In this document: positions 1 to 64,000 of the stretch, in pieces
Layout of the letters: the number at the start of each line of letters is the position of its first letter
Position numbering within the stretch: position 1 is the first letter of the stretch
DNA from: an uncultured Opitutia bacterium
GTDB taxonomy: Bacteria; Verrucomicrobiota; Verrucomicrobiia; Opitutales; Opitutaceae
Assembly: GCA_903840415.1 (NCBI GenBank)
Contig: CAIMFY010000017.1
Coordinates: 124,001-188,000, forward strand
Direction: 5' to 3'
Length of the DNA: 64,000 nt
Notes under the pieces: generated by a model
The model's input: the letters and a program-made list of their open reading frames with translations, nothing else
What the model was told of the DNA's origin: nothing
Database searches by the model: none
Position numbers and translations under genes: made by a program

Positions 1-1
1 T

Positions 2-394
2 TTCCCCGAACGCTTTGCTCCGGCGACCGCGTGCCGCCAGTTGCTCGCCGCCGGCCTGAAGGGCCGCAAGAACGGCGCCAGCGCCGGCTTTTATCGTTAC
101 GAGGGGCGAGTCGAGTCCACCAACGACGCCGCCACGCGCGCTCTCGTCGCCGCTCCGGCCCTACGACACCGCGCTCCCACTGAAATCGCCAGTCACCTCA
201 TGCACGTGATGATCGACGAGGCGCGCCGTTGCCTCGCCGAAGGCGTGGTGCGCTCCCCCGACGACGTTGATTTCGCGTTGCTGAGCGGCACCGGATTTCC
301 GGCGTTTCGCGGCGGCCTCCTGCGTTTCGCGGCGACGCAGCCGCCTTCGATTTTCCCATGCCCACCCTCACCTCCGATCTCTCCACCGAATTAA
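2..394 (+). CDS. 3-hydroxyacyl-CoA dehydrogenase / fatty-acid oxidation complex alpha subunit, C-terminal part (5' truncated by window edge)
   Basis: The reading frame is open from the left edge and only about 130 residues are visible. They match the C-terminal helical domain of NAD-dependent 3-hydroxyacyl-CoA dehydrogenases: the segment MIDEARRCLAEGVVRSPDDV followed by a GTGFPAFRGGLLRFA ending is the family's typical second C-terminal repeat. The family oxidises 3-hydroxyacyl-CoA to 3-ketoacyl-CoA in beta-oxidation. Whether an enoyl-CoA hydratase domain lies upstream, as in FadB or FadJ, cannot be seen. The stop lies about 37 bases inside the next gene, so the two are probably translated together. 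The last 20 or so residues are proline-rich and beyond the usual family end, so they may be a read-through tail. Confidence 0.75.
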   Translation, partial: FPERFAPATACRQLLAAGLKGRKNGASAGFYRYEGRVESTNDAATRALVAAPALRHRAPTEIASHLMHVMIDEARRCLAEGVVRSPDDVDFALLSGTGFPAFRGGLLRFAATQPPSIFPCPPSPPISPPN

Positions 395-3300
395 AACGCA
401 AACTCCTCCTCACGATCCTTGAGAGCCGCCACGGCGATTTGCGCGAAGAAAGTTTGAACCGCCAAGGAAAGGGACATTTCCACGTCTCCGGCCAGGGGCA
501 CGAGGCGATGGCCGCCGTCGGGATGCTACTGGAGCCGGACGATTATGCGTGTCCATATTACCGTGACCGCGGCTTCGTGCTCGGGCGCGGCGTGACGACG
601 CGACAGCTCGCGCTCGACTACATGGCGAAACGCGAATCGTCATCGCACGGCCGCCAGATGCCGTCGCATTATAGTTATCCGGAATTTCACATCTGGAGCG
701 TGCCGACTCCGACCGCGTCGCAGCTCCTACCCGCCTGCGGCATGGCGTGGGGCATGCAGCTCGACGAAAAAAAGTCGCTCACCGTGGCGATGGTCGGCGA
801 TGCCGCGACGCGTCAGGGCGATTACTACGAATCGGTCGCCTTCGCGAAGGAGCGCAAACTGCCGTTGCTGCTGGTCGTCGAGGACAACGGCTACGGCATT
901 TCCAGCCCCACGCGACGCACGAACCCGCTCGCGTTGAACGTCCTCGCCGCCGAGGAGTGGGTGCGCGTCGATGGCTGGGACGTCGAGCGCGTCCATCACG
1001 TCGCCGCGGAAGCGATGGCTAAAATCCGCGCGGGCGGCGGCCCGGTCTTCATCTGGATGACGCTCGAAAGGCTTTCCAGCCACACCAGCTCCGACGACCA
1101 GAAAATTTATCGCTCGGCCGAGGAACTCGCCACGCTCAGCGATCGCGATCCGCTCAACGTCCTAAAATACCAACTCGTCGCCGAGGACGCGCTCACGCTG
1201 GAAGAGTTTGAGCAACTCGACGGCGAAATGAAGGAGCGCGTCCGCGCCGACTATCTCGCCGCCGAGAAGGCCGAGAATCCCCTCCCCGGCGAACTCGAGG
1301 CCAACGTCGTCCACTCGGCGCCCGACCTCGATGAGACGATGTTCGGCCCCGGCAAATATCGGATGGGCGACTTGATCAACCTCACCCTGCGCGCCGGCCT
1401 CGCCGCCAATCCGCGCCGCGTGATCTTTGGCGAGGACGTCGAGGATCCAAAAGGCGGCGTCTTCACACTCACGAAAAAACTCTCGACCACGTTTCCCGCG
1501 CAGGTGTTCAACTCCCCGCTCGCCGAGTCCACCATTCTCGGCGTGGCGTGCGGACTCGCGAGCTACGGGCGGCTACCGGTGTTCGAGATGCAGTTCATCG
1601 ACTTCATCTATCCCGGCTGGAACCAGCTCGTCACGAATCTCGCCACACTGCGCTGGCGCACCTTCGGCAAATGGACTTGCCCCGCCGTGATCTACGCGCC
1701 CTACGGCGCCTATCTGCCCGGCGGCTCGCTCTGGCACTCGCAGGCCAACGAGGCGGCCATCGCGCATTTCCCCGGCCTCAACGTCGTGATCCCAAGCACA
1801 CCGGAGGACGCCGCCGGCCTACTCTGGTCTGCGATGCACGGCGACGATCCGACGATTGTTCTGATTCCAAAACACATGCTCTGGGCCGAGCGCGAAGTGC
1901 CGACTTCGATCGTGGCCGTGCCGATCGGTCAGGCTCGCGTCGTCAGCTCCGGCAGCGACGTCACCGTCGTCGCCTGGGGCAACACCGTCGAAAAATCCCT
2001 CGAAGCGATCGCGCAGCTCGGCGCCAGCGTCAGCGTCGAACTCATCGATCTCCGCTCCATTGTGCCGTGGGATCGCGAGACCATCGAGGAATCGGTGCGC
2101 AAAACCGGCCGGCTTGTCGTCGTGCAGGAGGACACCGAAAACTGCTCCGTCGGCCAGATGATCATCTCGCACCTCACGGCGCGGCCCGACGTGTGGAGCG
2201 CCCTCGTCAGTCCGCCAATCCTCGTCTCGAAAGGCAACGTGATGATCGGCTACAACTCGATCTACGAATATGCCGCGCTCCCCAACGTCGTGCGGATTGT
2301 CGATGCCGTCCACCGCGTGATCAACGGCCTGCTCCCGCGTGCCATCGCCCATCCGGGTGAACGCGAACTCCCACCGCGCCCGGAAAGTCGGGCGGGCTTC
2401 AGCCCGCCCTCCGAAACGGCGCCGACCCAAGCTCATCAGGGCGGGTTGAAGCCCACCCCACCTCCGAACACCAGCACCGTCGAAGTCACGATCAAGGTTC
2501 CGATCATGGGCGAAGGCATTCGCGCGGTGCGCGTCGTGGCGCTGCTCAAGCAGCCCGGCGATTCCGTCGCGCTCGACGAACCGCTCTGCGAAGTCGAAAC
2601 CGACAAAGCCGTTTATCCGATCGAGTCGTCGTTCACTGGCGTCTTCAAGGCGTGGCGCTGCCAGCCCGACGACGTGCTCGACATCGGCCGCGAGATTGCG
2701 GTGCTCACTGTCGCGGCGGCGGACGCGCCGGCGGTGTCAGCGCCAACCCAGGCGCCCGTAGTGCCGGAGTCGCACCCGAGCATTCAGGAGTTGCAGCAAA
2801 TTCCCCGCGCTGTGGCGGTGTCACCGGGAGTGGCGCCAGCCCTTTCACCGGCGATCACGCGTCGGCTCAGCGGTGTCATTCCGGTCAACATGCAGCTCGA
2901 TACGCTGTGGAAAAATCTTCGCGCCGCTCGCGCTGCCATCAAAAACGCGCAACCCGACTGCACGCCGTCGCTCATGCTCGCCTGGTGCATCGTGCGGGCG
3001 ATGGAGCAGCACGCGCCGTTTCGACGGCTCGTGCTGAGCGAAGGCGATATCGTCGAACGCGAGGCGTTTGATTTCGGCGTCGCAGTCGCGCTCGACGACG
3101 ATCGGCTCTCGACCGCCGTCATCCGCGGCGCGTCTCAACTGGACTGGCCGGGCTTCTGCACCGCGTATGCCCAGAGCGTCGCCGCGGTGCGCGCCGGAAA
3201 AATCGAAGACGTGCAGACGCCCCTCATTCTCACGAGCCTCGGCGCCTTTGGCATCGAGATCGCCACGCCGATGGTCGTGCCACCGTCGATGGGCACGCTG

Positions 3301-3471
3301 TTTGTCGGCAGGACGCATGAGCGGATGCTCAACCACGACGGCGTCATCTACCCCGAGGAAGTGGCGACGCTCTCGCTGACCTTCGACCATCGCGTCGTCA
3401 ACGGCGCCGGCGCGGCCGCCTTCCTGCGCGACGTGAAGGCGCAGATCGAAAACTTCCGGTTGCCAACCTAA
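358..3471 (+). CDS. Fused 2-oxoacid dehydrogenase: E1 alpha + E1 beta + lipoyl domain + E2 acyltransferase core
   Basis: This 1037-residue protein joins parts that are normally two or three polypeptides. Residues 1-330 are a thiamine-diphosphate E1 alpha, with GDA at 147-149 and the paired Asn at 177 in NGYGI. Residues about 332-680 are E1 beta (FGEDVEDPKGGVF, then SPLAES). After a proline-rich linker, a lipoyl domain at about 708-788 carries its lysine at 750 in ETDKA. Residues about 830-1037 are a shortened acyltransferase core ending in DHRVVNGAG. The family oxidatively decarboxylates pyruvate, 2-oxoglutarate or branched-chain 2-oxoacids to acyl-CoA. No E3 (lipoamide dehydrogenase) gene is nearby. 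The usual HRxxxDG-type Asp is Asn1015. Neighbouring acyl-CoA genes favour a branched-chain or pyruvate-type substrate, but this is inference. Start 358 is the first in-frame ATG upstream of the E1 alpha domain. Confidence 0.9.
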   Translation: MPTLTSDLSTELKRKLLLTILESRHGDLREESLNRQGKGHFHVSGQGHEAMAAVGMLLEPDDYACPYYRDRGFVLGRGVTTRQLALDYMAKRESSSHGRQMPSHYSYPEFHIWSVPTPTASQLLPACGMAWGMQLDEKKSLTVAMVGDAATRQGDYYESVAFAKERKLPLLLVVEDNGYGISSPTRRTNPLALNVLAAEEWVRVDGWDVERVHHVAAEAMAKIRAGGGPVFIWMTLERLSSHTSSDDQKIYRSAEELATLSDRDPLNVLKYQLVAEDALTLEEFEQLDGEMKERVRADYLAAEKAENPLPGELEANVVHSAPDLDETMFGPGKYRMGDLINLTLRAGLAANPRRVIFGEDVEDPKGGVFTLTKKLSTTFPAQVFNSPLAESTILGVACGLASYGRLPVFEMQFIDFIYPGWNQLVTNLATLRWRTFGKWTCPAVIYAPYGAYLPGGSLWHSQANEAAIAHFPGLNVVIPSTPEDAAGLLWSAMHGDDPTIVLIPKHMLWAEREVPTSIVAVPIGQARVVSSGSDVTVVAWGNTVEKSLEAIAQLGASVSVELIDLRSIVPWDRETIEESVRKTGRLVVVQEDTENCSVGQMIISHLTARPDVWSALVSPPILVSKGNVMIGYNSIYEYAALPNVVRIVDAVHRVINGLLPRAIAHPGERELPPRPESRAGFSPPSETAPTQAHQGGLKPTPPPNTSTVEVTIKVPIMGEGIRAVRVVALLKQPGDSVALDEPLCEVETDKAVYPIESSFTGVFKAWRCQPDDVLDIGREIAVLTVAAADAPAVSAPTQAPVVPESHPSIQELQQIPRAVAVSPGVAPALSPAITRRLSGVIPVNMQLDTLWKNLRAARAAIKNAQPDCTPSLMLAWCIVRAMEQHAPFRRLVLSEGDIVEREAFDFGVAVALDDDRLSTAVIRGASQLDWPGFCTAYAQSVAAVRAGKIEDVQTPLILTSLGAFGIEIATPMVVPPSMGTLFVGRTHERMLNHDGVIYPEEVATLSLTFDHRVVNGAGAAAFLRDVKAQIENFRLPT
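2390..2458. repeat. Pair of inverted REP-like palindromes inside the E1-E2 linker
   Basis: GGGCGGGCTTCAGCCCGCCC at 2390-2409 is a near-perfect palindrome (9-base arms, 2-base loop). GGGCGGGTTGAAGCCCACCC at 2439-2458 equals its reverse complement except at two positions. The two copies sit in opposite orientation about 29 bases apart, the arrangement of a REP/BIME unit. Both are translated in frame and encode part of the proline-rich linker between E1 beta and the lipoyl domain. No further copies were noticed elsewhere in the window. Confidence 0.6.
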
Positions 3472-3881
3472 CTGGATTTTTTTCGGCGCCGTTTCACCGG
3501 GTGCGGTTTCCCGCGCTCATCGATCGCCACATAGGTGAAATGCCCATGCGTCACATGGTGCTCGGTGTTGTCGGTGCCACGTCTCACCCAGGCCTCAATC
3601 GCGAGGCGCATTGACGTGCGCCCGAGGTGATCGACCCGCGCGAAACACGTGACCACATCGCCGATGCTGACCGGCGTGACGAAATTCATCGCGTCCACCG
3701 CGACCGTCACCACGCGGCTGCGCGCAACCGAACGTGCCAGCACGGCGCCACCCAGATCCATTTGGGAAAACAGCCAGCCGCCGAAAATGTCGCCGTTGGC
3801 GTTGGCATCGCCCGGCATCGCAATCGTGCGGATGACGACTTCACCACGGGGATCGGTGCTGGGCGCGGAGACGGAAGGCAT
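3468..3881 (-). CDS. Acyl-CoA thioesterase, YciA/hotdog family
   Basis: A 137-residue single hotdog-domain protein. RTIAMPGDANANGDIFGGWL followed by FSQMD is the YciA/BACH-type active-site region, where a conserved Asn/Asp pair activates water for thioester hydrolysis. The lysine/arginine-rich C-terminus (VKRRRKKSS) is typical of YciA-like proteins. It releases free CoA from acyl-CoA in the cytoplasm. Its stop overlaps the stop of the convergent fused dehydrogenase by 4 bases. It sits 57 bases downstream of the enoyl-CoA hydratase gene on the same strand and could belong to the same transcript. Substrate range is not readable from sequence. Confidence 0.88.
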   Translation of the reverse strand: MPSVSAPSTDPRGEVVIRTIAMPGDANANGDIFGGWLFSQMDLGGAVLARSVARSRVVTVAVDAMNFVTPVSIGDVVTCFARVDHLGRTSMRLAIEAWVRRGTDNTEHHVTHGHFTYVAIDERGKPHPVKRRRKKSS

Positions 3882-3938
3882 GACAACAGCGAAACGACTT
3901 TGCGGTCGGAGGCGAGCCGATGTGCGAAGGCCCAGCTC

Positions 3939-4709
3939 CTATGGAGGCGCCCAATTCGGCGGGCGCTTCGCGTTGAACGCCGCGATGCCTTCCTGCGCCT
4001 CGGCGGAATGGCGCGCGACTAGGTGCAGCGCCTGCGCCCGATCGAGATCAGTCGTCACCGGCGACGGCCACAGTTCGCGGAGGAGTTGTTTCGTCTCGGC
4101 GAGTGCGCCCGGCGCGCCTTGCAGCAGCGAACTCACCATCGACTGAACTTCGGTTTCGAGCGCCGCTTCTTCCGCGACGACGCGATTGATCAGACCAATC
4201 GCTTGGGCGTGCCTGGCGTCGAAAAATTTCCCCAACAACAACAATTCACGTGCCTCCCGTTCGCGGAGCTGGCGGCGCAAAAACGTCATGATGAGCGCCG
4301 GCACCAAGCCGCGCCTCACCTCCGGATAACCGAACTTGGCGTCGCGCGTGGCGACCGCGAAATCGCAGGCGCTCATCAGCCCGGCACCGCCCGCCACCGC
4401 CGCGCCCTGCACCGCGGCGATGGTGATGAGTCGCGTCGTCGCCAGTGTCCGAAGCACCTGATCGATCAGCGCCGCGGAACGGTGCGCGACTTCCGGCTGC
4501 GCGGCCTCGGAGAGATCGAGACCGGAGCAAAAAACCTGACCGGCCCCGCGCAGAATGACGATGCGCTGCGCCGGATCCGCTGCGGCCGCCGAGAGCGCGG
4601 CGCAGAGTTGCGTGAGCAATTCGACGTTGAGCGCGTTGCGCCGATCGGGGCGATTGAGGGTGACGGTCGTGACGGGACCGCTAGTCGTCGCGAGGATCGG
4701 AAGATTCAT
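3939..4709 (-). CDS. Enoyl-CoA hydratase/isomerase family protein
   Basis: 256 residues, the usual crotonase length. The oxyanion-hole segments are visible as FCSGLDLSEA and as QGAAVAGGAGLMSACDFAVA; the second is the classic crotonase signature. Members hydrate 2-enoyl-CoA or act on related CoA thioesters. The start overlaps the stop of the upstream AtuA-tail gene by 4 bases, so translational coupling is likely. In acyclic terpene (Atu) and leucine/isovalerate (Liu) clusters a hydratase in this position acts on a carboxylated enoyl-CoA such as 3-methylglutaconyl-CoA. That role fits the neighbours but is inference. Confidence 0.88.
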   Translation of the reverse strand: MNLPILATTSGPVTTVTLNRPDRRNALNVELLTQLCAALSAAAADPAQRIVILRGAGQVFCSGLDLSEAAQPEVAHRSAALIDQVLRTLATTRLITIAAVQGAAVAGGAGLMSACDFAVATRDAKFGYPEVRRGLVPALIMTFLRRQLREREARELLLLGKFFDARHAQAIGLINRVVAEEAALETEVQSMVSSLLQGAPGALAETKQLLRELWPSPVTTDLDRAQALHLVARHSAEAQEGIAAFNAKRPPNWAPP

Positions 4710-5035
4710 TTGGGGAGCGCTGCTACGCTGGCCTCGATCGGCATCTCAAGCAATGCCATGCCGAGGGTCTTGCCCTGCGCGTCGATGCGCAGCGAGCGAC
4801 TGCCTCCGCCCGCGAGGACGTGCGGCAGAATGAAATTCAACGCCGCGAGATTCGGCACGTCGTAGCGCGTGACGACACCGACGCCAAGCGGACGAAAATA
4901 TTCCTCTACGCGCGCCGCGGTGAGATTTTCCCGCAGCCAGACGTAGGCCGCCGGCGTGCGCGCGAAGACGGCGACGTTCGCCGAGTTGCCCTTGTCACCA
5001 CTGCGGGCGAACGCGATGTCACGCAGCGGAATCAT
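4706..5035 (-). CDS. AtuA-like C-terminal domain protein (small companion of DUF1446 protein)
   Basis: About 109 residues. The N-terminal IAFARSGDKGNSANVAVFAR is the conserved AtuA-related C-terminal-domain motif, normally fused behind a DUF1446 domain in AtuA-type proteins; here it is a separate gene. I chose the ATG at 5035 because it overlaps the preceding AtuA stop in an ATGA arrangement; an earlier in-frame start would lie inside the neighbour. Function is unknown beyond association with acyl-CoA carboxylase and acyl-CoA dehydrogenase genes in terpene and branched-chain catabolism clusters. Its close coupling to the next gene suggests the two halves form one functional unit. Confidence 0.8.
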   Translation of the reverse strand: MIPLRDIAFARSGDKGNSANVAVFARTPAAYVWLRENLTAARVEEYFRPLGVGVVTRYDVPNLAALNFILPHVLAGGGSRSLRIDAQGKTLGMALLEMPIEASVAALPK

Positions 5036-6390
5036 GCAATGAACCTCCACACGGGCTTCACCTGTTCCCGGTCGATCAGGCACGGCCAGTAGCCGAAAAT
5101 CGGCAACACTTTGGGCCGGCCTGTCGCGTAGCCGGTCACACCCTGCGGACCGGCAGTGACGACCGGGGCAATTTCTTTCGTGAAGCGCTCGACTGGATCC
5201 TTGGTGTCAGCGGCGACGCTCACGCGCAGCACCGTCTCAACCAGATGAGTGTCGCTCACACGGCTCGCGATGCCGCGCACGCTGGCGCCGGTGCCGAGAC
5301 ATTCGACTAGCGTCTCGCGGTAAACGCAGCCCGCATCGCGCAGACGGGTGAGCAGCGCCACGCCGGCATGGCGCGCTTTTTTCACGGCGTCGTTCCCAAA
5401 GATCGTGAGCTGGCCGTGAGCCTTGAAACCGTCCCGGTAGGTGGCGCTCACTTTGTAGCTCGGCGGCGGTGCACGACCGGTGGCGCCGGAGATGCGCACC
5501 CGATTTTCGCCGGTCGCTTCGACCTGCAACGTAAGGAACGAAACCGTCGCGTCGGGCGAAAGGTAGTTCCCCGGATCGCCGATTTCGTAGAGGAGTTGTT
5601 CCTTCACCGTCGGCACCGTGACGGCGCCGCCGGTAAAAGCGGGCTTGGTGATGACGCACGAACCGTCGACCGAAATTTCGGCGATCGGAAACCCGATGTC
5701 CTGCGGCAGCGGCAAGTCGAGCCAGTCGGTCGAAAATCCCCCGCACACTTGCGTGCCGCACTCGATGAGATGACCGGCCACCGTCGCGCCGGCGATCCGA
5801 TCAAAGTCCGCGGTCTGCCAGCCGAAATGCGCGAGGCACGGCCCGACGGTGAGCGACGGATCGGCCACGCGGCCCGTGATCACGATGTCGGCACCGGCGC
5901 GCAACGCATCAGCAATCGGCCCGGCGCCGAGGTAGGCGCTGGCCGTGACGAGGCGATCGGAGATCGAAGAACGTGGCGCAGCGGTTTCGAGATTGGCGAA
6001 GGCGGCGGAGGTTTCTTTCAGCGCAGACAGCACATCGTCGCCGGTGACGACGGCAATTTTGAGATGCGAAAGTTTCGCCGCACGGAGAATTTCGCGGCAC
6101 GCGGTCGCGCAGACGGCAGGCGCGAGGCCGCCGGCGTTGGTCACGATGCGGGTCTCGCCTCCCGCCTGGTAGAACGGGACGAGCGAGCGGAGCACGTCCA
6201 CGAAATCGCGCGCGTATCCCGCCGTCGGATCCTTCGCGCGCTGGATCGCCATGATCGAGAGCGAGACTTCAGCGAGATAGTCGAGCGTGAGGAAATCGAG
6301 CGTAGGCTCCGCAGCGACGAGCCGCGCCGCGGCCTCGGGCTGGTCGCCCCAAAAGGCGCAGGCATTGGCGACTTTGAGCGGACGATGCAT
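5032..6390 (-). CDS. AtuA-type acyclic terpene utilisation family protein (DUF1446)
   Basis: 452 residues matching the DUF1446 domain. It starts with a typical VANACAFWGD segment, then LDFLTLDYLAEVSLSIMA, and contains ADIVITGRVADPSLTVGP, all hallmark stretches of the AtuA family. The biochemical function of AtuA is not established; the family is named from Pseudomonas acyclic terpene utilisation clusters. The protein ends where full-length AtuA would continue into the small domain encoded by the next gene. It starts 3 bases after the stop of the acyl-CoA carboxylase beta gene, so they are co-transcribed. No signal peptide is seen, so it is presumably cytoplasmic. Confidence 0.85.
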   Translation of the reverse strand: MHRPLKVANACAFWGDQPEAAARLVAAEPTLDFLTLDYLAEVSLSIMAIQRAKDPTAGYARDFVDVLRSLVPFYQAGGETRIVTNAGGLAPAVCATACREILRAAKLSHLKIAVVTGDDVLSALKETSAAFANLETAAPRSSISDRLVTASAYLGAGPIADALRAGADIVITGRVADPSLTVGPCLAHFGWQTADFDRIAGATVAGHLIECGTQVCGGFSTDWLDLPLPQDIGFPIAEISVDGSCVITKPAFTGGAVTVPTVKEQLLYEIGDPGNYLSPDATVSFLTLQVEATGENRVRISGATGRAPPPSYKVSATYRDGFKAHGQLTIFGNDAVKKARHAGVALLTRLRDAGCVYRETLVECLGTGASVRGIASRVSDTHLVETVLRVSVAADTKDPVERFTKEIAPVVTAGPQGVTGYATGRPKVLPIFGYWPCLIDREQVKPVWRFIA

Positions 6391-6393
6391 CGC

Positions 6394-8130
6394 TCAGACT
6401 TGAAGCACGCCGGTGTGAAAGGTCGCTTTCGGCGAAGGGCGCGTGGCACACGCGAGAGCGGCGAGCAGCACGACGCGAGTGTCGTGCGGCTGAATGATCG
6501 CGTCCACCCAACCGCGGGCAGCGCCGTAGCGGATATCGGCCTGTTCGACGTAGTCCTGCTTGATTTTTTCGCGGAGAGCGGCGAGTTCGGCCGGAGTGCG
6601 CTCGGCGCCGTTGCTGCGCGTGAGAATGTTGAAGACGACATCGCTCGCCTGGGCGGCGCCCATCACGGCGTATTTCGCATTCGGCCACGCCAAGATGAAA
6701 CGCGGATCAAAGGCCTTGCCGCACAGCGCGTAGTTGCCGGCGCCGTAGCTTCCGCCGACGACCACGGTGAGTTTCGGCACGGTGGAGTTGCTGAGCGCGT
6801 TTACCAATTTCGCCCCGCTGCGGATGATACCGCTTTGCTCGGCATCTTTGCCGACCATGAAGCCGGAAACGTCCTGGAAGAAAATCAGCGGCAGCCGCGT
6901 CTGGTTGCAGTCCATGATGAAGCGGGCGGCTTTGTCCGCGCTGTCGGCGTAGATGACGCCCGGCATTTGGAGGCCGGTCATTTTGGACTGCACGCGTCGA
7001 CGCTGGTTGGCGACAATCCCAACCGCGCGACCGCCGATGCGCGCGTAGGCGCAGACGAGAGATTGGCCGTAGTCAGCCTTATATTCGTCGAGCGTGCCGC
7101 CGTCGATCACACACGCGAGAAGGTCGCGGGCATCGTATTCTTTGCGACCATCAAGGCTAACTAACGAGTAGAGATCGTTAGCGGATTTGACGGGAGGTGA
7201 AAATTCACCGGCGTTTGGCGATGTGAGCCCGAGACTTTCCTCTGGGAGCAATCCGATCAGTGAACGCAAGCGCTTCAGGCAGGCCTCGTCATTCTTCTCT
7301 TTGAAGTCCACCGTGCCACTGATTTCGGCGTGCATCGTGGCACCGCCGAGGCTTTCGCTGTCGGTCTCCTGACCGATGGCCGCCTTCACCAGCGATGGGC
7401 CGGCGAGATAAAGGCCGCTGCCTTCGGTCATGAGAATCTTGTCGCAGAGCACCGGCAGGTACGCGCCGCCCGCCACGCAGTTGCCCATGATGGCGGCGAT
7501 TTGCGGCAGACCGGCGGCCGAGATGACGGCGTTGTTGCGGAAGATGCGGCCGAAGTCGTCCTCATCAGGAAAAATCTCATCCTGCATCGGCAGAAACACA
7601 CCGGCGGAATCGACGAGGTAGACCAGGGGCAGCGCGCATTCGAACGCGATGCGCTGGGCGCGGATGATTTTCTTGCACGTCATCGGGACGAACGCACCGG
7701 CCTTCACGGTGGCATCGTTCGCCACGATCATCGTCCTACGGCCGGAAATCCGGCCAATACCCGTCACGACGCCCGCAGCCGGAAACGCGCCCCACTCGCG
7801 ATACATGCCGTGTGCGGCCCACAATCCTAATTCGAGAAAATCACTGGGCGCATCGAGCAACGCCGCGATACGTTCTCGCGCGGTGAATCGACCCAGCTTG
7901 TGCTGCCGTTCGAGTCCGGCCTTGCCGCCGCCCTCGCGAAGCTTGGCCTCCTCATCAAGGTGAGCACGGCAATGTTCCTCGAATGATCGTGGGACGCTTG
8001 GCGCTGTAAGATTCTGCGGGGCTAGTTTCACAGGATTGCTCTCGTCAACTAGGAGCGTGGGGCATGAGCCAAAGTAAATCGAGCGTTGTGGTGCCGCCAA
8101 TCGCATCCGAGGTCCGGTGAAGAAATTCAT
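6394..8130 (-). CDS. Acyl-CoA carboxylase carboxyltransferase (beta) subunit, methylcrotonyl/geranyl-CoA carboxylase-like
   Basis: About 578 residues with both halves of the carboxyltransferase fold. The N-terminal half has KLGRFTARERIAALLD and GNCVAGGAYLPVLCDK; the C-terminal half has LIFFQDVSGFMVG and VVVGGSYGAGNYALCG. These match the beta subunits of methylcrotonyl-CoA and geranyl-CoA carboxylases, which pass carboxyl-biotin to the acyl-CoA gamma carbon. The partner biotin carboxylase/BCCP (alpha) subunit is not in the window. The start is uncertain: ATG 8130 and ATG 8106 are both possible, neither with a strong ribosome-binding site, and the frame is open to 8205. It is the first gene of the minus-strand run and is divergent from the acyl-CoA dehydrogenase. 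Confidence 0.87.
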   Translation of the reverse strand: MNFFTGPRMRLAAPQRSIYFGSCPTLLVDESNPVKLAPQNLTAPSVPRSFEEHCRAHLDEEAKLREGGGKAGLERQHKLGRFTARERIAALLDAPSDFLELGLWAAHGMYREWGAFPAAGVVTGIGRISGRRTMIVANDATVKAGAFVPMTCKKIIRAQRIAFECALPLVYLVDSAGVFLPMQDEIFPDEDDFGRIFRNNAVISAAGLPQIAAIMGNCVAGGAYLPVLCDKILMTEGSGLYLAGPSLVKAAIGQETDSESLGGATMHAEISGTVDFKEKNDEACLKRLRSLIGLLPEESLGLTSPNAGEFSPPVKSANDLYSLVSLDGRKEYDARDLLACVIDGGTLDEYKADYGQSLVCAYARIGGRAVGIVANQRRRVQSKMTGLQMPGVIYADSADKAARFIMDCNQTRLPLIFFQDVSGFMVGKDAEQSGIIRSGAKLVNALSNSTVPKLTVVVGGSYGAGNYALCGKAFDPRFILAWPNAKYAVMGAAQASDVVFNILTRSNGAERTPAELAALREKIKQDYVEQADIRYGAARGWVDAIIQPHDTRVVLLAALACATRPSPKATFHTGVLQV

Positions 8131-8225
8131 GCTTTCGGAGTAAAGCCTTCGCGTCACCTGGCGACCGCTTGCGAGTCCGAATATGAGGGCACAAAGTCGC
8201 TCCAACCCCGAGAACCATCAGCACC

Positions 8226-9407
8226 ATGCTTTCTTGTCATCCGCTCTGCCTCGATCACCTCAAGCCGGACGAAGTCGCGTTTCTCAAGGCGACCGCCGAG
8301 TTCTGCACCACGGAGATCGCGCCGCACGCCGCCAATTGGGAGGAACAGGAGGAACTGCCGCGCGAGCTGTTCACGAAGGCCGGCCGTGCGGGCTTGATGG
8401 GCATCATGGCGCCGGCGGCCGTCGGTGGGCGCGGTCACGGCAAGTTGTGCTATGCCCTCGCGATCATCGAAGTCGCGCGGCACTGCGGGGCGTTTGCGAT
8501 GAATCTCGCCGCGCACAACGCCCTGTGCGTCGGTCACCCGCTCGGGTTCGCCAGCGACGAACTGAAGCAGAAGATTTTTCCCCGCGCCGTGAACGGCGAC
8601 TGGATGGTAGCGTGGGCGCTCACCGAGCCGAACGCCGGCAGCGATACAGGCGGCGTGGAAACCCGCGCCACCCTACGCCCAGACGGCACGTGGGAAATCA
8701 CCGGACACAAAATCTATATTACCATGGGACTGCACTCCGATCGGATGATCGTGATGGCGGTCACGGGCACGACGGAGAAAGGAAAAAAGGAATTTTCGGC
8801 TTTCTGGATCGAAACGAAACACAGCACGCCGGTTCGCAAGGTGAAGACCGCCGGCGTGCGGGCCAGCAACACAAGCGAATTGAAACTAGAGCGCGTGACC
8901 GGCGAGTTGATCGGCGCACGCGGCTCGGGGCAAAGCGCGGCCCTGGCCTGCCTCGACGTCGGTCGCATCGGCATCGCGGGAATGTCCATCGGCCTCGCGC
9001 GTGGGGCGGTCGCGATTGCGATAGAGCGAATGCTCACCCGGGTGCAGTTCGGCAAGCGGCTCGCAGAGTTTCAGGCACTGCAGTTCAAACTTGCCGACTG
9101 CGAAGTCGAACTGCGCGCCGCAGAGGCGTTGCTGCTCCAAGCGTGCGTGCTCGCTGACCGTGGGCAGAAACACACCCTCGAATCGTCAGTTGCGAAACTC
9201 TACGCGAGCGAGGCGGCGTCGCGCGCCTGTGATCGCGCTCTGCAGATTTGCGGCGGTTGGGGCTACACGCGCGACACCCACGTTGAGCGGTGCTGGCGCG
9301 ATGCGCGCCTGTGTGAGATCGGTGAAGGTTCCTCCGAAGTCCAGCGGATCGTGATTAGCCGCGCCTTGTTGAAATCCGCCGCTGACCAACGGCCGGGCTT
9401 ATCGTAA
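8226..9407 (+). CDS. Acyl-CoA dehydrogenase
   Basis: 393 residues, the standard length for a soluble FAD-dependent acyl-CoA dehydrogenase. Visible signatures are WALTEPNAGSDTGGV (FAD/substrate-binding signature 1), QICGGWGYTRDTHVERCWRD near the C-terminus, and GEGSSEVQRIVISR with the likely catalytic base Glu367, the position used by short-chain and butyryl-CoA dehydrogenases. It introduces a 2,3 double bond and passes electrons to ETF. It is divergent from the carboxylase/AtuA run, as expected if it supplies the enoyl-CoA that the carboxylase uses (citronellyl- or isovaleryl-CoA dehydrogenase role). Substrate is inferred only from context. Confidence 0.92.
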   Translation: MLSCHPLCLDHLKPDEVAFLKATAEFCTTEIAPHAANWEEQEELPRELFTKAGRAGLMGIMAPAAVGGRGHGKLCYALAIIEVARHCGAFAMNLAAHNALCVGHPLGFASDELKQKIFPRAVNGDWMVAWALTEPNAGSDTGGVETRATLRPDGTWEITGHKIYITMGLHSDRMIVMAVTGTTEKGKKEFSAFWIETKHSTPVRKVKTAGVRASNTSELKLERVTGELIGARGSGQSAALACLDVGRIGIAGMSIGLARGAVAIAIERMLTRVQFGKRLAEFQALQFKLADCEVELRAAEALLLQACVLADRGQKHTLESSVAKLYASEAASRACDRALQICGGWGYTRDTHVERCWRDARLCEIGEGSSEVQRIVISRALLKSAADQRPGLS

Positions 9408-9550
9408 GAGCGTGCGACAAAGCCAGTTTCGGTCAGCGGGGCTGATGGGCGTGCGTCCGCTACGCCCGTCGGTGTGTCATCACTTTACTGGGGCCAAACT
9501 TTCGCTTTCCTTCGGCGGACACGTGTGCGAGAAAAACCCTCCCTGTCACT

Positions 9551-10531
9551 ATGACGAAAATCCTCCTTACGACCACCTCGTTCCAGGACACCCCTGGCGA
9601 GCACCACAAGCTTCTCGCCGACACCGGCTGGGAAATCATCCGCGCCCGCGGCCCGCTGAACGAAGCCGACACGCTCGCGCTCGTCGGTGACATCGACGGC
9701 TACATCTGTGGCGACGATTTGATCACCCGCAAAGTCCTCGAAAAGGCCCTTCCAAAACTCAAGGTGATCTCGAAATACGGCATCGGCGTCGACAAGATCG
9801 ACGTGAAGTCATGCACCGAGTTTGGCCTTCCGCTACTATTCACGCCGGGCGTCAACCACACGACGGTCGCCGAGCACACGTTTCTCCTCCTGCTCGCGCT
9901 AGAAAAAAATCTACTCTTTCACACCGACTCGACCCGCGCCAACGGCTGGAAACGCAAGACGGGCCACGAGCTCCTTGAAAAGACGATCGGCATTGTCGGT
10001 CTCGGCCGCATCGGCAAGGAAGTGGCCATCCGTGCCCGCGCCTTCGGCATGAACGTGATCGCCCACGACATTTACTGGGACGAAAAATTTGCCGCCGCCA
10101 ACAACGTGAAGCGCGCCGCCAATCTCGACGAGATTTACGCTGCTTCCGATTACATCTCGCTCCACACGAATCTCACACCCGAGACCCGCGACATGATCAG
10201 CGCCAAGAGTTTCCCGAAGATGAAGAAAGGTGTGCTCATCCTCAACTGCGCCCGCGGCGAGATTGTCCACACCGCCGACATCGTCGAGGCGCTGAAGTCC
10301 GGCCAGGTCGGCGGCTACGGCACCGATGTGCTCGACTCCGAACCACCCACCCCCGACCACCCGCTCCTCAAACTGCCGAATGTCGTCTGCACCCCGCACG
10401 TCGGCTCGCGCACTTATGAGAGCGTCGTTCGGCAGGCTACCGCCGCAGTGAAAAACCTCATTCTCGCGATGCACGGCGAAAAACCCCTCGCGCAGATCAA
10501 TCCCGAAGTGCCGGTCAAGAAAGTCGTCTAA
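9551..10531 (+). CDS. D-isomer-specific 2-hydroxyacid dehydrogenase (phosphoglycerate dehydrogenase-like)
   Basis: 326 residues. The Rossmann motif IGIVGLGRIGKEVAIRARAF is clear, and the catalytic triad of the family is present: Arg235 in NCARGE, Glu264 in DVLDSEPP and His283 in TPHVG. There is no ACT or other regulatory C-terminal domain, so it is the short form. It reduces a 2-oxoacid or oxidises a D-2-hydroxyacid with NAD(P)H. It is followed at 16 bases by a malate/lactate dehydrogenase-family gene and then by a sugar-acid kinase. That favours a role in sugar-acid catabolism over serine biosynthesis, but serA-like function cannot be excluded. Confidence 0.88.
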   Translation: MTKILLTTTSFQDTPGEHHKLLADTGWEIIRARGPLNEADTLALVGDIDGYICGDDLITRKVLEKALPKLKVISKYGIGVDKIDVKSCTEFGLPLLFTPGVNHTTVAEHTFLLLLALEKNLLFHTDSTRANGWKRKTGHELLEKTIGIVGLGRIGKEVAIRARAFGMNVIAHDIYWDEKFAAANNVKRAANLDEIYAASDYISLHTNLTPETRDMISAKSFPKMKKGVLILNCARGEIVHTADIVEALKSGQVGGYGTDVLDSEPPTPDHPLLKLPNVVCTPHVGSRTYESVVRQATAAVKNLILAMHGEKPLAQINPEVPVKKVV

Positions 10532-10547
10532 GTTCTCACAAATTATC

Positions 10548-11645
10548 ATGAGCGAAATTTTTTACGTCGTCCCCGAGGAACAGCACAACGCCCTCGTCAC
10601 CGCCGCCTATAAGAAACGCGGTTACTCTAGCCAGGAAGCCGCCGCCGGCGCGCGTTTCTGCGCCGAAGCCACGCGCCACGGCATCCGCACCCACAACGCC
10701 CTCAAGGCACTCCACCTCGATCACCTCTTTGGCTCCGCCGCCGGCGGCTGTGTGCCGAAGGCCAAGATTGAAAAGGTGAAGCTTCCCTACCGCGCTTCGC
10801 AGGTATGGAACGCGAACAAAAAACTCGGCCAGGCCACCGGCTACGCCGCAATCGAGCAGGCCATCAAGCTCGCCGACAAATACGGCGTCGGCATGGTCTC
10901 GGTCGACAACGCCTTCCACTACCTCTGGGGCGGCGGCTATGTGATGGACGCCGCCAAGCGCGGCTACATCGCCTACACCAATTGCACCGCCGCACTTGCG
11001 GAGGTCGTGCCGTTCGGCGGCAAATTCCCGACGCTCGGCACCAATCCGCACTCGTGGGGTTTCCCCACCACCGCGGCGATCGGTTATCCGATCGTGATCG
11101 ATTGGGCGACGTCGGTCGTCGCGATGGGCCGCGTGCAGCAGCTCGCGCGCGAGGGAAAACAGCTTCCGCCCAACGCCGCCGTCGACATCAACGGCAACCC
11201 GACCACCGATCCGAATCAGGCGAAATATCTCATCCCGTTCGGCGCGCACAAAGGCTACGGCCTCGCGCTCATGAACGAAATCATCGGCGGCTTCATCGGC
11301 GGCTCGTTGCCGACGCTCCGCAACCGCTGGGACAAGGTTCCCGAGGGCGAGAAGGGCACGTGCGCGTTTTTCTTCCAAGTGTGGAAGCCCGAGGCGATGA
11401 GCTCCGGCGCATTCGCGAAAGGCCGCAACCAGTCGGAAAACGTAAAGGCCGTCCTCGCCGACATCCTCGGCCATGGCAACGAAGCCTGCATGTTGCCCGG
11501 CCAAATCGAGGCGCAAGCCGCCGCTCGCTGCGCGAAGAACGGCGGCCTCCTTTTCTCAGAAGCCGAGATCAACGCCTTCAACGAGCTCGCCACCGAGGCC
11601 CGCAAGGCCAAGTGGAAACTCGCCGACTTCAAGGTCGCCGAGTAG
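10548..11645 (+). CDS. Malate/L-lactate dehydrogenase family oxidoreductase (Ldh_2 type)
   Basis: 365 residues of the Ldh_2 fold, unrelated to Rossmann lactate dehydrogenases. Family stretches include ATRHGIRTHNALKALHLDHL near residue 45-65, GTNPHSWGFPT and PFGAHKGYGLALMNEIIGG. Members include malate, sulfolactate, ureidoglycolate and 2,3-diketo-L-gulonate dehydrogenases using NAD(P)H. It starts 16 bases after the 2-hydroxyacid dehydrogenase and is followed 34 bases later by a PfkB kinase. The pairing of two unrelated 2-hydroxyacid dehydrogenases with a keto-sugar-acid kinase suggests a sugar-acid degradation route. The exact substrate cannot be read. Confidence 0.87.
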   Translation: MSEIFYVVPEEQHNALVTAAYKKRGYSSQEAAAGARFCAEATRHGIRTHNALKALHLDHLFGSAAGGCVPKAKIEKVKLPYRASQVWNANKKLGQATGYAAIEQAIKLADKYGVGMVSVDNAFHYLWGGGYVMDAAKRGYIAYTNCTAALAEVVPFGGKFPTLGTNPHSWGFPTTAAIGYPIVIDWATSVVAMGRVQQLAREGKQLPPNAAVDINGNPTTDPNQAKYLIPFGAHKGYGLALMNEIIGGFIGGSLPTLRNRWDKVPEGEKGTCAFFFQVWKPEAMSSGAFAKGRNQSENVKAVLADILGHGNEACMLPGQIEAQAAARCAKNGGLLFSEAEINAFNELATEARKAKWKLADFKVAE

Positions 11646-11679
11646 TTCCTTCTCAACCTCGCCAGCACATTCACGCACC

Positions 11680-12774
11680 ATGAGCCTCCAAATCAAACCC
11701 GCCAACTCCTGCGCCTTTGACCAAATCTCCCTCGGCGAAGTCATGCTTCGCCTCGATCCCGGTGAGGGCCGGATTCGCACCGCGCGCGAATTCAAAGTCT
11801 GGGAGGGTGGCGGCGAATACAACACGTCGCGCGGTCTCCGAAAGGCGTTCGGCCTGAAGACCGCGGTCGTCACCGCCTTTGTCGACAACGAGGTCGGCCA
11901 CCTCGTCGAAGACTTCATCATGCAGGGCGGCGTCGCCACCGACTTCATCAAGTGGCGTGAGGACGACGGCATCGGCCGCACCGTCCGCAACGGCCTCAAC
12001 TTCACCGAGCGCGGCTTCGGCATCCGCGGCGCCGTCGGCAATCCCGATCGCGGAAACACCGCCGCCTCACAACTCAAGCCCGGCGACATCGACTGGGACC
12101 ACATCTTCGGCAAACTCGGCGTCCGCTGGTTCCACACCGGCGGCATCTACGCCGCACTCTCCGCGACGACCGCCGAACTCACCGTCGAAGCCGTCAAGGC
12201 CGCCAACAAGCACGGCACGATCGTCAGCTACGACCTCAACTACCGTCCCTCGCTCTGGAAAACCATCGGAGGTCTCAAGAAGGCGCAGGAGGTCAACCGG
12301 GAGATCGCGAAGTATGTCGACGTCATGATCGGCAACGAGGAGGATTTCACCGCTTCGCTCGGCTTCGCCGTCAAGGGTCAGGAAACGCTCGGCCACATCG
12401 AGACCGACGCGTTCAAGACGATGATCGAGGCCGCCGTGAAAGAGTTCCCGAACTTCAAGGTCGCCGCGACCACGCTTCGCCACGTCCACACTGCCACAGT
12501 GAATGATTGGAGCGCGATCCTCTGGCACGACGGCAAATTCCACGAGAGCAAGAAGTATCCCCGCCTCGAGATCCTCGACCGCGTCGGCGGCGGCGATTCG
12601 TTCGCTTCGGGCCTACAGTTCGGTTTCCTCCAGTTCAATGACGCCCAGAAAGCCGTCGAGTATGGCGCCGCCCACGGCGCGCTCGCTTCGACCACCCCCG
12701 GCGACACCTCGATGGCCACCCGCAAGGAAGTCGAAAAGACCTTCGGCGGCGGCGGCGCGAGAGTTGTGCGGTAA
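11680..12774 (+). CDS. PfkB-family carbohydrate kinase, 2-keto-3-deoxygluconate kinase-like
   Basis: 364 residues from ATG 11680. The N-terminal GEVMLRLDPGEGRIRTAREF with WEGGGEYNTSRGL is the ribokinase-family substrate-binding region in a form common in 2-keto-3-deoxygluconate kinases. The C-terminal GGGDSFASG has the catalytic Asp at about residue 306. The family phosphorylates sugars or sugar acids with ATP in the cytoplasm. I chose 11680 over earlier in-frame codons because those lie inside the preceding gene. It is the last gene of the operon and is followed by an intrinsic terminator. KDG kinase activity is a family-level inference. Confidence 0.83.
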   Translation: MSLQIKPANSCAFDQISLGEVMLRLDPGEGRIRTAREFKVWEGGGEYNTSRGLRKAFGLKTAVVTAFVDNEVGHLVEDFIMQGGVATDFIKWREDDGIGRTVRNGLNFTERGFGIRGAVGNPDRGNTAASQLKPGDIDWDHIFGKLGVRWFHTGGIYAALSATTAELTVEAVKAANKHGTIVSYDLNYRPSLWKTIGGLKKAQEVNREIAKYVDVMIGNEEDFTASLGFAVKGQETLGHIETDAFKTMIEAAVKEFPNFKVAATTLRHVHTATVNDWSAILWHDGKFHESKKYPRLEILDRVGGGDSFASGLQFGFLQFNDAQKAVEYGAAHGALASTTPGDTSMATRKEVEKTFGGGGARVVR

Positions 12775-12796
12775 GCGTCGTGCCATACCTTCACGC

Positions 12797-12829
12797 AAAG
12801 CCCGAGCTTCACTGCCCGGGCTTTTTTTA
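12797..12829 (+). terminator. Intrinsic terminator after the sugar-acid operon
   Basis: AAAGCCCG at 12797-12804 pairs with CGGGCTTT at 12817-12824 across a 12-base loop, and the right arm runs into seven T residues followed by ATTTTT. This is a classic Rho-independent terminator placed 22 bases after the kinase stop. Confidence 0.88.
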
Positions 12830-12938
12830 TTTTTGATTCCGACAGTCATTTTATTGCCCGTGCGGAGCAACAAACCGCCTGTTCGACTTGCGGCTTACCG
12901 CTCGCGTATTTTCTGCATCTTGAGCAAGATCGCCGCAG

Positions 12939-14060
12939 ATGAACACAGGCAGCAGTCACCCGGGGCTTCGGCTGAAAAATAGGAAGATCCTGATCGTCGC
13001 CGATGATCGCGCCAAGGTGCTTAACCTGACTGACATTCTTGCATCGGAGGGCTATAAAGTTGAAGCCGTTAAATCCGGTGCAGCCGCTATCGATTGCACA
13101 CCGCGGTACGAACCGGATCTCATCTTGCTTGATGCGGAGCTACCGGGTGAAAACGTGTTTGAACTCTGCCGAATGTTCAAACCGGGCTATGAGGGCGCAG
13201 GGCCCCCAGTCATATTTATAGCTTCCGACAGCGACCCCAGCGCCGCTTTGGATGGTCTGGCAGCGGGTGGTGTCGACTACTTGTCGAAGCCCTTCCGGCG
13301 GCAGGAGATCCTGGCCCGCATCCGTGTGCATCTTTTGAACCGGCTGCGCCTCGCGCAGTTGAGTCGGAAGGACAAGGCTAAGAATCGGGTGCTGAGCATG
13401 GCGGCGCACGATTTGCGCAACCCTCTCGTCTCCATTCGCGCCCTCACCAACCTACTGCGGACTGGGGCGGTGGGCAGCGTCACGTTGGAACAGCGTGATG
13501 TGCTGGACACCGTTTACGATGCCAGCCAATCGATGCTCGACTTGATTAACGACCTACTGGAGGTCTCGGTCTTGGAAACGGGAGAAATGAAATTGAACCC
13601 GACCCCGACGCTGCTCGCGGAGTTGGTCGCAGCCTCCGTCAAGCTGAACAACGCGACCGCCGAGAAAAAAGGCTCCCGCATTCTCTGGCAGTCCGGCAAA
13701 TTGCCGAGCGAATTGTCGCTCGACAAACCGAAGATCCGGCAAGTGCTGAACAACCTCCTCGACAATGCGATTAAGTTTTCCCCGTCCGGTTCGACCATCA
13801 CGGTCGCCACCGAACTCGCGCCGGGCCATTGCTCCATCATGGTTCGGGATCAGGGGCCGGGCATCCCGATGAACGAACGCACCAGACTCTTCCAAGATTT
13901 CGGTCGCACCTCGGTCAAACCCACTGGCGACGAACCCAGCACCGGTCTCGGACTCTCCATCTGCCATCGAATTATGCTGGCTCATCAGGGCAGCATTCGT
14001 GCCGAATCGCTGCCGACAGGTGGCGCCGAATTCCGCATCACTCTGCCGCTCCCCTCATGA
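12939..14060 (+). CDS. Receiver-histidine kinase protein (N-terminal REC, HisKA, HATPase)
   Basis: 373 residues, soluble. An N-terminal receiver domain (about 15-135) has its phospho-acceptor Asp65 in LILLDAELPG and the Lys of YLSKPF. A HisKA domain follows with His157 in AAHDLRNPL, then a HATPase with the N box QVLNNLLDNAIKFS, DQGPGIP and a GLGLSICHRI G2 box. With no membrane or PAS domain, its input is probably phosphotransfer onto its own receiver. The stop overlaps the ATG of the next receiver gene (ATGA), so that protein is the likely partner. Expression probably depends on the AT-rich region just upstream, after the terminator. Confidence 0.92.
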   Translation: MNTGSSHPGLRLKNRKILIVADDRAKVLNLTDILASEGYKVEAVKSGAAAIDCTPRYEPDLILLDAELPGENVFELCRMFKPGYEGAGPPVIFIASDSDPSAALDGLAAGGVDYLSKPFRRQEILARIRVHLLNRLRLAQLSRKDKAKNRVLSMAAHDLRNPLVSIRALTNLLRTGAVGSVTLEQRDVLDTVYDASQSMLDLINDLLEVSVLETGEMKLNPTPTLLAELVAASVKLNNATAEKKGSRILWQSGKLPSELSLDKPKIRQVLNNLLDNAIKFSPSGSTITVATELAPGHCSIMVRDQGPGIPMNERTRLFQDFGRTSVKPTGDEPSTGLGLSICHRIMLAHQGSIRAESLPTGGAEFRITLPLPS

Positions 14061-14458
14061 ATCTCTCGGGCAAAGTTCTGGTCGTCGATGACGAGGCTCA
14101 CATCCGCAAATTCGTCACGCTCATGCTGCGCGGACTCGGTGAGCCCGTCGTGCTGCAGGCGGCCAACGGCCGCGAGGCCCTGCAAGTCTACGAACGCGAA
14201 AAGCCGGATCTCGTCTTGCTCGACGTCAATATGCCACGCATCGATGGGCTCCAGACCCTGCGCATCCTTAAAGCCAGCGACCCAAAGTGCACCGTCGTCA
14301 TGCTGACCTCGCTCGTCAATCGCCAGACCGTTGAGGAATGTCTGAACCTCGGCGCAGTGGGTTATCTCCGCAAAGACAACCCGCCCGACGCGATGACCGC
14401 CCAATTGAAAAGAATCCTCGGCCAGTGCCTTCGCCCTTCCGTCCCGCCAGTTGCTTAA
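14057..14458 (+). CDS. Single-domain response regulator (CheY-like)
   Basis: 133 residues consisting only of a receiver domain: acidic pair DDE near residues 12-14, phospho-acceptor Asp56 in VLLDVNMP, the Thr of VVMLTSL and Lys106 in YLRKDN. No output domain is present, so it acts by protein binding. The start overlaps the kinase stop by 4 bases. It is followed two bases later by the ORF leading into a GspE/PilB ATPase. This suggests that the kinase/receiver pair controls a pilus or secretion motor, which is inference from gene order. Confidence 0.9.
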   Translation: MNLSGKVLVVDDEAHIRKFVTLMLRGLGEPVVLQAANGREALQVYEREKPDLVLLDVNMPRIDGLQTLRILKASDPKCTVVMLTSLVNRQTVEECLNLGAVGYLRKDNPPDAMTAQLKRILGQCLRPSVPPVA

Positions 14459-14460
14459 TC

Positions 14461-14661
14461 ATGCCGCTTCGCAAACCACCATCGTCGGAAACCGAGCCGC
14501 CCCTGAACGTAGAGTCCCGCTACTCCTTGCCCGCCCTTTTGCGAGAGGTAAAACAGGATCGTTCCTCCGCCGCTTTTGCGATGGAGAAACTGGACCAAGT
14601 CTCGATCAACGTGCTCTTCGACCAAAAACGTTCCCTCCGTGACGCCAAACCCGGGCCATAA
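14461..14661 (+). CDS. 66-residue ORF at the 5' end of the GspE/PilB-like gene (separate small gene or frameshifted N-terminus)
   Basis: The ATG lies 2 bases after the response regulator stop, tight spacing that argues the ORF is translated. Its product includes SRYSLPALLREVKQDR and AMEKLDQVSINVLFDQK and reads as genuine coding, but it ends at TAA 14659-14661. The ATPase reading frame (+1) takes over at about the same place with no good ATG. A +1 slip at the A-run near 14627-14631 would fuse the two into one protein. Either this is a short leader gene, or it is the true N-terminus broken by a frameshift (biological or sequencing error). Confidence 0.5.
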   Translation: MPLRKPPSSETEPPLNVESRYSLPALLREVKQDRSSAAFAMEKLDQVSINVLFDQKRSLRDAKPGP

Positions 14662-14677
14662 GGAATTCATCGGACTG

Positions 14678-16348
14678 GTGCTGGACCATCCCGGCTTCGA
14701 TGGTCGGGCCAAGCTGGAATCGCTCGCCGCGAAGCACGAAGAACCACTCGAGTTGCTCCAGGCACTCATCGATCAGCGAATCCTGCTCAAGGAAGACGCC
14801 TGTCGCCTCTGGGGCGATTACCTCGGTATCGCCTACGTCGACGTGCTCGCTTCCGGCATCACGGTCGACGCAGTAAAACAGATCCCGCTGGAGATCGCGC
14901 GCAAGGTGCGGGCAATTGGCCTCTATCAGATCGACGGTGTGCTTACCGTCGCGCTCGCCACGCCGGAGAACGCGAAGCTGGTGCATCGTTTGGAGCAGAT
15001 CACTGGACTCCCCATCAGCCCGGTGTTTTGTCTGCCATGCGAAATCGAGGACGCCCTTTCGATTTTCTACGCCACCGAGCGATCGATCGTCGATTCCATT
15101 ACGGCATTGCAACGCACCGCCTTCTTTACCGAGCCCGATCTCGCCATCGAGCGCATCTCCGAGTTGGCCAAAACGGAGACGCTCGCGCACGTGCTGGAGG
15201 AGATTATCCACTTCGCCCTGTTGGAACGGGCGACGGACATCCACCTCGAACCCCTGGAAATCCAATCGCGCATCCGCTTCCGCATCGACGGCAACCTGCG
15301 CGACATCCTCAGTTTTCCGAAAAATCTCCACCGCCCGATCGTCTCCCGCCTCAAAATCATCAGCGATCTGAACATCTCCGAAACCCGCTTCCCGCAGGAC
15401 GGCCGTTTCTCCCTGCCCATGGGCACGGCCAAGGAAAATTTCCGGCTGTCGGTCGCGCCCACCATTTACGGCGAGAAAGCCGTCATCCGCGTGCTGGCCT
15501 CCGCCGCCCGGCACTCGATCGTCACGCTCGACGCGATGCTCATGTCGAAGCGCATCCTCCAGCCCTTCCGTCGACTGATCCGGAATCCCAACGGCATCAT
15601 CTTTGTCTCCGGCCCCACGGGCTCGGGCAAGACCACCACCCTCTACGCCGCCATCGACGAAATCAATTCCCCGAAAATCAACATCTCGACCATCGAAGAC
15701 CCGGTCGAAATCCCCATGCCCGGCGTGATGCAAAGCCAGATCAATCCCCAGATCGATCTGAAGTTTGCCACGATGCTCCGCGCCTACCTGCGCCAGGACC
15801 CGGATGTCATCCTCGTTGGCGAAATCCGCGACACGGAGACCGCCAAGATCGCCACCGAGGCGGCGCTCACCGGGCATCTCGTCTTCGCCACGCTGCACAC
15901 CAACACGGCACCGCAGGCCATCGTGCGCCTGATGGAAATTGGCGTGGAACCCTACATGGTGGCGCCCGCCATCGTCGGCGTGCTCTCCCAGCGCCTCGCC
16001 GCGCGCATCTGCGACAAGTGCAAGGAATCCTATCACCCGCCGCGCGAAGTCCTGTTGAAATATTTCGTGGAGGAAGGGCTCACCGACGTGACCTTCTTCC
16101 GCGGTCGCGGCTGCCCGCATTGCCGCGACACCGGTTATCGGGGTCGCGTGGCCTTCCACGAATTGGTCGTCATCACCGAGGAAATCCGCCAGATGATCTC
16201 CGATCGAAAGAGCGTGCAGGAAATCACCAACGCCGCGTTCAAAGGCGGCTATCGTCCACTTCGCTACGACGGCCTGAACAAAGTCCTGCTCGGCCTGACA
16301 ACCATTGAGGAAATCGAGGAAGCCTGCTCCTTCGAAACGACTGGTTGA
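14678..16348 (+). CDS. Type II secretion / type IV pilus assembly ATPase, GspE/PilB family
   Basis: The frame codes about 556 residues from GTG 14678, and coding similarity seems to begin slightly earlier. An N-terminal GspE_N-like domain comes first. The ATPase core then has Walker A GPTGSGKTT, the Asp box IEDPVEIPMPGVMQ, Walker B DVILVGEIRDTETA and the His box TGHLVFATLHTN. A CxxC plus CPHC pair forms the zinc-binding insert of PilB/GspE. It powers pilus or pseudopilus assembly at the inner membrane. No other pilus or secretion genes are in the window. Start is uncertain because of the split 5' end: a TTG at 14576 also opens the frame, and AAGGA at 14660-14664 could serve GTG 14678 or CTG 14675. 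Confidence 0.85.
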   Translation: MLDHPGFDGRAKLESLAAKHEEPLELLQALIDQRILLKEDACRLWGDYLGIAYVDVLASGITVDAVKQIPLEIARKVRAIGLYQIDGVLTVALATPENAKLVHRLEQITGLPISPVFCLPCEIEDALSIFYATERSIVDSITALQRTAFFTEPDLAIERISELAKTETLAHVLEEIIHFALLERATDIHLEPLEIQSRIRFRIDGNLRDILSFPKNLHRPIVSRLKIISDLNISETRFPQDGRFSLPMGTAKENFRLSVAPTIYGEKAVIRVLASAARHSIVTLDAMLMSKRILQPFRRLIRNPNGIIFVSGPTGSGKTTTLYAAIDEINSPKINISTIEDPVEIPMPGVMQSQINPQIDLKFATMLRAYLRQDPDVILVGEIRDTETAKIATEAALTGHLVFATLHTNTAPQAIVRLMEIGVEPYMVAPAIVGVLSQRLAARICDKCKESYHPPREVLLKYFVEEGLTDVTFFRGRGCPHCRDTGYRGRVAFHELVVITEEIRQMISDRKSVQEITNAAFKGGYRPLRYDGLNKVLLGLTTIEEIEEACSFETTG

Positions 16349-16482
16349 GAGTGCAACGACGGCCAGATTGGTGCCTCCGGACTGTCCGCCATCGCCAGCC
16401 TCCTTCCGCGATTCACAGCGAACAACCTGAACGCGTCACGTTCGTCTTTCCTGCCTGTCGAATTTCCCCGCAGTTTCACCCC

Positions 16483-17778
16483 ATGAATTCGTCCGCCCCC
16501 ACTCGTCTCCTTCGCGCCATCGCTTTTTCCCTCGCGGTCTTGAGCCCGGCAGCGTTGCCCGCCGCCGACGTCGCTCCCGCCGCCAACGAACCACCTACCT
16601 CGTGGATCGATTCCGACACCGGCCACCGCGTGATCCGGCTCACCCGCGAACCGGGTTCCGACAGTTTTTATTTCAACTACAACGCCTTCACCCCGGACGG
16701 AAAGAAGATGGCGCTCATCACGCCGCGCGGCGGCATCGGCGTGGTCGACCTCACCACGTTTGAGGAAAGGGCACTCGTGCAAGGCCCCGCCAAAACGATC
16801 ATCGTCGGCTCCAAGACGCCTAAGCTCTATTACACCAAGAACACGAAGGATCCGTATTTTTCCGAGCTCTGGTCCGTCAACCTCGACACCGGCGAAACCA
16901 AGAAACTCGCTGACCTTCCGCGACGCGCCAGCGTCGTCACCATCAACGCCGATGAGACGCTCGGCGCTGGCACGTTCATCGAGGGTGACGCCAACGCCGG
17001 TGGCGCCTACGACGGCACCCCGCAACAATCGCCGTCGCGCATGTCCGCCACCAACCTCGGCGAACCTGCCAACAAGGGCGAGCTGATGGCCCGCCGCCTC
17101 GCCGCGAAGCTGCCGGTCACGATGTTCACGATCGATCTGCGGTCGGGCAAAATCACGAACCTAATCGAGCATAGCACCGACTGGCTCAACCACCTCCAGT
17201 TTTCGCCAAAAGTCCCCACGCTCCTGATGTATTGCCACGAGGGCGCGTGGCAGCAGGTCGATCGCATCTGGACCGTCCGCACCGACGGCACGCAAAACCA
17301 GTTGATCCACCGCCGGCAGATGGAAATGGAAATCGCCGGCCACGAGTGGTGGGGCGCCGATGGTCAGACGATTTTCTACCAACTCCATTTTCCGCGCGGC
17401 GGCCGCGTCTCTTTCATCGCGAGCTACAACGTCGCCACCCAGGAGCGCACTTGGCTGCAATACAACCCCGATCAGTCGTCGATCCACGACAACTCGTCGC
17501 CCGACGGGAAACTCTTCTGCGGCGACGGCGACAATCGCTCTCCGTGGATTTTTCTCTTCCGCCCGAAGCTCGTCGAAAACCGCGGCACCGTCGGTGATCA
17601 CCTGATCAAAGGCGGCTATCTCGAGTCGGAAAAACTCGTGAACATGGCGAAGCAGAACTACCGCCTGGAACCGAACCCGATGTTTACGCCCGACATGAAG
17701 TTCATCGTCTTTCGCTCGAACATCCTCGGTCCCGATTACGCGTTCGCCGTCGAAGTCGCGAAGGCGAAGGCACCGTAA
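16483..17778 (+). CDS. Secreted oligogalacturonide lyase-like beta-propeller (PL22-like)
   Basis: 431 residues from ATG 16483, with a signal peptide (LLRAIAFSLAVLSPAALPAA). The rest resembles oligogalacturonate lyases: a beta-propeller with NHLQFSPKVPTLLMYCHEG, GHEWWGADGQTIFYQ and IHDNSSPDGKLFCGDGD. These enzymes cleave pectin-derived oligogalacturonides to 4-deoxy-5-keto-uronate. An export signal is notable because classical oligogalacturonate lyases are intracellular; this member may act in the periplasm. It is followed 15 bases later by an esterase in the same orientation, consistent with joint pectin breakdown. Specificity is a family-level inference. Confidence 0.8.
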   Translation: MNSSAPTRLLRAIAFSLAVLSPAALPAADVAPAANEPPTSWIDSDTGHRVIRLTREPGSDSFYFNYNAFTPDGKKMALITPRGGIGVVDLTTFEERALVQGPAKTIIVGSKTPKLYYTKNTKDPYFSELWSVNLDTGETKKLADLPRRASVVTINADETLGAGTFIEGDANAGGAYDGTPQQSPSRMSATNLGEPANKGELMARRLAAKLPVTMFTIDLRSGKITNLIEHSTDWLNHLQFSPKVPTLLMYCHEGAWQQVDRIWTVRTDGTQNQLIHRRQMEMEIAGHEWWGADGQTIFYQLHFPRGGRVSFIASYNVATQERTWLQYNPDQSSIHDNSSPDGKLFCGDGDNRSPWIFLFRPKLVENRGTVGDHLIKGGYLESEKLVNMAKQNYRLEPNPMFTPDMKFIVFRSNILGPDYAFAVEVAKAKAP

Positions 17779-17793
17779 CCCCCACTTCCTCCC

Positions 17794-18717
17794 ATGCACT
17801 TGCGCGGCTTATTCTTTTCGCTCATCGGTTCGCTTTCGGTGACGTGTGCGGCCGAGATTCCGGACGTCATCCCGCTCTGGCCGGGCGCAGCTCCCGGCTC
17901 GGAGCAGCTCACCATCGCGGAGAGAATCACCGAGCGCAGCACGGACCCCGCGAAGCCCGACCGCATCTTTACCCAGATCGTCACACCGTCGCTCTCGGTG
18001 CACCGGCCCGAGAAACCCAACGGCATCGCCGTGATCGTCGCTCCGGGCGGCGGCTACCAGCGCATCGTGATCGACAAGGAAGGGCCCGACACTTCCGCTT
18101 GGCTGAACCGACTCGGTATCACTGCGTTCGTCCTGAAATACCGGTTGCCGGGCGAAGGCCACGAAAACGCGAAGGACGTCGCACTCCAGGATGCGCAGCG
18201 GGCGATGCGTGTCATCCGCGCCCACGCCGCCGAATGGGGGCTCGACCCGGCACGCATCGGCTTTCTCGGCTACTCGGCCGGCGGGCATCTCTCCGCGTCG
18301 CTCGAATTCTTCTTTGACCGCAAAATCTACCCACCGATCGATGCCGCCGACCAGCTCAGTGCGCGGCCGGATTTTTCCGTGCTCGGCTATGCTCCGGCGG
18401 GCGCCCGGGGCCCGCGCCCAGCGTCCCTCGCCGGACTGACGCCACGGCAACTACTCGACTGGGACTACAAGATCGAGGCGACACCCGGCGTGAAATATCC
18501 GCCGACCTTTATCCTGCAAGCCGACGATGACCCAACGGTGAACCCGCAGAACGCAGCGACAATCTATCTCGCATTGAAGCAAAACGGCACGCCGGTGGAG
18601 ATGCATGTGTTTCGTCGCGGTGGCCACGGCTTCGGCATCCGCGATGCGAAGGGCCCGGTCACCCACTGGCCTGATCTCTGCGCGGAGTGGATGAAGGAAA
18701 TCGGCGTGCTCCACTGA
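17794..18717 (+). CDS. Secreted alpha/beta-hydrolase, carbohydrate-esterase-like
   Basis: 307 residues with a signal peptide ending near CAAEIP. The hydrolase fold shows an oxyanion motif APGGGYQRI, the nucleophile Ser161 in GYSAGGH, an acid residue in ADDDPTV (Asp245 or 246) and His278 in GGHGFG. It resembles bacterial acetyl-xylan/pectin-type esterases often encoded beside polysaccharide lyases. It follows the lyase gene at 15 bases, so the pair is probably one operon. The likely role is removing acetyl or methyl groups from hemicellulose or pectin fragments in the periplasm. Confidence 0.83.
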   Translation: MHLRGLFFSLIGSLSVTCAAEIPDVIPLWPGAAPGSEQLTIAERITERSTDPAKPDRIFTQIVTPSLSVHRPEKPNGIAVIVAPGGGYQRIVIDKEGPDTSAWLNRLGITAFVLKYRLPGEGHENAKDVALQDAQRAMRVIRAHAAEWGLDPARIGFLGYSAGGHLSASLEFFFDRKIYPPIDAADQLSARPDFSVLGYAPAGARGPRPASLAGLTPRQLLDWDYKIEATPGVKYPPTFILQADDDPTVNPQNAATIYLALKQNGTPVEMHVFRRGGHGFGIRDAKGPVTHWPDLCAEWMKEIGVLH

Positions 18718-18735
18718 CACGCCGCGATCAGTTTT

Positions 18736-20598
18736 TCACTTCGCGAAATCCAGTTCAGGTCGGAGTTCGTTCAAGATTGGATTTTCCAGGCCCGCGAGAA
18801 TCGGTGCACTCGGTCCCACGAGATCGAAGACAACGACTTCGTTGCGCCCGGCGTGAAGCCAAACGCCCGGGACATAGGCGGTCTGCGTCGGCCCGATATT
18901 CCAGAATCGAGCAAGGCACCGCCCATTGATCCACACCACACCTTTGCCCAGCGATCGAAGATCGAGAAACGTGTCAGCCGGCGATTTCAGTTCAAAACTC
19001 CCGCGCCAAAACGCCGGCGCCTTCTGCGGTTCCGTTCCCGCATCTGCCGATTTCCATTTCAACCCCGCGAGCATCGGAGCCTCGAGGCCAAGTGGAAACA
19101 CTTCCCACGGCGTGAGCACCGTCACGCCCGTCGCCGTCACAAGTTTGACTGGCCCTACTAGGCCTTTGCGATCGTGGATCTCTTGGCCAAAGTTGATGTG
19201 GCCCGCCGTGTCGACGAGCACATCGAGCCGCGCCGCCGCCGCACGTTCGGTCAGCGCGACCGAGGTTGCCTTGCCCCGCCGATCGATCACACCGACCTGC
19301 CGACCGTCGACAAACACCCACACAAAATCTCGAGGCTGCCCGAGTTCCAATGTCGCTGCCGGACCCGCCGGAAGCGTCGTGCGATAGAGCATGGCGCCGC
19401 GCCCCTGATCGTAGGCTTCCATGTTGCGCGGTTGCATATCCGCGATCGACGCCGGCAGATTTTCGAACAGCGCCGCGCGCTCCGTCAGCGCGAATTTCGC
19501 CACGCTCATCACCAGCCGGGGCGCGGGTGGTTCGGGCAGCGTTTCGCCCGGCGCGAGATATTTCTTCATCAGCTCGCGGGTCGCCGAAAATTTCTCCGCC
19601 GCCCAGCCGGCCTCGCTGATCGGTGCGTCGTAGTCGTAGCTGCTCACGTCCGGCTTAAACGGCCGGTCGGTGCCCGACCAGCGCCCAAACGTCGTCCCAC
19701 CGTGCGCCAAGTAGATGCTGAACGACGCGCCCATCTTCAGCATCGTCTCAAGGTCGGCGAGGTAGCTCGCCGTTTTTCCCGTGTGATGCTCCACGCCCCA
19801 CGTATCGAACCATCCCGGATAAAATTCCCCGCACATCAACGGTCCCGTCGGCTGCACCGCACGCAACGCCGCAAACGCCTTCTCCGGCTCCTTCCCAAAA
19901 TTCACCACTTGAAATAGATCGCTCCGCAGCCCGTTGCGCAGATCGCCTGGCGGGTTGCACGCGAAGAGCGGCACGTCGAACCCGCCGTCAACCAGCGCCG
20001 ATCGCACGTCGCCCATGTAGCCCGCGTCCTTGCCATACGAGCCATACTCGTTCTCCACCTGCACGAGGACGATCGGCCCGCCGTGCGTCACTTGCTGCGG
20101 CCCGAGCACGCGGCCGACTTCCTTCAGCCATCCGCGCGTGGCCGCCATAAACGCCTCGTCGCGCGTCCGCAGCTTGATGTCCGGCTGCTTCAGGAGCCAC
20201 CACGGCAACCCACCGCCCTCCCACTCCGCACAAGCATACGGTCCCGGCCGCAACACCACCCACAGCCCTTCCTCTTGCGCAATGCGGCAAAACTCCGCCG
20301 CGTCCGCCGGCCCGCTCCAATCATACTCGCCCTGCGTCCACTCATGAAAATTCCAAAACAGATAGGCACACACCGCGTTGAGCCCCATCGCACGACACAT
20401 CTGCAACCGGTGACGCCACTCCTCGTGTGGCACACGGGCAAAATGAATCTCCCCGCACCGAATCTGCAGCGGCTTCCCATCGAGCAGAAAGTCTCTCTCA
20501 CCGATGGAAAATACATGAGACCGCGTCGGTTGAGCTGAAGCCAAAGCCAACCAACCAACGCAAAGCAATCCGAGCGAAAATCGAGTGATCTTGTTCAT
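18736..20598 (-). CDS. Beta-galactosidase, glycoside hydrolase family 35
   Basis: 620 residues with an N-terminal signal peptide (LGLLCVGWLALASA). The GH35 catalytic barrel is evident: RPGPYACAEWEGGGLPWWL, VENEYGSYG with the acid/base Glu184, and GEFYPGWFDTWG with the nucleophile Glu258. C-terminal beta domains contain GKGVVWINGRCLARFW, a jelly-roll segment typical of the family. It removes terminal beta-galactosyl residues from oligosaccharides or pectic side chains. It converges on the esterase (18 bases between the stops) and probably belongs functionally with the lyase/esterase pair. Confidence 0.94.
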   Translation of the reverse strand: MNKITRFSLGLLCVGWLALASAQPTRSHVFSIGERDFLLDGKPLQIRCGEIHFARVPHEEWRHRLQMCRAMGLNAVCAYLFWNFHEWTQGEYDWSGPADAAEFCRIAQEEGLWVVLRPGPYACAEWEGGGLPWWLLKQPDIKLRTRDEAFMAATRGWLKEVGRVLGPQQVTHGGPIVLVQVENEYGSYGKDAGYMGDVRSALVDGGFDVPLFACNPPGDLRNGLRSDLFQVVNFGKEPEKAFAALRAVQPTGPLMCGEFYPGWFDTWGVEHHTGKTASYLADLETMLKMGASFSIYLAHGGTTFGRWSGTDRPFKPDVSSYDYDAPISEAGWAAEKFSATRELMKKYLAPGETLPEPPAPRLVMSVAKFALTERAALFENLPASIADMQPRNMEAYDQGRGAMLYRTTLPAGPAATLELGQPRDFVWVFVDGRQVGVIDRRGKATSVALTERAAAARLDVLVDTAGHINFGQEIHDRKGLVGPVKLVTATGVTVLTPWEVFPLGLEAPMLAGLKWKSADAGTEPQKAPAFWRGSFELKSPADTFLDLRSLGKGVVWINGRCLARFWNIGPTQTAYVPGVWLHAGRNEVVVFDLVGPSAPILAGLENPILNELRPELDFAK

Positions 20599-20963
20599 GG
20601 AGAATAGTGCGAAGCTTGCCCAAGGCTGGACCTCGTTGACCAGTCAGGATTGGGAAAACTATAAACGAAGCCATCTCATCCGCTCCATTCTCTTGATCTA
20701 CATCTGTTTTCCTCCCGAACATTTTGTCATTAATTCGCCCATTTCTACCTTCGCTCGCCGGCGTGATCGCTTCTCTGCCGAGACTGGATCAGCAAGATTC
20801 CGAGCAAAATTCCACTATTAGTTTGTCTCACCGTGCCGCACTATTTGCCCGTTCATTAGCAGCGCGCGCGCAAAACGCACTCAGACGGTCCCGCTACTAC
20901 CCCGCGGAGAACTGCGCATCTGCCTTTCGCTGCGCCGGTGCGCTCAGCAATCTGTCACAACGT
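20599..20963. other. Divergent intergenic region between GH35 gene and flavin oxygenase gene
   Basis: About 365 bases with no convincing gene. The stretch near 20690-20760 is clearly AT-richer than its surroundings and is the likely place for the divergent promoters. The upstream part of the downstream frame is open here, but its predicted residues look non-coding, so I placed the start at 20964. No tRNA, riboswitch or long repeat is seen. Confidence 0.4.
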
Positions 20964-22430
20964 ATGACGATGCAGCATCCAACGATTATTCAGGGCGGCA
21001 TGGGCGTGGCGGTTTCCAACTGGAAGCTCGCGCGCGCCGTGTCGGTGCAGGGCGAACTCGGTGTAGTCTCGGGCACGGCCCTCGCCATGGTCCTCGCACG
21101 GCGGCTGCAGGCCGGCGATCTGGATGGCGCGATGCGCCGGGCCCTCGCTCATTTTCCGTTTCCTGCCGTCGCCGAGCGCGTGCTCGCTGCGCATTTCTTG
21201 CCCGACGGCAAAGCAGCCGATGATTCATTTAAGCTGACGCCGCTGCCCACGTTTCAACCCGGCCCAGCGCTCACCGAACTGACAGTCGCGGGAGGCTTTG
21301 TTGAGGTCTTTCTCGCTAAGGAGGGCCACGGCGGCCTCGTCGGGATGAATCTCCTCGAAAAAATCCAACTCCCCACGTTACCGACTTTGTTCGGTGCGAT
21401 GCTGGCCGACGTGGACTACGTGCTCGTCGGCGCCGGTATTCCGCGTGCCATCCCGGGTATCCTCGACCGCCTGGCGGCGGGTGAAGTGGCGGAGATGAAG
21501 CTCGATGTCGCGGGCGCGCTGCCCACCGACGACTTCACGGCCAGATTCGATCCGCAGCTGTTTTGGCGCGGACCAGCGCGACCGCTTCGACGGCCGCAGT
21601 TTCTCGCGATTGTCTCGTCGGCGACGTTGGCCATTACGCTGGCAAAAAAATCCACCGGACACGTCAACGGTTTCGTCGTCGAAGGCGATCTCGCGGGCGG
21701 CCACAATGCGCCGCCACGTGGCGCCCTCCAACTCGACGCCACCGGCCAACCCATCTACGGTCCGCGCGACACGCCCGATCTCGAGAAAATCCGCGAACTC
21801 GCGCTTCCATTCTGGCTCGCCGGATCGTATGCGCGGCCGGAAAAACTGCTGGAAGCGCAGCGCCTTGGCGCCACCGGTATTCAGGTCGGCACCGCGTTCG
21901 CGTTTTGCGCGGAGTCCGGCATCGCTCCGGAGTGGAAACGTGAAGTTATCCGCACTATCCGGGCCGGAATCGCCCGCGTGTTTACCGATCCGGTGGCGTC
22001 ACCCACGGGGTTTCCCTTTAAGGTGGCCACAGTGCCGGGCACCATGTCGGAGTCCGGCGTTTATGCCGCTCGCGAACGCATCTGTGATCTCGGTTTCCTG
22101 CGCCAACTCTACCGGAAAATCGACGGCAGTGTCGGCTATCGCTGCGCCAGCGAACCGATCGAGGATTTCCTCCGCAAAGGCGGAGAACTCGCCGAGACGA
22201 TCGGCCGTAAATGCCTGTGCAACGGCCTCGCAGCCACCGTCGGCCTTGGCCAGACGCGTGATGGCGAAGCTGAGCCCGCACTGGTGACAGCGGGCAACGA
22301 ACTCGTCGATCTCGCGCGACTCTTCTGCGCCAACGCCGATTCCTACACCGCCGCCGATGTGCTGAATTATCTGCGCGGCATCGTGGCGGAAGCGACCGAG
22401 GAGGCTCCCGCAGCATTCAGCGTCGCCTGA
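20964..22430 (+). CDS. Nitronate monooxygenase / 2-nitropropane dioxygenase family flavoprotein
   Basis: 488 residues from ATG 20964. The N-terminus PTIIQGGMGVAVSNWKLA is the FMN-barrel start of the NPD family. Later segments ADVDYVLVGAGIPRAIPGIL, GHVNGFVVEGDLAGGHNAPP and RLGATGIQVGTAFAFCAESG are the flavin/phosphate-binding stretches. Members oxidise nitronates or serve as enoyl reductase-like enzymes (PfaD, FabK). The protein is longer than simple NPDs and shares length with PfaD-like forms, but no polyketide/PUFA synthase genes are nearby. Precise substrate unknown. Confidence 0.83.
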   Translation: MTMQHPTIIQGGMGVAVSNWKLARAVSVQGELGVVSGTALAMVLARRLQAGDLDGAMRRALAHFPFPAVAERVLAAHFLPDGKAADDSFKLTPLPTFQPGPALTELTVAGGFVEVFLAKEGHGGLVGMNLLEKIQLPTLPTLFGAMLADVDYVLVGAGIPRAIPGILDRLAAGEVAEMKLDVAGALPTDDFTARFDPQLFWRGPARPLRRPQFLAIVSSATLAITLAKKSTGHVNGFVVEGDLAGGHNAPPRGALQLDATGQPIYGPRDTPDLEKIRELALPFWLAGSYARPEKLLEAQRLGATGIQVGTAFAFCAESGIAPEWKREVIRTIRAGIARVFTDPVASPTGFPFKVATVPGTMSESGVYAARERICDLGFLRQLYRKIDGSVGYRCASEPIEDFLRKGGELAETIGRKCLCNGLAATVGLGQTRDGEAEPALVTAGNELVDLARLFCANADSYTAADVLNYLRGIVAEATEEAPAAFSVA

Positions 22431-22570
22431 GCGTCCCTATGAATCGACCGTGCGTGACTCGAGTTGGCGGAGTGACGATACTGGCGTGGAATTATCGCGC
22501 TGGCTCCCGCAGTTGGACGTGAATCTGAATTGCGCCGGCGCCACGCCGCGCCATATTTCGGATCGTTCGC

Positions 22571-23377
22571 ATGTCCGCTCAATCTTGTCGCCGATTATTG
22601 CTGGTCGGAGCATTGGCTTGCATCGGTCTTTTTGCCGTGTGGCTGCTGCTGCCACTGCTTGGAGAAGCGGCGCCAAGATTTGCCGGGATGGGCGTGGTCG
22701 GGACGCCGGTAGCGATCATTAGCGTCAAAGATCCTCTTCAGGTCTTCGTTAACAACGCCGCGTTTCTCGGCGTGATGCTGCTCACCCAGTGGGCGTTCCT
22801 GCGACCGGTTCGACGCGCCGCGCCACACGGTGCGGGCGCCGTCCGTCCGCGCTGGCATGCGGTGCTCGCCGTCGCCTTTGTCACCACCCTGCTCAGCACC
22901 GCGTTCGTCGCGACGATTTTGGAATGGCCAGATTGGTGGAAGACCGTGATCGGCGCGGACAGCCGTTTCGGACCGCCGGTGTTGCACGCGATGCTCGTGG
23001 CCTGGGCGGGATGGTTTGTCGTGTTCTTCGTGTATTTTCGTCGCGGCGATTTTCTCGCGAAGGCTGAGATCCTCGTGCGGGCGCTGATTCGCGGCAGTTG
23101 CCTCGAACTGATCCTCGCCATCCCGACCCATGCGTTTGTCTACCGGCGGAATGGCGACGATTGCTACTGTGCGCGCGGTTCCTACACGGGCCTCGTGTTC
23201 GGCACCGCGGTGCTGGTCTGGGCCTTCGGCCCGGGACTGGTCCTCCTGTTGTGGCGCGAAAAACAACGCCGCGAACCCATCCTGCAGCGGCTCTGTCCGC
23301 AATGCGGCTCGTCGCTCGATCCCGTGGTGGTTCCGGGATCAGTCTGCCCACAGTGCAGCCGCGCCAGCGGACGTTGA
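22571..23377 (+). CDS. Membrane protein with C-terminal zinc-ribbon, function unknown
   Basis: 268 residues. About five to six hydrophobic segments are visible (for example near 8-30, 55-75, 95-118, 140-160 and 200-222). The C-terminus has two CxxC pairs, CPQCGSS and CPQCSR, forming a zinc-ribbon on the cytoplasmic side. The pattern is common in uncharacterised verrucomicrobial and planctomycetal membrane proteins. It lies between the flavin oxygenase gene and an M20 peptidase gene with ordinary spacing, so no operon role is evident. I do not recognise a family that would give it a function. Confidence 0.6.
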   Translation: MSAQSCRRLLLVGALACIGLFAVWLLLPLLGEAAPRFAGMGVVGTPVAIISVKDPLQVFVNNAAFLGVMLLTQWAFLRPVRRAAPHGAGAVRPRWHAVLAVAFVTTLLSTAFVATILEWPDWWKTVIGADSRFGPPVLHAMLVAWAGWFVVFFVYFRRGDFLAKAEILVRALIRGSCLELILAIPTHAFVYRRNGDDCYCARGSYTGLVFGTAVLVWAFGPGLVLLLWREKQRREPILQRLCPQCGSSLDPVVVPGSVCPQCSRASGR

Positions 23378-23444
23378 AAACCGACTCGAAAATCCGCCGG
23401 GCTTGATCGCCGCGCATCGCCGACTCAACTTCAACCCCTCAACC

Positions 23445-24695
23445 ATGCGACAACTCCGTTCCCTCCTCCCCTGCATTCTCATTCTGCCGTTCGCCACCGC
23501 ATTCGCGGCCCCCGGCGATCCTGCCGTGTTGAAGGACGATCCGGCGATCAAGGCCGCCTTCGCCGCCGTGTTGAAAAACGAACCCGAAATGATCGAACTT
23601 CAGGCGCGGCTCTGCGCGATTCCCGCCCCGCCTTTCAAGGAGGAAGTGCGCGCCGCCGAGCTCAAAAAACTTTTCGAACACTACGGTCTGAAAAACGTGT
23701 TCATCGATAAAATCGGCAACGTCGTCGGCACGCGGCCCGGCGCGAAACCGCGGCCCAACGTCCTCATCCAGGCACACCTCGACACCGTGTTCCCCGCCGG
23801 CACTGACGTCACCGTCAAGCGCGATGGCGCGATCCTCCGAGCGCCCGGCATCGGCGACGACACTCGTGGCCTCGCGGCACTCCTTGCCACGATTCGTGGG
23901 CTCGACGACGCGAAAGTGCAGACGCCCGGCACGATCACATTCGTGGCGAATGTCGGCGAGGAAGGTCTCGGCGATCTCCGTGGCACGAAGCAGCTCTTCA
24001 AGGAAACGCTCAAAGATCAAATCGACTACTTCATCTCGATCGACGGCTCCGATCCGGCGCAAATTGTGTTTGCGGGCGTGGGTAGCTACCGGTTCCACGT
24101 CACGTTCAATGGCCCGGGAGGCCACAGCTACGGGGCGTTCGGCCTCGTCAATCCCGTGCATGCCCTCGGCCGCGCCATCGCGAAAATTGACGCCATCCAG
24201 GTGCCCGTGAATCCGAAGACGACGTTCAACGTCGGTGTCATCGGCGGCGGCACCTCCGTCAACTCGATCCCGTTTGAAGGCTGGTTCGAGGTGGACATGC
24301 GCTCCCCCGACGCGGCCTCGCTCGAAACCACGAAGGGAAAAATCCTCGCCGCGATCGACGAGGCGGTCGTCGAGGAAAACGCGCGTTGGAAAAACAAAGG
24401 CACCATCACCGTCGACGTCAAAAACGTCGGCTATCGCCCGTGCGGCCAGACTCCGCCCGAATCGCCCATCGTCGCCACCGCGCAATCGGCCGTGCGCGCA
24501 GTCGGGCTGCGTCCATTACTCACCGCGAGTTCCACTGATTCCAATGTCCCGATGCAGCTCGGCGTGCCCGCTGTCACCATCGGCGGTGGTGGCATCGCCA
24601 AGGATGCACATGCGCTCACCGAGAGTTTCGATCCGAAGGATTCCTGGAAAGGCGTGCAATACGCGCTGCTGCTCGTAGTCGCGCTCGCGCAATAG
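23445..24695 (+). CDS. Secreted M20-family metallopeptidase
   Basis: 416 residues from ATG 23445 with a signal peptide (LLPCILILPFATAFA). M20 metal and catalytic residues are visible: His111 and Asp113 in AHLDTV, the bridging Asp138 in GDDTRG, and Glu172/Glu173 in GEEGLGD. A lid-domain dimerisation segment GPGGHSYGAFGLVNP follows. Members are di-zinc peptidases or amidohydrolases such as PepT or CPG2-like enzymes acting on peptides or acyl-amino acids. The signal peptide implies periplasmic action. The gene is followed by a hairpin with a T-run. Confidence 0.9.
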   Translation: MRQLRSLLPCILILPFATAFAAPGDPAVLKDDPAIKAAFAAVLKNEPEMIELQARLCAIPAPPFKEEVRAAELKKLFEHYGLKNVFIDKIGNVVGTRPGAKPRPNVLIQAHLDTVFPAGTDVTVKRDGAILRAPGIGDDTRGLAALLATIRGLDDAKVQTPGTITFVANVGEEGLGDLRGTKQLFKETLKDQIDYFISIDGSDPAQIVFAGVGSYRFHVTFNGPGGHSYGAFGLVNPVHALGRAIAKIDAIQVPVNPKTTFNVGVIGGGTSVNSIPFEGWFEVDMRSPDAASLETTKGKILAAIDEAVVEENARWKNKGTITVDVKNVGYRPCGQTPPESPIVATAQSAVRAVGLRPLLTASSTDSNVPMQLGVPAVTIGGGGIAKDAHALTESFDPKDSWKGVQYALLLVVALAQ

Positions 24696-24703
24696 CCAGA
24701 TGT

Positions 24704-24742
24704 GGTGGCGGCGGTCTGTGACCACCGCTACCGAGCTTTTTT
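24704..24742 (+). terminator. Hairpin with T-run, terminator and/or REP-like palindrome
   Basis: GGTGGCGGCGGTC at 24704-24716 pairs with GACCACCGCTACC at 24720-24732 (11 of 13 Watson-Crick, two G-T), with loop TGT. Four bases later there are six T residues (24737-24742). It sits 8 bases after the M20 peptidase stop. The palindrome also resembles dispersed REP-like elements, so both readings are possible. Confidence 0.6.
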
Positions 24743-24880
24743 GCGCCCGAATGTTACATTCCGGCGACGGCCTACCACCGCGCCCGTCCACGACTTGACC
24801 GTGTCCGCCACCTTGCTTCCGTCGCGAGCGCGGTTTAGTTCTCATTTGCCGCCCACCACATCTTTTCCGCCCTTTTGGCC

Positions 24881-25810
24881 ATGCCCAAGCACCCTCAATT
24901 CAAAGACAACCAGTTCATCAAACGCGTCCACCAGGAGCTGATCGACGACTACGACGAGGAGCTGGAGATGGAGCGCGACGACTGGGAGGTCACTAATCCC
25001 GGCGGAAAATCGCGACCGCTGGAACACGACTCTGACCGCGAGGAGCGCAACCAATACTTCAAGGAGCTCTTCCGCCTCCAAGGCGAGCTCGTGAAGATGC
25101 ACGACTGGATCGTCGACACCGGTTACAGGCTTGTGATCGTCTTCGAGGGGCGCGATGCCGCTGGCAAGGGCGGCGTCATCAAACGCATCACGCAGCGGCT
25201 CAACCCGCGGGTTGCCCGCGTTGCCGCCCTCCCCGCCCCGACCGACCGCGAGAAATCGCAGTGGTATTTTCAGCGCTACGTCGCGCACCTTCCAGCCGCT
25301 GGCGAAATGGTGCTCTTCGATCGCAGCTGGTATAATCGGGCCGGCGTCGAACGCGTGATGGGCTTCTGCAACGATGCGGAATACGAGGAATTTTTCCGCT
25401 CGGTGCCAGAGTTTGAAAAAATGCTCGTCCGCTCCGGCGTCCGCGTGATCAAATATTGGTTCTCGATTTCGGATGAGGAGCAGGAGTTTCGTTTCCGCTG
25501 CCGCATCAACGATCCATTCAAGCAATGGAAGCTGAGCCCGATGGATCTGGAGGCTCGACGCCGCTGGGAACTCTATACCAAGGCCAAGGAAGTCATGCTC
25601 CAGCGCACGCACATCACCGAGGCGCCGTGGTGGGTCGTGCCGGGAGTGAACAAGAAAAAGGCGCGGCTGAACTGCATCCACCACCTCCTCACGCAGGTGC
25701 CCTACCGCGAAGTCGCTCATACGCCGATCGAGCTCCCGCCCCGCGAATACCATCCCGACTACACCCGCGGCCCCACGCCGGAGGAGATTCTGATCCCACA
25801 GGTCTATTAA
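24881..25810 (+). CDS. ppk2: Polyphosphate kinase 2 (PPK2)
   Basis: 309 residues from ATG 24881. The P-loop GRDAAGKGG (lysine at about 96) and the Walker B/lid motif LFDRSWYNRAGVE (Asp147) are the PPK2 signature. ITEAPWWVVPGVNKKKARLN with the EAPW stretch is conserved in class I PPK2s. These enzymes transfer phosphate between polyphosphate and nucleotides, usually phosphorylating GDP or ADP. It is a monocistronic-looking gene behind the hairpin at 24704-24742. A TTG two codons upstream is an alternative start. Confidence 0.95.
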   Translation: MPKHPQFKDNQFIKRVHQELIDDYDEELEMERDDWEVTNPGGKSRPLEHDSDREERNQYFKELFRLQGELVKMHDWIVDTGYRLVIVFEGRDAAGKGGVIKRITQRLNPRVARVAALPAPTDREKSQWYFQRYVAHLPAAGEMVLFDRSWYNRAGVERVMGFCNDAEYEEFFRSVPEFEKMLVRSGVRVIKYWFSISDEEQEFRFRCRINDPFKQWKLSPMDLEARRRWELYTKAKEVMLQRTHITEAPWWVVPGVNKKKARLNCIHHLLTQVPYREVAHTPIELPPREYHPDYTRGPTPEEILIPQVY

Positions 25811-25838
25811 GGGCCTGAAGGAGTGCGCGGGATTTTGA

Positions 25839-25861
25839 CTAAACGACCAATCTGCGTTTAG
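25839..25861. repeat. 7-base inverted repeat between ppk2 and the small protein gene
   Basis: CTAAACG at 25839-25845 pairs perfectly with CGTTTAG at 25855-25861 over a 9-base loop. There is no T-run, so it is either a weak transcription hairpin or an operator for the small downstream gene. Confidence 0.3.
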
Positions 25862-25878
25862 CTCATGGCGTTCCCGCC

Positions 25879-26061
25879 ATGAATCCCCCGGCCGATCTTC
25901 CCTCCGAGCCGAATCCGACCGCTTCGTCGACCGCACCTGCGGCGTCGGCCGCGCCCGCGTCCGGGTCGGTCGTCGATCCCAGCCAGTTGACCCCCGAGGA
26001 GCAGATGGCGCTTTTCGAAAAAGACCTGAAGGAAAACGACTGGGGTCACCAGCCGTGCTGA
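25879..26061 (+). CDS. Small protein (60 residues) with conserved-looking acidic C-terminus
   Basis: The N-terminal half is low complexity, rich in Pro, Ala and Ser. The C-terminal half LTPEEQMALFEKDLKENDWG followed by HQPC looks conserved rather than random. It reads as a short amphipathic helix ending in a Trp-Gly-His-Gln-Pro-Cys tail. There is no signal peptide or membrane segment. It has its own ATG, with an inverted repeat 18 bases upstream. I cannot assign a function. A cysteine at the very end and a nearby histidine could bind metal or form a disulfide, which is speculation. Confidence 0.55.
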   Translation: MNPPADLPSEPNPTASSTAPAASAAPASGSVVDPSQLTPEEQMALFEKDLKENDWGHQPC

Positions 26062-26215
26062 GGTTCCGCCGGCGGTAGGATTTGCGCGAGCCGTCGGGAC
26101 GTCGGGTTCGGACCCTGACCGACTTCCTCTTCCGCTGGCGATGTTTACTTCATTTCCGTCACCTTGAGCCGATAGGGGTGGGACATACTCGGCTATCCGC
26201 CGCGAACCGTCTACT

Positions 26216-28480
<2,265 letters not shown>

Positions 28481-28490
28481 GCCTCTAGCG

Positions 28491-29789
28491 ATGCCCGCCA
28501 CGCTCGATGCCCCAGCCAAACCGACACCGCGCATCGCCCCGGTGCTGCTCGACCGCGTGCTCGTCGATGCATTTCTGGAGAAGGTCCACGACTTCGTCTA
28601 TTTCAAGGACCGTCAGTCGCGCTACATCGCCCTCAGCCGGTCCCTCGTCCGGTGCCTTCGCTGCACTTCGCCCATCGAGGTAATCGGCCGAACTAACTTC
28701 GATTTTTTTACCGCCGAACACGCGCAGGAATCCTTCGACGACGAGCAGACGATCATCCGCACCGGTGTGCCAATCATAGACAAGTTTGAGAAGAAAATCT
28801 GGCCCGAGGGCCACTCGATGTGGCTGCGGATGACCAAGCTGCCGCTGCGCGACGACACCGGCGACATCATCGGCACCTTCGGCATCAGTCGCGACGTCAC
28901 CACTTCGCTTCAGCTCGAACGCGAGTTGCGCGCGGCGCAGCAAAATCTTGTCGAGGCCTCGCGCATTGCCGGTATGGCTGAAGTCGCCACCGGCGTCCTC
29001 CACAACGTCGGTAACGTCCTGAGCAGCCTTAACGTTTCCGCCACGATGATTGGCACCGGCCTCCGCGCGTCGAAGGCTGACCGCCTCACCAAGATCTGTG
29101 CGCTCCTCCATGAACATCGCGACCAGTTGGGCGAATTTCTCACGCAGGATCCGAAGGGCCGCAAACTCCCCGAGTTCATCGCCTCGCTTGCGTCGCACAC
29201 CGTCGCCGAGCGCGATCGCCTTCTCGGTGAGATCGCTTCGCTTCAGCAAAACATCAATCACATCAAGGAGATCGTCTCGATGCAGCAGGCCTATGCCACG
29301 ACCGTCGGCTGCGCCGAGCCACTCGCGCCCGAAATGCTCATCGAAGACGCGCTGCGCATGAACACCGGCAGCCTCAGCCGCCACGATGTCCGGGTGGTGC
29401 GGGAGATTCAGTTTGCGCCCACCGTCTTCGGCGAAAAGGGCAAGATTCTCCAGATTCTCGTCAACCTGATCCGCAATGCCAAATATGCCTGCGACGAGGG
29501 TCCGTCCGGCGATAAGCTCATCACGCTCCAGATCGCGCCAACTGTCGACGGCCGGGTCCAGTTCGCAGTCCGCGACAACGGCATCGGCATCCCCGCCGAA
29601 AATCTCACGCGCATCTTCGCCCACGGATTCACCACGCGGAAACACGGGCACGGTTTCGGCCTTCACTCGAGTGCCAACGCCGCCCGCGAAATGCACGGCA
29701 CGCTCACCGCGCACAGCGACGGCCCCGGCCTCGGCGCCACCTTTACCCTCGAACTACCCGCCGCCCCTGCGGCGATCCCTCTGCCATGA
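28491..29789 (+). CDS. PAS-domain histidine kinase with atypical H box (copy 1 of tandem pair)
   Basis: 432 residues. A PAS domain (about 28-135) contains VYFKDRQSRYIALSRSL and a DDTGDIIGTFGISRDVT ending. The phospho-acceptor region is GVLHNVGNVLSSLN with His171, not the usual SHELRTP form, followed by a long helical region. The HATPase has LIRNAKYACDE, DNGIGIP and a GFGLHSSANAAREMHG box. Soluble, no membrane helices. It shares its whole architecture and many stretches with the next gene, so the pair arose by tandem duplication. Start ATG 28491 sits 10 bases behind the hybrid kinase stop, and its own stop overlaps the next start by 4 bases. Confidence 0.9.
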   Translation: MPATLDAPAKPTPRIAPVLLDRVLVDAFLEKVHDFVYFKDRQSRYIALSRSLVRCLRCTSPIEVIGRTNFDFFTAEHAQESFDDEQTIIRTGVPIIDKFEKKIWPEGHSMWLRMTKLPLRDDTGDIIGTFGISRDVTTSLQLERELRAAQQNLVEASRIAGMAEVATGVLHNVGNVLSSLNVSATMIGTGLRASKADRLTKICALLHEHRDQLGEFLTQDPKGRKLPEFIASLASHTVAERDRLLGEIASLQQNINHIKEIVSMQQAYATTVGCAEPLAPEMLIEDALRMNTGSLSRHDVRVVREIQFAPTVFGEKGKILQILVNLIRNAKYACDEGPSGDKLITLQIAPTVDGRVQFAVRDNGIGIPAENLTRIFAHGFTTRKHGHGFGLHSSANAAREMHGTLTAHSDGPGLGATFTLELPAAPAAIPLP

Positions 29790-31123
29790 ATACCACCTTG
29801 ATGCCCGCCTGCATTGTGCAGGAATCCACTGCGGCCCTGCTGGACCGCGCGCTCATCACCGCGTTTCTCGAAAACGTGCCCGACCACGTTTACTTCAAGG
29901 ACAGCGAGAGCCGTTTCATCGCCGTCAGCCGCTCCAAGGCCCGCCGCCACCATCTCACGCCGGAAGAAATGCTCGGCAAGCGCGACATCGATTTATTTGA
30001 CGCCGCCCACGCCGAGCGGGCGCGCGCCGACGAAGTATCGATCATGCGCACCGGCACGTCGGTGATCGAAAAACTTGAACACCTCACTTGGCCCGACGGC
30101 CACCAGACTTGGGCCGTCTCCAGCAAAATGCCGCTTCGCGACGAACGTGGCGACGTCATCGGCACTTTCGGCCTCACCCATGACGTGACCGCCGCCAAGC
30201 AATTGGAGATCGACTTGGAGAAAGCGCATCGGGCACTCGTCGATACGTCGCACGCCGCTGGCATGGCCGAAGTCGCGACCGGAGTGCTCCACAACGTCGG
30301 CAACGTGCTCACCAGCCTCAACGTCTCCGCCACGATTCTGGCCACGGGTCTCCGTGAATCGAAAGTCGGCAGCCTCGTGAAACTCTCCGCGCTCCTGCAG
30401 GATCACTCTCACGACCTCGGCGAGTTCCTCACACACGATCCCAAGGGCCGCCGCGTGCCGGAATTTCTCGAGTCGCTCGCCGCACACTCCGTGGCCGAAC
30501 GCGACCGACTCCTCGCCGAGCTCGCGGCCATGCAGCAACACATCGATCACATCAAGGAGATCGTCTCGATGCAGCAGGCTTGCGCCACCATGGTCGGCGT
30601 CGTTGAACCACTCGCTCCGAACGCGTTGATGGAGGACGCCCTCCGCATGAACGCCGGGGCGCTCGTCCGCCACGACGTCCGCGTCGAACGTGAGTTCCAC
30701 TCCGCGCCGCACGTCATCGGTGAAAAAGCCAAGGTGCTCCAGATACTCGTGAATCTCATCCGCAACGCCAAATATGCCTGCGACGACGGTGGCCTGCCGG
30801 AAAAAATCCTCACCCTGCGCATCGAAACTAGCGCGGCGAATCGAGTCAGATTTGTCGTGCAGGATAACGGCGTCGGCATTCCCGCGGAAAATCTCACGCG
30901 CATCTTCGCGCACGGTTTTACCACCCGGAAAACCGGCCACGGCTTCGGCCTCCACTCCAGCGCCAATGCCGCCCATGAAATGCACGGCACACTCACCGCC
31001 GCCAGCGCCGGCCCCGGCCGTGGCGCCACGTTCACGCTCGAACTCCCCGCCACCAACGAAAGCACCACGACGACCAGTCCCAGTGCCGCGCCCAGCGGCG
31101 ATACAACCACCACAAAATTTTAG
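29786..31123 (+). CDS. PAS-domain histidine kinase with atypical H box (copy 2 of tandem pair)
   Basis: 445 residues, paralogous to the preceding gene. The PAS domain contains VYFKDSESRFIAVSRSKA and VIGTFGLTHDVT; the acceptor His169 is in GVLHNVGNVLTSLN; the HATPase has LIRNAKYACDD, DNGVGIP and GFGLHSSANAAHEMHG. The kinase core is nearly identical between the copies while the PAS and C-terminal tails differ more, fitting two sensors feeding one pathway. The C-terminus is a Thr/Ser-rich tail. It ends tail-to-tail, overlapping the convergent Aas-type gene by 4 bases. No dedicated response regulator gene follows. Confidence 0.9.
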   Translation: MNTTLMPACIVQESTAALLDRALITAFLENVPDHVYFKDSESRFIAVSRSKARRHHLTPEEMLGKRDIDLFDAAHAERARADEVSIMRTGTSVIEKLEHLTWPDGHQTWAVSSKMPLRDERGDVIGTFGLTHDVTAAKQLEIDLEKAHRALVDTSHAAGMAEVATGVLHNVGNVLTSLNVSATILATGLRESKVGSLVKLSALLQDHSHDLGEFLTHDPKGRRVPEFLESLAAHSVAERDRLLAELAAMQQHIDHIKEIVSMQQACATMVGVVEPLAPNALMEDALRMNAGALVRHDVRVEREFHSAPHVIGEKAKVLQILVNLIRNAKYACDDGGLPEKILTLRIETSAANRVRFVVQDNGVGIPAENLTRIFAHGFTTRKTGHGFGLHSSANAAHEMHGTLTAASAGPGRGATFTLELPATNESTTTTSPSAAPSGDTTTTKF

Positions 31124-33354
31124 CCCTTTGCCGGCAACATCGCGAGCTCGCGGCAGTGTTTCAAATCGAGTTTGCCGGTGCCTAGGACCGGAATTTTTTC
31201 CACGCGCCGGATGATTCTCGGCACCCAAAGCCCCGTGAGTCCGGCGTCATGCAGTTTGGTTCGCACTTCATCGATCGTCAGTGGAAGGGTCGTCAGCAGC
31301 ACTAGCGCTTCGCCTTTCACCGCATCAGGCACACCCATCACAACGGCCGCGTAGCCCGCAGTCTCGTCGATCTCAAACACCTCCACGATTTTCTGTTCGA
31401 TCGTGCCGTGCGGCACCATTTCGCCGCCGATTTTGGAAAAGCGCGACAAGCGGCCCTCGATGTAGAGAAATCCGTCGTGATCAAAGCGCCCAAGATCACC
31501 GGTTACGAACCAGCCATCGCGGAAAGCCGCCCGCGTCTTGGCCACGTCATCAAGGTAACCCTCGAACACGTTCGCGCCCTTGAAGAGCACGATGCCGGTC
31601 TCGGTATCGGGTAGTTCGCGACCCGTGTCGGGATCGATGATGCGCGCGGTGATGCCGGGCATCAGCCGGCCCACAGCGCCGGCTTTCTTCCCGAGTTGTG
31701 GTTCGCCAGTGCTCGTGACGATCGGCGGATGCGGCTGATTGATGTTGGTCGCGGGAGTCGTCTCCGTGAGTCCGTAGCCTTGGAGAATCTCAATGTGAAA
31801 CGCCGTGTGAAACGCCCGAAAGAGATCGTCGGGGAGTTTTTCAGCGCCGGTCACGACAAGGTCGAGCGAGCGCAACTCGCCAGGCTGCGCCTTTTTCAAA
31901 ATGGGGCGGATGAACGTCGGCGCACCGAGTAGCACGGTCGCCTGTTCGTCCCGAATCGCATCGATAATTTTGCGCGTGTCGAGCGGGCTCGGCACGGTCA
32001 CCACCTGACATCCGCGCAGCATCGGATACCAGAGTGTGACCGTGAACCCGAAACTGTGAAACACCGGCAGGCAGCCGAGTAGCGAACACGTTTCCGGCAA
32101 AATCGAGAGCGACGAAATCTGTGAGCAGTTCGCGAGGATGTTGCGGTGCGAGAGGATGACGCCCTTCGGCTCGCCCGAACTTCCGCTCGTGAACAGCAAC
32201 CCCGCTTCGGCGCGATCACCGACGCACGGCAAACCGAGCAGCGAGGCGCACCACTGGTTCGGCAGGATCCACGCGGCGATGAGCCAGGGCAGCATGCCGC
32301 GCTTGCCGCCGGCCGCCGCCAGCTCAGCCCGCAAATCGAGGGTGCGCTCGGGCCACGGAAAATTTGGCAGTTTCGACTTCATCGCGTCCGCCGTAATCAC
32401 GGTCTTGATGCCGCCAATCTGGATGCTCGACTCGATCGCCACCCGGCCCCCGGTGAAGTTGAGGTTCACGGGCGTCTTGCCCGCGATCAGGATGGCGAGA
32501 TTCGCGATGAACGCCCCCGCGCCCGGCGGCAGCACCACGCCGATCCGTGCCTCCGGCAGTGTCGCCCGCACCCGGCGGGACAGCGCCGCCGCCGCCGCGT
32601 AAAGCTGCGCGCACTTAATCACGCGCCGCTCTGCCGTGCGATCGACGATGATGATGCGCCACGGATGCTTCGTCAGGGTGCGCACGCACTCGCGGCCAAC
32701 ATGCCGCCGCAAAATCGGCCGCTCATGAAACGCCTCGCACCCGAGATCGAGCAACGCGCGCCGAGCCCACGCCAGGCCGACTTCCGACGGCGGCGTCGGT
32801 TTACCAAACGCGATGAAGACATGCGTCGGCATCAGGCGCGGCGATTTCCAGATATACTTGTTGCCCGCAAACGAAAACACCGAGCCCCACAGACCGTCGA
32901 TGGACGCCGGCACGACGGGCACGCCGGCCTGCCGCGCGATCAGCTCGAAGCCCTTCTTGATTTCCATCAGCTGGCCCGTGCGCGAGATGTGCCCCTCGGG
33001 GCAGAGGCAGACGACCTCGCCGGCCTTGAGCGCCTTCACCGCCTGCCGCATGCCCTCGAGCGGCTGCTGCGACGAAATCGGAATCGTGCCGCTGACGTCG
33101 AAACACCAGTTGAAAAAAGGACTGCGCTTCAACCCCCGATGGCCGAGGTAGCGAATCGGTCGCGGGCACACCAACTGCAGCACGCACACGTCGACATAGG
33201 AAATGTGGTTCGCGATCAGCAGCACGCCGCCCGTCGCGGGAAAGTGCTGGAGGCCGCTCGTCCGCACGCGGTAAAGCATCCGCACCACGACGCGCGCAAT
33301 GATTTCGAGATAAAACGGCAAGTTGGAGCGCCGGCGGATGACGGGGTAAGACAT
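31120..33354 (-). CDS. aas: Fused 1-acylglycerophosphate acyltransferase / acyl-ACP synthetase (Aas-like)
   Basis: About 744 residues from ATG 33354. An N-terminal PlsC-type domain has the HX4D motif NHISYVD and CPEGHISRTGQL. A C-terminal adenylate-forming domain has LLFTSGSSGEPKGVILSHRN, YGLTETTPATN and DGWFVTGDLGRFDHDGFLY. In E. coli, Aas re-acylates lysophospholipids and activates free fatty acids to acyl-ACP at the inner membrane. No LplT-type lysophospholipid flippase is adjacent, unlike the aas-lplT operon. An upstream TTG/ATG extension to 33396 is possible but adds only about 14 unconserved residues. Confidence 0.88.
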   Translation of the reverse strand: MSYPVIRRRSNLPFYLEIIARVVVRMLYRVRTSGLQHFPATGGVLLIANHISYVDVCVLQLVCPRPIRYLGHRGLKRSPFFNWCFDVSGTIPISSQQPLEGMRQAVKALKAGEVVCLCPEGHISRTGQLMEIKKGFELIARQAGVPVVPASIDGLWGSVFSFAGNKYIWKSPRLMPTHVFIAFGKPTPPSEVGLAWARRALLDLGCEAFHERPILRRHVGRECVRTLTKHPWRIIIVDRTAERRVIKCAQLYAAAAALSRRVRATLPEARIGVVLPPGAGAFIANLAILIAGKTPVNLNFTGGRVAIESSIQIGGIKTVITADAMKSKLPNFPWPERTLDLRAELAAAGGKRGMLPWLIAAWILPNQWCASLLGLPCVGDRAEAGLLFTSGSSGEPKGVILSHRNILANCSQISSLSILPETCSLLGCLPVFHSFGFTVTLWYPMLRGCQVVTVPSPLDTRKIIDAIRDEQATVLLGAPTFIRPILKKAQPGELRSLDLVVTGAEKLPDDLFRAFHTAFHIEILQGYGLTETTPATNINQPHPPIVTSTGEPQLGKKAGAVGRLMPGITARIIDPDTGRELPDTETGIVLFKGANVFEGYLDDVAKTRAAFRDGWFVTGDLGRFDHDGFLYIEGRLSRFSKIGGEMVPHGTIEQKIVEVFEIDETAGYAAVVMGVPDAVKGEALVLLTTLPLTIDEVRTKLHDAGLTGLWVPRIIRRVEKIPVLGTGKLDLKHCRELAMLPAKG

Positions 33355-33421
33355 GAACGCACCAACTTTATGCCGATCAATGCAACTGGGGTTCAAAGCA
33401 ATTTTTTCGGTGGCCCATTGA

Positions 33422-33949
33422 TCACGGGAAGGCCTGGCCGTCCAGCAACACGCGTTTGATATAAAGTCGGTGGGAGCGACTCACCGACACTTCGATTTCC
33501 ATCACCTTAAATTTTGGCGCGCCCTTCCCTTCCGGAACGAAGTAACGCTCGATGCCATAATCAATGCGACTGCCCGCGCTTGCGCCCCTCGCGCCGTAGC
33601 CCAGCGTGCCACGGACGAGCACCTGGCCCGGATTCGGCGTCAATCGCTCACTACTCGCTTGCGCTACGACATGGTAGCGTTCCCGCGGCTCCAGCAACAC
33701 CCACACGTCCCGGCCGCTGTCCGCATTCGCACCCGCTTTGGTCGCCATGCCACCGACCATCGCTTCGCTGATATCGTAGCGTAGCGTCAGATAGTCGCCA
33801 CGCAGCAGATCCTGCGGATCGACCGGACGTCCTTTCAGGACGAGCGTCGGCGCAGTCTGACGGACCACTTCTTGATAACCGGCCCACGCGAGCAGAAACA
33901 ACGCCTGCGCCGCGACGATCGTCCAAAACATCTTGGTCGTCCGATTCAC
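33422..33949 (-). CDS. GDYXXLXY-motif protein
   Basis: 175 residues with one N-terminal membrane anchor (WTIVAAQALFLLAWAGY). The soluble part contains LRGDYLTLRYDI, the motif that names this family, and is otherwise beta-rich. It is usually encoded directly downstream of a DUF2157 or DUF4401 membrane protein, exactly as here: its start overlaps the DUF2157 stop by 4 bases. Function is unknown; a periplasmic domain anchored beside a membrane partner is the likely arrangement. Confidence 0.82.
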   Translation of the reverse strand: MNRTTKMFWTIVAAQALFLLAWAGYQEVVRQTAPTLVLKGRPVDPQDLLRGDYLTLRYDISEAMVGGMATKAGANADSGRDVWVLLEPRERYHVVAQASSERLTPNPGQVLVRGTLGYGARGASAGSRIDYGIERYFVPEGKGAPKFKVMEIEVSVSRSHRLYIKRVLLDGQAFP

Positions 33950-35157
33950 GGTGCCACCTCCTGCCGCGCGCTGTCCACGAGCGCCCGGCGTTTGTGTTCA
34001 AGATAATAGCCCAACCCCAGCACCAGCAAACCCGTCATGATGAAAAACACGCCGCCTTCTAACATCGTGCCGAAAAGCAAAAAATAACGGGTAATAATGT
34101 TCAGCGCCATGCCGGCCATCCCAAGGTTGATCCAACTCTCCCGCCCCGATGCGAGGCCGATTCGAATCATCCCAAGATTTACGAGAAACAACGCCAGGCA
34201 CGCGAAGCCACCCCACAGCCAGCTAGCGTCGTGCAGTTCGATCCCGAACAAAGTCGCAATCGCCGGAACAAATCCCAACGCGAGATACCACGCGAGCGAC
34301 GTCAGTGCGGTGCGATTTCGCCACCACACCCAAACCGCCACGAGCGCCGCGAGCAGCATCAGCACCACCACCGGCTCAGTCCGTGCTGCCAGCGCCGGCT
34401 GAACAAAAATATTGTGCGCTGACCAGCTGAACCCGAGCACATAAAGCGACCAACAGCTTAGGATGAGCCCGAGCTTCTCATGCAGCGCCGCAAACTGCTC
34501 GTGGCGTCCACGGCGCAGTCCGAATCCGAACAGTGTGAGCGTGACTCCCACCAAAAACACCGCGCCGGCCATCAACTGAAACTCACTGCGGCCATCCCAC
34601 CGCACTTGGTTTTCCAGAAGCCGCAACCAAGAGTCGCGCGCGGACAGCTCCGTCGCAAACCAGGTCGTTCCGGCCAGCACGCTGACGAGTTGCATCAACT
34701 TTGATCGGGTCAACCAAGGCAACGCCACGATGCCCACCCACCAGAGCAGCACGCCGTTGGGTGGGCGGCTGTCGATGTGGAAAATTTGACTCACCAGCGC
34801 AATCCCGAGCAGGAAAAACATTGCGCCGACCGCCAAGCACGCCTCGCCGGACTTCGGGAAATTTCCCGGTGCGATCTTCAGCCTCCAGCCGAGGCCGTAG
34901 GCGCCCGCCAGCAGTGCGACGAGCCCCGAAATTTTCACCCAGTCACCGATCGCTTCCCAGTTGGACTTGATGATCAGGCTCACGCCGACCACCAGAAGCG
35001 TTCCGCCGATGCCCGCCAGAATCGCCAGAAACCGATGCGCTCCACCCGATCGCAACGGATGCCGCGCGAGCAACAGCGTACGTTGATTGGTCGTAATCAA
35101 ACCTTCGCCGACCCAGGCGGATGTTTCCCGCACCAACTGCTCCTCGAAGGATTTCAT
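33946..35157 (-). CDS. DUF2157 multi-pass membrane protein
   Basis: 403 residues with a soluble N-terminal segment (about 50 residues containing FEEQLVRETSAWV) and then about ten hydrophobic helices, including RFLAILAGIGGTLLVVGVSL. This matches DUF2157. The family has no known activity. It lies between the MarR gene (33 bases upstream) and the GDYXXLXY gene (4-base overlap), and all three read the same way, so the MarR protein may control the pair. Confidence 0.85.
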   Translation of the reverse strand: MKSFEEQLVRETSAWVGEGLITTNQRTLLLARHPLRSGGAHRFLAILAGIGGTLLVVGVSLIIKSNWEAIGDWVKISGLVALLAGAYGLGWRLKIAPGNFPKSGEACLAVGAMFFLLGIALVSQIFHIDSRPPNGVLLWWVGIVALPWLTRSKLMQLVSVLAGTTWFATELSARDSWLRLLENQVRWDGRSEFQLMAGAVFLVGVTLTLFGFGLRRGRHEQFAALHEKLGLILSCWSLYVLGFSWSAHNIFVQPALAARTEPVVVLMLLAALVAVWVWWRNRTALTSLAWYLALGFVPAIATLFGIELHDASWLWGGFACLALFLVNLGMIRIGLASGRESWINLGMAGMALNIITRYFLLFGTMLEGGVFFIMTGLLVLGLGYYLEHKRRALVDSARQEVAP

Positions 35158-35190
35158 GGCATCGTTTGATTCAAAGCGGATCGTCGGCCG

Positions 35191-35640
35191 TCACGTTTCT
35201 GGCAGCTTCCAGTTGCCAGCGTGCGCTTCGAGCGTCTGGAGCCAGGCGATACAATCCCTCCTCTGCCGCACCGTCAGCGGCCGGGCCACTTGCTCAACCA
35301 CGGCAAGATAACGCGGCTGCACTTCGCCCCACAACTGACGCCCGGCCACCGTGAGCAAAATCCGGTAGATTCGTCGATCCTTCGGGTGATCCGCGCGGCG
35401 CACCCAGCCCGCCTTTTCCAACCGATCTAGCAGCCCGGTGACGTTCGAGCGATCGACGACCAGCAAGTCGCCCAACTCGCGCTGGCTCAGCCCGGCCGGA
35501 CGTTCCGCGAGAATGTTTAGGACGTTGAACTGCGCTGCCGTCAGGCGGTATGGCCGGAACAGTCGCTGGCTCTCCCGCAGAAACGCATCGGCCGTCGCCA
35601 TGACAGCCGTGATCAATTCGTAGGCGGAAGAGGCAGGCAT
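35191..35640 (-). CDS. MarR-family transcriptional regulator (upstream of DUF2157 pair)
   Basis: 149 residues with a winged helix: YRLTAAQFNVLNILAERPAG, LSQRELGDLLVVDRSNVTGL, RLEKAGWVRRADHPKDRRIY and an arginine-containing wing. MarR proteins are dimeric and often autoregulate by binding palindromes near their own promoter. A perfect GTTGA-N4-TCAAC palindrome lies 24-37 bases upstream of this start, within the end of the TOPRIM gene. It sits between the ATPase/TOPRIM pair and the DUF2157 pair, so it could regulate either or both. Confidence 0.87.
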   Translation of the reverse strand: MPASSAYELITAVMATADAFLRESQRLFRPYRLTAAQFNVLNILAERPAGLSQRELGDLLVVDRSNVTGLLDRLEKAGWVRRADHPKDRRIYRILLTVAGRQLWGEVQPRYLAVVEQVARPLTVRQRRDCIAWLQTLEAHAGNWKLPET

Positions 35641-35663
35641 GGCCTACCGGTGTGATAGCAATG

Positions 35664-35677
35664 GTTGATATGTCAAC
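35664..35677. promoter_or_regulatory. Palindromic operator candidate for the MarR regulator
   Basis: GTTGATATGTCAAC is a perfect inverted repeat (5-base arms, 4-base centre), a form commonly bound by MarR dimers. It lies 24-37 bases upstream of the MarR start and overlaps the last codons and stop of the preceding TOPRIM-like gene. The surrounding 35655-35690 region is AT-richer than its neighbours. Confidence 0.55.
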
Positions 35678-36314
35678 TTTTAATTTGAGCGCCCGCCCTC
35701 AGATCGCCGGCCAGCGCCGCGAAGCCCGGAAAATCGTTTTCCAGTCGACGCAGATCGCGGCGGTGCCGCTGCACCTCGTGGAGCGCGCAGCAGGTTTCCT
35801 GAGGCAGCGACGGCCGATCGGTCCCATAGACCCGCCATTTCAGCTCTGCCCGCGAGTAAGGTTGCCGCCCACTCTCCTGCCCCACCAGCCACGCCGCCTC
35901 ACTTACCGCCTCATCGCGTCCGCACAGATACCACGCTTCAATCGCCGGCACGGCGATGCCGACGGCGCGCAACACCCGTGCGCGACCGTGGGCCGATGGT
36001 AATTTTTTGGCCGTTCGCCTGAACACCGCGCGCAGCTCACACATGCGACACTGCGGGTGAAAATAATCAGGTCGGTCATGCACGGCCGTATGCACGACTG
36101 AATCGTCCGAATCGACCACCACGACTAGCAGGTCGGTCTCGGTTTGAAAGTGGAGATGTCGAATCACGGCTGGCAGCACCTGCACCACATTGGGCCAGCC
36201 CCGGGCGCGGAAGCCCGGCGCCACTACCTGGGGCGCCGTCCCCAGCACCGCCTCGACCAGCACGCGGAGTGCCGCCTCATCCGCCGGCGATTCGCTCAGG
36301 AGCGCGACGTTCAC
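35673..36314 (-). CDS. TOPRIM-like nuclease candidate (DUF4276-like), second gene of ATPase/TOPRIM pair
   Basis: 213 residues from GTG 36314, whose GTGA overlap with the ATPase stop decides the start. The N-terminus VALLSESPADEAALRVLVEA has the acidic residue and SPADE pattern of TOPRIM-like DUF4276 proteins. DLLVVVVDSDDSVV at about 65-78 supplies a DxD metal-binding motif. Together they suggest an Mg-dependent nuclease fold. HPQCRMCELR further on is a CxxC pair. Two-gene pairs of an ABC/SMC-type ATPase plus a TOPRIM nuclease (PARIS AriA-AriB, OLD-type systems) act in phage defence; function here is inference from that comparison. Confidence 0.68.
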   Translation of the reverse strand: MNVALLSESPADEAALRVLVEAVLGTAPQVVAPGFRARGWPNVVQVLPAVIRHLHFQTETDLLVVVVDSDDSVVHTAVHDRPDYFHPQCRMCELRAVFRRTAKKLPSAHGRARVLRAVGIAVPAIEAWYLCGRDEAVSEAAWLVGQESGRQPYSRAELKWRVYGTDRPSLPQETCCALHEVQRHRRDLRRLENDFPGFAALAGDLRAGAQIKS

Positions 36315-37300
36315 TTTTCCTCCGGCACCCCGCCGAGAATCCCGCTGAACCACATGTCGCCCAGCGAACCCTCGCGCAGGAGTTCCTTCAGATCGGTGCG
36401 ATCAGTGAGCCGCTCGAACCGCGCTTCCCGGCCTTTTTTTTGCGCAATCACGACCTCTTCTGGATGCTCCCGAAAAAGATCAAGCATGGTAGGCGAATGG
36501 GTTGTCGCGATCACCTGCACCGGTTCGCGCGAGAGTTGAAATGATTTCGGATAACTCAGCCGGTAAAGCGCGTCGCGAATCTCCCGCAGCATCCGCGGAT
36601 GAATCCCACGATCGATTTCCTCGATGCACAGAATGGAAGGTGGCGCGGGATCGAAGGCCAGCGTGAGCACAGCCAGAGTGTAGAGCGTGCCTTGTGAAAG
36701 ATTTTCGGCGGCCACGATGTCGCGGTCGCCGAGTTTCAGTTCGAGGCCGACTGCGCCACCACCCCGATCGACGAGCTCAAGGGCGGTGAACTCTGGCAGG
36801 AGTCGCATGAACTCCCTCTTCAGATCGGCGAACACCTGCGGCGCCAACTTACGCCGCGTGGCAAGCACGGCGGCAAGATTGCCACCGTTCGACGCCAGTT
36901 CCGCGCCGTCCGCCCGTGGCGTCGCCGCCGCCATTGAATTATGGTCAAACAGATAGCTGCGGATGCGGGCGATTTCCGCCTTGAGCGCCGGCCAGCGGGG
37001 CGCGTTCGCCGGCACCACGTGCAGCATATCACAGACGAGTTCCGACACGCATCCGAGTCGCACCTCAATCGCCCTGTAGGGCCTGGTGAAGCGAAATCCC
37101 ATTTCTGGCCCATGGGTTTTGCTTGCCGGCGACGACGGACCGGCCAGCGGGAGTTTCGCCAACGAACGCAGCTGCAACAGCGCTTGGATCAGACTCGTCT
37201 TGCCGCTGCCGTTCGGGCCGATGATGAGGTTAAACGGCGCGAGTGCGAGGCTCGTGCCGCGCAACGCTTTGAAATTCCGAAATGCCACCGACGCAATCAC
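36311..37300 (-). CDS. ABC/SMC-like AAA ATPase, first gene of ATPase/TOPRIM pair
   Basis: 329 residues from GTG 37300, chosen because the conserved domain opens immediately after it (VAFRNFKALRG); a TTG at 37363 would add about 21 unconserved residues. Walker A GPNGSGKTS sits at about 28-36 and Walker B ILCIEEIDRGIHP has Glu227/Glu228. Signature-like residues lie in ENLSQGTLYTLAVL and the H-loop in VIATTHSPTMLDLF. This is the OLD/RloA/AAA_21-type ATPase architecture. It overlaps the TOPRIM gene by 4 bases, so the proteins are probably made in fixed ratio. In related defence pairs such an ATPase senses a phage trigger and releases the nuclease. Confidence 0.8.
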   Translation of the reverse strand: MIASVAFRNFKALRGTSLALAPFNLIIGPNGSGKTSLIQALLQLRSLAKLPLAGPSSPASKTHGPEMGFRFTRPYRAIEVRLGCVSELVCDMLHVVPANAPRWPALKAEIARIRSYLFDHNSMAAATPRADGAELASNGGNLAAVLATRRKLAPQVFADLKREFMRLLPEFTALELVDRGGGAVGLELKLGDRDIVAAENLSQGTLYTLAVLTLAFDPAPPSILCIEEIDRGIHPRMLREIRDALYRLSYPKSFQLSREPVQVIATTHSPTMLDLFREHPEEVVIAQKKGREARFERLTDRTDLKELLREGSLGDMWFSGILGGVPEEK

Positions 37301-37383
37301 AACGCAATGTGTGCGCTCTTCGCCCGCAACGCAACGCCGCACCGCGCTCACACTTCCGATCAATGCCCGACCGCGACGACAAA

Positions 37384-40300
37384 TTACTTTCCGCCGAAAA
37401 GTTTGTTCAGCAAGTCGGAGGCCTTGTCCTTCACGCCACCTTTTTCGAGCGCGAGGCTGGCAATGGCGTTGCTGAGTTCGCTGGTGTCGGGCGAGCCGAG
37501 CGTGCCCTTGACTTTCAACGGCAAGGTGCAGGCCGCGTAGCCGAGTGCGTCGGTCTGCGCTTCGAGCTTGTTGAGATATTTCAGCAGATCGCCGGTATGC
37601 CCGCGCGCTCTCAACTTGAACTCCATTGCGAGGGCCTCTTGGAGCAAGGGCGTGCCGGCGTGATGAGTGGTCTGCCCGCCACCCGTCAGCCGCATCTCAG
37701 GCGAGATGAGCGTGAAGTCTTTCAGCACGGTGTTGAGCGTGGCATCGCGGCTGAGCATCACATTGAGTTGATCGTAAGGAATCGCGGCAAACATTCTTGA
37801 AACCTCGGAGACGGCTTTCGCGGTGCTGGTAATCTCGGAGTCGTCCTTGCGCCCCTTGAGCGCGTCGAGGGCGCTGCCGACCATCGCCACGCTCGCGGCC
37901 AGCCGGCCGACGGCCTCGTTTTTTTCCGAAACCGACACGGGCAAACCGCGAAACACGCCGCCTTTGCTCGAGAGTTGAAAATCGCCGCGAGTGGTCGTTG
38001 AGAATTCGTCGAGCCGCGCCGCCGCGCCGGAGAGTTTGCTCGTGACGTTGAATTTTCCCTCGACGGTGGCTGGCTGCCCCGGGTTGAGCGCCTTAAAGAG
38101 AGGCGCCGGATCGAAGTCGGTGACGGCGAGATCGGCGTTGAGCGCGTAGGGTGCCACGGCGTTCGCGTCGAACGTCACCGCACCGGAAAATTTTGCGTCG
38201 CTGCCGTTGCCGAGCCCAGCGCGCATACCGTCGAACTTTACTGTCCCGGCGTCGATGCGCAGTGTGCCGGTGACTTCCGTCGCCTGAAACGTCCCCGAAT
38301 AGACGACCTCCTTTAACGCGAGTGCAATCTGGCCGCTAACACCAGCCCATGCCGGAGCGGCATCGCGCACTGGCGCGGTCGTCGATGAGGTGCTCGCGGA
38401 GGAAGGAACCGAGGCGGAAGTTGAGGCGAGCGGCGCCGCGAGGATTTTCACGTCCTCGATTACGAGCTTGGTGCTAGAAATGCGCGCGGCAATCGTCAGT
38501 CCCTTCGCGTCCGGGGTGAGCGTCCCGGCAAACACGAGGTCGGACTTGCGGCCGTCGCGATCGACGAGCAGCGGGGCGTTGAGCGTGATCTGGCCGTTGG
38601 CAGCACGGTCGGCGCGAAGATCCGCGGAAATTGCCGGGAGTTTTTCCGGCGTGAGTGTCGGATCGGTTTCGAGATTCGTGAAGGCGAGCTTCGTCTGAAT
38701 TTCCTGCGTGACGCCGAGGTTGGCCGCAAATTCGACCGCCGCATCGCCGCGCGTAAGCTGGACCGCGCCGCTCGCGACCGGCTGCGACAGCAACGCCGGC
38801 AACGCGGCGGAAATTTTTCCCGCCACTTTGATTGGTTGGTTAGGACCAGCGAGTTGGCCGGCTCGGGCTTCGAGCGTGAGCCACGCCGCTTCCCCGCTGC
38901 GAAATACCAGCGGCGCCGCCACCACCTGCCAGCCTTGTGGCGTGTAATCGACGGAGGCGTTGAGCGAGAGATCGACCTCGCGAAGCAGCGGCTTGCCAGC
39001 TTGTGCGACCGACACGCCCGCCGCCATGAGGGGCGCTTTCGGTCGCAGCGAAAATCCGCCGTCGGTCGCCGTCGCGACAAAGCCACCCTTCAAATCGCCT
39101 CCGGAGATAACGATATCCTTCATGAACGGCTGCGGCCACGCGAGCGGCACGCCGAGCAGCGTCACTGCGAAAAGATCGCGCGCCGGATCGGCGGCGGTCA
39201 GGCCGCGCGTCGCGTAATTGTAGGTGACGGTTTGCAGCGAGTTTACCGTCACCACCGGTCGCGCTCCGCTGATCTCCATGACGAAATGCTCGACACGAAT
39301 TTGGCCGGCGATCTGCGCAAGATCGAAGTCGGCCGTCAACCGGAGCGCGCCGAGGGCCGCTAGTTCCGGGCGGACGGCGGCGAGATTGTCCGAGGCCGCG
39401 CTGAGTTTTCCTTGGGCGTGCACTTCGGCGAAGCTCGCGTCGAAATCGAACTGCCCTTCGCCAGCCGCCACGAACGGCGGTGGCACTCGGCCGAGCACAA
39501 ACGGAGCGAGATCGGAATCGCGGGCATCGATTTTCCAAGTGCCGGCCAGCTTACGCGCGGCCAATGGAAAATCGGCGTGCACATCGACGAGTTGTTTCCC
39601 GGCGGTGGCGAGCGTGATCGCATAGGTCTCGCCGGCGGCGGTCCGCGTCGCAGTGGTGGCCGCCGAAAGTTTCACGCCGCGCGGAAACTGCGGACCGGAG
39701 GCAGTCGAATCGACCGTAACGCCGAATCGCGTAAACGAGCGCGGCGTGTCCATCGTAGCAGTGAACACGGCATTCGTCTCCAACGTCGAAACTGTCGTCG
39801 ACGTGAGAGAAGCTGTCAGGGCGAGCTCAAATCGCCCTTCGTGATTTTCGCTCAACCCACCGCCCGTGAGCGCGAACCGCGCATGCCCGCGCGCGGTCGG
39901 CAGGATAATCTCGCCAGCGAGATCAACACCGTCGAGCGCGAGATCGACCGGCAGGCCGAGTTGCGCAAAGAGACCTTGGAAAAGCTGCGCGGCAGCCGCG
40001 GCTGGCTCGGGCGCCCCGGCGCGGGCAGAAGTGAGGAGGGAAAACTCGGCGACAGCGGGCGAGCCAGGGCGATGATCACGATCAAAAATCTGGCCCACTT
40101 GCACAACCTTGGTGAGATCGAGCGTCCAGCCTTTCGCGACGAGGCGTGTGATGGTGATGCGATTCTTCAAGCCGGCCGCGAGTAACGGCAGTTCGACTTC
40201 GACCGCGGGCAGCGTCAGCACGGCGCCGCGGGATTCGACACGGAGATTTCTGATTTCGACGCGGCCCAATCCAGCGGCAACGGTGCCAAGGGTCGCACCC

Positions 40301-40434
40301 AGGGCGGGGCGCGAGGCCAGCGCCCGGCGCGCCGCCCATGTTTGCACTCGCGGGTTGAACGCAGCGACAACAGCGATGCCAAGCAGCACCGCCAGTGCGG
40401 CGGTGCCAACAAGGAGAAGCCGGACTAATTTCAT
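37384..40434 (-). CDS. AsmA-like large envelope protein
   Basis: 1016 residues with one N-terminal membrane anchor (LLLVGTAALAVLLGIAVVAAF) and a long beta-rich periplasmic part; AsmA-like segments include LRIDAGTVKFDGMRAGLGNG and SAKFSG-type repeats near the C-terminus. AsmA/DUF748 family proteins bridge the envelope and take part in lipid transport or outer-membrane maintenance. It is separated by about 140 bases from the TolC gene upstream on the same strand and about 80 bases from the ATPase gene downstream, so operon membership with the efflux genes is possible but not clear. Confidence 0.75.
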   Translation of the reverse strand: MKLVRLLLVGTAALAVLLGIAVVAAFNPRVQTWAARRALASRPALGATLGTVAAGLGRVEIRNLRVESRGAVLTLPAVEVELPLLAAGLKNRITITRLVAKGWTLDLTKVVQVGQIFDRDHRPGSPAVAEFSLLTSARAGAPEPAAAAAQLFQGLFAQLGLPVDLALDGVDLAGEIILPTARGHARFALTGGGLSENHEGRFELALTASLTSTTVSTLETNAVFTATMDTPRSFTRFGVTVDSTASGPQFPRGVKLSAATTATRTAAGETYAITLATAGKQLVDVHADFPLAARKLAGTWKIDARDSDLAPFVLGRVPPPFVAAGEGQFDFDASFAEVHAQGKLSAASDNLAAVRPELAALGALRLTADFDLAQIAGQIRVEHFVMEISGARPVVTVNSLQTVTYNYATRGLTAADPARDLFAVTLLGVPLAWPQPFMKDIVISGGDLKGGFVATATDGGFSLRPKAPLMAAGVSVAQAGKPLLREVDLSLNASVDYTPQGWQVVAAPLVFRSGEAAWLTLEARAGQLAGPNQPIKVAGKISAALPALLSQPVASGAVQLTRGDAAVEFAANLGVTQEIQTKLAFTNLETDPTLTPEKLPAISADLRADRAANGQITLNAPLLVDRDGRKSDLVFAGTLTPDAKGLTIAARISSTKLVIEDVKILAAPLASTSASVPSSASTSSTTAPVRDAAPAWAGVSGQIALALKEVVYSGTFQATEVTGTLRIDAGTVKFDGMRAGLGNGSDAKFSGAVTFDANAVAPYALNADLAVTDFDPAPLFKALNPGQPATVEGKFNVTSKLSGAAARLDEFSTTTRGDFQLSSKGGVFRGLPVSVSEKNEAVGRLAASVAMVGSALDALKGRKDDSEITSTAKAVSEVSRMFAAIPYDQLNVMLSRDATLNTVLKDFTLISPEMRLTGGGQTTHHAGTPLLQEALAMEFKLRARGHTGDLLKYLNKLEAQTDALGYAACTLPLKVKGTLGSPDTSELSNAIASLALEKGGVKDKASDLLNKLFGGK

Positions 40435-40523
40435 GCGGTGAGAGAAAGACAGCGCAGCGGACGGCAGGTTGCGAGCCGACGATGTGAAAAATTTTGAACG
40501 CGCGGGCAGCGCTCATGAACGCC

Positions 40524-40551
40524 GCCGAACGTCAGGAGGCCGTCGTTCGGC
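40524..40551. repeat. 8-base inverted repeat downstream of the efflux operon
   Basis: GCCGAACG at 40524-40531 pairs perfectly with CGTTCGGC at 40544-40551 over a 12-base loop, 20 bases beyond the TolC stop. There is no T-run, so it could be an RNA-stabilising or Rho-dependent stop hairpin. Confidence 0.35.
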
Positions 40552-40571
40552 AGTCAGCGCCCACCGCTATT

Positions 40572-41909
40572 TCACTTCGTCACGAATTCGTCCGCGAGTC
40601 CCATGGCCTTGCGCAGGCTGGCGACAGCGACGGTGTAGGTGTAGTAGGCCTGAATTTGGTTCGTGCGCGCCGTCGTGAGATCGGTCTGCGCCTGGAGTAG
40701 ATCGAGTTGAGTGGCAGTGCCGGCGTTGTAGCGGGCCTCAGCCAGACGGACGGCTTCCTCAGCCTGCCCGACGACTTTTTTCATCGCATCGGCCAATTCG
40801 GTGGCTTGCTGCCAGTTCGAAAAAGCGCGGCGGACCTCAACCTCCGCGGCGAGTTGCGCCTCGGTCAACGTCAACTTGGTTTGCTCGAGGACCGAGCGCG
40901 CCTGCGTCACCCGCCCGGCGGTGGCGCGACCGTCAAAGATGTTCCACTGCGATTGCAGGCCGACGAGCCAGCCGTTGTTGGAGTCGCTAAAATTATTCGT
41001 GAAACCTTTGCGGAGCTGCCAGCCGCCAAACGCGGAGACGGTCGGATAGTAATTCGACTTCGCGACGGTGACCGACTCCTCGCGAGCGGAGGAGAGTTTG
41101 GCCAGCCGCTGCAAGTCGGGGCGGTTAGCGTGCGCGGCATCGAAAGCCGCCTGCAATTCAAACGTCGCCGGCGTGTAGTCGAGCGTGCCGACGAAGTCGG
41201 GGATCTTGCGGAGCGAATCCTCCTTGTTCGTCGTAAAGCCCAGCACCTGACGGAGCGACTCAATGGCGAGGCGCCAATCGTTTTTCGCGGTGATGAGCGG
41301 CACCTTCGCGTTGGCGACAGCGACTTCGGCGCGGAGTTTCTCGAAGCTGGAAACGGTGCCGGCATCGTAGCGGTCAGTCGTGGTCTTGAGCTGCGATTGG
41401 AGCAGCACGAGGTTCTTTTCCTGCACGGTGATTTTTTCCCGGGCGAGGATCACATTGTAGAACGCCGTGCGGACCGCGAGGAGCGCATCGTTGATCGTGG
41501 ACTGGAGATCGAGCACGGCGGCTTCGCGCGTGAGCTGTGAACTCTTGATCGAGGAACTCACACCGCCGCCAGCGTAGATCACCTGCGAGGCGGTGAGCCC
41601 GATCGACCAATAGCGATCGCTGGCGGGATTTGAAACCGTGATGGCGGTGCTGTTGCCCTGCACCGAGCCGGTCGCGGCGACGGAGGGAATCTCCCGCGCG
41701 CTTACTTCGACGAGGACACCTTCCTGCTGCCGGATGCGCTCGCGCGCCTGTCGGATGGCAAAATTGTTTTCGAGCGCGAAGCTGATGCAAGTCTTCAGGT
41801 CGAGCGTGTCGGGCACGGGTTGCTGCGGCACCGGCTGCGCCGTCAGGACGACGGTTGCGGCCACAGGCAAGATCAGGGTGAAAGCCAGGGAGCGAAGGGA
41901 CGATTTCAT
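40572..41909 (-). CDS. TolC-family outer membrane efflux protein
   Basis: 445 residues with a signal peptide (LAFTLILPVAATVVLTA). Two OEP repeats are visible: CISFALENNFAIRQARERIR early and TEAQLAAEVEVRRAFSNWQQ plus EAVRLAEARYNAGTATQLDL late, the latter the classic OEP helix. It forms the outer-membrane exit duct of a tripartite pump. Its start overlaps the RND permease stop by 4 bases, making it the last gene of the MarR-adaptor-permease-TolC operon. Confidence 0.93.
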   Translation of the reverse strand: MKSSLRSLAFTLILPVAATVVLTAQPVPQQPVPDTLDLKTCISFALENNFAIRQARERIRQQEGVLVEVSAREIPSVAATGSVQGNSTAITVSNPASDRYWSIGLTASQVIYAGGGVSSSIKSSQLTREAAVLDLQSTINDALLAVRTAFYNVILAREKITVQEKNLVLLQSQLKTTTDRYDAGTVSSFEKLRAEVAVANAKVPLITAKNDWRLAIESLRQVLGFTTNKEDSLRKIPDFVGTLDYTPATFELQAAFDAAHANRPDLQRLAKLSSAREESVTVAKSNYYPTVSAFGGWQLRKGFTNNFSDSNNGWLVGLQSQWNIFDGRATAGRVTQARSVLEQTKLTLTEAQLAAEVEVRRAFSNWQQATELADAMKKVVGQAEEAVRLAEARYNAGTATQLDLLQAQTDLTTARTNQIQAYYTYTVAVASLRKAMGLADEFVTK

Positions 41910-44900
41910 GCGTGAGAAGTACTGAGGGTAGAAGTGACGCCAGCCGCCGCACGCTCATTGGCGTGGTCGCGGGCGATGAGCATATATACGGACGGCACGA
42001 CAAACAGCGTGAACAGCGTGCCGACCGACATGCCGGTGGCGATGACGATGCCCATGCTGTAACGGCTGGCGGCGCCGGCGCCACTGGCGAGCACGAGCGG
42101 GAGCACGCCGAAGACCATCGCCGCCGTGGTCATGAGGATCGGGCGCAGGCGCACGCCGGCGGCGTGTTGCACGGCCTCGCGTTTGCTGGTGCCTTCGCGC
42201 TGGAGCTGGTTGGCGAACTGCACAATGAGGATGCCGTGCTTGGAGATCAGGCCGACGAGCGTGATGAAGCCGACCTCGGTGTAGATGTTGATCGAGGCGG
42301 CGCCGAGAAAGAGGAAGGCAAGCGCACCCACCAGCGTCATCGGCACGCTGCCGAGCAGGATGATGAGCGGATCGCGGAAGCTTTCGAACTGGGCGGCCAG
42401 CACGAGAAAGACAATGATCGCACCGAAGGCGAAGGCCACGATCAGCGAGCTGCCTTCCTGCACATACTGGCGCGACTGGCCGCCGTAATCGATAGTGTAG
42501 CCCTGCGGCATGACTTCCTTCGCCTGCTGGTTGAAATAATCGAGCGCCTGGCCGAGCGACACGCCCTGCCGGGGCACCGCGGAGATGGTGGCCGCGCCGA
42601 GTTGCTGGAAGTGTTTCAGCGATTGCGGCTGCACGGTCGGCTTCAGGGTGGCAAACGTCGAGAGCGGCACCAGCGCGCCCTTGCCGGTGCTGACGTAGTA
42701 GTCGCGGAGTTGCTCGGGATTGAGCCGGCGGACGCGCTCGACCTGCGGGATGACCTTGTAGCTGTTGCCCTGGATATTGAAGTAGTTGACGTAGCCGCCG
42801 CCGAGCAGCGAGCCGACGTCCGCGGCGACCTCCTGCATATTGACGCCGAGGTCGGCCGCCTTATCGCGATCGATCTGGATGTCGGTGCGGGGCTGGTCGA
42901 ACTTCAGATCACTGTCGGCGAAGTAGAAATTGCCGCTCTTGAGGGCGCGCTGGACGAGTTCGTCGGCGACCTGTGCGATGCGTTCCGGCTGGTCGGTGGA
43001 GAGCAGCACGAACTGCACGGGCGTGCCGCCGCCGCCGCCGGGGAGCGAGGCGGGCAGCGCCGCGAACGTCTTCAGGCCGGCCACGGAGCCCAGCTTGGCC
43101 GTGAGCTCGGGCAGCACCTGCAGGGAGGTGCGCTGGCGCTCGCTCCACGGCTTGAAGACCATGCCGGTGAAGGCGCCGTTGCCCGCCGGGACACCGATCG
43201 CCTGAAAGACACCGGCGGTCTCGGGCAAACTCTGGATGACCTTGACGTTTTGCGCGCCGAACAAACCGATTTGGTCGATGTTGGCGTTGGGCGCCCCGAC
43301 GGAAACCGTGATGATGAAACCCTGATCCTCGTCGGGCGCGAGTTCCTGCTTCGTCATCGACCAGAACGGGAGGATGAGGACGAACGCGACGACCGGGATG
43401 ACGAGCATCACCGGCCAGGTATCCATCACACCGTGGAGCAACCGCTCGTAGCGGCCGCGCAACTTGTCGAAGGTGACATCGAGGAAGTGCGCGAAGCCTC
43501 TTTTCTGCACGTCGTGTTGGAGGAGCTTTGAGCACATCATGGGCGACAGGGTGAGCGCTACGATGCCAGAGATGATGACGGCGCCAACCAGCGCGAAGGC
43601 GAACTCGCGAAAGAGCGTTCCCGTGAGCCCCTCTTGAAAACCGATGGGAGCGTAGACCGCGGCGAGCGTAATCGTCATGGCGACGACCGGCCCGGCCAGC
43701 TCACCGGCACCCTTGAGACTGGCGGCCAGCGGCGAAAGTCCCTCCTCGATGTGGCGGTGAATGTTTTCCACCACGACGATGGCGTCGTCCACCACCAACC
43801 CGATGGCGAGCACCATCGCGAGCAGCGTGAGCAGATTGATGGTGAAGCCCAGCACTAGCATGACGAAGCACGCGCCAACCAGCGACAGCGGCATGGCCAC
43901 CAGCGGGATGATGACGGAGCGGAGCGAACCCAGAAACAAAAAGATGACGACGATGACGATGGCCAGGGCCTCGCCGAGCGTCTTCACCACCTCGTCGATC
44001 GCGCTGTTGATGTAGGCGGTGGCATCGTAAGGAATGATGACATGCAGGCCGGCGGGGAGCTGCGCCTCAATGTCCGGGATGACTTTGCGCACGTCCTGAA
44101 TGACGGTGAGCGCATTGGCATTCGGGAGGACGTTGATCGCCATGAACGTGGCGTTCTCGCCGTTGAAATTCACGCTGCTGTCATAGTTCTCGGCACCGAG
44201 GACGACATCGGCCACGTCCTGGATTCGGATCTGTGCGCCATCCTGCTGCTTAATCACGAGCCGCTGGAATTCATCGACGGTATGAAGATCGGTGGCGGCG
44301 TTGAGGTTGACGGAAATGAGCGAACCCTTGGTGGCGCCGACCGCGGAGAGCGAATTGTTGCGCGCGAGGGCGGTGCGAACTTCGGCGGGGCTCAGGCCGT
44401 AGGCGGCCAACCGATCAGGTTTCAGCCAGATGCGCATCGCGAAGGTGCGGCCACCCAAGATCTGCGCACTCTGCACGCCGTTAACCGCGGCCAACCGGGG
44501 CTGCACGACGCGCGTCAGGTAATCCGTGATCTGGTTGGTCTCCATCTGCTCGCTGAAAAAACTGATATACATCGACGCCGTGCCCTGCGCCTGCTGCACA
44601 TCGATCGTCGGATCAAAGGCGTCCGCCGGCAACTGGTTGCGCACACGGTTGACCTTGGAGGTGACCTGAGTGAGCGCCGCGTTCGGATCGTAGTTGAGCT
44701 TCAGGTGCACCGTGATGGTGCTGACACTAGGCAGACTGCTCGACTCCATGTAGTCGATGCCGTCGGCGCTCGCGATTTGCTTTTCGAGCGGCGAGGTGAT
44801 GAAGCCCTGGATGAGATCGGCGCTGGCACCGGTGTAGACGGTGGTGACCGTTACCACCGAACTGTTGCTGACCGGATACTGGCGGACGTTGAGCAGATCG

Positions 44901-44986
44901 ATCGAGCGCCAGCCAACCAGCAGGATCAGCAGGTTGACGACCGTCGCCAGCACAGGGCGTTTGATAAAGAGGTCGGTAAACTTCAT
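41906..44986 (-). CDS. RND multidrug efflux permease, HAE1/AcrB family
   Basis: 1026 residues, the expected length, with twelve transmembrane segments in two halves. TM4 carries the proton-relay Asp400-Asp401 in LVVDDAIVVVENIHRH. The N-terminus KFTDLFIKRPVLATVVNLL and the segment QLPADAFDPTIDVQQAQGTA are typical of AcrB/MdtB-like pumps. It exports amphiphilic compounds across the inner membrane using the proton gradient. The gene sits 10 bases after the adaptor gene and overlaps the TolC gene. Confidence 0.95.
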   Translation of the reverse strand: MKFTDLFIKRPVLATVVNLLILLVGWRSIDLLNVRQYPVSNSSVVTVTTVYTGASADLIQGFITSPLEKQIASADGIDYMESSSLPSVSTITVHLKLNYDPNAALTQVTSKVNRVRNQLPADAFDPTIDVQQAQGTASMYISFFSEQMETNQITDYLTRVVQPRLAAVNGVQSAQILGGRTFAMRIWLKPDRLAAYGLSPAEVRTALARNNSLSAVGATKGSLISVNLNAATDLHTVDEFQRLVIKQQDGAQIRIQDVADVVLGAENYDSSVNFNGENATFMAINVLPNANALTVIQDVRKVIPDIEAQLPAGLHVIIPYDATAYINSAIDEVVKTLGEALAIVIVVIFLFLGSLRSVIIPLVAMPLSLVGACFVMLVLGFTINLLTLLAMVLAIGLVVDDAIVVVENIHRHIEEGLSPLAASLKGAGELAGPVVAMTITLAAVYAPIGFQEGLTGTLFREFAFALVGAVIISGIVALTLSPMMCSKLLQHDVQKRGFAHFLDVTFDKLRGRYERLLHGVMDTWPVMLVIPVVAFVLILPFWSMTKQELAPDEDQGFIITVSVGAPNANIDQIGLFGAQNVKVIQSLPETAGVFQAIGVPAGNGAFTGMVFKPWSERQRTSLQVLPELTAKLGSVAGLKTFAALPASLPGGGGGTPVQFVLLSTDQPERIAQVADELVQRALKSGNFYFADSDLKFDQPRTDIQIDRDKAADLGVNMQEVAADVGSLLGGGYVNYFNIQGNSYKVIPQVERVRRLNPEQLRDYYVSTGKGALVPLSTFATLKPTVQPQSLKHFQQLGAATISAVPRQGVSLGQALDYFNQQAKEVMPQGYTIDYGGQSRQYVQEGSSLIVAFAFGAIIVFLVLAAQFESFRDPLIILLGSVPMTLVGALAFLFLGAASINIYTEVGFITLVGLISKHGILIVQFANQLQREGTSKREAVQHAAGVRLRPILMTTAAMVFGVLPLVLASGAGAASRYSMGIVIATGMSVGTLFTLFVVPSVYMLIARDHANERAAAGVTSTLSTSHA

Positions 44987-44996
44987 GGCAGCGGGC

Positions 44997-46133
44997 TCAG
45001 TTGTTCTCCGGCTTGGGGGCCGGATTGCTGGCAGGCGAGACGGCGTTGTTAATCGCGATGTCCGAACCGTTGCGCAGTTTAAGCTGGCCGGAGGTGATGA
45101 TCTCCTCGCCGGCCTTCACGCCCTTGAGAATGGCGACTTGATCGCCGCGGGTGTCGCCCATCTGCACGAAACGCTGGCGGGCGACGAGGCCGCCCCCATT
45201 GGGGCCGTCGGTCGATTTCTCGACGACGTAGACTGCGTTGCCATAGGGATTATAGACGATCGCGGTCTGCGGCAGAGTGACCACTTCGTCCTTCTGGGGC
45301 AGCAGCACATCGACCGTGGCAAACATTCCGGACCGGAGTTTTTCGTCGGCGTTGCGCAGCGTGGCCTGCACTTGGAGGCTCCGGGTGGCATCGTCCATCT
45401 TGGCATTTAGCGCGGTGATCGCACCCTCGAACAACTGCCCCGGATAGGCGTCGACGGTCACCTGAATCGACTGACCGACGGTGAGGCCGGTCGCATCCTG
45501 CTGCGGCAAAGAGAAATTGGCGTAAATCGGATCGAGCGCTTGGAGCGGGACAATGGCCGTGCCGCCTTTGATGAACTGGCCAACGTTGATCTGACGGAGA
45601 CCAAGCCGTCCGGCGAAGGGTGCCCGGATGGATTTTTTCGCGAGGGTCGCTCGAATCACCTCAATCGCGGCTGCCGACTGCCGAGCCTGCGCTTCTGCAG
45701 TATCAAGATCTACCTGGGCATTAGTATCCTTGGCGCGGAGTTCCTGAGCGCGTTTGAAATTCGCCTTCGCCAGATCGGCGGTGGCTTGGGCGCTGGCCAA
45801 CTGGGCCTGTTCGATGCTGATGTCCTGTTGCACGAGCAGGTCGCCCTGCTTCACGACCGCACCGGACTCGAAAGCAATCTGAGTGACCAGACCGTCCAAC
45901 TCGTTGCTGACGACGACACCTTGGACGGCAGCAAAACTACCCACGGCGTGGAGGCGGCGCTGCCAGACTTGCCCCGGTGCCTTCATCGAAGAGACCGCGG
46001 TCGGGGCTGGCTTTTGCAGGCTCATCTTGGCGATCATCGCGCGGACGGTGATAATCTTCCAGGCCGCGATCGCGCCGATCACAAGGATCACGCCGAAGGC
46101 CATCCAGAGGGAACGTTTGGCAGTAAGTGTCAT
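44997..46133 (-). CDS. RND efflux periplasmic adaptor (membrane fusion protein)
   Basis: 378 residues. An N-terminal membrane helix (SLWMAFGVILVIGAIAAWKI) is followed by a barrel-sandwich/hairpin region (GAVVKQGDLLVQQDISIEQA, KKSIRAPFAGRLGLRQINVG) and a C-terminal beta-barrel containing GMFATVDVLLPQ. This is the HlyD/AcrA-type adaptor. It joins the permease and TolC. It starts 42 bases after the MarR stop and is followed at 10 bases by the permease gene. Confidence 0.93.
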   Translation of the reverse strand: MTLTAKRSLWMAFGVILVIGAIAAWKIITVRAMIAKMSLQKPAPTAVSSMKAPGQVWQRRLHAVGSFAAVQGVVVSNELDGLVTQIAFESGAVVKQGDLLVQQDISIEQAQLASAQATADLAKANFKRAQELRAKDTNAQVDLDTAEAQARQSAAAIEVIRATLAKKSIRAPFAGRLGLRQINVGQFIKGGTAIVPLQALDPIYANFSLPQQDATGLTVGQSIQVTVDAYPGQLFEGAITALNAKMDDATRSLQVQATLRNADEKLRSGMFATVDVLLPQKDEVVTLPQTAIVYNPYGNAVYVVEKSTDGPNGGGLVARQRFVQMGDTRGDQVAILKGVKAGEEIITSGQLKLRNGSDIAINNAVSPASNPAPKPENN

Positions 46134-46175
46134 GGTAGGAGTAGACTTTGATAAACGAACGTAAGCGAAGGGGAA

Positions 46176-46748
46176 TCAGGCGGGAGCCAGCAGCGGCCCG
46201 GCCGATGGCACGGCCTCGGATGGGTGCGGCGCATCCGTCGCTCGCTGAGCGATCTTTGCGAGCAACCCGACAAATGTCGTGCGCTCCTCCTCGGACAGGG
46301 GCGCCATCAGCCACGCCATGCGCCGGAAATGTTGGGGCAAAATCTTGCGCAGCAATTTCTCTCCGCGCGCCGTCAGTTCCACAGTCATCATCCGGCGATC
46401 GTCTTGGTCGGGGGCGCGGCGCACGAGCCCGTCGCGCTCAAGAGTGTCGACGAGCCCGGTCATCGTTGCCCGCGTCACTCCGGTGCGCTCGGCCAGCGCG
46501 GCGGGGCTCAGAGTGGAGTCGAGACCCGATCGCTGGCAGCAACCCCAGAGCGCCATCAGCACACTGAAGCCGCCCTGCGTGAGACCGTGCAACGCGAGGT
46601 GAGCCTCAACCACCCGAAACGCCTCGTCCCCCGTCCGCAGCAGATGAAGAAATACTTCCGTCGCCGAGGGATCGAGGTCGGGAAACTCCCGCGCCGCCTC
46701 CAGGAGGCATTCGTAGCGAGGAAGGTCTTTAAGCATCAGCAACGGCAT
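46176..46748 (-). CDS. MarR-family regulator of the efflux operon
   Basis: About 190 residues from ATG 46748 (ATG 46736 is also possible; the frame is open to 46811 with an unconserved lead). The winged helix shows LTQGGFSVLMALWGCCQRSG, LAERTGVTRATMTGLVDTLE and RAPDQDDRRMMTVELTARGE. As the first gene of the MarR-adaptor-permease-TolC run it is the obvious local regulator, probably a repressor released by pump substrates. A TTAG-N4-CTAA palindrome lies 27-38 bases upstream of the start. The C-terminal 25 residues are Ala/Pro-rich. Confidence 0.87.
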   Translation of the reverse strand: MPLLMLKDLPRYECLLEAAREFPDLDPSATEVFLHLLRTGDEAFRVVEAHLALHGLTQGGFSVLMALWGCCQRSGLDSTLSPAALAERTGVTRATMTGLVDTLERDGLVRRAPDQDDRRMMTVELTARGEKLLRKILPQHFRRMAWLMAPLSEEERTTFVGLLAKIAQRATDAPHPSEAVPSAGPLLAPA

Positions 46749-46774
46749 GGTCGAAAAAGTAAGGCGGCGGATAA

Positions 46775-46786
46775 TTAGGAGGCTAA
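46775..46786. promoter_or_regulatory. Palindromic operator candidate upstream of efflux marR
   Basis: TTAGGAGGCTAA (TTAG-N4-CTAA) is an inverted repeat in an AT-richer stretch 27-38 bases before the likely MarR start. Position and form fit autoregulation by the MarR protein of the efflux operon, but the arms are only 4 bases. Confidence 0.42.
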
Positions 46787-46871
46787 CGACAATTGCAAGC
46801 GCTCGCCGCAAAGATTAGTAAAAGTCGCCGGGTTAAACGCACGGCGACAGTGTTCTAATGAGCTGCCTGGC

Positions 46872-48863
46872 TCAGAGCGACTGCGCGGCTGCGACCATCG
46901 CATCGGTCGTGATACCGAGTTCCTTGAAGGCCACCGGCGCAGGCGCGCTGATCCCGAAACGATCGATGCCGACGGCCTTGCCGTCGAGTCCGACGTATTT
47001 CGACCAGAACGCCGATATCCCCGCCTCGATGGCGACGCGTTTGCGGCACGCGTTCGGGAGGACGCTTTCGCGATACTCCGCCGTCTGGCGATCAAAGATC
47101 GAAGTGCAAGGCATCGAGACGACGCGCGTGCCGGCACCCAGAATCTTCGCGGCGGCGAGGGCATATTGGAGTTCGCTGCCGGTGCCGATGAGGATATGAG
47201 TGAGGGGCGCAGTCTCCTGCACCGCGATGTAGGCGCCCTTGAGCACGCCGGCGCGCCGCACGTGCGGCGCGATTTCGTTGAGCACTGGCACCGCCTGACG
47301 CGTAAGCGCCAGCAGCGTCGGGCCATCCTTGCGTTCGAGAGCGGCGGCAAAAGCGCCCGCCGTCTCTTCCGGATCGGCGGGGCGGATCACATCGAGATTC
47401 GGAATCACCCGCAGACCGGAAACGGTCTCGACCGGCTGATGCGTCGGGCCATCTTCGCCCACGCCGATGGAATCGTGAGTGTAGATATAGATGACGGGAA
47501 GTTTCGCGAGTGCGGCGATCCGCATTGAAGGGCGCGAGTAGTCGGCAAACACGAGGAACGTCGCGATGCTCGGCCGGAAGAGTCCGTCGTAGGCGACACC
47601 GTTGGCAATCGCCGCCATGCCATGCTCGCGGATGCCGAAGCGGATACTCCGGCCAGTGCGATCCGTCGGATCGAAATCCTTGGCGGCAGCGATGACGTTC
47701 AGCGTCGAGCCATAAAGATCGGCGCTGCCGGTAAAGAATAGCGGGAGCTCAGCGGCGAGTGGCTGGAGGACGTCGCGGCCGGCGGCGCGGGTGCCGCCGA
47801 GTTTCACGTCAGGCGCAAAGAGCGGGATCTTCGTGAGCAAGTGGGCGGCGCTCGGCGCGCTCGCGGCGGAGTCGAGCAGCGCGGCTTTTTCCGGACTCGC
47901 TTCGCGCCATGCCTTGTAGGTCTTCGACCATTTGTTGCACGCCTTGATGAGTCGCGTCTTGTGACCGGCGAAGTAAGCGCGCACGTCGTCGCTGACAAAG
48001 AAATGCTGATCGGCTGGCAAGCCCCAGCCGGCGCGGGCGGCGTCGGCGAACTTCGCTCCACCCTCACCGTGTCCCTTCGCGGTGCCCTGCACCTCTGCGA
48101 TACCTTTGCCGATGATCGTCTTGGCGATGATGAGCTGCGGCTTTCCGCTCTTGGTCTTCTTCGCCTTGTTGAACGCTTTCAGAATCGCCACCAAGTCGTG
48201 CCCATCGATCGTCTGCACGTCCCAGCCAATGGCCTTGAAGCGGGCCGCGGTGTTTTCGCTCTGAGTCTTCGCCGCCATCGCGTCGAGCGTGACGTCGTTC
48301 GAATCGTAAATGAGAATCAGGTTGTCGAGTTTCTGGTGGCCGGCGAACGCACACGCTTCCATCGCCACGCCTTCCTGCATACAGCCGTCGCCGGCGAGCG
48401 CGACGACGTGATAGTTGAAGATTTCGTGCTCGGGGGTGTTGAAACGCGCCGCCGCCATCTGGCCGGCCATCGCCATGCCGACGGCGTTGCCGACGCCCTG
48501 GCCGAGCGGACCGGTCGTCGCCTCGACGCCGGGCGTCTCGTTAAACTCGGGGTGACCGGGCGTCTTGCTGTGAAGCTGGCGAAATCTTTTCACCTCCTCG
48601 ATCGGCAGATCGTAGCCGCTGAGGTGCAGCCAACCGTAGAGGAACATCGAGCCGTGGCCCGCCGAAAGCACGAAGCGATCGCGGTTGATCCAGCGCGGAC
48701 GCTCGGGATTGTGCACGAGGGCGTGTCCATAGAGGACAGCGCCGATGTCCGCACATCCGAGCGGCAACCCGAGGTGGCCGGAGGAACAGGCGTGGATCGC
48801 ATCGAGCGCGAGTCCGCGAGCTTGATTGGCAGCTTTGGCGAGGAGGAGAGTTTGCAGTGTCAT
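46872..48863 (-). CDS. tkt: Transketolase
   Basis: 663 residues, the usual length. Thiamine-diphosphate-enzyme signatures are visible: [20 protein letters not shown] near the N-terminus, [16 protein letters not shown], the Mg/ThDP motif GDGCMQEG with the later Asn region, and [10 protein letters not shown] in the pyrimidine domain. It moves two-carbon units between sugar phosphates in the pentose phosphate and Calvin-type pathways. It lies downstream of rplS in the same orientation, but a strong terminator separates them. Confidence 0.95.
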
Positions 48864-48925
48864 GGCGAAAAACCGAATAGAAATAACGGGTGCGGACGCG
48901 GCGGGGAAGCAGAATTTCTGGCAAT

Positions 48926-48955
48926 AAAAAAGCGGGCCCGATGTGGGCCCGCTTT
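48926..48955 (-). terminator. Intrinsic terminator after rplS
   Basis: On the minus strand an 11-base perfect stem (48945-48955 with 48929-48939, loop of 5) runs into six T residues (48926-48931), 26 bases after the rplS stop. It ends the rpsP-trmD-rplS transcript before tkt. Confidence 0.9.
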
Positions 48956-48980
48956 CGCAGAGTGGTAATGATAACGAAAC

Positions 48981-49421
48981 TCAGCTCGCCGCGGGTGCCA
49001 CAGCCGCTGGCGCGGCGACCGGAGCCGACTTGGCGGCCTTCTCAGCCTCGTGCTTCGCGTGAATCTCGGCGGCGCGATCCTTTTCCTTGATCGCGACGGC
49101 GGCCTTGCCGGTGCGGCGGCGAAGGTAATAGAGACGCGCCTTCATGTTCTCGGACTCGCGCTCGACCTCGATTTTTTCGATGTTCGGGGAGTTCACCGGG
49201 AAAACGCGCTCGACGCCCTCGCCGTAACTGATGCGGCGGACCGTGAACGACTCGTGGATGCCGTGGCCCTTGCGGGCGATGACGATGCCGGAGTAAATCT
49301 GGATGCGCTCTTTGTCGCCTTCGCGGACCTTGGTATGCACGCGCACGCCGTCGCCGACTTTGAACGGCGTGACAGCTTTGTTCACCTGGGAGGCGGTGAT
49401 CTCTTGGATAATCGGATTCAT
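48981..49421 (-). CDS. rplS: Ribosomal protein bL19
   Basis: 146 residues from ATG 49421. The core FKVGDGVRVHTKVREGDKER, GIHESFTVRRISYGEGVERV and KARLYYLRRRTGKAA are bL19 signatures. A C-terminal extension of about 30 residues rich in Ala, Lys and Pro goes beyond the usual 115-residue length, as does the tail of bS16 in this operon. It binds at the interface of the two ribosomal subunits. It lies 28 bases downstream of trmD. Confidence 0.95.
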   Translation of the reverse strand: MNPIIQEITASQVNKAVTPFKVGDGVRVHTKVREGDKERIQIYSGIVIARKGHGIHESFTVRRISYGEGVERVFPVNSPNIEKIEVERESENMKARLYYLRRRTGKAAVAIKEKDRAAEIHAKHEAEKAAKSAPVAAPAAVAPAAS

Positions 49422-49449
49422 GGCTGAGTGGTTTTGAAAAAGTGAGAAA

Positions 49450-50124
49450 TTATTTGAGCAAATCGGGCCGGACCTGACGGGTTTTTTCCACCTGTCGCGC
49501 GTGCCGCCACTTCTCGATTTCGGCATGATTTCCGGAGAGAAGAATCTCCGGAACGGACATGCCCCGAAATTCGGCGGGACGCGTGTATTGAGGAAAGTCG
49601 AGCAACTTGCTGGTGAAGGATTCGTGCGTCAATGACTTTTCCTCCCCGAGCACGCCGGGGATAAAACGGGCCAGCGCATCGATCAAAACCGCGGCGGCCA
49701 AGGTGCCATTGGTTAGCACGTAATCCCCGATCGAGATCTCTTGATCGATGACCTTGTCGCGGATTCGTTGATCAATTCCTTCGTAATGTCCGCTCAGGAG
49801 GACGAGGTGTTTTTGTTGTGACAGCTCCAGCGCTAGGGCCGGAGACAGTGGGACACCGTCGGGCGTGAGGTAGATCCGCCGACAGCCCGGCGTCTGGACT
49901 TGCTCGATGGCTGCGAAAACCGGCTCGGGCAACATCACCATTCCCGCGCCGCCGCCAAACGGTCGGTCGTCCGCGCGGCGGTGCTTGTCGGTCGCCCATT
50001 CGCGCAGATCACGAACACTCACCGCCAGATGCCCGGCCGCGATGCCTTTGCCGAGGATGCTTTCGGCGAGAAAACCGTCGAGCATCCGCGGAAACAGCGT
50101 CAGGACATCGATGATGAGCGGCAT
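49450..50124 (-). CDS. trmD: tRNA (guanine37-N1)-methyltransferase
   Basis: 224 residues from ATG 50124. The trefoil-knot SPOUT fold is recognised by LTLFPRMLDGFLAESILGKG, RPFGGGAGMVM, LVLLSGHYEGIDQR and LLSGNHAEIEKWR. It methylates G37 of tRNAs to prevent frameshifting. Two normally strict positions differ: the GGE of DYVLTGGELPA is NGT (139-141), and the catalytic general base in the EDSF motif is Glu168 (HESF). There is no recognisable Shine-Dalgarno sequence, because the start follows directly on the T-run of a terminator-like hairpin. Confidence 0.92.
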   Translation of the reverse strand: MPLIIDVLTLFPRMLDGFLAESILGKGIAAGHLAVSVRDLREWATDKHRRADDRPFGGGAGMVMLPEPVFAAIEQVQTPGCRRIYLTPDGVPLSPALALELSQQKHLVLLSGHYEGIDQRIRDKVIDQEISIGDYVLTNGTLAAAVLIDALARFIPGVLGEEKSLTHESFTSKLLDFPQYTRPAEFRGMSVPEILLSGNHAEIEKWRHARQVEKTRQVRPDLLK

Positions 50125-50128
50125 GGAG

Positions 50129-50166
50129 AAAAAAAATCGCCCAAGCCGTGAAGGCTGGGCGATTTT
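50129..50166 (-). terminator. Terminator/attenuator hairpin between rpsP and trmD
   Basis: On the minus strand AAAATCGCCCAGCC (50166-50153) pairs with GGCTTGGGCGATTTT (50147-50133) with one bulge, followed by eight T residues (50136-50129). It begins 22 bases after the rpsP stop and ends only 4 bases before the trmD ATG, so it may attenuate transcription or mask trmD translation. Confidence 0.75.
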
Positions 50167-50188
50167 CTGAAAAAGACGAGAAGAGGGA

Positions 50189-50464
50189 TTAGCTTGCAGC
50201 CGGCGCAGGTGCAACCGCCGCGGCGGCGCGGCGCGCCTTCTTGATCATCGCGTGCATCGTGTTGGTGGGCAACGCGCCCTTGCTCAACCAGTATTCCACG
50301 CGATCCATCTTGAGAGTGATCGGGTTGCCCTTGGTCTTGGGTGTGTAGGTGCCAATGGTTTCAACGGCATCGCCATCGCGACGCGAACGGGCCTCGGCGA
50401 CCACGACGCGATAGAGCGGCTGATGGACGGAGCCAACCTTGGTAAGACGAATTTTGAGAGCCAT
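50189..50464 (-). CDS. rpsP: Ribosomal protein bS16
   Basis: 91 residues from ATG 50464: ALKIRLTKVGSVHQPLYRVV and DAVETIGTYTPKTK are bS16 signatures. A short Ala/Pro-rich tail follows the core. It assembles early into the 30S subunit. It is the first gene of the rpsP-trmD-rplS operon; rimM, which usually lies between rpsP and trmD, is absent. It is divergent from ychF with about 170 bases between the starts. Confidence 0.95.
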   Translation of the reverse strand: MALKIRLTKVGSVHQPLYRVVVAEARSRRDGDAVETIGTYTPKTKGNPITLKMDRVEYWLSKGALPTNTMHAMIKKARRAAAAVAPAPAAS

Positions 50465-50635
50465 GACGGATATTTTGCGGAGCGGTTCTTGCGTGGAAAA
50501 GCTGAGGAAAAGACCGGGGCGCGCCTGCTCTGTCAAGCATTGAGTCCCGGAGGTCGCAAACACTCCATGCTTCAGACCGAATGCTGGCCTTTTCCGTTGA
50601 CCCCCACCCGCTGCGACTGAGAACTTCCGCCTCTT

Positions 50636-51739
50636 ATGCTCAAAGCCGGCATCGTCGGACTCCCCAACGTGGGCAAATCCACCCTCTTCAACGCCCTCAC
50701 CCGCTCCCGCAAGGCCGAGGCCGCGAACTATCCGTTTTGCACCATCGATCCGAATGTCGGGGTCGTCATCGTGCCCGACGAACGCGCCTACGTGCTCCAG
50801 GCCATTGCAAAAACCAAGGTCGTCGTCCCCGCCGCAATCGAGTTCGTCGATATTGCCGGACTCGTTGCCGGCGCGAGCAAGGGCGAGGGTTTGGGCAATC
50901 AGTTTCTCGCCACCATCCGCGAGGTCGATGCCATCGTTCAGGTCGTCCGCTGCTTCGTGGACGACGATGTCGTCCACACCATGGGTGGCGTCGATCCGAT
51001 CCGCGACATCGAGGTGATCACGACCGAACTCGTCCTCGCCGATCTCGACGCTGTCGCGAAGCGCATCATCAAGACGCAGAAGACCGCCAAGGCCGGCGAC
51101 AAGGAATCGATCATCGAATTGGCGCTACTCAACAAACTCGAGCCGCACCTCAATTCGGGCAAAACCGCTAACACCCTAGCCGCCACGCCGGAAGAGAAAG
51201 CGTTAATGAAACTCTTTCAGCTCCTTACGGCGAAACCCGTGCTCTTCGCGTGCAACGTCGCCGAAAGTGACCTCGCAACGGCCGAGCAAAACCCGTTCGT
51301 CCAGAAAGTCGCCGAGTTCGTCCGCACGCACCACGACGCCGCCTACGTCCCGATCAGCGCGAAGATCGAGAGCGAGTTGATCGACCTGACGCCGGAGGAG
51401 GCGAAGGCATTTCTGAAGGATCTCGGCGTCGATGACTCGGGCGTCTCGTCGCTCATCAAAGGCTCCTACGACTTGCTGGGCCTAATGACTTACTTCACCG
51501 CCGGTGAAAAGGAAGTCCGCGCCTGGACGATCAAGAAAGGCTGGAAGGCGCCGCAAGCTGCGGGCGTGATCCACACCGATTTCGAAAAAGGCTTCATCAA
51601 AGCCGAGATCGTTTCCTACGAGGATCTCACACGACTCGGTAGCGTAGCCGCGGCGCGCGAGGCCGGCAAATACCGACTCGAGGGCAAAGAGTATGTCTTT
51701 GCCGATGGCGACGTGGCGCTGTTTCGCTTCAACAACTGA
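50636..51739 (+). CDS. ychF: Redox-regulated ATPase YchF (Obg-like)
   Basis: 367 residues. G1 is GIVGLPNVGKSTLFNALT, G3 is DIAGLVAGASKGEGLGNQFL, the coiled-coil insertion follows, and the TGS/C-terminal end FADGDVALFRFNN is typical. YchF/OLA1 binds ATP rather than GTP and associates with the 70S ribosome. It is single-copy and housekeeping, divergent from rpsP. Confidence 0.95.
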   Translation: MLKAGIVGLPNVGKSTLFNALTRSRKAEAANYPFCTIDPNVGVVIVPDERAYVLQAIAKTKVVVPAAIEFVDIAGLVAGASKGEGLGNQFLATIREVDAIVQVVRCFVDDDVVHTMGGVDPIRDIEVITTELVLADLDAVAKRIIKTQKTAKAGDKESIIELALLNKLEPHLNSGKTANTLAATPEEKALMKLFQLLTAKPVLFACNVAESDLATAEQNPFVQKVAEFVRTHHDAAYVPISAKIESELIDLTPEEAKAFLKDLGVDDSGVSSLIKGSYDLLGLMTYFTAGEKEVRAWTIKKGWKAPQAAGVIHTDFEKGFIKAEIVSYEDLTRLGSVAAAREAGKYRLEGKEYVFADGDVALFRFNN

Positions 51740-51866
51740 GCGAACTTCACGCCGGGCCGACCGCGCGAGTTTGCGCGCTCTCGCTCCGTTTTACCATGGG
51801 CTGATTACCCCGCGGATTTTCTTCCGCGCCAGCGGTTTATTGTGCGCATTCAGCTGTCCCTGATGC

Positions 51867-53447
51867 ATGCAGCACACGTTTACTTTTGATCGCCTGCGAG
51901 TGCTAGGCCGACGGAACAGCTCCGTTTGCGCGGGTAGCTCCCACCTGACCGTTTCCATTGCCTTCGCCCTGCTGCTCTTCGGGCCCGCCCTCTTTGGTCA
52001 AACCAGCCTCTATTGGGACATCAACGGCAAGACAGTCGGCGCCGGCGGCGCCTCGCCCAGTCAAACGTGGTCGAGCACCACAAAATACTGGAACACAAAC
52101 GCCGCAGGCACAACGACCGCCCCGGCAGCATGGAAATCCGGTTCCTTCGCCATCTTCAGCGCCGGCACCGATGCCACTGGCGCCTATACCGTCACGGTTT
52201 CCGGCACCCAAACCGTCGCCGGGATTACGATTGCAGAAGGCTCGCCGGTCTTTTCCGGCGGCACGCTCAGCCTCAAAGGCGCTGCGCCGGCCATCAGTGT
52301 CGCCGCCGGCAGCATCGCCACCTTCAACAGTCGTATCGCCAGCACCACGCTCAACACGGGCCTCACCGTGAACGGCGCCGGCACGCTGATTCTTGGCAGC
52401 ACCAGCAACACCTACACCGGCCCGACCACCATCAGCAGCGGCATACTCCAGCTCGGCGTGAACAACTCCGTGCCGAGCGGCTCGGCAGTCACCGTCGCCA
52501 GCGGCGCCAGCTTCGATGTGAACAGCAAGACCGAAACCGTGGGCTCACTGGCTGGCGCCGGCAACATCACCCTCGCCGCTGGCGCGCTCACCGCCGGTGG
52601 CGACAACACGTCCACCACTTTTTCCGGCGTCCTCTCCGGGACCAGTGTGAGCAGCCTGACCAAGACCGGCACCGGCACGCTCACGCTCGGCGGCGCCAAC
52701 ACCTTCGCCGGCACCGTGCTCGTGTCGGCCGGCACCGTCCTCGCCGCGGCGCAGGACGTCTTCAACAGCGCCAATCAAATCACGGTCAATGCCGGCAGTA
52801 TCCTTAACCTAGCCGACTTCAGCCAGACCATCGCTTCCATTACCAGCAACGGCACCCTCGCCCTCGGCGCCGGTTCGCTCACCTCGCTCACGCTCAGCTC
52901 GGGCGCGAGCACGCTCGCCGGTTCGCTCACCGGTGCGGGCACGATCATCGTCGGCTCCGGCGCGACGCTCACTCTCGGCGCCAACTTCAACGCCCCCAAC
53001 GTCAACATCGTCCTCAACGGCGGCACCCTCTTTCTCAACGGCACGACCGACACCATAGGCACCCTAAACCTCACGGCCAACTCCATCCTCGATTTCGGCG
53101 CCAGCTCGGCGTCGGTCCTGACCGCGGCCAGCGTGGTCGTGAACACCGGCATCGCCGTCACGATCAACAACTGGGCCAACCTGCAGGACTATTTTTACGC
53201 CACGAATAATTTACTCGGCTTTAATCCCAGCACGAGCACCTACGTCGCTGCGGTGCAGGGCCAGACCAGCGTCACGCCGCAAAATCAAATCACCTTCACA
53301 GGCTTCAGCGCCGCCAACACCAACTGGCAAACGGATAACCAGATTTCGCCGATGCCCGAGCCCACGACCTACGGCACGCTACTCGTTGGTCTCGCGACGG
53401 CGATCGTGGTCTGGCGCCGCCGGGCTTCGGGCGTCCATAAGTTTTGA
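51867..53447 (+). CDS. Beta-strand-repeat protein with PEP-CTERM sorting signal
   Basis: 526 residues. Signal peptide near 28-47 (VSIAFALLLFGPALFG). The body is Gly/Ser/Thr-rich with autotransporter-associated beta-strand repeats, such as TLILGSTSNTYTGPTTISSG and TLTLGGANTFAGTVLVSAG, predicting a right-handed beta-helix. The C-terminus MPEPTTYGTLLVGLATAIVV followed by WRRRAS is a PEP-CTERM signal: PEP motif, hydrophobic helix, basic end. PEP-CTERM proteins are processed by an exosortase/archaeosortase and displayed outside. No exosortase or autotransporter barrel gene is in the window. The start has a long N-terminal lead before the signal peptide; a start nearer 51948 is possible. Confidence 0.85.
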   Translation: MQHTFTFDRLRVLGRRNSSVCAGSSHLTVSIAFALLLFGPALFGQTSLYWDINGKTVGAGGASPSQTWSSTTKYWNTNAAGTTTAPAAWKSGSFAIFSAGTDATGAYTVTVSGTQTVAGITIAEGSPVFSGGTLSLKGAAPAISVAAGSIATFNSRIASTTLNTGLTVNGAGTLILGSTSNTYTGPTTISSGILQLGVNNSVPSGSAVTVASGASFDVNSKTETVGSLAGAGNITLAAGALTAGGDNTSTTFSGVLSGTSVSSLTKTGTGTLTLGGANTFAGTVLVSAGTVLAAAQDVFNSANQITVNAGSILNLADFSQTIASITSNGTLALGAGSLTSLTLSSGASTLAGSLTGAGTIIVGSGATLTLGANFNAPNVNIVLNGGTLFLNGTTDTIGTLNLTANSILDFGASSASVLTAASVVVNTGIAVTINNWANLQDYFYATNNLLGFNPSTSTYVAAVQGQTSVTPQNQITFTGFSAANTNWQTDNQISPMPEPTTYGTLLVGLATAIVVWRRRASGVHKF

Positions 53448-53520
53448 ACCAATTACTCATCCGACGCGGGCCGCGCGAAAAGTGTCGCCGGGTTTCCACT
53501 GATCTCCGTAAACATGCGGG

Positions 53521-55512
53521 ATGCCCCTGCGCCGCACCGCCCCGACCTCCGACGCGGCCGCGACGGAGCCGGCGCTCTGGCCGGAGTGGTCCGAGCGCAC
53601 GAACGGCACGCTGATTCTTATCGCGACGCTTCTCGTTTACCTACCCGCGCTGGGAGGCGGCACGATCTGGGACGACGCCGGCCACATCACTCGCGCCGAT
53701 CTCCAGTCGCTCACTGGGCTCATGCGCATCTGGTTCGAGCCCGGCGCGACGCAGCAATATTACCCGCTGCTGCACTCCGCGTTTTGGCTGGAGCATCACC
53801 TGTGGGGCGATGCGGCGATCGGTTATCACGTGCTCAACGTGCTGCTGCACGCGACCGCGGCGTGCCTCTTCGCCACGGTGCTGCGGCGACTCGCGGTGCC
53901 GGGCGCGTGGTTCGCGGCAACGATCTTCGCGCTGCATCCGGTGTGCGTCGAATCGGTCGCATGGATTTCGGAGCAGAAGAACACGCTCTCCACGGTGCTC
54001 TACCTGAGCGCGATGCTCGCCTATCTGCGTTTTAATTCGACCCGCCGGCCCGCGGACTACGGCGCCGCGACGGCGATATTTGTCGCGGCGCTCTTCACAA
54101 AAACCGTGACGGCCACGCTGCCCGCCACGCTGCTCGTGATTTTTTGGTGGCAACGCGGACGGCTCGAAACGCGGCGCGATGTCGCGCCACTGCTGCCGTG
54201 GTTTGTGCTCGGCGCGTTGGGCGGACTTTTCACGGCTCATTTCGAACGCGAGCTCATCGGCGCGCAGGGTTCGGACTTCGTGCTTTCGTTCGTCGATCGC
54301 GGTTTGGTCGCGGGTCGCGTCGTGTGGTTTTACCTCGGAAAACTCATCTGGCCCGCCGATCTGATTTTTATTTACCCGCGCTGGACGATCGATGTCGGCG
54401 ACGCAGTGCAGTGGCTGTTTCCGCTCGCGACTCTCGGCTTGCTCGGCGCCGCCGCCTGGTGGGTGCGGCGTTCGCGCGCACCGCTCGCGGCGCTGCTGAT
54501 TTTCGGCGGCTCGCTGTTTCCGGCCCTCGGTTTCGTGAACGTCTTCCCGTTCATTTTCTCCTTCGTCGCCGATCATTTTCAATACCTTGCGTGCCTCGGC
54601 GCCATCGCGCTCGTGCCGGCGACGCTACAACTCGTGTTGGCGCGGTTGCCGCGCACCGCCGTTATCGCCACGCCGACCATCCTGGTCGTCGTGCTCGGTG
54701 TCCTCACCTGGCGGCAGGCTGCGATGTATCGTGACGATGTCACACTCTACGAGACAACGATTGCGCGAAATCCCGCGTGTTGGATGGCGCACAACAATCT
54801 CGGCAACACCCTCGCCGAGGCCGGCCGAGCCGACGAAGCCGTCGCCCATTTCGAAGCCGCGCTCAAGCTCCGGCCCGACTATCCCTTGGCCGAGAGCAAT
54901 CTGGGCGATCAGTTGAACAAGCTCGGCCGCTCCACCGAGGCGATCCCGCATCTTGAACGTGCGCTGCAACGCGAGCCAAACTATGCGGGGGCCCACAACA
55001 ATCTTGGCATCGCGTTCATGGCGACTGGCCGCGCCGCGGAGGGTATGGTGGAGTTCAGCACCGCGCTGCGCCTACGGCCCGAAAATCCCGAGGCGCATTT
55101 CAACCTCGGCCTCGCACTCGCGAAATCCGGCCGTCACCTCGAGGCGATTCCACATTTTGCCGAAGCGGTCCGACTCCGCTCCGATTACGCCGGTGCTCAT
55201 CTGAACTGGGGCGTCGCGCTGATGCTCGCGAACCGCTTCCCCGAAGCCGTGCCGCATTTCGAACTCGCCGTGGCCCTCGCCCCGGAAGTGCTCGAAACCC
55301 ACCTCACCTACGGCCGCGCCCTTGCGACCAACGGACGTCCCACCGAGGCGATCGCGCATTTCGAGACGGCGTTGCGGTTAAGTCCCGCATCGGCCGAAGC
55401 GCATTTCAACCTCGCCTTCGCGCTGCGCCAGACCGGCCGCGCGCAAGAGGCAGCGCAACACTACGCCGAAGCCGCGCGTCTGAATCCAGCGCTCGGTTCC
55501 GGTCCGCGATAA
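53521..55512 (+). CDS. Integral membrane GT-C-like protein with C-terminal TPR repeats (TMTC/PMT-like)
   Basis: 663 residues. The N-terminal 400 residues hold about ten membrane helices, with LPALGGGTIWDDAGHITRAD, YHVLNVLLHATAACLFATVL and ALHPVCVESVAWISEQKNTL; the last is typical of the TMTC/PMT-like GT-C family. The C-terminus carries about seven TPR repeats, for example AWMAHNNLGN-type units with RPDYPLAESNLG and AHNNLGIAFMATGRAAEGMV. Such proteins are polyprenyl-phosphate-linked glycosyltransferases or O-mannosyltransferases in eukaryotes; bacterial members are uncharacterised. It lies directly behind the PEP-CTERM gene in the same orientation, which suggests, without proof, glycosylation of secreted proteins. 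Confidence 0.8.
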   Translation: MPLRRTAPTSDAAATEPALWPEWSERTNGTLILIATLLVYLPALGGGTIWDDAGHITRADLQSLTGLMRIWFEPGATQQYYPLLHSAFWLEHHLWGDAAIGYHVLNVLLHATAACLFATVLRRLAVPGAWFAATIFALHPVCVESVAWISEQKNTLSTVLYLSAMLAYLRFNSTRRPADYGAATAIFVAALFTKTVTATLPATLLVIFWWQRGRLETRRDVAPLLPWFVLGALGGLFTAHFERELIGAQGSDFVLSFVDRGLVAGRVVWFYLGKLIWPADLIFIYPRWTIDVGDAVQWLFPLATLGLLGAAAWWVRRSRAPLAALLIFGGSLFPALGFVNVFPFIFSFVADHFQYLACLGAIALVPATLQLVLARLPRTAVIATPTILVVVLGVLTWRQAAMYRDDVTLYETTIARNPACWMAHNNLGNTLAEAGRADEAVAHFEAALKLRPDYPLAESNLGDQLNKLGRSTEAIPHLERALQREPNYAGAHNNLGIAFMATGRAAEGMVEFSTALRLRPENPEAHFNLGLALAKSGRHLEAIPHFAEAVRLRSDYAGAHLNWGVALMLANRFPEAVPHFELAVALAPEVLETHLTYGRALATNGRPTEAIAHFETALRLSPASAEAHFNLAFALRQTGRAQEAAQHYAEAARLNPALGSGPR

Positions 55513-55587
55513 GGTGTCCGCTGCCTTCTGTGCCAACGCTTCCGTGATTGCGCGTCCGCCTGCGCCACTTCAGCGTCTTCCCCTTCC

Positions 55588-57207
55588 ATGAGCGAAGCGT
55601 CTTCCGCCGCACCCGCGCCCGCCGCCTCGGTCGAATCCATCGATTCGACGGTCCTCCGCGTGCTCATGGATAACATCCCGGATCGGATCTACTTCAAGGA
55701 TCTCCAGAGCCGCTTCGTCCGCAACAATCTCGCGCAAGCCCGATCGCTCGGCGCGGCGTCGCCTGAAGAATGTGTGGGCAAGACCGATTACGATTTCTTC
55801 TCCAAGGAGCACGCCGAACGGGCCTTCCTCGACGAGCAAGTCATCATCCGCACAGGCCGGCCCATCATCGCCAAGATCGAGCACACGACTTTGCGCGATG
55901 GCACGCGCACCTGGGTTTCCACCACCAAGATGCCGTGGTGCGACGAATCCGGCCGCATCATTGGCACCTTCGGCCTCACGCGCAACATCACCGCGCTCAA
56001 GGAGGCAGAGGAAAAACTTACCATAGAGCGCAACCTCCTGCGCACGATCATCGATCACCTGCCGAGTCGGGTTTACGTGAAGGACACCGCCTCACGCTAC
56101 GTCCTCAACAATCAGGCGCATCTCGAAACCCTCGGGGTCAGGCATCAGGAAGAGACGTTGGGTCGCACCACCATCGATTTTTTTCCCGGCGAACGTGGCG
56201 AGCAAGCCCTCGCCGACGACCAACGCGTTTTCGCTGGCTCGTTGATTGAGAGCCAGGAAAAATCCGACTTCGGCGCCGCGGGTGAAGTGCACTGGTCGCT
56301 GACGACGAAAGTGCCGCTGAATGATTTGCGCGGCCAGCTCATCGGCCTCGTCGGCATCAGCCACGACATCACCCGCCGCAAGCTTGCCGAACTCGAACTC
56401 GAGCGCCGCACCGCCGAGATGGAAGCCGACGTGCAGATGGCCCGGCAAATTCAGGAATCGTTTCTTCCGCGCAGCTATCCGGTCTTCCCTCGCGGCGTGC
56501 CCGAAGAGGCGAGCGCCCTGCGCTTCGCTCACCGCTATATCCCGGCCTCCACCCTCGGCGGCGATTTTTTTCAAATCACGCAACTCACCGACGCCAGATG
56601 CGGGGTGCTCGTGTGCGACGTGATGGGCCACGGCGTGCGCGCCGGCCTCATCACCGCCCTCATCCGCGGCGTCGTCGAGGAACTCGGCGAACGTGCAAAA
56701 GATCCCGCGAAAGTCCTCGCCGAGATTAACCACTCGCTCACGCCGATTCTGGAAAAGACCGGCCAGCCGATCTTCGCGACCGCGTTTTTCGGCGTGATCG
56801 ACATCGTCGCACAGACGCTCACCTATGCCAACGCCGGCCACCCGCCGCCGTTCGTGCTCCGTCGCAGCGATCGCGAAGTCTCTCGCCTCGTGGCTGACGA
56901 TCCCGAACCGGCAACCGGTCTCGTGGCCGATTTCACCTACACGAAGCATACGACGACGTTCCGCACAGGCGACGGTCTGCTCGGTTTCACCGACGGTCTC
57001 TTCGAAGCCTCCGACGCCAACGAACAATTATTTGGCGAGGAACGGCTCCGCACCCTCGTCACCGATCAACTCGCATTGACCGGATCGGTGCTCCTCGATC
57101 GGCTCTTGGGGGATATTCAGGCTTTCACCGGCCACACGAATTTCGAGGACGATCTGTGTGTCGTCGCCGTCGAATCACCCCGCGGCGTCGGGCTCGACCG
57201 CGATTGA
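55588..57207 (+). CDS. PAS-PAS-PP2C (SpoIIE-like) serine phosphatase
   Basis: 539 residues, soluble. Two PAS domains are present: the first with IYFKDLQSRFVRNNLAQA and ESGRIIGTFGLTRNITALKE, the second with VYVKDTASRYVLNNQA and IGLVGISHDITRRK. A PP2C/SpoIIE phosphatase domain follows (GGDFFQITQL, VLVCDVMGHGVRAGLITALI, GDGLLGFTDGLFEA). RsbU-type phosphatases dephosphorylate anti-sigma-antagonist proteins. The PAS domains are of the same kind as those in the kinases at 28491-31123. It is preceded by the GT-C/TPR gene at 75 bases; no anti-sigma or antagonist gene is adjacent. Confidence 0.9.
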   Translation: MSEASSAAPAPAASVESIDSTVLRVLMDNIPDRIYFKDLQSRFVRNNLAQARSLGAASPEECVGKTDYDFFSKEHAERAFLDEQVIIRTGRPIIAKIEHTTLRDGTRTWVSTTKMPWCDESGRIIGTFGLTRNITALKEAEEKLTIERNLLRTIIDHLPSRVYVKDTASRYVLNNQAHLETLGVRHQEETLGRTTIDFFPGERGEQALADDQRVFAGSLIESQEKSDFGAAGEVHWSLTTKVPLNDLRGQLIGLVGISHDITRRKLAELELERRTAEMEADVQMARQIQESFLPRSYPVFPRGVPEEASALRFAHRYIPASTLGGDFFQITQLTDARCGVLVCDVMGHGVRAGLITALIRGVVEELGERAKDPAKVLAEINHSLTPILEKTGQPIFATAFFGVIDIVAQTLTYANAGHPPPFVLRRSDREVSRLVADDPEPATGLVADFTYTKHTTTFRTGDGLLGFTDGLFEASDANEQLFGEERLRTLVTDQLALTGSVLLDRLLGDIQAFTGHTNFEDDLCVVAVESPRGVGLDRD

Positions 57208-57222
57208 GTTTGTGCCGCTGGC

Positions 57223-58812
57223 TTATTTCGCCACCGGCTTGAGCAGCAGGTCCTGAAAATCGAAACTGAAATCCGTCTGCGGCGAGATCGGCGCCAGCTT
57301 GATCTGGTCGATGCCGCCGTCGGGCGTGAGCGCAAACGTCACCCACGCATCGGCGTTGAGCGTGCGATCCCGCCAGTGAGCGATGAACGTGTCATTCTGC
57401 CAGTGCTCCAGTTCTCCGGTGAGCTGCAGCGAGTGGGAAAAACGCATCATGAGCTTGCCGTTCTCCTCGGCGATCGCGACGTCGCCATACCACGCATCGC
57501 GATAGCCGCCCGCATAGCGCGCCAACGGCAGCGACGGCTTGGAGCCGCCCGCCCGCGCCGCCACATGTTTTTGCCAGCCTTCATCCGCGTCTTTTCCGCG
57601 CTTCTTGATCGCGGCGGAATAAGCTGAAACCCAATCGGTCGGCGGCACACCGAAATAGGCGTCGAGCACTCGCCACGTCACCGCCTGAAACGCCGCGCCC
57701 TGCTCCTGATTAGTCAGCACCACGACGCCGAGATTCAGCTCCGGCATCAGCGCCACCTTCGACACCATGCCGGGAAAACCACCGGTGTGGGAAACGAGTT
57801 TCTTGCCGCGATAATCCGACAACCCCCAGCCGAGTCCGTAACCGCTGAAGTTCGGTTTCGTCGCCGCGAGTCCCGCCGGTGGCTCGGAGATCGGGATGGG
57901 CGTGACGAGCGACCACATCTCGCGCTGCCGGGCGGCCTTGAACAGCCGCCGCTCCTTGCCGTCCTCCGCAGCCGGTAGCACGCCGACGGCGAGTTGGGCA
58001 GTGATCCATTTGGCCATGTCGGTCACGTTGGAATAAATCGCGCCGGCGGGCGCGCCGTTGTCCCACGACAGCGACGGCACGGGAGCCAGCGCCTGGAAAT
58101 TTTCCTTCGCGTGTCCGGTCGCGACGTTGTCGCCCGGCTTGATCTCCAGCAGGCTCGTCTTCGTTTCGCTCATGCCGACCGGGGTGAGGATCTTCGCTCG
58201 CACATACTGTTGCCACGTTTGACCGGCAACGGCGGGAAACAACTGCCCGGCGACGATGTAGAGGATGTTGTCGTAGGCGTAACGGGAACGGAAACTCGTC
58301 GCGAGCGGGATAAACCGGAGCCGGTGCACAATCTCGTCGGGCGTGAAAGTCGACGCCGGAAAATACATCAGATCGCCCGCACCGAGCCCGAGTCCGCTGC
58401 GATGCGTGAGGAGATCGCGCACCGTCATCTCACGCGTCACAAACGGATCGGCCATCTGGAAGCCCGGCAGATATTTCGTCACCGGATCGTCCCACGCCAG
58501 CTTGCCGTCGTCCACCAACTGCGCGAGCGCAGCGGCGGTAAACGCCTTCGTGTTCGAGGCGATGGCAAACAGCGTGTGCTCGTCCACGCGTGCCGGTTCG
58601 CCGATGCGTTTCACGCCGTAGCCTCTCGCGAACACCACCTCGCCATCCTTCACGATAGCGACCGCAAGGCCGGGCACTTCAAACTCGGCCAGCGTGCGGC
58701 CGACGTAGGCATCGAAGTCGCCCAGCGCCTCCGGCAGTTTCGCCGCGCGCAGCAGCGGCAGCGCGCAGAGTGCCAGCACACCGAGGAATAAGATTCTTTG
58801 GAGTGTTTTCAT
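57223..58812 (-). CDS. Beta-lactamase-family serine hydrolase (exported, DUF3471-like C-terminus)
   Basis: 529 residues from ATG 58812 with a signal peptide (ILFLGVLALCALPLLRAA). The class C beta-lactamase/PBP fold is marked by SNTK (Ser86-Lys89), Y-A-Y-D-N around Tyr180-Asn182, and HTGG near 343. The C-terminal 120 residues resemble the DUF3471 tail of esterase/peptidase members. It probably hydrolyses D-amino-acid peptides or esters in the periplasm. It ends 15 bases beyond the convergent phosphatase stop and starts 4 bases after the pcp stop, so it may be co-transcribed with the pyroglutamate operon. Confidence 0.88.
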   Translation of the reverse strand: MKTLQRILFLGVLALCALPLLRAAKLPEALGDFDAYVGRTLAEFEVPGLAVAIVKDGEVVFARGYGVKRIGEPARVDEHTLFAIASNTKAFTAAALAQLVDDGKLAWDDPVTKYLPGFQMADPFVTREMTVRDLLTHRSGLGLGAGDLMYFPASTFTPDEIVHRLRFIPLATSFRSRYAYDNILYIVAGQLFPAVAGQTWQQYVRAKILTPVGMSETKTSLLEIKPGDNVATGHAKENFQALAPVPSLSWDNGAPAGAIYSNVTDMAKWITAQLAVGVLPAAEDGKERRLFKAARQREMWSLVTPIPISEPPAGLAATKPNFSGYGLGWGLSDYRGKKLVSHTGGFPGMVSKVALMPELNLGVVVLTNQEQGAAFQAVTWRVLDAYFGVPPTDWVSAYSAAIKKRGKDADEGWQKHVAARAGGSKPSLPLARYAGGYRDAWYGDVAIAEENGKLMMRFSHSLQLTGELEHWQNDTFIAHWRDRTLNADAWVTFALTPDGGIDQIKLAPISPQTDFSFDFQDLLLKPVAK

Positions 58813-58816
58813 AAAT

Positions 58817-59461
58817 TCAGTGCGTCTGGCCGCCGCCCGCCCGGAAATCGCGCCGGGTGCGCGCCGCCACATCGGTCGCGATGGCGACCGCTGCGATCAT
58901 CGTCGCCAGCGGCAGGCTCGGCTGGCCGCGCTGCCCCTGCCCGGGCAGAAACGGCACATGGATAAAGCCGCCGCGGAGGCGCGGATTTTTCCTCAGCGCA
59001 TGCATCAGCCCGTAGAAAACGTGATTGCAGACAAACGTCCCCGCGGTCTGCGACACCGCCGCGGGAATTTTTTCCGCCCGCAACGCCGCGACGATCGCCT
59101 TGATTGGCAGCGTCGACCAATACGCGGCCGGACCGCCACGGACGACCGGCGCATCGATCGGTTGCGCGCCGGCGTTGTCGGCGATGCGGGCATCGTCGAC
59201 GTTGATCGCCACGCGCTCCGGCGTGATTTCGGCGCGGCCGCCGGCCTGGCCGACACACACGACCAACTCCGGCCGGTGGGCGCGCAGAAGTCTTTTCAAC
59301 TCGGTAACGCTCGCGCCGAAGACGCACGGCAACACCGCGCCCACGACGCGCCGGCCTGCGATCACTCGACCGTCGAGCGCGCGCGCGATTTCCTGCGAGG
59401 GATTTCGTTGCTCGCCGCCAAACGGCTCGAAGCCCGTGAGCAGAATAGTGTTGGTTTTCAT
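58817..59461 (-). CDS. pcp: Pyrrolidone-carboxylate peptidase (pyroglutamyl peptidase I)
   Basis: 214 residues from ATG 59461. The family motif LLTGFEPFGGEQRNPS starts the protein. The C15 catalytic triad is present: Glu82 (ITPERVAINVDD), Cys145 (TAGTFVCNHVFYG) and His168 (FIHVPFLPGQG). It removes N-terminal pyroglutamate from peptides in the cytoplasm. The start overlaps the DUF979 stop by one base. Its product is the substrate of the PxpABC enzyme encoded upstream in the same operon. Confidence 0.95.
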   Translation of the reverse strand: MKTNTILLTGFEPFGGEQRNPSQEIARALDGRVIAGRRVVGAVLPCVFGASVTELKRLLRAHRPELVVCVGQAGGRAEITPERVAINVDDARIADNAGAQPIDAPVVRGGPAAYWSTLPIKAIVAALRAEKIPAAVSQTAGTFVCNHVFYGLMHALRKNPRLRGGFIHVPFLPGQGQRGQPSLPLATMIAAVAIATDVAARTRRDFRAGGGQTH

Positions 59462-60423
59462 CAGAACCGGTAGACGCAAAAATACATGATCGTGATGTTC
59501 GCCGCGAGGATGCCGAGCGCGAGCGGCACCTGCGCCTTGATGACGGCGTGCTTGTCGCGCAGTTCGAGGAGCATGGCGGGCACGAGGTTGAAATTCGCCG
59601 CCATCGGCGTGAGCAGCGTGCCGCAGTAGCCGGAGAGCATCCCGATGGCCGCCATGATCGCGGGGTTGCCGCCGTGGCGCTGCACGATGAACGGCAGACC
59701 TATGCCGAGCGTGATGACCGGAAACGCGGCGAACGCGTTGCCCATGCAAATCGTGAAGAGCGCCATCCCCGAGCAATAGGCGAGCACCGCCACAAACGGA
59801 AACTGCGTCGGCAGCGCATGTGCCACGAGGTCTGCAATCACCGCGCCCACTCCCGCCTGCGCGAAGATGCCACCGAGCGCCGCGAGAAACTGCGGCAGGA
59901 TAATCGCCCAGCCTATCGTCTGCAGGAGCCGGCTGCCCTCGGCGACTGGCGTGATCGCGGGCGCGCGCGTCACCACCAACCCGGCGATCACGGCCACCAC
60001 GGCGCCGAGACAAACCGAAGTGACGGTGACGTTGGCCAAGTCGAGTAACCAAAGATCGCCGACATGGAGCTTGCTGAGCAGCAAGGTGCCGGCGACGGCC
60101 GTCGCCGGGATGAGCAGCGCGGGCGCAAACAGCCGGTTGCGCAGTCGCTCCGCCGAGGCGATCCGATCGGCCGCCGTCGGGCCCGGCTCATGTTTGGCGC
60201 CGACTTGCTTGGCCGCAGCAAGTCCCACCAGCACGAGCAAAAAGTAGCCGACCACGACGGGCGGCAGAGTTTTGCCGACGAGAAATGTCACCGCGAGCAA
60301 TCCCCAAAACAGCGCCGATCCCCAGCGCGTCGGATGCGCGCGGTCGAGTGCGGTTCGCGTCGCGACGAGCACCAGAAAGATTCCGGCCACAACATAAAAC
60401 ACGTCGAGATTGAGCAGCTTCAT
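59461..60423 (-). CDS. DUF979 membrane protein (predicted permease subunit)
   Basis: 320 residues from ATG 60423 with about ten transmembrane helices. It matches DUF979 (segments SALFWGLLAVTFLVGKTLPP and GNAFAAFPVITLGIGLPFIV). The start overlaps the DUF969 stop in an ATGA arrangement. DUF969/DUF979 pairs occur next to pcp and 5-oxoprolinase genes in several bacteria; a transporter for pyroglutamate or pyroglutamyl peptides is the natural proposal, not proven. Confidence 0.85.
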   Translation of the reverse strand: MKLLNLDVFYVVAGIFLVLVATRTALDRAHPTRWGSALFWGLLAVTFLVGKTLPPVVVGYFLLVLVGLAAAKQVGAKHEPGPTAADRIASAERLRNRLFAPALLIPATAVAGTLLLSKLHVGDLWLLDLANVTVTSVCLGAVVAVIAGLVVTRAPAITPVAEGSRLLQTIGWAIILPQFLAALGGIFAQAGVGAVIADLVAHALPTQFPFVAVLAYCSGMALFTICMGNAFAAFPVITLGIGLPFIVQRHGGNPAIMAAIGMLSGYCGTLLTPMAANFNLVPAMLLELRDKHAVIKAQVPLALGILAANITIMYFCVYRF

Positions 60424-61157
60424 GGCGCGTCCTCCGCGTTTGGCCTCGCCGCCGCATCGCGGACGATCCGCCGGTCGAGCGCACTGGCACGCCACGCCAT
60501 CAGGGCAAATGCGATGAGCGCCGTCGGGATGCCCCAGAGCGAAATTCGCCACACGCTAACCTTCAGCCCCTGCGCTTCGAGCACGCCGGCGATGAGGTAA
60601 ACGGCTCCGACCGCGAAGACCGTGTCTTCGCCAAAGAAGTTTCCGATGTTCTCGGCCGCCGCGGCGTGCGCCCGGATGGCTTGCACGGTTTCTTCCGGCA
60701 ACTTTCCGTGTCGAGCCCGGGCCGCACCGTCTGCCGGAAGCGCCGCCCGATCAAATGTCATCTTGGCGGCAGCTTCCGCCATCGGAGTGACCAAGGGCCG
60801 CACCATCGCGGCGTGCCCGCCGATGTTCACCCCGAGCGCAATCGAGATTTGCCGCACCGCGGTGTAGAACAGCAACACGCGGCCCGCCGTCGCCGCCCGC
60901 GCCCGCTTGATCAAAGTCTCAGCGCGTTCGCGCAACCCGTAGCGCTCCAGCAAGCCGACGACCGGCAGCATCAGCAGCACCGTCAGGGTGATGTAGCGGT
61001 TCTCGACGAAATATTTTCCGAACAGCGCCATGATCGCGTTGAACGACATCCCAGAGACGAGGCCGGTCGCGATGCCCGCCGCCATGACGACGAGCAGCGT
61101 GTTGAACCGCAGGGCAAACCCCAGCGCGACCACGGCGATGCCAATGAGTTTGATCAT
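60420..61157 (-). CDS. DUF969 membrane protein (predicted permease subunit)
   Basis: 245 residues from ATG 61157 with about six transmembrane helices (KLIGIAVVALGFALRFNTLL and YFVENRYITLTVLLMLPVVG). It is DUF969, which nearly always pairs with DUF979. ATGA overlaps with pxpA before it and DUF979 after it show tight coupling. It is likely the partner half of a bipartite transporter. Confidence 0.85.
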   Translation of the reverse strand: MIKLIGIAVVALGFALRFNTLLVVMAAGIATGLVSGMSFNAIMALFGKYFVENRYITLTVLLMLPVVGLLERYGLRERAETLIKRARAATAGRVLLFYTAVRQISIALGVNIGGHAAMVRPLVTPMAEAAAKMTFDRAALPADGAARARHGKLPEETVQAIRAHAAAAENIGNFFGEDTVFAVGAVYLIAGVLEAQGLKVSVWRISLWGIPTALIAFALMAWRASALDRRIVRDAAARPNAEDAP

Positions 61158-61894
61158 CGCGGAGCGCCGAACGCCTTCACTTCCACGCCAGCGGCGCTGA
61201 GTTCCGCGAGTAGCCGCCGGGCAAATGCCACCGGATGCGGACCGTCTCCGTGCAGGCAAACTGTGTCGGCGATAATTGCCACGTCCGTGCCGTCGGTCGC
61301 GCGCACGAAGCCCTCGCGCGCCATGCGCAGCACTTGCGCGACGGCGACAGCCTCGTCGTCGATCAGTGCATTCGGCTGCGAACGCGGCGTGAGCGAACCA
61401 TCGGACTGATAGCTGCGGTCGGCGAAAACCTCGTTCACGATCCGCAGGCCATGCGCCGTGGCGGCGTGCGCAAGCGCACTGTGCGGCAGCACAAAGAGAG
61501 TTAGCGATGCATCGACATCGCGCACCGCCTCCACCACCGCCTCCGCGAGCGCGGCGTCGCGCGCCGCCAAGTTATAGAGCGCGCCATGCGCCTTCACGTG
61601 ACGCACCGGTCCGAACGTGCGCAGCAACGAAATTTGCGCCGCCACCAGGGCACGGACGTCATCGGGATCGAGCGCGAGTTCACGGCGCCCGAAGTGCTCG
61701 CGGTCCGCGAAACCCGGATGCGCGCCGATGGCGACACCGTATTGTTGGGCGAGCGCAATCGTCGCCCGCATGGCCGCCGCATCGCCGGCGTGCGCCCCGC
61801 AGGCGATGTTGGCCGAGGTGATCAGCGGCATCAGCTCGGCGTCATGGCCGGCACCCTCGCCGAGGTCGCAGTTGAGATCGATACGAAGTGGCAC
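61154..61894 (-). CDS. pxpA: 5-oxoprolinase subunit PxpA (LamB/YcsF family)
   Basis: 246 residues from GTG 61894. The start RIDLNCDLGEGAGHDAELMP, then TSANIACGAHAGDAAAM and GAHPGFADREHFGRRE, are the LamB/YcsF signature. With PxpB and PxpC it forms the prokaryotic ATP-dependent 5-oxoprolinase that opens pyroglutamate to glutamate. It begins 1 base after pxpC ends and overlaps DUF969 by 4 bases. Confidence 0.95.
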   Translation of the reverse strand: MPLRIDLNCDLGEGAGHDAELMPLITSANIACGAHAGDAAAMRATIALAQQYGVAIGAHPGFADREHFGRRELALDPDDVRALVAAQISLLRTFGPVRHVKAHGALYNLAARDAALAEAVVEAVRDVDASLTLFVLPHSALAHAATAHGLRIVNEVFADRSYQSDGSLTPRSQPNALIDDEAVAVAQVLRMAREGFVRATDGTDVAIIADTVCLHGDGPHPVAFARRLLAELSAAGVEVKAFGAPR

Positions 61895-61895
61895 G

Positions 61896-62819
61896 TCAGC
61901 GGAGTTTCTGGGCGAGGCCCTCGTGGAGCATCCCGAGCCGGCGTTCGCAGGCGAGCAAAAGTTCGTGCGCCTCGGCGAGCGTGACCTCGTGGAACCGCAC
62001 GGTGTCGCCCGGTTTCAGCTGCGCGACGAGCGGCAAATCCACACTGATGACGTGTGCGATCTGCGGATAGCCGCCGATGGTCTGCGCGTCGGCCATCAGG
62101 ATGATGGGCCGGCCGTCGGGCGGCACCTGCACCGTGCCCGGCACCACCGTGGACGAGATAAGTTCCGCCATGCCGGCGCGAGCGAGCGACGGTCCCATTA
62201 GCCGGACGCCCATGCGATCGGATTTCGGGGAAACGGAAAATGCCTCGGTGAAAAAGGCCGCGCCGAACTCCTCCGCCTGCGCGCCATGCACCACCCGCGC
62301 CACCGGCGCAGGACTGTAAGCGGGCAGGATGCGTTCGTCGATGTGCCAGCGACCCACGACGTGACGCGCGACGGTTGGCGCGTGCAGCACATCGCCGTCG
62401 CGCAGAGCTCGCCCTTCGTGTCCACCGATCGCCGCGCGCAGAAAAGTGCTGCGACTGCCCAGCACGGGCGCCACTGCGAAGCCACCCGCGATCGCGAGGT
62501 ATCCGCGGCAGCCTGTGCGCACTGCACCAAGCGCCAGCCGTCCACCGGCGGGCACCGTTACCGGTTGCCACAACGGCACCGCGCCAAACTCGCCGCCACC
62601 CACCGCGATGATTGTTTCGGCGGAAAATTCCAATTCGGGCCCACGCAGTGTGAACTCAAGCGCGGCCGCGTTTTCTGGATTGCCTACGAGAAGATTGACG
62701 ATGCGCAGCGCCAGCGGATCCATGGCGCCGCTGAGCGGCACGCCGGCGGCACGGTGACCAGCCCGGCCCAGATCCTGGACCGTCGTGAGCATGCCGGCGC
62801 GCGTAACGGTTATTTCCAT
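61896..62819 (-). CDS. pxpC: 5-oxoprolinase subunit PxpC (KipA-like biotin-dependent carboxyltransferase family)
   Basis: 307 residues. TTVQDLGRAGHRAAGVPLSG, SDRMGVRLMGPSLAR and DAQTIGGYPQIAHVISVDLP are signatures of the KipA/AHS2 domain. It works with PxpB and PxpA in ATP-dependent hydrolysis of 5-oxoproline. It overlaps the pxpB stop by 10 bases and ends 1 base before pxpA. Confidence 0.95.
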   Translation of the reverse strand: MEITVTRAGMLTTVQDLGRAGHRAAGVPLSGAMDPLALRIVNLLVGNPENAAALEFTLRGPELEFSAETIIAVGGGEFGAVPLWQPVTVPAGGRLALGAVRTGCRGYLAIAGGFAVAPVLGSRSTFLRAAIGGHEGRALRDGDVLHAPTVARHVVGRWHIDERILPAYSPAPVARVVHGAQAEEFGAAFFTEAFSVSPKSDRMGVRLMGPSLARAGMAELISSTVVPGTVQVPPDGRPIILMADAQTIGGYPQIAHVISVDLPLVAQLKPGDTVRFHEVTLAEAHELLLACERRLGMLHEGLAQKLR

Positions 62820-63484
62820 GCGGCAAACTCCTCGGCGCCGATCGCGCGAAACTTCACCTGATCCCCAAAGCGCAGCAGCGCCGGCTCTGCGCGGGTCACA
62901 TCAAAAAGCCGCAGCGGCGTGCGACCAATAAGGTTCCATCCGCCGGGCGTCGTGAGTGGATAGACGCCCGTCTGCTCGCCTCCGATTCCTACACTGCCCG
63001 CGGGAACGCTCGTGCGGGGAGTCGCACGGCGCGGCGTGTGAATTTTTTCCGGGAGGCCGCCAAGATAGGCGAATCCCGGGGCAAAGCCGACCGCGTGCAC
63101 CAGATAATGCGCGCCACTGTGCAACTCCACCACCCGCGCCTCGGTGAGTCCGCGTTGAGCCGCCACCACCGTAAGATCAGAGCCCAATTCGCCGCCGTAG
63201 CACACGGGAATCTCGACCATTCGCGATTCGAAGGTGAGCACACTCGCATCGGCCCGAGCGGCCAGCACCTCAATCGCAGCGCAAAGCTGAGCGTAGCTGC
63301 CGATGCGGGCCGGTTCGTAAAACAACGTCACACTCGCAAACGCCGGCACCACATCGACGACACCCACCGGCAAATCGCGGCCAAGCGCCTCGACCAGCGC
63401 GCGCACCCGTGGCAAAGCGAGGTCGTCGAGGCCGGTGCCAAGCGCGGCCACCACAGCAGAGTCGCCCAAGGGGGAGAGCGTCAT
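62810..63484 (-). CDS. pxpB: 5-oxoprolinase subunit PxpB (KipI-like)
   Basis: 224 residues from ATG 63484. MTLSPLGDSAVVAALG at the start and FAPGFAYLGGLPEKIHTPRR plus GSVGIGGEQTGVYPLTTPGG are the KipI/AHS1 signature. It is the first gene of the pyroglutamate operon, and its promoter should lie in the 63485-63655 gap shared divergently with the lipoprotein gene. An extension to 63538 is open but not conserved-looking. Confidence 0.94.
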   Translation of the reverse strand: MTLSPLGDSAVVAALGTGLDDLALPRVRALVEALGRDLPVGVVDVVPAFASVTLFYEPARIGSYAQLCAAIEVLAARADASVLTFESRMVEIPVCYGGELGSDLTVVAAQRGLTEARVVELHSGAHYLVHAVGFAPGFAYLGGLPEKIHTPRRATPRTSVPAGSVGIGGEQTGVYPLTTPGGWNLIGRTPLRLFDVTRAEPALLRFGDQVKFRAIGAEEFAAWK

Positions 63485-63655
63485 GGTATTCTTATCAGTA
63501 ACCGGGAGCCTCACGGCAAAAGAAAAGCGGATTTGCACCCGAGTAAAACAGGTGCTAACTAGCCATCGGCGCCGCTAATCGGCTGGCCAGCAGCAGCTCA
63601 TAGTTCCTAGGTTTGGATTGAATAACGTCATCCAAACAGAAACATCTTAACCTTT

Positions 63656-64000
63656 ATGCCCATTCGATCACTGCTTGCGGCGCTCGCCGCGCTCTCCTTG
63701 CTCCTCGTCGCTTGTCGCGACCAGAAAGTCTCGGCCTATCGCGTGCCGAAGGAAAAAGATCCGCAGATGCCCGGGGCCACGGCTCAGGCGCCGGCGGCAC
63801 CCGGGGCGACGGCCATGCCCTCGATGCCGGGAATGCCGGCCGGCGGCGGCGCCGGTATGGCCTCGACTCCGGTGCCAACCGCGACGGGCGCCGCCCTCGC
63901 CTGGACCGCCCCCGCGACTTGGAAAACGAAAACCGGCTCCTCCATGCGCAAGGGCAGCTACGCCGTCGGTGAGACCGGTGCTGAGGCGGATCTTTCGATC
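63656..64000 (+). CDS. Putative lipoprotein, N-terminal part (3' truncated by window edge)
   Basis: 115 residues are visible. The signal peptide LLAALAALSLLLVAC carries a lipobox with the lipidation Cys at position 20. A Pro/Gly/Ala/Met-rich linker follows, then the start of a folded domain (ALAWTAPATWKTKTGSSMRK) that matches a verrucomicrobial/planctomycetal family of unknown function. It is divergent from pxpB. An overlapping frame (63712-63972) is a shadow. Confidence 0.72.
   Translation, partial: MPIRSLLAALAALSLLLVACRDQKVSAYRVPKEKDPQMPGATAQAPAAPGATAMPSMPGMPAGGGAGMASTPVPTATGAALAWTAPATWKTKTGSSMRKGSYAVGETGAEADLSI

Follow-up and report, generated by a model that had tools for sequence, protein, structure and literature searches.

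A split OLD-type ATPase and probable TOPRIM-like nuclease pair that keeps one chromosomal slot in the Opitutaceae

Modules that combine an ABC ATPase with a TOPRIM protein are generally interpreted as mobile systems of anti-phage defense. The window examined here, meaning the whole 64,000-nucleotide stretch of DNA that was analyzed, carries two overlapping genes of this appearance on its minus strand, and they raise the question of whether the pair is such a system or a settled resident of the chromosome. The first gene (36311..37300, minus strand) encodes an OLD/SMC-type ABC ATPase of 329 residues, and the second (35673..36314, minus strand) encodes an OLD-type TOPRIM-like protein of 213 residues, probably a nuclease, which we refer to as the partner; both start with GTG. 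The TGA stop codon of the ATPase gene and the GTG start codon of the partner gene share bases in a GTGA overlap (36311..36314, minus strand). Of 171 candidate stretches in the genome contigs scanned, 135 were confirmed as relatives, and 80 of these were kept. The 4-base overlap is present in 59 of the 74 relatives (of 80 loci) in which both starts could be placed, which suggests that translation of the ATPase and the partner may be coupled. The ATPase start lies in the same alignment column as the starts of the relatives, an agreement that is partly circular because those starts were placed from that of the window. The two genes adjoin each other in 78 of the 80 named loci, 4 of the 78 being cut by a contig end. 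Gene calls and motif counts thus confirm the coordinates, sizes, motifs, and overlap given in the original prediction.

The ATPase matches the Pfam families AAA_21 (E value of 1.1e-30) and AAA_15 (1.1e-18). Its best match among PADLOC models is HEC-01A (1.7e-38, in two stretches; the library gives the HEC-01A models without a curated cutoff), and AriA (2.4e-30) and mad3 (1.3e-24) are also matched. In the window and all 74 placed relatives, the Walker A lysine K34, the signature Q203-G204, the E227-E228 pair, and the D-loop histidine H234 occur in every ATPase (75/75), while the Q-loop-like H120 and the H-loop H268 occur in 72 and 70 of the 75, respectively. In Ts OLD, H283 is described as standing seven residues after E276 (PMC7049728), the same distance that separates H234 from E227 here. 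The AF2 model of the ATPase has a mean pLDDT of 92.2 and aligns in VIA-align with chains of PtuA, SMC, Rad50, AriA-AriB, and OLD at Z scores of 16 to 18.5, among them Ts OLD (6p74; Z of 16.2, rmsd of 4.2 over 222 residues) and chain 8v46_B of the AriA-AriB complex (Z of 16.2). Judged from its motifs and predicted structure, the protein is an OLD/SMC-like ABC ATPase with Walker A and B motifs, a D-loop His, and an H-loop.

The partner gave no match in Pfam or NCBIfam at an E value of ≤1, and its sequence matched none of the solved structures searched. Its putative active site is strictly conserved: E8, D12, D68, D70, E126, and K159 are found in 81 of 81 partners (the window and all 80 relatives) and in all four of the more divergent members of the family. 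(Sequences for alignments A3 and A4 were chosen by hand, 72 from the 80 partners and 59 from the 74 ATPases with placed starts; the motif counts cover all 80 and 74.) The metal ligands of Ts OLD are given as E377, D381, D431, D433, S478, and E480 (PMC7049728). The partner has the same order and a similar spacing (E, with D at +4; DxD from +60; E126, 56 residues after D70), and A124 sits where Ts OLD has S478, a correspondence that is based on spacing and not on a residue-level alignment of structures. By sequence, then, the partner has the TOPRIM acidic pattern ExxxD/E, DxD, xxE, and the Glu and DxD motifs that had been recognized as TOPRIM-type hold up, with E8, D68, and D70 among the invariant residues.

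The AF2 model of the partner (alignment of 73 sequences, window included) has a mean pLDDT of 90.1 and a pTM of 0.87. A Foldseek search of this model against the PDB returned nothing at an E value of ≤0.001, and no OLD protein is named among the 50 matches listed. When the best Foldseek chains (n = 999) were realigned with VIA-align, C-terminal regions from three OLD proteins took the first five places, namely, 6njv (Z of 7.5, rmsd of 4.0 over 154 residues), 6nk8_B (7.3), 6p74 (7.2), 6njw (7.1), and 6njx (7.0), with rmsd values of 4.0 to 4.5 over 134 to 156 residues. By the rule of the tool, these are tied with the unrelated chains 4p1z_D (an Argonaute MID domain; 7.0), 2p62_A (6.9), and 2b98_A (6.5). 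Z scores below 8 are middling, and the fold alone leaves the TOPRIM identity of the partner unsettled; here the acidic residues help. We consider the partner probably to be an OLD-type TOPRIM-like protein and a probable nuclease. In addition, H75, H79, H86, C89, and C92 are present in 81 of 81 partners, and this His/Cys cluster may form a metal site.

Although the original prediction could not name a subtype, the PADLOC search does name the nearest kind, the candidate system HEC-01, and by sequence the pair is a divergent relative of it. HEC-01 likewise consists of two adjacent genes on the same strand, an AAA_21-type ATPase followed by a small protein with an acidic site. The match of the partner to HEC-01B is weak (9e-6) and confined to residues 1 to 144, and 42 of 73 members of the partner family reach the HEC-01B model PDLC04202 at 0.1. 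A profile of the partner family matched a profile of eight HEC-01B proteins, all from other families of the phylum, with a probability of 88.7 and an E value of 2.6e-6, and conserved columns of HEC-01B align with E8, D68/D70, and E126 of the partner. The partner nevertheless lies far from the HEC-01B models and has in addition the invariant His/Cys cluster. The label DUF4276-like, proposed for the partner at the outset, fails as a direct assignment, as none of the 73 family members matches PF14103 at an E value of ≤1; it survives at one remove, by way of the profile match to HEC-01B. Of the eight HEC-01B proteins, the two scanned against PF14103 scored 8.6e-27 (L270) and 0.0013 (L276), the latter being weak and under the cutoff. 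Against solved structures, the sequences of HEC-01B proteins gave four weak matches, by name mostly to designed proteins. A literature search on HEC-01 returned nothing on the system among the matches listed, and the string HEC does not appear in the two PADLOC papers searched, one of which describes the Hma system.

Comparison with better-known systems places the pair among split OLD-type modules, so that the logic proposed to be shared with PARIS and OLD-like systems is supported, with HEC-01A and HEC-01B as the nearest PADLOC models. In PARIS, which has been proposed as a class 4 OLD, the ATPase and TOPRIM are described as encoded by separate genes (PMC10568477). The pair has the same arrangement, its TOPRIM reading being based on fold and residues. 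However, no AriB model is among the three PADLOC matches of the very divergent partner at an E value of ≤1, AriA is a weaker match to the ATPase than HEC-01A is, and searches of phage and viral collections yielded no match. Class 1 and class 2 OLD proteins (P2 Old, Ts OLD, and GajA) resemble the pair in their ATPase motifs, including the D-loop His, in their TOPRIM residues, and, less certainly, in their TOPRIM fold. These are described as single fused proteins, with a helicase gene downstream in class 2 (PMC7049728), whereas the pair consists of separate genes with no helicase among the annotated neighbors in the window. MADS is also approached, through the mad3 match of the ATPase and matches to mad4 at 0.1 in 11 of 73 partners, but the ATPase scores 85.3 against an NCBIfam MAD3 cutoff of 420, and no MADS model was matched at 0.001 by the five window neighbors scanned. 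Literature searches that combined Opitutaceae with defense systems and phage, or with Toprim, found no published work, and among the matches listed for antiphage or OLD work in Verrucomicrobiota, none deals with this pair by its title or the start of its abstract; the papers listed in a search on MADS were all unrelated.

The surprising feature of the pair is its confinement, in the samples searched, to one family. Among 288 genomes drawn over the phylum, the partner was found in 22, each of them one of the 25 that represent the window's family (a set that includes the genome of the window itself), and in none of the 263 genomes of other families; a profile search of the same draw likewise gave 22 genomes. 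The ATPase was found in 25 of the 288, that is, in the same 22 and in three elsewhere at 31 to 36% identity. Within the family, 164 of 252 genomes have the partner, as do 108 of the 165 genomes of good quality, nearly always as one match each, a count that includes one weak match with a stop (G324) and some pieces, apparently at contig ends. It was not found in the other 88 (57 of the good ones). Although it occurs in 37 of 49 genera, its presence is patchy even within genera. Of the 80 relatives kept, 79 are labeled as Verrucomicrobia, Opitutae, or a member group, and one is labeled only as a bacterium; the NCBI taxonomy places Lacunisphaera, Ereboglobus, Cephaloticoccus, and Didemnitutus in the Opitutaceae, which we take to be the window's family as well.

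Within this family, the pair keeps one fixed chromosomal slot. In the window, the upstream edge of the slot is a gene for a protein of 1,016 residues (37384..40434, minus strand; no Pfam match at 1e-5), which we take to be AsmA-like. The downstream edge is AAS, an acyltransferase and AMP-binding ligase (31120..33396, minus strand; Pfam AMP-binding, 2.4e-61, and Acyltransferase, 2e-25). Between the partner and AAS are a MarR-type regulator (35191..35640, minus strand; Pfam MarR, 4.1e-17), 32 bases downstream of the partner, and GDYXXLXY and DUF2157 membrane proteins (33422..35157, minus strand; PF14345, 1.7e-25, and PF09925, 2.2e-30). AAS lies downstream of the pair on the same strand in 64 of the 69 relatives with at least 3 kb of downstream sequence (on the other strand in 1, not found in 4), at 2 bases to 5.8 kb from the partner stop in 66 loci. 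Upstream, the 65 relatives with at least 4 kb of sequence have AsmA-like genes (29), pot-like transporter genes (17), or neither (19). We also searched for the slot in 18 genomes and examined 12 regions, one of which (L205, with a partner fragment at a contig end) was not counted as empty. Eight of the other 11 regions, all from genomes without the pair, have both edges, with consecutive AsmA and AAS matches and no pair between them; the gap is about 110 to 195 bases in four and 0.6 to 6 kb in four. A species of the window's own genus is among those with short gaps, the pair being cleanly absent from it. Of the remaining three regions, L207 has MarR, DUF2157, GDYXXLXY, and AAS without the pair, and L204 and L206 have AAS only.

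The sequences themselves point to inheritance with the chromosome. Over the 22 genomes, distances between partners correlate with those between RpoB sequences, whose mean identity is 0.89 (r of 0.72, rank correlation of 0.66, 0/999 shuffles), and those between ATPases do so less strongly (r of 0.53, rank correlation of 0.34, 0/999 shuffles). Without the most divergent genome, the values of r are 0.69 for the partner and 0.42 for the ATPase (rank correlation of 0.18 for the latter); the neighboring AAS gives 0.51 (17 genomes). On an RpoB tree of 27 genomes, 22 with the pair and 5 without it (a 28th genome gave no match), presence of the pair needs four changes, which are most simply explained by ancestral presence and four losses, although support is poor for 8 of the 24 inner branches and the genomes are not a random sample. 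We therefore consider, with slightly better than even confidence that extends to our best explanation as a whole, that the pair was already present between the AsmA-like and AAS genes in an ancestor of the Opitutaceae, from which it would have descended mainly by vertical inheritance and been lost several times along the way.

The distant relatives of the pair have a different distribution and different neighbors. The HEC-01B model PDLC04202 is scattered over 13 of the 288 genomes, in 12 genera and 10 families, with none in the window's family at 1e-4, whereas the pair is inherited in one slot. The patchy distribution in defense islands that we would expect of HEC-01, an expectation of our own and not a formal definition, is not what the pair displays. 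At seven loci (five of the ten HEC-01B loci, plus L220 and L223), ten flanking proteins chosen by eye were annotated, and these are two HsdR, two HsdS, AbiEii, AbiEi, two N6/N4 methylases, DUF1156, and McrBC; flanks annotated at 5 of 10 HEC-01B loci give no share of such loci in defense islands. A second pair, L220, is about 34% identical and lies 27 bases from its McrBC gene. The family member that carries it has a reported contamination of 7%, and this pair may be foreign; the L220 partner keeps the columns of H75 and H86, not those of H79, C89, and C92. The suggestion that the pair may be a defense variant is thus supported by the HEC-01 models and by several distant relatives beside type I restriction, methylase, AbiE, or McrBC genes. 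Speaking against it, the orthologs occupy one slot, are confined to one family in the samples searched, and track RpoB, the neighbors in the window are not defense genes, and the flanks of 19 relatives with an unusual upstream side gave only single-member PADLOC matches. Confinement of homologs to nondefense contexts, which the original prediction had named as evidence against defense, is nearly the case for the orthologs and not the case for distant homologs, which stand beside restriction genes.

With confidence only a little above even, based on sequence and predicted structures, we interpret the pair as a resident, mainly vertically inherited split OLD-type module that likely surveys foreign or damaged nucleic acid. 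Surveillance is the most likely role because several distant relatives are in defense islands and because the repeated absence of the pair indicates that it is dispensable. By analogy with OLD-type systems, the ATPase would dimerize on ATP and respond to signs of infection or to an abnormal nucleic acid by positioning or releasing the TOPRIM subunit. With metal ions bound at E8/D12, D68/D70, and E126, that subunit would then cleave DNA or RNA. Complex formation, nuclease activity, gating, and the role of the pair are all inferred. Targets differ among OLD-type systems, as Ts OLD is described as cutting DNA (PMC7049728) and the target of AriB is described as tRNA. HEC-01 kinship, relatives beside restriction genes, and dispensability argue for defense, while the lack of any sign of mobility and the higher conservation of the partner than of the ATPase argue against it. 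The case for surveillance is also weakened because the neighbors in the window, which belong to envelope, transport, and regulator families in Pfam, include no defense genes; of the five scanned with PADLOC, only MarR had matches at 0.001, and these were weak helix-turn-helix ones. Also counting against the interpretation as a whole are the tied Z scores of the partner model, the 88 of 252 family genomes in which the partner was not found, the weaker congruence of the ATPase with RpoB, and the loci L122 and L130, whose partners have no ATPase beside them.

A possible but less probable reading is that the pair is a domesticated OLD pair that has left the defense pool and now performs housekeeping or a stress response, for instance in genome maintenance or the cell cycle. 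The ancestor of the Opitutaceae would then have acquired it once from a HEC-01-like system, and it would be a bacterial counterpart of archaeal Cran1. Cran1, a class 5 OLD of the Sulfolobales, is described as lineage bound and vertically inherited with a conserved neighborhood, a pattern that led its authors to seek a nondefense role (PMC12796447). It thus illustrates that an OLD protein inherited in this way can be nondefensive, and the pair shares the pattern of one clade, vertical inheritance, and conserved neighborhood. However, Cran1 is one fused archaeal protein whose deletion was reported as not achieved (PMC12796447), whereas the pair is split, bacterial, and missing in roughly one of every three genomes of its family. 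Domestication would also fit the compact same-strand run that the pair forms with its neighbors, in which the ATPase start follows the AsmA stop by 39 to 208 bases (24 loci) or the PotA stop by 12 to 274 bases (15 loci; only gaps of -100 to 600 bases were kept), and the higher mean identity of the partner (0.68) than of the ATPase (0.53) over the 22 genomes. The same can be said of the flanks of the 19 relatives that have neither AsmA-like nor pot-like genes upstream. From one container alignment, 92 frames of at least 150 residues, some of them surely not genes, were scanned. Foremost among their Pfam matches (25 of 63 families listed) are metabolic families and those of AAS, and at 1e-10 no restriction, toxin, or CRISPR model of PADLOC was matched, the only matches being E1-E2 (best, 1.9e-19) and argonaute-type (best, 1.8e-15), with one member each; Pfam ThiF is likewise a single member. 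Given the argonaute-type match, one defense gene near these relatives is possible. What counts against domestication is that several distant relatives stand beside restriction genes and that the pair is not essential, since 88 of 252 family genomes gave no partner and one species in the same genus as the window cleanly lacks the pair. Because of the HEC-01 kinship and the third or so of the family without the pair, we rank resident surveillance ahead of domestication. A settled pair with an intact catalytic site and relatives beside restriction genes offers a test case for whether such a module is still immune or serves genome maintenance, and its presence in 37 genera with clean absence in sister species provides natural matched pairs.

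It is improbable that the pair is an ordinary mobile PARIS- or HEC-01-like anti-phage system that is merely common in the family after recent transfer into a hotspot. The similarity to HEC-01A and HEC-01B and the patchiness within genera would fit this reading, as would the coming and going of other genes of the slot (the pot genes and MarR/DUF2157/GDYXXLXY). Against it, there is no match to the partner outside the family in the 288 genomes, the partner distances follow those of RpoB, and a single slot is occupied. A tblastn search of plasmids and phages gave no match to the partner, and 0 of 21 candidate stretches from viral contigs were confirmed. A plasmid, phage, or viral origin was accordingly rejected on the absence of matches in all three collections, which may under-represent elements of this family. 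The pair also warns against inferring defense from domain architecture alone.

It is very improbable that the two genes form a toxin-antitoxin system, with a toxic TOPRIM protein kept in check by the ATPase. Two overlapping genes, an AbiEii toxin named in the Pfam description of AAA_21, and the small DNA-binding protein MarR beside the partner in the window would fit this reading. Against it, the ATPase retains its full ATPase motifs, and MarR adjoins the partner in just 14 of 80 relatives. A need for a co-made antitoxin is also disfavored by L122, which has an intact partner with all catalytic residues but lacks an ATPase beside it, its genome giving only a weak match to the ATPase (7e-18), and by L130, in whose genome the partner and the orthologous ATPase are on different contigs. 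The GDYXXLXY and DUF2157 genes are present in a minority of relatives and are probably variable cargo of the slot, not part of the module. MarR also adjoins the partner in the divergent family members L224, L225, and L226, and it is possibly the third gene of an ancestral set.

The two components of the pair, a minus-strand OLD/SMC-type ATPase (36311-37300) and a TOPRIM-like partner (35673-36314) whose genes overlap by a GTGA, are not always found together in relatives. In one genome (G516), both the partner and the ATPase are intact and lie on different contigs (loci L130 and L279, respectively), indicating that the pair is split in this genome. At another locus (L122:4208-4846), the partner gene is intact with all catalytic residues present; no ATPase is found upstream of it, and elsewhere in its genome there is only a weak ATPase match.

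Divergent relatives were also observed. Genome G391 harbors a second ATPase/partner pair, about 34% identical (L220:7248-9946), which starts approximately 27 bases after a McrBC-family gene and whose partner lacks the columns corresponding to H79, C89, and C92. Three further ATPases of the phylum (L221, L222, and L223; 25 to 36% identity) end in an LG(D/N)LW...GG motif resembling the end of the ATPase in the window. Each is followed by a small partner-like frame, which in L223 is split across two overlapping frames; a DNA methylase adjoins L223. A single locus, L276:4914-11972, holds two ATPase/small-protein pairs separated by a DUF1156 protein of 1073 aa. One is a pair of HEC-01, the PADLOC candidate two-gene system, and the other consists of an AAA_21 ATPase (420 aa) and a 209-aa protein with no Pfam match at 0.01.

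The chromosomal slot of the pair, between the AsmA-like and acyltransferase genes (window 31120-40434), also varies in its content. Genes are gained or lost within constant edges, among them pot-like transporter genes as well as MarR/DUF2157/GDYXXLXY. Among the pooled flanking frames of 19 relatives with an unusual upstream flank, one frame near one relative of the pair gave matches to argonaute-type PADLOC models (best, 1.8e-15).
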